From Neelides folsomi (taxonomy: Eukaryota; Arthropoda; Collembola; Neelipleona; Neelidae): a stretch of 28,833 bases of DNA. Below, piece after piece: positions 1 to 28,833 of the stretch; positions within the stretch are counted from its first letter, which is position 1; each line of letters begins with the position of its first letter. Location: contig JAQGBZ010000589.1 of the NCBI GenBank assembly GCA_034687125.1, positions 1 to 28,833 on the forward strand. Direction: 5' to 3'. The notes below the pieces were generated by a model. It had not been told where the DNA came from and did no database searches. It saw only the letters and a program-made list of their open reading frames with translations. Made by a program: the position numbers and the translations under genes.

Positions 1-1195
1 TCGAAAACACAAGAGATATTCATAAGAGAAAAATTAAATAAACGCCCTGTCCAAATCCAGAGCATAGTCCCCTGTATGGTATGCTATTATACCATATATA
101 TATAGATAGATAGATAGATAATAGAAAATGTCTGTATGAAATGAAATATGAAATTTATATGAAAATTTCTTTAAATCTATTTTAAACAAAACAAACTATA
201 AACATTTTTGTGCAGTGCTATAAGTTAAGAGCCTGTGTCTCACTTTAATTGCGTTACTCAAATAATTATTGATTTTTATTATTTTATTTTGACTCGATTG
301 TTTTAACCATATAATTTAAAAACAATGTTTATTTGGTTAAATTGGTTTCTAAAAATTTACAATTAATTTTAATGCTTTTACCTTTTATTAGCATTACTAT
401 CGTTTAAATTACATTTAAATATACATATATTATTTGTATATAAGTAAAGATATAACTTATTGAATTTGTTTGATATTAGATAATTTGCATCCATTTAGGA
501 TTTTTCCCTTTTATTAATTTTGTAAATAAGCGGATAAATCTCGATAGCTCTACCATATATTTTATTTTCCAGAATTTAATTATATTTTTAATCAGATTTA
601 CTTCGTGTTTAAAGATGAAAGATATAACGAAAAAGGAGCTAAAAGTGCGAATTGATAATCGTATCATTCAATGTTCATGGTATTTAAATTATTTACATTG
701 CAAATATGACTTTATGGATTAAGAGAGGATGAACATAAAAAGATAATATGAGAAATCTTTACACAATTTGCAATGATATTTCAAAATAAATATGATATTT
801 ACGTATATGCAGCTATATATTATATATATATAATGGTAAGATGAGTATCTAATAACAATATTTAAAATAAACATTAATATCAATTTTATGATGTGAAATG
901 AAATGATTAATAGGTGTTTATGGTGTCTCACGTCCGCTCGTGTCAATTTCACCTTAATCCTTATCTTTTATGCAAATATACAATACATATACGAGTATTT
1001 GTAGTCGCTTTCTGTTAACATTTTTGATTTCATCCATTGACTAAATATTGTACTTATTGTTAGTTCATTTCATAACCAATGTTATATCATAATACCCTGA
1101 CTAAAATTTGATTTTTAAATAATTTTTAATAAATAACCCAAGTTTTCGAATTGACCCAACATTTAAAAATTCATTAAATACGAGGAAACAAGAAA
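1..1195. other. AT-rich region without a recognised gene
   Basis: No coding exon with support was found. The ORFs here are short, rich in Ile, Phe, Lys and Asn, and resemble translated AT-rich noise. There is a short TAGA microsatellite at about 102-121, beside a small palindrome (TATGGTAT / ATACCATA, about 75-96). The right end presumably holds the promoter and 5' leader of the PHR gene that starts at 1196, but no clear TATA box was identified. Confidence 0.6.
102..121. repeat. TAGA tetranucleotide microsatellite
   Basis: About four to five tandem copies of TAGA follow a run of TA dinucleotides. It is a simple-sequence repeat and is probably length-polymorphic. Confidence 0.85.
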
Positions 1196-2268
1196 ATGAA
1201 CAAAATCGACACTTCTTCATTAAATCTTGAAACTATTGAAGAATGGTCCGAGGATTCAGGGAAAGATGAAAACGTTTACACAGTGAAGAGATTGGGGAAA
1301 TTGTCACTGGAACTTTGGGATTATTCAGGAATTCACTACTCAAATACGTATGTTAACACATTTTTAATTGCCCATTAAATCGACATTTATTTATGTAAAA
1401 TCTATTAATTGTTAATGACAATTTCCCAGAAAAATTACTATCTTTAAGTATATGAATTTGTCAGGGAAATTCAAAACTCGGTTAGTTTGCTATGTGAAAT
1501 AGGGAATATTTATTAATAACTATGTAATACAAATAATTAATGCTATAATTTAAAGTTTCAGAGTGAGTAAAAACATATCTTTAATAAGCGTCGGGTTCTT
1601 TGGTCCTGGGAACGAAGAAGCAGCAATGTACAATGTGAACCTCATTTTGGAAAAATTCCAAAACAAAGAAGAAATTGCTTGCCATTCAGCGAAAGTCAAA
1701 GCCAAACCAGATCAAATATTTTATGTAGATTTTGGTGGAGAATCTGCGAATCTGCAAAGTGGAATTTGGTACACTCTGAAATTCCGTTTAAATGTAACTG
1801 AAACATTAATTTAATCAAGCAATTAAATAAAAAAAGCAAATACCATATACATAATTTTGAGCCTATGTTGAGAATTAATTTTTCTGTCATTGTTAAATTT
1901 AAATTAGTATTTTTAATGTTCTAAATGTTAAATTTTATTTTTACTCGTTTTTATATAAACCATTTTCTTTTCATTTTAATAATTTAATTTATGATTGGCT
2001 AAAACAAATTTTTGTCGGAATAACTATTATTTATGCTTACTAATCAATTATTAATCGAGATTATTATTTGTATGAATTTTTATTATTTATATATGAATTT
2101 ATTAAAAAATGCTAATAAATCTCAACTGTTACTATTTCTTTAAAGGGTCCGTCGACATTACGAAGCGAAGAATGTGAAAGATTTACATTTTGTTCTGAAG
2201 GAGATGTCGAATTTGACTTTTTCATCGGTTCACAGCAAATGCCCACAATGACTTTTAAATTACTTTAA
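1196..2268 (+). CDS. Small stand-alone PHR-domain protein, 3 exons
   Basis: Exons 1196-1347, 1562-1793 and 2146-2268 join in frame to a 168-residue protein; donors are GTATGT and GTAACT, acceptors TTTCAG and TAAAG. From about residue 30 it reads as a PHR domain, the C-terminal beta-sandwich of BTBD1/2/3/6 proteins and of MYCBP2/Highwire. Visible landmarks are WDYSG near the start, ISLISVGFFGPG in the middle, GIWYTLKFRLNGPS, and an ending of the type RSEECERFTF...MPTMTF. In relatives this domain helps a ubiquitin ligase bind its target. Here only about 30 acidic, polar residues precede it, so the BTB and BACK domains that normally come first are absent, and none was seen in the 1.2 kb upstream. 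It may be a truncated BTBD-like copy or a genuine single-domain protein. The reading frame is intact. The family call is from pattern memory. Confidence 0.8.
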
Positions 2269-2683
2269 GTTAAACTAAAACCTCAAAAATATGCAAAGAA
2301 TATATCTTTTGTTTAAAATATTTGTATTGTTCAAAAATATATCTTCTGGGTGAAAATTATCTCTATAAATAAATTGAGGAAAACCAGGCTTTAGAAAATA
2401 TTTAGAATTTAAAAAGACATTTTATTATTATCCTCTAATATATTAAAAATATATTAGAGGATAATAGAATAAATAATGACGTATATTGTCATTAGGATAA
2501 CTCCCATTTTTCCAGTCTCCAAACTTTGGAAAATAAAAGTTTTTTTAGATAAATATATTTTTCTCATTTCCGCTTAAATGGTAAAAGATTACATTACCTA
2601 TACCTACTATATGTACATTATCAATTCTTATAAATATAAATTTAGGGAAAGAAAGTTGAAGTTTATGCCTAATGGGATATATA
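2269..2683. other. Intergenic spacer with a strong hairpin
   Basis: AT-rich spacer downstream of the PHR gene. It holds an AAATAAA poly(A)-signal-like site near 2366 and the perfect hairpin at 2426-2466. No coding exon was recognised. Confidence 0.55.
2426..2466. repeat. Perfect 19-bp inverted repeat, 3-nt loop
   Basis: The left arm 2426-2444 (TATTATCCTCTAATATATT) and right arm 2448-2466 are exact reverse complements separated by AAA. The hairpin lies about 160 nt after the PHR stop codon. It could be a cruciform-prone palindrome, part of the 3' untranslated region, or a mobile-element footprint. The sequence does not decide between these. Confidence 0.9.
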
Positions 2684-3696
2684 ATGGTGAGATATCGATC
2701 TGCGCCTTCCACATTGAGTTCTGTCCAAGACATTTCCTCAAATTCGTCAGGTGAGAGATCCGTTGCTCCGGCGACGTCGCCCGCTCTCCTCTTCACTTTT
2801 ACAAAATTCTCACAAGAGATTCATCAGGTGGGCGTCACAAACAACGCATTAAGAATTTTTATTAACTTCTATTCTTTAACTTTATTATACTTTATTATAT
2901 TGTATATTTTATGTATTATTTCGTTATTCTTAAAAGGCGTTTCTCTGTAAACATATTTAAATTGAGAATTGTTTGGGGATTTTCAAAAAATGAAATTGTG
3001 AAGAGTTGAATTAATTTGTGGGAAACTTGATTAATTTTTTGGTTAATTGGCGTTAATTAATTAACGAAACATTTTTATTAAAAACCGAGCTGTCATTTAT
3101 TACACGGGTTAGAGGCGGATTTTTAAGTCTAGGTTTCAAATGGCCAATAATAGTAGTGAGGCCAGTAGGTGCGACATGACAAAGGCTGAAATTTTATAAA
3201 GGTAGATTCATATTCAGCTATTTAGACATCTTTTAATTTGTAATGTTTATTATAGAATTTTGATTTTCCAATTTCAATATTTTAAAATATTTAAATAACA
3301 TAATTACTAATTAAAATAAAATATTTTTATTTAGCAATGGCAAGGAGGCGTATTAGTGAAGGGAATCTAGGAAGAGCTTCGAGAAATTGCTGGGACCAAA
3401 CTGAAATGAATGAAGAAGGAACTCTATTGAATCGAATTCTCGTTCTCGTTGTTCTTCCACAGCGTCAGGGCACGACGTCGTTCACGATCCTTTCGCTCAT
3501 CTTGAAGGAGAACTCGGCTGTTGAAGTCCAAGCTGTGTATTTGGCCCGTCCTTTAGCCACTAACTCGGAAGAGATGAGCTTGAGGAGAATTCGGGTTCCG
3601 CAGATATTGAGAAACGCCGCAGCCGAAGTCACGGACCAAATTCGTCAAAGAGCGGGGAGAAGAGGTATGGGGAACTGTGGGAGATCCGTTAGATGA
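2684..3696 (+). CDS. Uncertain two-exon gene, function unknown
   Basis: Two GC-rich islands in AT-rich surroundings. Exon 1 from ATG 2684 (an in-frame ATG at 2672 is also possible) has a strong donor CAG|GTGAGA after 2750 and a second donor CAG|GTGGGC after 2828, in the same phase. The acceptor TTTAG|CA before 3335 restores the frame into a 119-codon open frame (3337-3696) that begins MARRRISEGN and ends in an Arg/Gly-rich stretch (RQRAGRRGMGN). The shorter splice gives about 142 residues, basic at both ends with a hydrophobic middle (ILVLVVLPQ). I recognise no domain. The opposite strand also has an open stretch over exon 1 (2545-2796), so strand choice rests on the splice sites. It could also be a non-coding or decayed locus. 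Confidence 0.35.
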
Positions 3697-4434
3697 AAAT
3701 CATAGCAAAACAATTTTTGTATGGTATTACCATTTATTGATATATTAAGTTGATTATTTTTTTGATATTAAAATAACACAATATTAATAATTATAGTATA
3801 AATATTAAAAATTAATAAAATAATAATAGCATTACAAAAATTATAAAAAACGAGCTAATAAAATCATTGATTTGATAAGGTTTAAAATTTAAATTTAATT
3901 ACTTAATTTTTTTAAACAAATTTGATTGTAAATTTTAATACATAATTATTAAAAATGATGATATTTTTTCGCATTCGCATTACATATTCGCATACAATTC
4001 GAATCAAACGGACCATTGCATTGATTGAACCCCTTAGCCCCATCCCATTCCCATTTAATGTATAGCGGTATAGCACGAAGAAGATTGAGCTAAATAAAAG
4101 GTCGACCACATTCAAATTTGCTTCCCTATACTTATTCATCTTTTTCGTTTTAATTTATTTTCCGATTTATTTTATCAGATTTAAATTATTTTAATAAGAT
4201 GACATCTAATTAAATTTTGCTTGTTAAAACGGTAAAATACTATTTATCAAATAGAACAATAAAAATCAACAAGTCAGTCATTTTTAGTACTTTATTGCCA
4301 ATCATTATAAAGAAGGTAAAATCAACAATTTTTCTTATAAATATACCATCATTTGTGAAAACAATTTTAGAAAAGTTTTGCTAATAATATATTTAATTAA
4401 AATGCATTTAAAATCATTTTTAATTAAAGGTTAA
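3697..4434. other. AT-rich spacer, no gene seen
   Basis: Low-complexity AT-rich sequence. A 75-codon reverse-strand ORF at 3912-4139 has no recognisable motif and no splice context. The right end is presumably the leader of the HEN1 gene. Confidence 0.5.
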
Positions 4435-6049
4435 ATGAGTGAGTCTAAAGAAGCTGAAATGACTGAAACTGAAAAAACCGATAGTGCAATCAAAGTGGAA
4501 AAGAATGAAGAAGTTGACGAAGAAGCAAAAGTTGAAATTTCATTTTTTCCTCCAGTTTACGTCCAAAGATACAATCGTGTCTCGAGGACTTTAGAAAATC
4601 TTATTGCTTCCGAAAAGGAAAAATTCAATTCAGAAGAGACTTTTACAATCATGGAAGTTGGATGTGCAGAGATGAATTTGACAGTTCATTTGAAGACGAT
4701 TCCCGGACTGGAAAAGATTATATTTCTTGACATTGATGAAGATTTACTCAAATACGTAATTATTATTAAATAATAATTAAATTAACATATAAATTATGTT
4801 ATTGAAAAATATATTATTTTACATAATATAACTGTACAATGAAACAATAATCCTTTAATTAAAATATCCATTTTAATATTTAATAGCACAAAACGAATGC
4901 AGCTCCATTTCCCACCGAACGTTTACGACCTCGGAAAACTCCATTAAAAACGGAGATTTATGCTGGATGCATAACGAAATGCGATGAGGAAATTTTTAAT
5001 GTCATTCCCAAACTGAAGGGAGTGATTGGAATTGAAATCATTGAACATCTCCACTCGGATATTTTAACCGGATTTGTACGGACGATATTTGGACTTTTGT
5101 GTCCATCGATTGTCATTTTGACAACGCCAAATTCTGAATTTAATTGCGTTTTCAATCTTGCCCCTGGGAAATTTCGCCATTGGGATCACAAGTTTGAATG
5201 GACAAGAAAAGAATTTGAAGATTGGTGTTCGAGAATTTGTTCTGATTTTCCTCAATATCAATTTACCACTGAGGGGATTGGAGAAGGAAAACCAGAAACT
5301 AAAGTTTATGGTACTGTATCTCAAATGGTGATTTTTACTCATCGGGAAGGACTCATTGTTCCTGAAGAATCATCAAGAATTGAAAAATATTCTGGTAAAT
5401 TGAAATTGTGTTTTAACTATTTAAACACTGACGAGATTCTTTAATGGAATTATTATAGTGTATAATGGCCATTTGATTTAAGATTACATAATAATATTTT
5501 GATGTTTGATTTCTATTTTCAATAGATATTTTACAAAAAGACTGCTACAAATTAATTGACGAATACAACTATCCTTTTCACATTGACACTATGACAAGAG
5601 CTGAGAAGATTTTAAAAGAATTTACCTATTTCGCTAACAGCTACTTAATTACCAATCAAGAGTTGTACATTGTGTATGAGGAGTCGAATGGAGTGTTTTG
5701 TGATGTAATTGAGTTTGGTGTTGAAGAAGCTTGTAAGATTTACAAAATGCCCGAAGGAGTTACTCATAATGAACTCAGGTATATTTATCAATTATATTTA
5801 TTTATATATTTATTTAACTAAAATATTAAAATCGACACTTAAATGACATTTGACTTATTGACTTGCATATATTTAATTTTTAGAGAAGCGCTTGAAGCGA
5901 AATACACATTCAAAGAGAACCAATCAAATGAATCCGTTATTGTAATTCCAATACCATATTCGTCTGATGAAATTGAACCTGAAGATGACATGCCGAATAT
6001 AACCAAAACTAATTTAAATCAGGATATCATTGAAGAGTGCTGGGATTAA
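4435..6049 (+). CDS. HENMT1: HEN1 small-RNA 2'-O-methyltransferase, 4 exons
   Basis: Exons 4435-4755, 4887-5394, 5526-5778 and 5884-6049 join in frame to 415 residues, close to the roughly 390 of animal HENMT1. Animal HEN1 transfers methyl from S-adenosylmethionine to the 2'-OH of the 3' end of piRNAs, and in insects of Ago2-bound siRNAs, protecting them from tailing and decay. Residues 1-35 are acidic and Lys-rich. The family hallmark FFPPVYVQRY is at about 37-46, and SAM motif I reads MEVGCAEMN at 73-81. The Mg2+-binding EIIEH motif is intact (E157, E160, H161), followed by TTPNSEFN, then H208 in DHKFEWTR as the fourth metal ligand. All catalytic landmarks are present, so the enzyme should be active. 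A tail of about 140 residues after the catalytic core has a negatively charged end. The start chosen is the first ATG of the frame. Confidence 0.95.
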
Positions 6050-6534
6050 ATTTAATTTATAAATTCCTTATAAATAATCTTTATTTTTCTATTCAATTTA
6101 TATAAATCATTATTAATTTGTGATTTGAGACTAATCATATTTATTAGATCCTAAAGTTATTTAATTGTTTTTGTTATACTTTAACTACGTTATAATTGAT
6201 TATTAAATTATTATACTATTTATCATTATTATCAGTATGATTTAACATTAATATTTTTGTTAGTACATTTCATTACGTAAAGGCAATAAATAAAAGAATA
6301 AAAAAATTCAATTTTTGCTAAGATATTTATTCATTCTTCAAGTAATAAATAAATAAAGGAATTCATTTACAAAAAAATTGAGGGGTAAAAAATCCTTACT
6401 AATTATTAATTGTATAAGTATAAGTCAATTGTATAAGTTAAAGTATAATTGAGGATATTGAATAAAAGCAAAGGTCATTTTTAAATGGTCTTTATAAATG
6501 GTCGTCGTTATAGAAAGATGAGAAAATAATTATT
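6050..6534. other. Spacer after HEN1
   Basis: AT-rich and without a recognised exon. An AATAAATAAAA run near 6285 could be the poly(A) signal of HEN1. Confidence 0.5.
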
Positions 6535-6731
6535 ATGCGAGGCTAAAGAGGGCGATGTTCAAAATGCAGCGAATTTGTTGGGTCGACGATCCATACGTAT
6601 GATATAGGGAATTCCCCTTTGGAGCTTCGACTCGACGGCTTTATTTGAGAATGCTCTGCGACTAAAGAAGATTCATCAAATTGAGCGTTTGGGAAATTGT
6701 TTGGTCAGGTCGGCGACAAGTTCAACAATAG
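6535..6731 (+). other. Possible 5' untranslated exon of the phosphatase gene
   Basis: A GC-richer island of about 200 bp in AT-rich DNA ends with a donor-like ATAG|GTAACT at 6731/6732. The next acceptor downstream on this strand lies just before the phosphatase start (AAAG at 7522). If joined, the frame ending in SATSSTI would run into the phosphatase ATG in phase, but a TAG at about 6605 closes that frame and no in-frame ATG follows it. It is therefore more likely untranslated than coding. It could also be a relic of another gene. Confidence 0.35.
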
Positions 6732-7524
6732 GTAACTTGTCATTAATCTTAATTGCTTTTTAATATCAAGCCCAATTTTGCGATTTTAAACCATAATTTT
6801 AAACCATTCTGTAATTTGGGAACTTTTTATTTAATCATTTTTAATTCCAATTCGAATTCACACCAAATTACCATTTTCTCCATTTCTCATTTCATAACTC
6901 GCCATGTTTTTTATTCTATCTGAATAAATTCTAAGAAATTAATTTATTTTTAACTAGATTAATTAGAATACATTTTATTAAATAGTTCTATTTGGTATGT
7001 ACAAAAGAATTATAACTAATCTTTTAATTCATTTAAAAAAGTGAACGGTAAGAATATTAATAATTTTCTTATTTAGGAAACTTTATTTGAATTAACATTA
7101 AAGTATAGAAAATAAAAATTTCAATTTAATTTAAAACAACACATATTATATTTAGACAAATGAATGTCAAATTAAGCTATGAGTTGGATAATTAATTGTC
7201 GATATACTAACTCTTTAAATAGTATTTAATATAATTTTAATTTACTTTAAATTCTGCATTCTTAATTTCAACTTATGTTTAGTGAAAGTATGAATTAATA
7301 AAATATCTAATTATTATATAATAAATACAAAACTAACTTTTATTAAAAGGTTAATTTTTACAAATCTTATATTTAATTCTTTATTTCCCAATATATGAAC
7401 AATATTTTATTTAATAAATAAAAATTGGAACTTTTTTTGAATATTAAGTAATCGTGTATTCTTTCTCATTTTGACAATTGTGTTAACAAAATAACTTAAA
7501 ATTAAACTTTTATTTATTAAAGGT
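6732..7524. other. AT-rich stretch before the phosphatase, probable intron
   Basis: Very AT-rich, with no exon recognised. If the 6535-6731 island is a leader exon, this is the first intron of the phosphatase gene. It ends at the acceptor TTATTAAAG (7522), two bases before the start codon. Confidence 0.4.
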
Positions 7525-10500
7525 ATGGATTTGGTAAAGTTGGTTAAAGAATACGACGAATATCGAATCACAGCTCATTTTAGTCTTGGAAATCGGGACT
7601 ATTATGAGGATGAATACGTGATTCATCGAAATAAAAAGAATCTGACATTCTTCGGCATCTTCGATGGTCACGGTGGAAAAGAAGCAGCACAACACGCCAA
7701 AGACAATTTGTTTAAGAAAATTCTTTCCAATCTCCACATAGACATCCGGGATGACGTGTACGACGATGACGATTATTCCTTCATGGAAGCAATTAAAAAA
7801 GGATTCCAAGACACCCAAGAATCAATGTGGGATGTAATTCGTAAGTTAGCAATAATATGTTTTACAAACATATTTTATAGTTTTCACAAACTTAAATAAT
7901 TAACTATTAATTAATCGATCCTAAACTATTAATTAACTAATTGCATATCTACTAAATGTCAGAATGATTAACAATTTTTTAAAATATGACATTTACGTTT
8001 GCAGACAAGTGGGATAGAGGAAGCCGAGATTTGCCATCGACATCTGGAACCACCGCAAGTATTGCCATTCTCCGATGTGACAGAATAAATGGAAAGAATT
8101 TGTACAAGATTTATATTGGCCATGTCGGAGACACCAAAATCATTATGGTCAAGGAAGATCATGGAACACAATGTTGGACTGGACTTGAACTCACCACGGA
8201 CCACTCACCTAGAGATCCCACTGAAAGACAGAGGATTTTGGAAATGGGTGGAGATGTTCATCAAAACGGTCGGGTGATTTGGCGTAGACCTAAAATTAAT
8301 CACGGATCAACCAGAAAAAACTGCGAACTTCCTCTTGAAGCCACCGAACCCATTCCTTTCTTGAGTGTTTCTCGAGCTCTTGGTAAAATCATAATATATT
8401 ATAATACAAATGTAGATAAATATTATGATTAACTATTTTATACATAGTTCTTAATTTTAAATAGTTTAATTATGAAATCCTCGATTATCAAATATTTAAA
8501 TTTTATATTTTAAATAATTAAATTTAATAGAATAATTAATTGTTTTATTATAGGCGATTTATGGAGCTATTGCCCTAAGACCGATGATTATTTCGTTTCT
8601 CCAATTCCCGACGTCTCTGTAATGGAATTGGATTTTGCCGTACACAAGTGTCTCATTCTTGGAACGGACGGTCTTTGGAACGTTGTGAATGTTCAGGAAG
8701 CCACCGACACTTGCAAGATATCTTCCAATCTCAATTACCTTCGCAAGTTAAAACCTGAATTAAAAATGCGGGATGTAGAAATCGTCCCAGCATATCGCTT
8801 AGTTATTGAAGCATTGAAAAACATTAAATTAAAGAAGATCAGAGCTGACAACATCACAGCAGTGACGATCGAATTCAAATTTGCTGAAATGGAAGAAAAT
8901 CTGGCCAATTCTGACACTCAGTTGGTTCCTCAAGTTTCAACAGCACCACAGACAACATTTATTAAACCATACCCAAGACCATTAAAGAAACCCACAAGGA
9001 TTTCTCCAGGCCCAGAACCTTTGAAGACTGAAATTCTGGATGAAGATGAAATCAAAGAAGTCGAGACAAGGAGGAAATCTCCAAGTTTGCTTCGACCTGC
9101 GATTCTAATTCTGCCCAGTTCAATTGAAAGAACGAGACAAATGAACAACCAAGTGATGGTCAATGGGACAAGTGGAATGAATGAAAGTTTTGAAAGGAAA
9201 AGAGGTCGACCGCGTGGAATTAAAAAATTTCATGTGGGAAATGATGAAAGCCAGGTTGATCCGTTGAGAGAATCACCACCAAGAGGACGAGGCAGGCCCA
9301 AGAAAGCATTTAGTGTAATAATCTAAGCTATATAATATTAATGGAATTTTTCATATTAATTATTTTTCATATATTTATATCAAAATGGAGATTTTTATTA
9401 ATTTAATTCTCTTCATAGGAATCGGATGTTCACTCATTGTTAGAAAGTGACACGAGTGAACACGAATTGCAGATTGATGAATCTGCAAAAAATGCTGATG
9501 TCCCGAAGAAGAAGCGCGGAAGGCCATCCAAACACAATGTGACTATTAATGATGTACAACATGATTCTGAAACTGACACTTCTGAAGTTACCTTCCAAAT
9601 GGACAATCATTCAAAATTGAAGGTAAAAAAACGTGGGCGACCGCCAAAATCCATTGAGATCGCAAATGACTCGGACTCAAATCAATCGGACTCTCTTTTA
9701 AAGAAAAAGCGTGGTCGACCTTCCAAATCTAAAGAGCCAGATTCTGAATTTTCTCATGACCCGGTGAACATAAAGAAAAAACGCGGACGTCCTTCAAAAA
9801 GCAAGGAATTTTCGGGTGAGACAACTGACTTTGAGACAAGCATTTTGGAATCAGAAGGAGAAACTTCAATGAAGAAACGCGGAAGACCCAAGAAGAATAA
9901 AGAAATTAATGAAAGAGAAGTTAAAAATGAGAATTCTGAAGATTCTGAAAAGTTTTCTTCTGAAGATGAATACGGAGTTCCTACAAAGAAACGCGGGCGT
10001 CCGAAGAAAGACAAAACCAATAATTCTGCTAATAATGATGTTTCTGAAAGTGAATCTAACATAAGTTTGACTAAGAAGAAAAGAGGACGACCTTCAAACA
10101 AAAGTATTTTGGCTGCTGGTGGTTCAATTCGAACTTCAGAAGGGAAAAAGAAACGTGGTCGACCTTCAAAGGCCAATTTGGAAAGTGAAGGAATAGATGT
10201 TTATGCATTTTCTGAAGAAGAAATTGAAATCCCGAAGAAAAAACGTGGTCGACCATCTAATAAGATCAAAAGGGGGCCGGGCAGACCTCCGAAATGTAAG
10301 GATCAAAATGAAATTGGAACTGAAGAGAAATATAATGAAAATTTCGGAACTCAATCACATGAAGTTAACCATAAATACTCCGTTGAACCAATTTATAAAA
10401 TTTCTTTGAATATAATTCCTAAGAAAAGAGGACGACCAATGAAAATGAAAGATAATGGGAAGGAGAAGGAAAATGAAGAGCAGGAAGAAGAAACCGAAAC

Positions 10501-11092
10501 TGAGGAAATCAATCCACTCGATATTTCCATCAGTGGGAAAAGACAAAGAAAGCCACCATTGAAGTTTAAAGAATTTTCTGATTGGGGAATCAGCTCAGAC
10601 AATGACTCACCTCTTCATAAAGATCAAGAGAATGGATTGAAAAAGAAACGCGGACGACCGGCTAAGACAAAATCCACTGAAGTCACTGAAAATGAAGAAC
10701 CTTCTGCTTCAACTTCCACTTGTGTAAATCTTGATGAAACTTTAGAAATTGTGAAGAAGAAAAGAGGAAGACCTTCAAAAGTAGCTGTAAGTTTAAAAAT
10801 GTTAATTAATTAATTATTCTCATTATGATCGATTATTTTATTGAGTGAATTTATTGAATCTAAATATCCATGTTCTTAAATATATTATTTTATTTGAATT
10901 ATTAATTAAATTGAATTTATAATTTATCTTTTTTAGAAAATGAATGATAGTATGGCCGACGAACCATTGGACGAAGACACAAACGAGATCGAGAACAACG
11001 TTGAAATTATTTCTGTCCCTGAAGAATTTCCAATTCCTTTGGAAACTCCCGAACCAAAAGAGAAATGGACAGGGGCGGAGATCCAGATTTAA
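7525..11092 (+). CDS. PPM1D/WIP1-like Ser/Thr phosphatase with 15 AT-hooks, 5 exons
   Basis: Exons 7525-7840, 8005-8382, 8554-9314, 9419-10786 and 10937-11092 join in frame at every junction to 992 residues. Residues 1 to about 340 are a PP2C/PPM domain most like PPM1D (WIP1), the metal-dependent phosphatase that switches off DNA-damage kinase signalling: YED 27-29, DGHGG 47-51, LPSTSGTTAS 115-124, HVGD with D148, VIWRRPK, SRALGDLW, DGLWN with D270, and RADN with D330. All metal-binding aspartates are present. The Pro-rich loop of human WIP1 between YMED and the DGHGG-type motif is missing. From about residue 447 to 940 the protein carries 15 AT-hooks with a GRP core, mostly KKKRGRPSK, separated by acidic Ser/Thr-rich linkers that look like CK2 targets. 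It ends in an acidic Pro/Glu tail. It is probably nuclear and bound to AT-rich DNA (inference). ATG 7525 is the first in-frame start after the acceptor. Confidence 0.92.
9180..10780 (+). repeat. AT-hook array inside the phosphatase gene
   Basis: Fifteen copies of an 8-10 residue basic motif with core RGRP or GPGRP. Two are in the third exon (near 9195 and 9282) and thirteen in the fourth (near 9508, 9627, 9702, 9775, 9871, 9987, 10075, 10147, 10232, 10270, 10423, 10640 and 10755). A degenerate basic motif (GKRQRKPPLK, near 10538) may be an eroded sixteenth. The Arg and Gly codons of the core differ between copies (CGC GGA AGG, CGT GGG CGA, AGA GGA CGA, CGC GGG CGT), while the peptide stays nearly constant. 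This suggests old copies kept by selection on the protein, not a recent DNA duplication. Confidence 0.9.
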
Positions 11093-12183
11093 ACAACGCG
11101 GAGATCAAGGACTTAATTTCTTAAATTATCAATTTAATTTTATTTTATACATACATGGAATCACAGTGTCTTCTTCATGTCACTTTATTAGTAGTTTAGC
11201 TTATTATACAAGTAATTACGATTGTAATTAATTTCGATTAGACTTATTAATTAGATTTTACAAATTAAATAGATATTGATTATAAATATTTTACTCTCAT
11301 GTGAATTTACTGTTTATTTAACCAAAATTATTAATGTAAAGGAAAATAATGCGATTTTGTAATTAAAATGAAGATTGTGGTTAGTTTTGGACATTTTTGA
11401 AGGGATTGAACTTCATTAAGTGATTGCAATCTTTAAACTGATTTTTATTTAATATATTTTAGATGTGTAAAGATTGTAATCATAGATTTTTAGATTATCG
11501 AAATTTAGATTTAATTAAAAAGTATTTAATTAAAAAATTAATTTTTTTATTATAATAATAATAATATTTAATTAAATAAAGAGTATTTATGATCCTTTTT
11601 ACATCACATAACTTTTTACATAGTATATGATATGAATACATGGTTTACATGGTTTATGATATGAATAAATTAACAATTAGAATTTATTTACTTGTTATCT
11701 TATCTAATTTTTATGTCAATTACTAGATTGTTGTGATCTTGTGATTAACTATGTTAATTAGATCTTTTATTGGATATTTCATCACACTTATTTTATATTG
11801 TTTTACTCTTTTTATGTTCCAATTCATTTATTGAATATAGTATTAATATTGTTGAATATCTATTAAATTATTTATGATTTATTACATTATTTAAATATCT
11901 ATATAATATACCTATAATTTGACTAACCTCTAAAATCAAATGTAAGGCTCAATAAAATATATTTATAAAGTTAGTATTATGATATTTGAATAAAGATTTT
12001 TAAAGACAATCTCACGTTTTTCATTTTACTCCCTGGAAATACATTCATATCTAACTCATCCTATAATCGAACAAATCTTTAAAATGAATTAAGTTAAATT
12101 ATATTATATTAAAAAATTAAAAATTATGGTGCTTTTTGTATAATTTTTTTAATCCAAATAATCTTTTAATATCAAAATTAGCA
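11093..12183. other. Long AT-rich intergenic stretch
   Basis: No exon, repeat family or RNA gene was recognised in about 1.1 kb. It contains several near-repeats of ATGATATGAATA and TTTACAT(AGT) around 11600-11670, which are short and consistent with AT-rich drift. Confidence 0.5.
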
Positions 12184-13279
12184 ATGATTAACAAAGTCGA
12201 TGAATTGGAGGCTTTTGAAAAATATCTGAGAAATGAGAAACCCAAAATTGTCGTTGCAGAGTTCACAGCCTCATGGCATGTACATTAACATTAAATGGGA
12301 ACTCGAGAGCAAAAAGTAAAATATACTGAAAATCTTACATTATAATATAGTTTATTCTTAAATTAAGGTTAATTATACAGGTGTGGTCCATGTAAGCGTA
12401 TGAGCTCCTTTTTTGACAAATTGAGCGAAAAGTATCGGCGCGACGGGGTGTTTTTAAAAGTCGACGTTGATTACTGCCACGACATCACAGAGATTTGAGA
12501 TTTAAGGAATGCCAACCTTCATTTTCTTCAAAGATGAAGAAGAAATCTTTCGGATCCAAGGAGCGAGAAAAGAACAACTCGAGATCAAAATGAATGATTT
12601 GATCAAAGTAGTTCAAACTGCCCAAGGACACAAGCCAGAAAATCTATATGGGAGATCAACAATTTCGAGTCGGTTGAGAGAACGCGAGCGGGCTGGCGGG
12701 CGGGCATGGAAAAACCGGAAAAAAATCGTCACTCTCGTCAATGACATATCAGACCCACTAAAGTTAAGGGCGTATTCTTTCCACGATGTCGTTGAGTCTT
12801 CATCGTCGAGTTCGAACCAAGAGGAAAAATTAGCATTGGAGAAAGCAGCCAAAGAAACCCTCAATGTGGATCATTCGAAGCCAACGGCTAACATTCGTGT
12901 ACGCCTTGCTAATGGATCCCCAATAATAATAATAATTAATTAGTTGAAATAATATTTAATTAAACGATTTTATAATTAATTGTTTAAGTAAAACATAAGA
13001 GGTTATTGTAATTCTTATGACTTATTGTGGTTTATGATTTTGTTTAAATGGAACTTGAGTTATTAACAGTTAAATTGATGTTTTTTTAGAATGAACCTTG
13101 TAATGAACCTGGACCAGCAAATTGTCAAAATCCGTGAATTCATCTTTATTGCTCGTCCCTGTTACGCTGATAAATTCTTCGCCCTTATGTCAGCATTTCC
13201 CTCAAAATAACTCAGCGACAGACCCACAATTGAAGAAGCAGAAATTTCCGATACAACTCTTGTACAAAAATTAATTTAA
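12184..13279 (+). pseudogene. Broken thioredoxin-UBX fusion gene
   Basis: Exon 1 (12184 to about 12275) and the following exon from 12381 encode a classical thioredoxin fold: IVVAEFTASW, then CGPCKRM with the redox pair, then [16 protein letters not shown]. The CGPC join works only if the intron starts with GC (TG|GCATGT), not GT. The frame then hits TGA at 12496-12498 and needs a shift to reach MPTFIFFKDEEE from 12509. That frame continues through a basic linker and a Ser-rich stretch into TANIRVRLANGS, the start of a p47/NSFL1C-type UBX domain. Its second half lies after the acceptor at 13089 (MNLDQQIVKIREF, FALMSAFPSK, LSDRPTIEEAEI, ending VQKLI), but TAA at 13208-13210 interrupts it and no good donor was found for that intron. 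Trx-UBX would couple redox chemistry to the AAA-ATPase p97. With these lesions I call it a pseudogene; assembly errors remain possible. Confidence 0.75.
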
Positions 13280-13655
13280 TTTGTAGAATTAGTCTACAAA
13301 ATCAGTCAATCAAAAAATTTCAATTTATCCATCCAAAACACTTTGTTTATTACTCACAAAGTATTCAATATCGAATAAATGCAATAATTTTTAAATATTA
13401 TAAATTCCAAGATCATTAAAATCAGGGAAATCATTAAAATTAGGCTTAGGTATTTTAGTAACAACTTTATGCATATTATTTGGTAAAGTTTAAAGTACAG
13501 TTAGGGGTGTTGTATAGTTTGGTATAGTATAGCACACAGTACACACACATTAAACATGTATGTATTATGTAATAGTTTAAGTTTAATACAATATGTACTA
13601 TATGCAATAATGTATTACTGATGATTAATATTGCGAATTTCGGTAAAAGTTAAAA
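13280..13655. other. Spacer between converging genes
   Basis: AT-rich spacer between the thioredoxin-UBX relic (+) and the CRAL-TRIO gene (-). No exon was seen. Confidence 0.5.
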
Positions 13656-15653
13656 TTAATATTTGTACAATTCTTTGGGAATTGCAAAATCTGGGACTTC
13701 ATTCTTTATGACCTCAAACCAATCTTTCTTGTCCTGACCGTAAATGGTAATAACTTTGAGCGATTTGGACGAAAGGACGTTTTTCAAGAGGTCAAAAACA
13801 ACGCTGAAATATCCTGGAGCTGAAAATTAATAATACACCATTTTAAAGTTATTTTTTAAGCTGACTCATTCATGAGAAAAAATTAGAACATTATCCATTT
13901 GGAAGTTTTTTTAGCTTTTGTAACATATTTTTTCAATTCAGATAAGATAATCCTATACAATTTTAATTTTGCAAAGGTAAAATGCAAAATTATTATATAT
14001 TATGTGAAGAATATACGAATTCATAAAACTCAGGTTCATAAGTAAGTTAAATTCACAATTTAAGCGTTAGCTGTGCAAAAATGATGTAAATTACCATTAA
14101 TAACAATTATGCTTTTTGCATAAAGAGGGTAATTGGTCTCCAACAACCGAGCCAGGCTGAGCATGAAGTTGACTACTGTAATCATAAGAAAATGTTAAAA
14201 TGGTGCTCTTAATTTTAATGAAGATTTAATTTGTGGTATGAATATTTTGGGTCTATTGAGAAAAACTTTGGGAAACCTCTGATTGATGCAACATTTGATA
14301 AAGTGAATCCGTCCATGTTGACAATCCCAATTCCTTCACCAGTTCCATTCGCAATGGCCGAATTGAACAAAGTTTCCCCTGCACTGAGGAAATGTCGAAG
14401 AAGTTCTTTTTGATAGCCATTACGGAACGCATGACGAGGATTCCATTGGCCAATTGGGAAGTAAACAACTAAAATGGCATTCATTTAAATTTTTCATAAT
14501 GTAACAATATTTTTAAAGATATTCATTTTAATTCTAATTTACCGGGTGATCCTTCTTCAGTGTAGCCAGTTAAACGAAATGGATATTCCTTACGATCAAA
14601 TCCAGACTTTGGCTCCCAACTGGCTAAATTATCCAAATCATTCACTCGTCTCCAATCCAAACTCTAAAAGTGCCATTTGAGAAATTTTATTATATTCAAA
14701 TTATAAATTGTACTTATTCCAGCCCGGAATGCACGTGAGTTTGAACGAACCGCTAAAATAATATTGAAAATGCTACATGATAACTTGAACAAGCGTTTCC
14801 TGGGCCCAACATATGTATTTTCAACAGTATTTTAGCGGTTCGTTCAAACTCACGTGCATTCCGGGCTGGAATAAAGTATAATAAATGCCCATTTAATTGT
14901 AGAATTAAAAATTAACTATTGAATAAAAACCATACTCTTACTTTTAGTAGCATATCACTCGCTTTGTCAAGATCATCTTCAAAATCTATAAAAATCTCAA
15001 TGTTTTAAGTTGCTCATTAATCAGGTAATTGGCCTTCAAATAGCATTTAATTAGTATTAATTTTGTAATTTTTAGCATTAAACAACTCCATTTTTGCAAT
15101 ATTTATAATAAGCAATAAAGGTTAAGATATAGCGGACAAAAGATAAAAGTTAAGTTTCACATGTTAGCCAGTTTTTGAGAAAAGGTCTGAACTTGACTGT
15201 CCAGCTTCTTGCATAATCCTTCAACTCGGGAATTGTGTCTTTCTCCAATACATGGTTCTTGAACTGTTCAATCAAAATTGGTTCATTTTAAGAAGGAAAA
15301 AACTTTGTGTAATATTCCTTTATTATTCTTTTATTATATTTATAATACATATAAATAAATACTGATACATAGATATTTTAAAGCTACATAATTTAAATTA
15401 CAGTAGGTAATGATAGACAGTAATAAATAACTTTACTTAATTCAAATTAATTTTAAGTTTTAAGTTTTATTAGTAACATAATAATATGTATGTACATAAT
15501 ATATTCAATATTAATTTAATTTACCTCGTCAATTCGGTTATCTGGGATTAGATGTTTACTTCCAAAAGCGTTAAGTTCTCCATTTACAGAAATGTCTTGA
15601 CCCATTGAGAAAATCAAAAGTATGAAACTGGCCAGATTTTGCCAAGAATTCAT
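13656..15653 (-). CDS. Secreted SEC14-like (CRAL-TRIO) protein, 7 exons
   Basis: On the minus strand, exons 15653-15525, 15263-15161, 14985-14942, 14663-14543, 14468-14277, 14175-14095 and 13819-13656 keep frame at every junction and give 277 residues. It begins with a hydrophobic leader (MNSWQNLASFILLIFSMG) typical of a signal peptide, unlike the usual cytosolic SEC14 proteins. Then come a short N-terminal helix region (FEDDLDKASDMLLKSLDWRR), the linker FRLTGYTEEGSP, and a lipid-binding CRAL-TRIO domain: VVYFPIGQWN, GIGIVNMDGFTLSNV, LLETNYPLYAKSIIVIN, APGYFSVVFDLLKNVLS, then KVITIYGQD and the closing stretch ending FAIPKELYKY. Relatives bind phosphoinositides, tocopherol or retinoids in a closed pocket; the ligand here cannot be read from sequence. 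No GOLD domain follows. The first ATG of the leader exon was taken as the start. Confidence 0.9.
14711..14878. mobile_element. 168-bp fold-back element (MITE-like) in a CRAL-TRIO intron
   Basis: Arms of about 58 bp at each end are reverse complements. The core of about 46 bp, from TTATTCCAGCCCGG to CCGCTAAAATA, is perfect, and the inner ends match with two mismatches (ATATTGAAAAT against CTGTTGAAAAT). The outer ends differ by a single inserted T (TACTTATTCC against TACTTTATTCC). The arms are far more GC-rich than the surrounding intron (14664-14941). The middle of about 45 bp is unrelated to the arms. Flanking TA suggests a Tc1/mariner-type target site, but this is uncertain because TA lies within the mirrored part. 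It contains no ORF. When transcribed it would fold into a long, almost perfect hairpin. Confidence 0.8.
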
Positions 15654-16271
15654 TGTTTATGCAAAATTAAAGCTTCCTGATGGTTTAAAAAAAGACCTTC
15701 AGCTGGTCAAGTTTTACAGTATTTAAGAAATAATAAGTTTGCTATTATCCATATATCAGTAAGTATATCACAATAGACTATAGGGTTCTTATTTTTATGA
15801 GATATTTCTTCTTTGCAAGTTGGTTGACGAATGAGGAAGATGTTAAGACATGATTTGAGATACTTTCAGTAATAGCAAGATACAATAAGATCATAAGATA
15901 CAGATATACCCAAAGTGACGCGTTCTGCAAAAAAAACAAGCTGAAGCGGTCAACGATACAAAAGGGTTGAATGAGAAAAAAATGTGAACACGTTTTGGAG
16001 TGAAATTAATTATCCAAATATATTCGCACGTGTGTACGTGTGTAATGTTCGTTCTAGGTAAACTGCTTCTTTGTTTGATCCCTTTGTGATTGTCTTTGTG
16101 AAAGAATCACAATCATGCATTAGCAATTACAATAATGCATTGATTGGACATTCCCATTTTTTACATTTTTTAATGTACCTTTCGTTTAATTGTGGTTTGT
16201 GAAACTCCCCACTCAATTGTCAATTACTAAAGTTGCTAAAGTTCAAGATCAAACCATCATTGTATATATTG
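15654..16271. other. Divergent upstream region
   Basis: Lies upstream of the CRAL-TRIO gene (-) and of the small putative unit at 16272 (+). On the minus strand a TTAAATA box about 70 bases upstream of the CRAL-TRIO ATG could act as a weak TATA element. No coding exon was recognised. Confidence 0.4.
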
Positions 16272-16310
16272 TATATAAAGATGATTAAAGACATTTTTCT
16301 AGCCATCACT
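16272..16310 (+). promoter_or_regulatory. TATA-box core promoter candidate
   Basis: TATATAAAG at 16272-16280 is followed about 30 bases later by CATCACT (16304-16310), which resembles an arthropod initiator (TCAGT/TCACT). This spacing is the normal one for TATA-driven transcription. No recognised gene follows, only the short unit described next. Confidence 0.4.
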
Positions 16311-16565
16311 CGATAAATCATTATTTTCACTATACGATCAAAGTGTTTAAGAAGCTCTCCTCGACATATTCAACCAAAAGATTTTATTTTTTATCTCACT
16401 AGCACCAATTTATAAAATAGCTACACTTTAAAAGATTACCTACTTGTAATCATTGATATTATTACATAGAAATACTGATTTATCATGAACTTTGTACTCG
16501 TTTTATTATCCAAGTCAGAAATGAGTTATTTTGTATCAAATACCAATAAAGTAATTTGAAAAAAA
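16304..16565 (+). other. Possible short transcription unit with 24-residue ORF
   Basis: From the start-like site at 16304 the sequence runs to AATAAA at about 16545-16550. A run of about 10 A begins at about 16558 and looks like a genomic poly(A) tract. Inside is a 24-codon ORF, 16485-16559, beginning MNFVLVLLSKSEM, a hydrophobic start like a short signal peptide. The combination could be a small secreted-peptide gene, a non-coding RNA, or a retroposed transcript. Nothing shows that it is expressed, and AATAAA is common by chance in such AT-rich DNA. Confidence 0.25.
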
Positions 16566-17131
16566 AACAGTCTAGAATTTTTATGCCTACACTTGTAATA
16601 TTATATAACTAGCTGCTCAACTTATTCTATTAAATTAAATATTCAAAACGCATGGCATGCAATGCAGCAAAAAATTAAATAAAAAATTATCCAACAAATT
16701 ATAAGGTCATTTATTGTTTGTAACATGAACATATCTAATAAGGATAGGATGTTTAAAGGCTTTTTTATTTTAATTTGTGTATGTAATTAAAGTTAAGATT
16801 AATCTTTATTAGCGATTAAGATCATATAGAGGTATTACAGATATTTTTAAAAAGTAATTAGATATTAGATACATGACAAAACGTTAAAGATTGAATCAAT
16901 ATAATTTTAATACTTCAAATGGTAAACATTTTATATAACGCATGAACCTGAAGTAAGAGCACAGGATCCATAAAAGTGTGACTAACAAAATTCATTACAA
17001 TTTGTTACGCAAAATATTTTTTTGCACAATTTGCCATGTCAATTTTTTCGTGTCAAAAACCTCGTTACAAAAAGTTTATCATACTTTTTATCACAATTTT
17101 TTCGTGACAAATTTGACACTGACTTTTTCGT
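16566..17131. other. AT-rich spacer with a repeated TTTTTTCGTG motif
   Basis: No coding exon was seen. Near the right end, and just beyond it, a short motif of the form TTTTTTCGTGTCAAA occurs three times with variation (about 17042, 17098 and 17124), separated by TTGTTACGC/CTCGTTAC-like words. Confidence 0.5.
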
Positions 17132-17191
17132 GTGTCAAATTCTAAGGAAATAATTTGGGTAACTTTAATCCGATTTTTTTATCAATTCGAA

Positions 17192-17653
17192 ATGTCAACC
17201 ATTAAAGACAATTCGTTTCTTGCAAAGAAAATGAAGGTAACGAAGAAGTCGACGAGGTCTAAAGCTGCAAAGAAAAGGCTTCATGGAAATCCAAAATTGG
17301 AAGACGAGAAAGATGGTGAGGTTGGGAATTGTGGATCCCGAGCAAAGAAGTTCCCCCAGGACGCCCCACAAAATATTTGAGCAGTGAAGAGACCTCGACC
17401 TGACATATTTTTCATAAAAAACTCAGGCTGGTCAATTGAGGTAAACGTGTCACCCGAAATACACGTATTTCCCTATACTGAATTTACCCCCCAATTTGTC
17501 CAGTGCTTTTACTTCAGGCTCATATATAAAACTTATCTGGTACTACAATGGGTTATATTTATTCACCGAAACTCAAGTTTTTCGAATGGCAATTCGTTGT
17601 TTCTTGTTTTTGTTTTGACCCTACGGATTGAAATGTTTATAGAATGTAAATAA
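17192..17653 (+). pseudogene. Basic ORF interrupted by one TGA, unknown
   Basis: From ATG 17192, 62 codons are open (MSTIKDNSF...), with a Lys/Arg-rich segment (KKMKVTKKSTRSKAAKKR) like a nuclear-localisation or DNA-binding tail. TGA at 17378-17380 closes it. The same frame then stays open from 17381 to a TAA at 17651-17653, starting AVKRPRPDIFF. A reading frame this long with one stop is unusual for DNA this AT-rich. It could be a decayed gene, an exon with a donor at GATG|GTGAGG (about 17314), or chance. No family is recognised. Base composition is higher in GC than its flanks between 17220 and 17400. Confidence 0.3.
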
Positions 17654-18150
17654 TGTTAGCACCCTGAAAATTTTGTTGCATATCATACATGCATTAATTA
17701 TGAAGGTTGTAAAAGGATTTTTAAAGATTTTGATTCAAACTTCTAATTAAGATTAGTTAAGGTTAAGCCCGTTTTTGCGCCATATCCTATTCTATCTAAA
17801 GTTTAGAAAAAATAATCCAATTATATTGTAGATTAATTGAATTTTTATAGGCATTTCATTATCACATAAAATATACTGTAATGTGATATACATTGAATTC
17901 CATAGTATTTACATGTATTGTGTTGATTTTAATAATTGGATAATCATAAAATGATAATTCATACTAAACATCGTCTCAAGTTTCATCTATAATATTTAAG
18001 AATAAATAAATACACATGCACACATTAAGTTAACTATTTTTGATGGGAATATTTCTTAAAGCTAATTTTTTATTATGACTATCTATTGGTATATATACTT
18101 ACTAACATAAAAGTTAAATAATTGTTATTGTTGGTCAATATTTATTATTA
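17654..18150. other. AT-rich spacer
   Basis: No gene was seen. On the minus strand, TTTATT at 18141-18146 (AATAAA read in reverse) lies a few bases after the glycosyltransferase stop codon and may be its poly(A) signal. Confidence 0.5.
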
Positions 18151-19327
18151 TCAACGGATAAATAATTCATATTTTAATTTATAATCAGATTCAAAGAAAT
18201 GTTGATAAGCTAACTGTTTGCTCCATACAAAAAACATAATGTCTTCGAACGTTGAATTTCCATCCAGATATTCGTTAACGAGAAGAAGAAAAATGAATGG
18301 AAGTTTTACTTTGAAATCTCTCCCTTTGTACCACTCAATTATTTTTGAATTATTTACAGGAGGTAAATTATAAAATGTATTAAATTCTCCAATTGAAACT
18401 GATGAATTTTCTCTCATGATTCCAGTGACAAAAACATCATCAATATAAAGAAACTTCACTTTTTGTTCAAATTCCAAAATTTCTTCAAGAGCCTCTCTCG
18501 TAATTACATAAGCCATGCCGCTGCAATAAGTAGGATAAACATCCAATGGATATTCTTTGTAATTCACATTTGTTTTTGTCCTTTTCCTCATTGGAGGATA
18601 ATTTTCCATTTTATTACAAATTATCCTTTCGTTCCGTTCTATAAATTGCGATGAGTTGGTTTGGAGGAAATTCAGAAGTCTGAAAATGTCCACAGAAACG
18701 TCGTCGTCTGTTTTTAAAATGAAGTCTGCATTTGGACAAAATTCGGAAACCCAACGATAACCCATGACATGTTTATAAGATAAATTTCTGTAATTGTCGA
18801 TGAAATTTCCAATAAGGAGATCTTGAGAATCTTCAATTTCGTTTTTAATTGGAATCGAATTTGAATTTTTAGGTTGACCAAGAAGAAAAATAAGCCGAAT
18901 ATTCCAATTTTTGAATGTTTTTAAAGAACCCCAAGTTCTCCGAATGGCATTTCTCCGCTTTGAATGACTTCTTGCAGAATTTATGAAAATGAGAAGAAAC
19001 TTTTCATTTTCTGACTTTTCGAAATCACACGACTTTTGGTTATTTTTTAAATATTTAAAATTTTGAAGATTTAACAATTTAGAACTTTTAGATTGATCAT
19101 TTTGGCTATAGTAAAAATTAAACTTTGGTTGTGTCTTAGCATTCTTCCATATATTATAAACGAAGATCAGCGTTAGAATGCCACAGAAGAAACTCAACTA
19201 AAATAAATTTTCTAGATGAGAAAGATTATTATAATTCTGTTAATTAAAAATTTTAGTAAAGTATGATTAAATAACTTACGCAGTTTTTTAAGTTGTGCTT
19301 TTTACGAAAAGGATAAACTTCCACCAT
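18151..19327 (-). CDS. GT31 beta-1,3-glycosyltransferase, 2 exons
   Basis: A short first exon 19327-19280 (MVEVYPFRKKHNLKNC) joins at GTAAGT to the long exon 19197-18151, giving 364 residues. The layout is that of a Golgi type II membrane enzyme: a short basic cytosolic end, one membrane segment (about 17-31, LSFFCGILTLIFVYN), a polar stem, then the GT31 catalytic domain. Motifs seen are RRNAIRRTWG, RLIFLLGQP, NLSYKHVMGYRWV, the DDD metal/UDP-sugar motif in LKTDDDVSVD, YPTYCSGMAYVI, and LYIDDVFVTGI. The family transfers galactose or N-acetylglucosamine in beta-1,3 linkage to glycans of proteins or lipids. The exact donor and acceptor cannot be told from sequence. All key motifs are intact. 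The upstream mini-exon supplies the initiator Met; the downstream in-frame Met is only the second residue of exon 2 and would lose the cytosolic tail. Confidence 0.94.
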
Positions 19328-20067
19328 TCTCAATTAATGCACATTTTAAAAATAAAGTATCCTTTTAAATAATTAAATTATTTAAAATATTTTTATTTTT
19401 TTAATGTAAAATTCCTCAGTCAGCCCAAAATATTTTTTTGACTTTATTTTAAACTGTTTTATTAAAAAGAAAATTAATAAAAGCTTCTTATATAATGTAT
19501 AAAATCCTTATACGAAAAATGTTTATTGAGTATAAAGCAGACAAACCAGTTTTGTGAATAATCGTGAGCTTCATTTACTTGTTCAACAAGTTTCCCCCCA
19601 AAGATGAATATAAATAAATATCAGTATCAGTATGATATACCATAATAACCAGTCAAATTAATAATCAAAAATATTTTGTAATATAAAAATGCATATGTTA
19701 AATATACACATAGTATGTTAGTAAATAGAAGACAGTTGGAAGTTTAAGACAGAATATTAATGGGAAAATTATTAAATATGCAAATCATGGAAAGATACAA
19801 TATGTAGAAAGAAATATATCAAATAAATAAAATGTGTTTTATTCACAGAAAACTCAACTTTCTTTAACTAAAAAATCTCGTTCCTTAAATTAATAATATA
19901 TCCTTTTATCTAACGTACATATATCGTTGTTTAATTTAAAAATGATCAAAAAATTCATCCAAATTAATAATTTTTATATTTGTTGAAATATCTGATTAAA
20001 TTATTATTAAAATTAATTATTTATTAAATGATCAGACGTTTTAATTGCCAATTTAATAAAATATTTA
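19328..20067. other. AT-rich spacer between two minus-strand genes
   Basis: No exon was recognised in about 740 bp. It is upstream of the glycosyltransferase and downstream of the lectin-like gene, so it should hold the promoter of the former and the 3' end of the latter. Neither was pinned down. Confidence 0.5.
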
Positions 20068-21015
20068 CTATTTATAATTAAATTTCACAAGCACAGGATA
20101 TAGTCTATCACTTTTTAAACGAATAAATAATTTCATTCGAGATTCTTCATAATTAATTGTTAATGAACATCCTGGGCTCGCATGCTTCACTCCAAAATAT
20201 CCCGCAGATACTTCAGCTGGAACGACTCTGCTGGATTTTTCTGATCGGAAATTTACAATTTCCCAATTTCCAATGTACATCCCAGTCCAGACATTTCCTA
20301 TAAAAATTATTTTTAAAAATAGATTAAATTTTATGTTCAAATTTTTTAAATTGTTTTCACAATTCACCAAGATTTGCAGGAGTGTTATAAACAAAGTATT
20401 TTTCATCTTCACTTTCAAATGAAACTGAACTTCCATTAAATTGCTGACAATATTTTTGTCTTTCAGACCAAGTCATCTGAAAATTAATTTTTATGATTAT
20501 AAAATTTCTTAATTAATAAACATGTAAGTGGTATATTTTTATATTTTTTATTCATAAAAGTAAATGTGATTTGCTAAAGAATGCCTAACATATTGAGATT
20601 AACGAACTTGGTTATATTGATCAACATAGTAGTTTTTATCGTTATACTTTCCCAAGTATAAAAGTCCTGGATTTGAAGATTTCCATTTAGGATCCAATGG
20701 CCCAACTATTAACCAAAGATTACACGTGTAAAATCAAACCAATTTAATGCATTCGATAATATTTTAGTTAATAATATGCTGCAGATTTAATAATTAAGCA
20801 TTAAAAAATTATTCACTGGTATAGAATTTGATATGATGAAAAAAAACTAATTGATTACTTTCAAATGGTGGCAACATCCTTTGAACTTTTGGATTTGGAG
20901 CATTTTGATGTGGATTTGAATTTTCGTTCCAATTAGGATCGCTATACAAGCCTGAGACTTCCAATTCATGAGATAATACTCCAATGATGCATAATGCAAA
21001 CAGATAAATAAACAT
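20068..21015 (-). CDS. Secreted, divergent C-type-lectin-like protein, 4 exons
   Basis: Exons 21015-20859, 20705-20608, 20476-20368 and 20297-20068 join in frame to 197 residues. Residues 1 to about 16 (MFIYLFALCIIGVLSH) form a signal peptide. A Pro/Asn-rich linker follows, then GPLDPKWKSSNPGLLYLGKYNDKNYY and MTWSERQKYC (86-95), the WxxAxxxC-type opening of a C-type-lectin fold, then GNVWTGMYIGNW and a late PGCSLTINY with C165. The exon 2 to 3 join uses donor GTTCGT, which is weak but is the one that gives a continuous domain. Only C95 and C165 of the usual cysteines are seen in this domain; the WND calcium motif and the final Cys are missing. Sugar binding in the classical Ca2+-dependent way is therefore unlikely. 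Arthropod relatives serve in recognition and immunity or as secreted structural proteins. The family assignment is moderate. Confidence 0.7.
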
Positions 21016-22298
21016 TTAAATCAAAATGTTAATTTTACTTTTTTCAAAAGCAACTCAAATATTGACTTGTAAAGGAAAGAATAATGATAAGAGAATTTTG
21101 TATTCTAACACAAAACTATAAGCACATTTATTTCTACCATATATTACATTCATTAAATCAACAAAACATTCAATTAATATGAAATGAACATTTATTGCAG
21201 TATTAAAAACAAAAATTTATTATTGTTAAACTGAACTTTAATTACAGTTCAATTATTCTTAATTTCTTCAGAATATGATTCAACTTTTAAGAATTGGAAA
21301 GGATGAAAAATTTACAAAAATTTAATATTATTTAATGAGTTTAAATCATATTTATTATATAATATAGTCATTTATATTTTATCATTGTGAAAAAAACTAT
21401 TCCGTGTGTTATCTTGAATAGAATTAACGCATGGTCATAATTTCCTTTTTACTTATAATGAGACATGAAAATAGTTTCATGATCGATAAGTGATAGTTCA
21501 TTTGTATAGATATGGTTTATTTGTTGCATTCACAGCTCCTCACTTATCTTCTGTTTCTGTATACGAGTACTCGTAGTCGTATTTGATAATTTAGAATTCC
21601 ATGCCTAGTCCGTGATGATAATTATATTATGAATTCATCAGTCAAAACTTCCAAATGAGAACATTAGCGATAAATGGATGGAGCTTATAAGTAGTGATTG
21701 TAAAATACCATTATCGAATCTCATTACCTTAATTGCCATCATGAATGAAATGAATGTTGTTAATCATTGAGCCACTCAATTTGGTCACTTAAATAACTCA
21801 AATAAGCTTTTTTTCGACAAAATAAATATTTTTTCGCACAAAATGCCCGTTAATTTTTAAATTATTCTCAAACGTTAAGTTTTAAATATTCATAAAAATT
21901 CAATTTAGAATAACTTATAATACTGATAAGGTAGCTTATTATAGATTGTGTTTAATAAATAAATTTTTGAATTTGTTCATTCCTGAATCTTTCAAATATA
22001 TACCTATTAAATACGCACAAAATAAAACTTAGCATTTCTCGGGTCGGTTCTGGTCGCTCGGGTGGGTTGATGAAGGACTAAGGGTTGTAAGGGATAGAGC
22101 GGGGAATAAGAACACTTTTTATGTAATGTGGAAAATGGCTCACACACTCTGGTCATTAACTGTGATTTATAATTTTAAAGGCATGAATATTAGTAATAAG
22201 AAAGTGAGTAAAGTTAAGTGTAAGAATAATTATAATTTTATATAATAATAATAACCATTGAAGATTTAATCTTCGCACTTGGTAAAATAAGTGACAAG
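21016..22298. other. Intergenic region between divergent genes, with a GC-rich patch
   Basis: Lies between the lectin-like gene (-) and PGAP6 (+) and should hold both promoters. Most is AT-rich and featureless. A GC-richer, G-biased patch at about 22035-22110 (CGGGTCGGTTCTGGTCGCTC, GGGATAGAGCGGGG) stands out and may be an untranslated first exon or promoter element of PGAP6. A palindrome CGAGTACTCG occurs at about 21563-21572. Confidence 0.45.
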
Positions 22299-25200
22299 AT
22301 GAAGTTTTTTATACTATTTTCAATATATGGTAAAATTATTTTCAATAAATAATATTAAAGTAATTTAACTTTTTTAAAGGTTATTTAATAATCTTTAAGT
22401 TTATTTAATACTTATAATTTAAATGTATTAATTGTGTTTTGTAAATTCCAGTATTCACAACATTTATTTCGGGTTCCTTTTCACTGTTACCTCAAGCTCA
22501 TCAAGATGGGATTCTTTCTCCATTTAAAAGCTTTGCTGACATCACACTATTCCATTATTATTTACCAAAAGAAGTGGCAAAGGCGACCTTTGAGTTTGCT
22601 GCCTTCATGGATAGGCCCCATTGTCAATCTAGACCAGTTTACATGTAAATTACAGTTGTAGTTCAAATACAAATCTTAAATATTTAAATTTAAATCTTAA
22701 TTATTTAAATTCATTAAATTATAATATAAATATAACATTTAAACACTCTCTTTAAAGTTTAATTAACTTTTGATCTTTTTAAGATATTTACAACACGGGT
22801 CATATCCGGTGTTTTCGCCCGACAACTCAACTTTTCCACCCAAATATCACACAGGGAAAGTTTCTCATTATTCGCTAAGGTTAATGACGGAGAGTGTAAC
22901 GCTTAAAAGAGAACCAAGTTTAATTTCCGTTTTAAATCCTCTACCTGGCAGTTGGTTTTCAGCAGCATTTTTTCCAAATTGGGATCAGCACATGAAACAA
23001 GATGTAATACAAACAATTTCTTACAATTAGTACCAATTAATTTTTCTTTAATTTTACAAAATTTATTAAAAAAAAATCTAAAAAAAATCCGGATAAAAAA
23101 TTCTAAATTTTGAAATTCAAATTAATTTTTAAAATAAGTAACAATGATATCTTTTGTGATCTAGGGTTTAGGTCATCGGTGTGAATACAGTATTGCATCA
23201 ATTGGATTTTGGACTCAAGTCACAGAGATTAGAAACATTCCTTTGAATACGCCCACGAGACTCAGAAGTGACGAGCACTTTACATATTACAAGTAATGAT
23301 GCTAAATATTATATTAAAAATGATTTAATGTAAAAAATAAAAAACTACCAGGGTTAGAGAAATTATAAATCTATAATGTAAGAATGATATACTAGTATAT
23401 CTTAATAAAATAAATTTTAATTGATAGGTTTTACATTCCGAATGGAGTTTGGGAATTTGATCTCAGAATTGATTCCTGCACTTTCCAAACTTCTCATCGC
23501 TTTCCAGAAACTCAATTTTTACCAACGAATTCTAGTTTTAATTCCAGTTCCAATTCCACTTCTTCGATCCATTGCATCAAGAATGTTTTCCTGAGACCGA
23601 GAGCTTTACCTGAATATAAATTTATAGACAACCGAAAGACATTCCTTAACGATACTCCACAGTCATTCTTTTATCACGAGGAAACTCTTCCATATACGGA
23701 TGTATACTATTACATTCTTATAGAAGCCGAAGCTAAAGTTTCCTATAACTTTACCATTAACATTCGTGGTAAACTTTTAAATTAATATCTAGGTACAAAT
23801 GTACTCTAGTTCAAATTCGTTTTACTAAAATTGATTATTTTGGAGAATTTTAACCATTTTCATTTTTAAATATATATATATATCTAGAATGCCCATCTCA
23901 GATAGTTAAAAAGAACTTTATATTCGGAACAATTAAAAATTCTCAACTTGGGAACATGAAAGAAAATGCATTTAGATTCGTCAATCGAACACTTTTGGCC
24001 AGTGAAAGAATGAAGGAGATGAAATTGAAAAATTGTTCTTGTGTTCCGATCTTTCCTTTAACGCGGATTAAACATTCTCAAGACTTCTCTGATACCTTTC
24101 TTATTGAAGTATTTAAAAATATTTTATTGTTGATTTCACTTAATATGTTCATGTTTAAAATATTATTTTTCAAGTTATTAATTGGTTCTTTCAACAGGGA
24201 AATGAAACATTTACCAATTGGATTGTTTTGACTGATTTAATGCCAATTGGAGTCTTTTTCGAACTTCTTCCATATATTGACATTGGTGGAACTTTGACCA
24301 TCATTGTTCATCTTGACAGTGGTGCAATGGTTAGTAAATTAATTAATTGGTTTGGTTTAATCAGTTGGAAAAGAAATAGTCTTTTAAATTCACTAACATT
24401 GTTGATATTTTTTATATTGAACTTTTTTACTAAAATATTATTTATTATTTTACTTATATTGATAAAATTGAATTTTAATGAAATGAATATTTTTCATTTA
24501 GAATTTAACTACTCAAACAGTAGAAGTTTCTTCTTGCATATCAACTGCGAAGCCTTCCAAAGGTCTTTGTTGCGCAAATGAAACTTCGAAGCGATCTTGC
24601 TGCCAAGATGGATTGGAATTATTTGTCACCAACAACATTTCTTCCATTACAGACCAAATCTCCATTCCATTTCCTGAACCAGAAACAATCTTCATTTCTT
24701 TCCTCCTTTCTTGCTACTCCAATGGGTAATTAAATTCTCATTAAAAAACTATTCTTATTTTCATTACACCAATAGGATAAATTCTTCATTTTATTTTACT
24801 TCCAATTTTACATCAAAGACCTCAACAAATTCTGTATAATTTAGTATAATATTCATTATTTTATTATTTTTAATAAATTAGGTAATTATAATAATAATGA
24901 TTAATGTAGGATAAAGGTTGAATGCAATCAAAAGGAGTTTTTATTGTCTCTTGATATTAAAACACATCCTTGTGCTTTTACCTCGACACTTAATTCCACA
25001 AATGCTATTTATCCTTGTGGAGAATTTGGATATTGTCAAGAAGTTCACGATGGCCAATTTTTCTTCACGGCTTGTCGATGTCTCGGAGGTTTAAAAGAGA
25101 TACATAAATAATATGAGAACTATTATCTTATTAATTACAATAATATTATAATTAAATTAAATATGGCTTTAATACGTTTTGAAGGTTACCGAGGATGGGG

Positions 25201-26232
25201 ATGTTCAGATGACACTTTTGCCATTGCTAAATATCTCATGGTCCTTACTACTTTGTATCTCACATTGAGCAATTTGTTCTTCATTCCTGCAATCGTTCTT
25301 TCAATTCGTCGTCGACTTTATACCCATTTTCTCGTTTATTTTGCAACGATGGTTTCTTCTGGCCTTTACCATGCGTGTGATCAGGAGCTTTATGGATATT
25401 GTATTGCTCGTTATAATGTAAGTTTCAATGAACACAAATAATTATATTTTTAATTCATTACTACAATATTTAATTTTCAAATTCAAGTAAATTTTGTGTT
25501 TAACATTTAATAGCCATTGATGTATTTTTTAATTTTCCAGGTCCTTCAATTTTGTGATTTCTTTTGTTCCATTTTATCATTTTGGGTGACGCTGATTTCT
25601 TTGGGGAATACTCCAACTAAATATGATTCATTCCTCTATATGCTCGGAGCCGTCCTCATTGCAATCGGCGTCGAGAATAATCGAACCGGGTTGATGGTTT
25701 TGCTCATCCCTTTCATATTCGGCCTTGGAATTCCCCTTGGAGTTTGGGCAAACCGAAGTTGCCGAGCGGGGAATGTTTTAGTTCCAAATCTCAATTCTAT
25801 TCTTTTATTCCTTCCGGGTATTTTTCTTGGAGGTGCTGGAATCATCCTTTTTGCATTTATTGAAACTGAAGAAAATTACCAAGTAATTAATATTTGATAC
25901 TTGTAACATAATTAATATACATACATTCTAATTGGTCAAAACAAAAAACATTGAAAACATTTTGACTAAATTAACAATGAAATTATGATTTGTTTTTTAC
26001 ATAGTATACACACAGTGCTTGGCATATTATCATTGCCTTGTCCCTTGTGTACATCATGCCAAAAAAGAGAAGTGAAACGGAATTTGAAATTAGCGAAGGA
26101 AACTTAGGAACGAATGGATTGGCGGAGTTCACTTCTGTTAACAACTACCAAAGCGTTGAAACTCCCGGGAGTGGCCCAGTTTTTGTCATTACTTCCGAAT
26201 TGGATCAATTAGTCGATCAAGAAACCAGATGA
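22299..26232 (+). CDS. TMEM8: PGAP6/TMEM8-type GPI-processing membrane protein, 12 exons
   Basis: Exons 22299-22329, 22452-22644, 22784-23003, 23165-23292, 23428-23768, 23888-24108, 24198-24329, 24502-24725, 24910-25088, 25185-25417, 25541-25882 and 26005-26232 all keep frame and give 823 residues (human TMEM8A is about 770). Order: signal peptide (MKFFILFSIYVFTTFISG); a large outer domain opening with ADITLFHYYLPKEVAKATFEF and YLQHGSYPV; a Ser/Asn-rich glycosylation-prone patch (SSFNSSSNSTSS); a Cys-rich EGF-like module (CGEFGYCQEV then CRCLGG); GYRGWGC; and a seven-helix CREST-type membrane domain. The CREST motifs are visible: TLSNLFF, YHACDQ, and YTHSAWH in the last helix. PGAP6 is a phospholipase A2 that trims the lipid of GPI-anchored proteins at the cell surface and releases them. 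The C-terminal tail is cytosolic (MPKKRSETEF...). AATAAA at 26243 follows the stop by about 10 bases. Confidence 0.95.
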
Positions 26233-26242
26233 GTTTTTGTGC

Positions 26243-26248
26243 AATAAA
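26243..26248 (+). terminator. Poly(A) signal of the PGAP6 gene
   Basis: AATAAA lies about 10 bases downstream of the PGAP6 stop codon, implying a very short 3' untranslated region. The match is exact but short, so chance occurrence is possible. Confidence 0.45.
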
Positions 26249-27238
26249 TAATGAGTCATTCCATTTATCCCATATACCTACCAATAAAATGTATACACCA
26301 TGTCATTTGAAATTAGTAAATTAATTTAGTCATATTTTTTGTTATACATAACTATTGTCGTTTTGAACATAATTAGCTAAAGGTCATTTTTGTTTTCAAA
26401 GCACATTGCTTGAATAATGAGCCATATTACAGAATAAGCTACGTTTTAATATTAATTATTGGTAAAACAAAGATAAAATATTTTACTAATATAATTTTAT
26501 TTAACACGTATGTGAAAATTATCTTACATGAAAAATTGTAATAAACAAGTTAAAATTTTGATTTTTATACATTTAAATATATTAGTAGTGATATGTCACA
26601 CAATTTAATAGACTGACAATTGTGAATTGAAATAAATTGATTTGAAACATTGATTTATTTAATAAGATCTCACTTTACGAAAATTACCTTCTTATTCACT
26701 TTCAGAGTTATTTTTACTCGTGATTCAGACGACTAAAAATGTTTACAATCTTCGAATATTCAAAGCTTGCTATGTTGTTTCATGTTTACAAATACAAATG
26801 TTCTTATATATAGAGTGTAGTATGAGGCTTTGATTGATTGTGAATAAATTTTGTGAATAAAAAATATATAAATTTAATAAAAACATAATTTAAAATTGAC
26901 TGTTGAAAAATCAAACATTTTTCAATTAACTTTATGTCAACTGTTAACTTTAGTATATATTACATATATACTCACACAAATTATATATTGTATTATCCAT
27001 TAATTTTTTTGCTTTATAATACATTAACATTTTCCCAATATAACTCTTCATAATTTGTTAATTACTTACAAATATTGAATCATATAATAACCGCAAATAA
27101 ATTCATTCGTTTATAGTATGTAAGAGAGTCAAGACAGCTTTTAAATAGGGATTAAACAAGTTGTCATTATTATGTTCCATCACGTTTACTTTACATATAG
27201 TATAGGTATACATATTAGGTTTTAATAGGTATTTTAGT

Positions 27239-27318
27239 GCAGGATGCGTCAATAGTTGTTTTATTTTTTATATGATTGTCTATTTATAAAAGAAAGCAAT
27301 TTCTGACGCACCCTGTAC
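27239..27318. mobile_element. Tiny element with mariner-like inverted ends
   Basis: The left end GCAGGATGCGTCA matches the reverse complement of the right end TGACGCACCCTGTAC with one mismatch (AGGATGCGTCA against AGGGTGCGTCA). Weaker matching continues inward (AATAGTTG against GAAATTG). The whole is about 80 bp with an AT-rich middle and no ORF. The CAGGGTGCGTCA-type end recalls mariner-like elements. Target-site duplication is not clear. Confidence 0.5.
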
Positions 27319-27390
27319 TTATACGCAATATTCGACTCTATATTATGTGTAAAGCAAGAGTTAAAAGATCAAATTCTGGGGAACTCTATT

Positions 27391-27635
27391 ACATATCAGA
27401 TCATGCCAAATTATGTGTCTTATTGTGCTTATGGAGAAGCAAAATAATTCAAAAATTTATTAAACTGCACAACTTATAACTAGGGAATCGATTTAAAAAC
27501 ATAACAAAAATTATCTTTTTTAATTTTATTCGAATAGTTGAAAAATTTAATTGAATATTTTACCTATGTTACCAATTTAAATTTGAATCTTGCATAAGAC
27601 CAATAAGACACATAATTTGGTATGATCTGATATAT
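27391..27635. repeat. Long imperfect inverted repeat, arms about 44 bp
   Basis: The left arm, about 27393-27435 (ATATCAGATCATGCCAAATT...), is matched in reverse complement by about 27593-27633. One mismatch falls in the first 33 bases (GCC against ACC) and a few follow towards the outer TTATG. The spacer is about 155 bp and AT-rich. It may be a non-autonomous element or a source of double-stranded RNA. The left arm lies inside a 67-codon ORF (27276-27479) that I do not believe is a gene. Confidence 0.75.
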
Positions 27636-27891
27636 TGATAAAAATGTTAACACTTAAATCGCAAGGCCAACAGGGTTTAATTTAGATAAGATGATAAATA
27701 AGTTTCTAGAGTTGGACGAATCCGAAGTAATCTTCATTATAGTCACATGTTACGCACTTGAATTTAAAACGGTCATTTTCATCTCGTGGTCGGAATTCCA
27801 TATATTATTTACCTAAATTCTTTCCTTTCATTTATTTGACTCTTGAAATTGTCTGAAATTGTTCATTTATTTTAGTCCAGGGGAATCAAAA

Positions 27892-28719
27892 ATGTCTGAG
27901 AAGAAGGAAGTAAGCGGATATAAAGTTGGAGGAGTTGAGGAAGCAAAGAAAGCAAAGATTTGTGTGGATTTGCGGAGTGACACGGTCACGAAACCAAGTC
28001 AGGAGATGAGAACTGCCATGGCCACAGCCCAAGTGGGAGATGATGTACTCAGGGAGGATCCAACAACTATTTGTAATATTATAAATGAATAATAAAACGA
28101 TTGTTTATAACAATTTTGTATTGTAATTTATTTTAAATAAAATAGGAAATTGAACTAATCCATAATTAATTTATTTTTACATTAGACATTGAAGAGTTGA
28201 TGGCTAAGAATCTTGGTAAAGAAGAAGGGCTTTTTGTAAGTTCAGGAACAATGGGGAATTTACTCGCTAGTAAGAACCAAATTTAATAAATTAAATTAAC
28301 TAACTGTACATTATCTGTAACATAATAATTTGCGTATCGTTTGATTGAGAAAATTGTTTTTTTCCACAGCACTGGTGCATTGCAACAATCGAGGGTCGGA
28401 AGCAATTGTTGGAAGCATGAGCCATCAATTCATGTATGAACAGGGAGGAATGGCACAAGTAAATCGATTTATCATATACCCAACAAAAATAGGTTATATT
28501 AATAATTAAACCATTTAAAGGACATTTTGATTTGCTTAGTTCGGAGGCGTTCAAGCAAATCCTCTCAGAAACAATCCAGATGGAACTTTTGACATTAATG
28601 AAATTTTGCGGAATATTCGAGCCGATGATGTCCATTTTCCCAAGACTTCTTTGATCGGAATTGAAAATACACACAACATGACTGGTGGTCGAGTTGTTCC
28701 TCTTGATTGGATTGACAAA
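27892..28719 (+). CDS. Low-specificity threonine aldolase, partial (3' exons off the edge)
   Basis: Exons 27892-28072, 28186-28269, 28370-28458 and 28540-28719 keep frame and give the first 178 residues. After a Lys-rich start ([11 protein letters not shown]) the aldolase core begins with [15 protein letters not shown] and [12 protein letters not shown], followed by [23 protein letters not shown], the PLP-phosphate loop, then [40 protein letters not shown], and [21 protein letters not shown]. This PLP enzyme splits L-threonine or L-allo-threonine into glycine and acetaldehyde. The HLDGAR segment and the PLP-binding lysine, which lie further on, are not in the window. At 28719 the exon probably ends at AAA|GTGAAA; reading through would stop at TAA within 10 bases, so a donor is assumed. 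The gene is incomplete because of the window edge, with no sign of damage. Confidence 0.92.
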
Positions 28720-28833
28720 GTGAAATAAGCTCGTTTAAAAATATACTAAAATACTAGGTCAAAGTCCAGGACGCGGGCCTGTTTCGGGCAACCATTGCCC
28801 GTTTTTGGGCAATGTTGCCTCAAAAAGGCAAAT
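28720..28833. repeat. Nested short hairpins at the right edge, likely inside an intron
   Basis: After the assumed donor, the last 70 bases turn GC-rich and contain overlapping inverted words: GGGCAA-CCA-TTGCCC, ATTGCCC-GTTTTT-GGGCAAT and TTGCC-TCAAAAA-GGCAA. This is unlike the neighbouring introns and looks like the end of a repeat or mobile element continuing beyond the window. Confidence 0.6.

Follow-up and report, generated by a model that had tools for sequence, protein, structure and literature searches.

The question raised by this springtail locus is whether a phosphatase of the WIP1 (PPM1D) type carries, within one and the same gene, a long array of DNA-binding AT-hooks, and what such a tail could do for the enzyme. 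We analyzed a window of 28,833 bases, i.e., the whole of contig C589 in an assembly of 75.1 Mb and 840 contigs. By its COX1 on contig C742, the assembly looks collembolan: Named springtails match at 78 to 82%, one further source at 93%, and the insects among the matches listed mostly at 75 to 78%; C589 is attributed to this animal as a member of the assembly. A preliminary description of this DNA had proposed five exons that join in frame, and our analysis bears this out: The borders of the five exons between positions 7525 and 11092 follow the GT-AG rule, and the joined sequence of 2979 nt, which encodes 992 residues, has a single stop codon, at its end. The parts of the gene are as follows.

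7525 to 7840, + strand: exon 1, with the start codon and the PP2C domain's N-terminal portion, including the DGHGG motif (GT-AG model; alignment to PPM1D 8t2j)
8005 to 8382, + strand: exon 2, central portion of the catalytic domain with STSGTTAS, GHVGDT, and the flap/B-loop region (GT-AG model; alignment to PPM1D 8t2j)
8554 to 9314, + strand: exon 3, last part of the catalytic domain (GTDGLWN, ADN), followed by a linker and AT-hooks 1 and 2 (unspliced frame, GT-AG model, and hook listing)
9315 to 9418, + strand: intron 3, 104 nt, 15% GC, with a stop at 9326 if retained
9419 to 10786, + strand: exon 4, AT-hooks 3 to 15 and acidic spacers, a phase 0-0 cassette of 1368 nt
10937 to 11092, + strand: exon 5, the last 51 residues, acidic with a net charge of −12, followed by the stop codon

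The GC content amounts to 38 to 44% in the exons, 12 to 21% in the introns, and 17 to 20% in the 500-base flanks. With codon usage trained on exons 1 to 3, exons 4 and 5 each reached 0.217 bits per codon in the predicted frame, the highest score of the six frames, and all four introns scored below zero in all six frames. The donor at 9315 and the acceptor at 9419 yield a stop-free, in-frame join between exons 3 and 4. As there are 124 stop-free GT/AG joins between these exons in the ranges that we tried, 25 of them with a GT[A/G]A donor, the frame alone is no proof of this particular splice, which stands as a prediction. The fusion of phosphatase and hooks is independent of it, however, because the first two hooks lie, as the preliminary description had stated, in the exon that encodes the end of the catalytic domain, within an uninterrupted frame from 8514 to 9326. 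The hooks on either side of the junction are located as follows.

9192 to 9218, + strand: AT-hook 1, ERKRGRPRG, in the exon holding the catalytic end
9279 to 9305, + strand: AT-hook 2, PRGRGRPKK, in the exon holding the catalytic end
9506 to 9532: AT-hook 3, in exon 4

Retention of intron 3 would stop translation at 9326 and leave a phosphatase with two hooks. This clean stop, along with an exon 4 frame that is closed just upstream of 9419 and an exon 3/4 join that is predicted only, speaks for two separate products, namely a short two-hook WIP1 that ends in the retained intron and a distinct AT-hook protein made from exon 4. We regard such a split as unlikely. Exon 4 has its first in-frame ATG at 9599, past hook 3, which would accordingly remain untranslated even though its core is intact; the GC content of intron 3 is far below that of the exons; and exon 3 already has two hooks of the same kind. 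A shorter variant of the joined protein is possible: Since exon 4 is in phase 0-0, skipping it keeps the frame, and the gene model would then predict a 536-residue, two-hook form that retains the acidic end.

The catalytic part can be assigned with more detail. Pfam recognized PP2C in the joined protein (E 3.6e-37), and in a search of solved structures, in which 47 distinct sequences matched, PPM1D (8t2j_A) came out best with an E of 3.9e-50, as compared to 4.1e-14 for the next structure, another PP2C. The claim of a PPM1D-like catalytic domain is supported. Among the best 120 of 657 homologs, the leading ones are crustacean, springtail, insect, and spider proteins with 37 to 44% identity, several of which carry the names PPM1D or Pp2C1. 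We aligned the query with these best 120 homologs over their first 420 residues and found that it matches 79 of the 99 columns that are common to at least 114 of the 120. The other 20 columns are changed; among them are two with gaps and the substitutions M27Y, W79Y, G114D, K173S, and K193N. Single flanking changes aside, the protein retains the DGHGG, GHVGD, DGLWN, and ADN motifs, and D47, G48, D270, and D330, which we take to be Asp and Gly residues at the metal and active sites of the PP2C fold, are the same as in at least 114 of the best 120 homologs. From its sequence, the active site is intact-looking. The flap/B-loop region is present with R/K residues, with alterations in several conserved columns (K193N, two gaps, V197I, P207S, and T212C). 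In a tree of 49 rows (the query and 48 of 124 homologs), the query fell into no supported group and had an end branch of 6.28, as opposed to a median of 0.16. Judged by sequence, the protein is a clear PPM1D relative that has strongly diverged; a divergence of this size across the catalytic region (7525 to 8900) is very high for a PPM1D. Upon searching the assembly with the Orchesella PPM1D at E up to 1e-5, we recovered three exons of this same gene and a weakly matching stretch on C27 (34% identity, E 5e-10), and found no second PPM1D-like gene.

Behind the catalytic domain, the tail contains 15 G-R-P cores, 14 of them RGRP and one PGRP, between residues 449 and 937. Eleven of the 14 spacings measure 24 to 41 residues, and the other three 11, 50, and 74. 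Pfam AT_hook detected the array in the joined protein with an E of 1.5e-16 and 58.5 bits against a cut-off of 17.4, while single hooks each fell below the cut-off. At the level of the gene model, the catalytic domain is accordingly joined to fifteen hooks in one open frame, in agreement with the count given earlier. With nine residues counted per hook, the fifteen hooks add up to a net charge of +81, as against +13 for the tail, which makes the spacers acidic overall.

Could such an array be noise? A chance or low-complexity origin was rejected: In 2000 shuffles of the tail residues, RGRP occurred 0.016 times on average and at most once, versus 14 times in the protein, and a K-R-G-R-P codon pattern matched 13 times in the window, as opposed to 0.02 matches expected, all 13 within 9198 to 10773. 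Across the four core codons, pairwise comparison of the hooks gave a pS of 0.78 per synonymous site and a pN of 0.07 per non-synonymous site, the latter being depressed in itself by the picking of hooks by G-R-P. The spread of synonymous codons shows that the hooks are copies that either are old or arose independently and in which the encoded residues have been kept. That chance, low-complexity noise, or a faulty assembly join produced this gene is, in our estimate, scarcely credible. The contig is short, at 28,833 bases, and the gene is a model predicted from DNA, which leaves some room for such an explanation, but the shuffles and pattern counts, the synonymous divergence among the hooks, and the single open frame that holds hooks 1 and 2 together with the catalytic end all argue against it.

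Two further origins of the array were rejected. A recent tandem expansion at the DNA level would leave hook-sized repeats; Tandem Repeats Finder reported five short rows, none of them hook-sized, and in the largest hook family the other nine members are 67 to 79% identical to the reference over 33 nt. Copying from another gene here found no source either, as the exon 4 protein matched itself only (7 candidates scored). A Pfam AT_hook search of the assembly gave zero matches, even at the gene that carries the 15 hooks, and hence bears no weight as to other arrays. The KRGRP codon pattern is not enriched over the whole assembly, with 170 matches versus 193 for the reversed control. Among the matches listed of these 170 (contigs C1 to C151), the most closely packed group outside this gene is a trio of KRGRP-type patterns, all on the same strand of a 615-base stretch (G000:C62:48980-49594), possibly a second AT-hook gene. 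Lastly, S/TxxD/E kinase sites in the tail were not enriched (20 versus 18.6 by chance).

A combination of PP2C with multiple AT-hooks in related genomes, which the preliminary description had proposed to look for, did not appear in the relatives searched. RGRP occurs in none of the best 120 of 657 homologs, and Pfam AT_hook at E up to 1 in none of the 60 of these that were scanned. Shorter hook-like words are sparse in the same 120 proteins: GRP occurs once in 33 of them, [KR]GRP once in 3, and RGR in 33, with at most three per protein. A full-length search, whose words covered the hooks too, returned no protein with both parts among 7987 candidates scored; the four proteins that passed it are all filarial PP2C sequences, which we set aside as they lack GRP and RGR. 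The relatives among the best 120 have a long tail, which varies in sequence and on average is basic; in two Orchesella proteins, the tail has a basic end and no RGRP. The springtail protein shares with PPM1D/WIP1 (PP2C delta; Pp2C1 in some arthropod records) the catalytic domain and the long tail behind it, and differs by the 15 hook cores in that tail. No published fusion of PP2C/WIP1 with AT-hooks is described in the titles or abstract openings of the largely non-subscription literature searched.

What could the hooks do for the enzyme? AT-hooks are established as motifs that bind AT-rich DNA. We consider it probable, judging from the sequence, that the gene encodes a WIP1 that has diverged strongly and that its variable tail serves as a D1/HMGA-style multi-AT-hook anchor and would tether the phosphatase to AT-rich chromatin. 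This anchor reading draws on the in-frame gene model, the fusion within one exon, PPM1D as best match, the 79 of 99 conserved columns, the pS and pN values, the frame scores of exons 4 and 5, and the single PPM1D-like gene found. It further builds on two likenesses to known proteins, i.e., the layout of D1 (in passages of PMC5957525) and the precedent of sponge Orc1 (in passages of PMC11077064). Against it stand the 124 possible exon 3/4 joins, the 20 changed columns, the end branch of 6.28, and the lack of an SQ-tailed H2A among the histone loci found (see below), as well as the weak binding of sponge Orc1, with its seven hooks, to a probe of 50% AT, as passages of PMC11077064 relate.

The layout of Drosophila D1 and of mammalian HMGA1 offers a likeness. 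According to passages of PMC5957525, D1 has 10 AT-hooks and HMGA1 three, both have an acidic C-terminal domain, and both bundle satellite DNA. The springtail protein likewise combines multiple hooks (15) with an acidic end (−12); D1 and HMGA1 are, however, DNA-bundling proteins as described in that source, whereas here the hooks are more numerous (15 against 10 and three) and sit on an enzyme; the likeness drawn is one of layout. The layout could also be read the other way around, as a structural chromatin protein of the D1 kind whose phosphatase domain, in front, is in decay. We find this hardly likely: Fifteen hooks and an acidic end, as reported in part of PMC5957525 for D1/HMGA1, and a diverged catalytic domain on a long branch would fit it, but the catalytic motifs are kept, which would be unexpected in a vestige.

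AT-hooks in the variable regions of conserved chromatin enzymes have a precedent in sponge Orc1, which, in the sections of PMC11077064 concerned, carries seven of them in a region without alignable similarity among animals and forms puncta on fly chromosomes that the authors speculate to be D1-type sites. In the same sections, sponge Orc1 and fission yeast Orc4 are conserved chromatin enzymes with AT-hooks that serve tethering and are embedded in a disordered region, which is variable or N-terminal. Both are replication-origin proteins and not phosphatases, and sponge Orc1 has seven hooks as compared to 15 here (PMC11077064, in part).

For human WIP1, passages of PMC5442293 give a catalytic domain of residues 1 to 375 and a tail that is presumably unstructured and contains a nuclear localization signal. 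The springtail hooks might be mainly regulatory or serve import, the basic array acting as a nuclear localization signal or an autoregulatory element and not chiefly as an anchor. Such a role, which we hold to be improbable though deserving some weight, is favored by this human signal, by the resemblance of the K/R-rich cores to nuclear localization signals, and by the AT-hooks of SWI/SNF, which the abstract of PMC10403523 describes as auto-regulatory. Fifteen maintained G-R-P cores, on the other hand, exceed the needs of import. The core G and P are not known to play a part in an ordinary basic import signal, which likewise counts against this role. For the anchor reading, the location as such would be nothing new: In 2010, Macurek reportedly found human WIP1 associated with chromatin. 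As human WIP1 has already been reported there, the novelty would lie in the means of tethering. By analogy with the proteins above, an AT-selective route is the most likely way for this WIP1 tail to hold its enzyme.

We infer the location, activity, and substrates of the springtail enzyme from its sequence. Through multivalent contacts with the minor groove of AT-rich DNA, the hooks would concentrate the phosphatase on AT-rich chromatin. The enzyme would then be biased toward substrates bound there, presumably damage-response proteins of the pSQ/pTQ type, and damage signals might thereby be ended locally. In excerpts from PMC5442293, pSQ/pTQ is one of two substrate motifs of human WIP1. A search of the assembly for histones yielded six matches to the core family and two to the H2A C-terminus, and none of the eight histone loci scanned (L015, L016, and L019 to L024), which are few and partly incomplete, showed an SQ[DE]-type C-terminus on either strand. 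Gamma-H2AX as a substrate is thus not supported, which is no proof of its absence. The H2A.Z-like and partial H2A C-termini at L015 and L016 (G000, C19 and C309) end without an SQ motif. A p53-family match that passes the cut-off is present in the assembly (E 1.1e-5).

A bolder version of the tethering idea, which we put forward tentatively and think rather less than probable, is that of a phosphatase-D1 chimera. As a chromocenter-type multivalent binder of AT-DNA, it would reside permanently on AT-rich heterochromatin and keep damage or cell-cycle phosphorylation low there, i.e., act as a spatially fixed checkpoint silencer. No silencer of this type is described for other animals in the titles and abstract openings searched. 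WIP1 ends DNA-damage signaling, and a natural form of it with a DNA-binding tail would make the tethering idea directly testable by removal or transfer of the tail. The springtail protein would also add an enzyme to cases such as Orc1, in which a conserved enzyme is kept on chromatin by its variable region, through differing sequence means.

The remainder of the window contains other genes or pieces of them. Near the phosphatase gene, at 4435 to 5821 on the + strand, open reading frames in three pieces gave no Pfam match at E 0.01; to us, they look like a HEN1-type small-RNA methyltransferase. Gene pieces on the + strand match a PHR domain (1554 to 1814, E 3.6e-5), DUF3522 (25514 to 25897, E 4.4e-19), and a beta-eliminating lyase (27847 to 28092, E 4.8e-10), and an open reading frame of the galactosyltransferase family (PF01762, E 8.8e-46) occupies 18151 to 19197 on the − strand.
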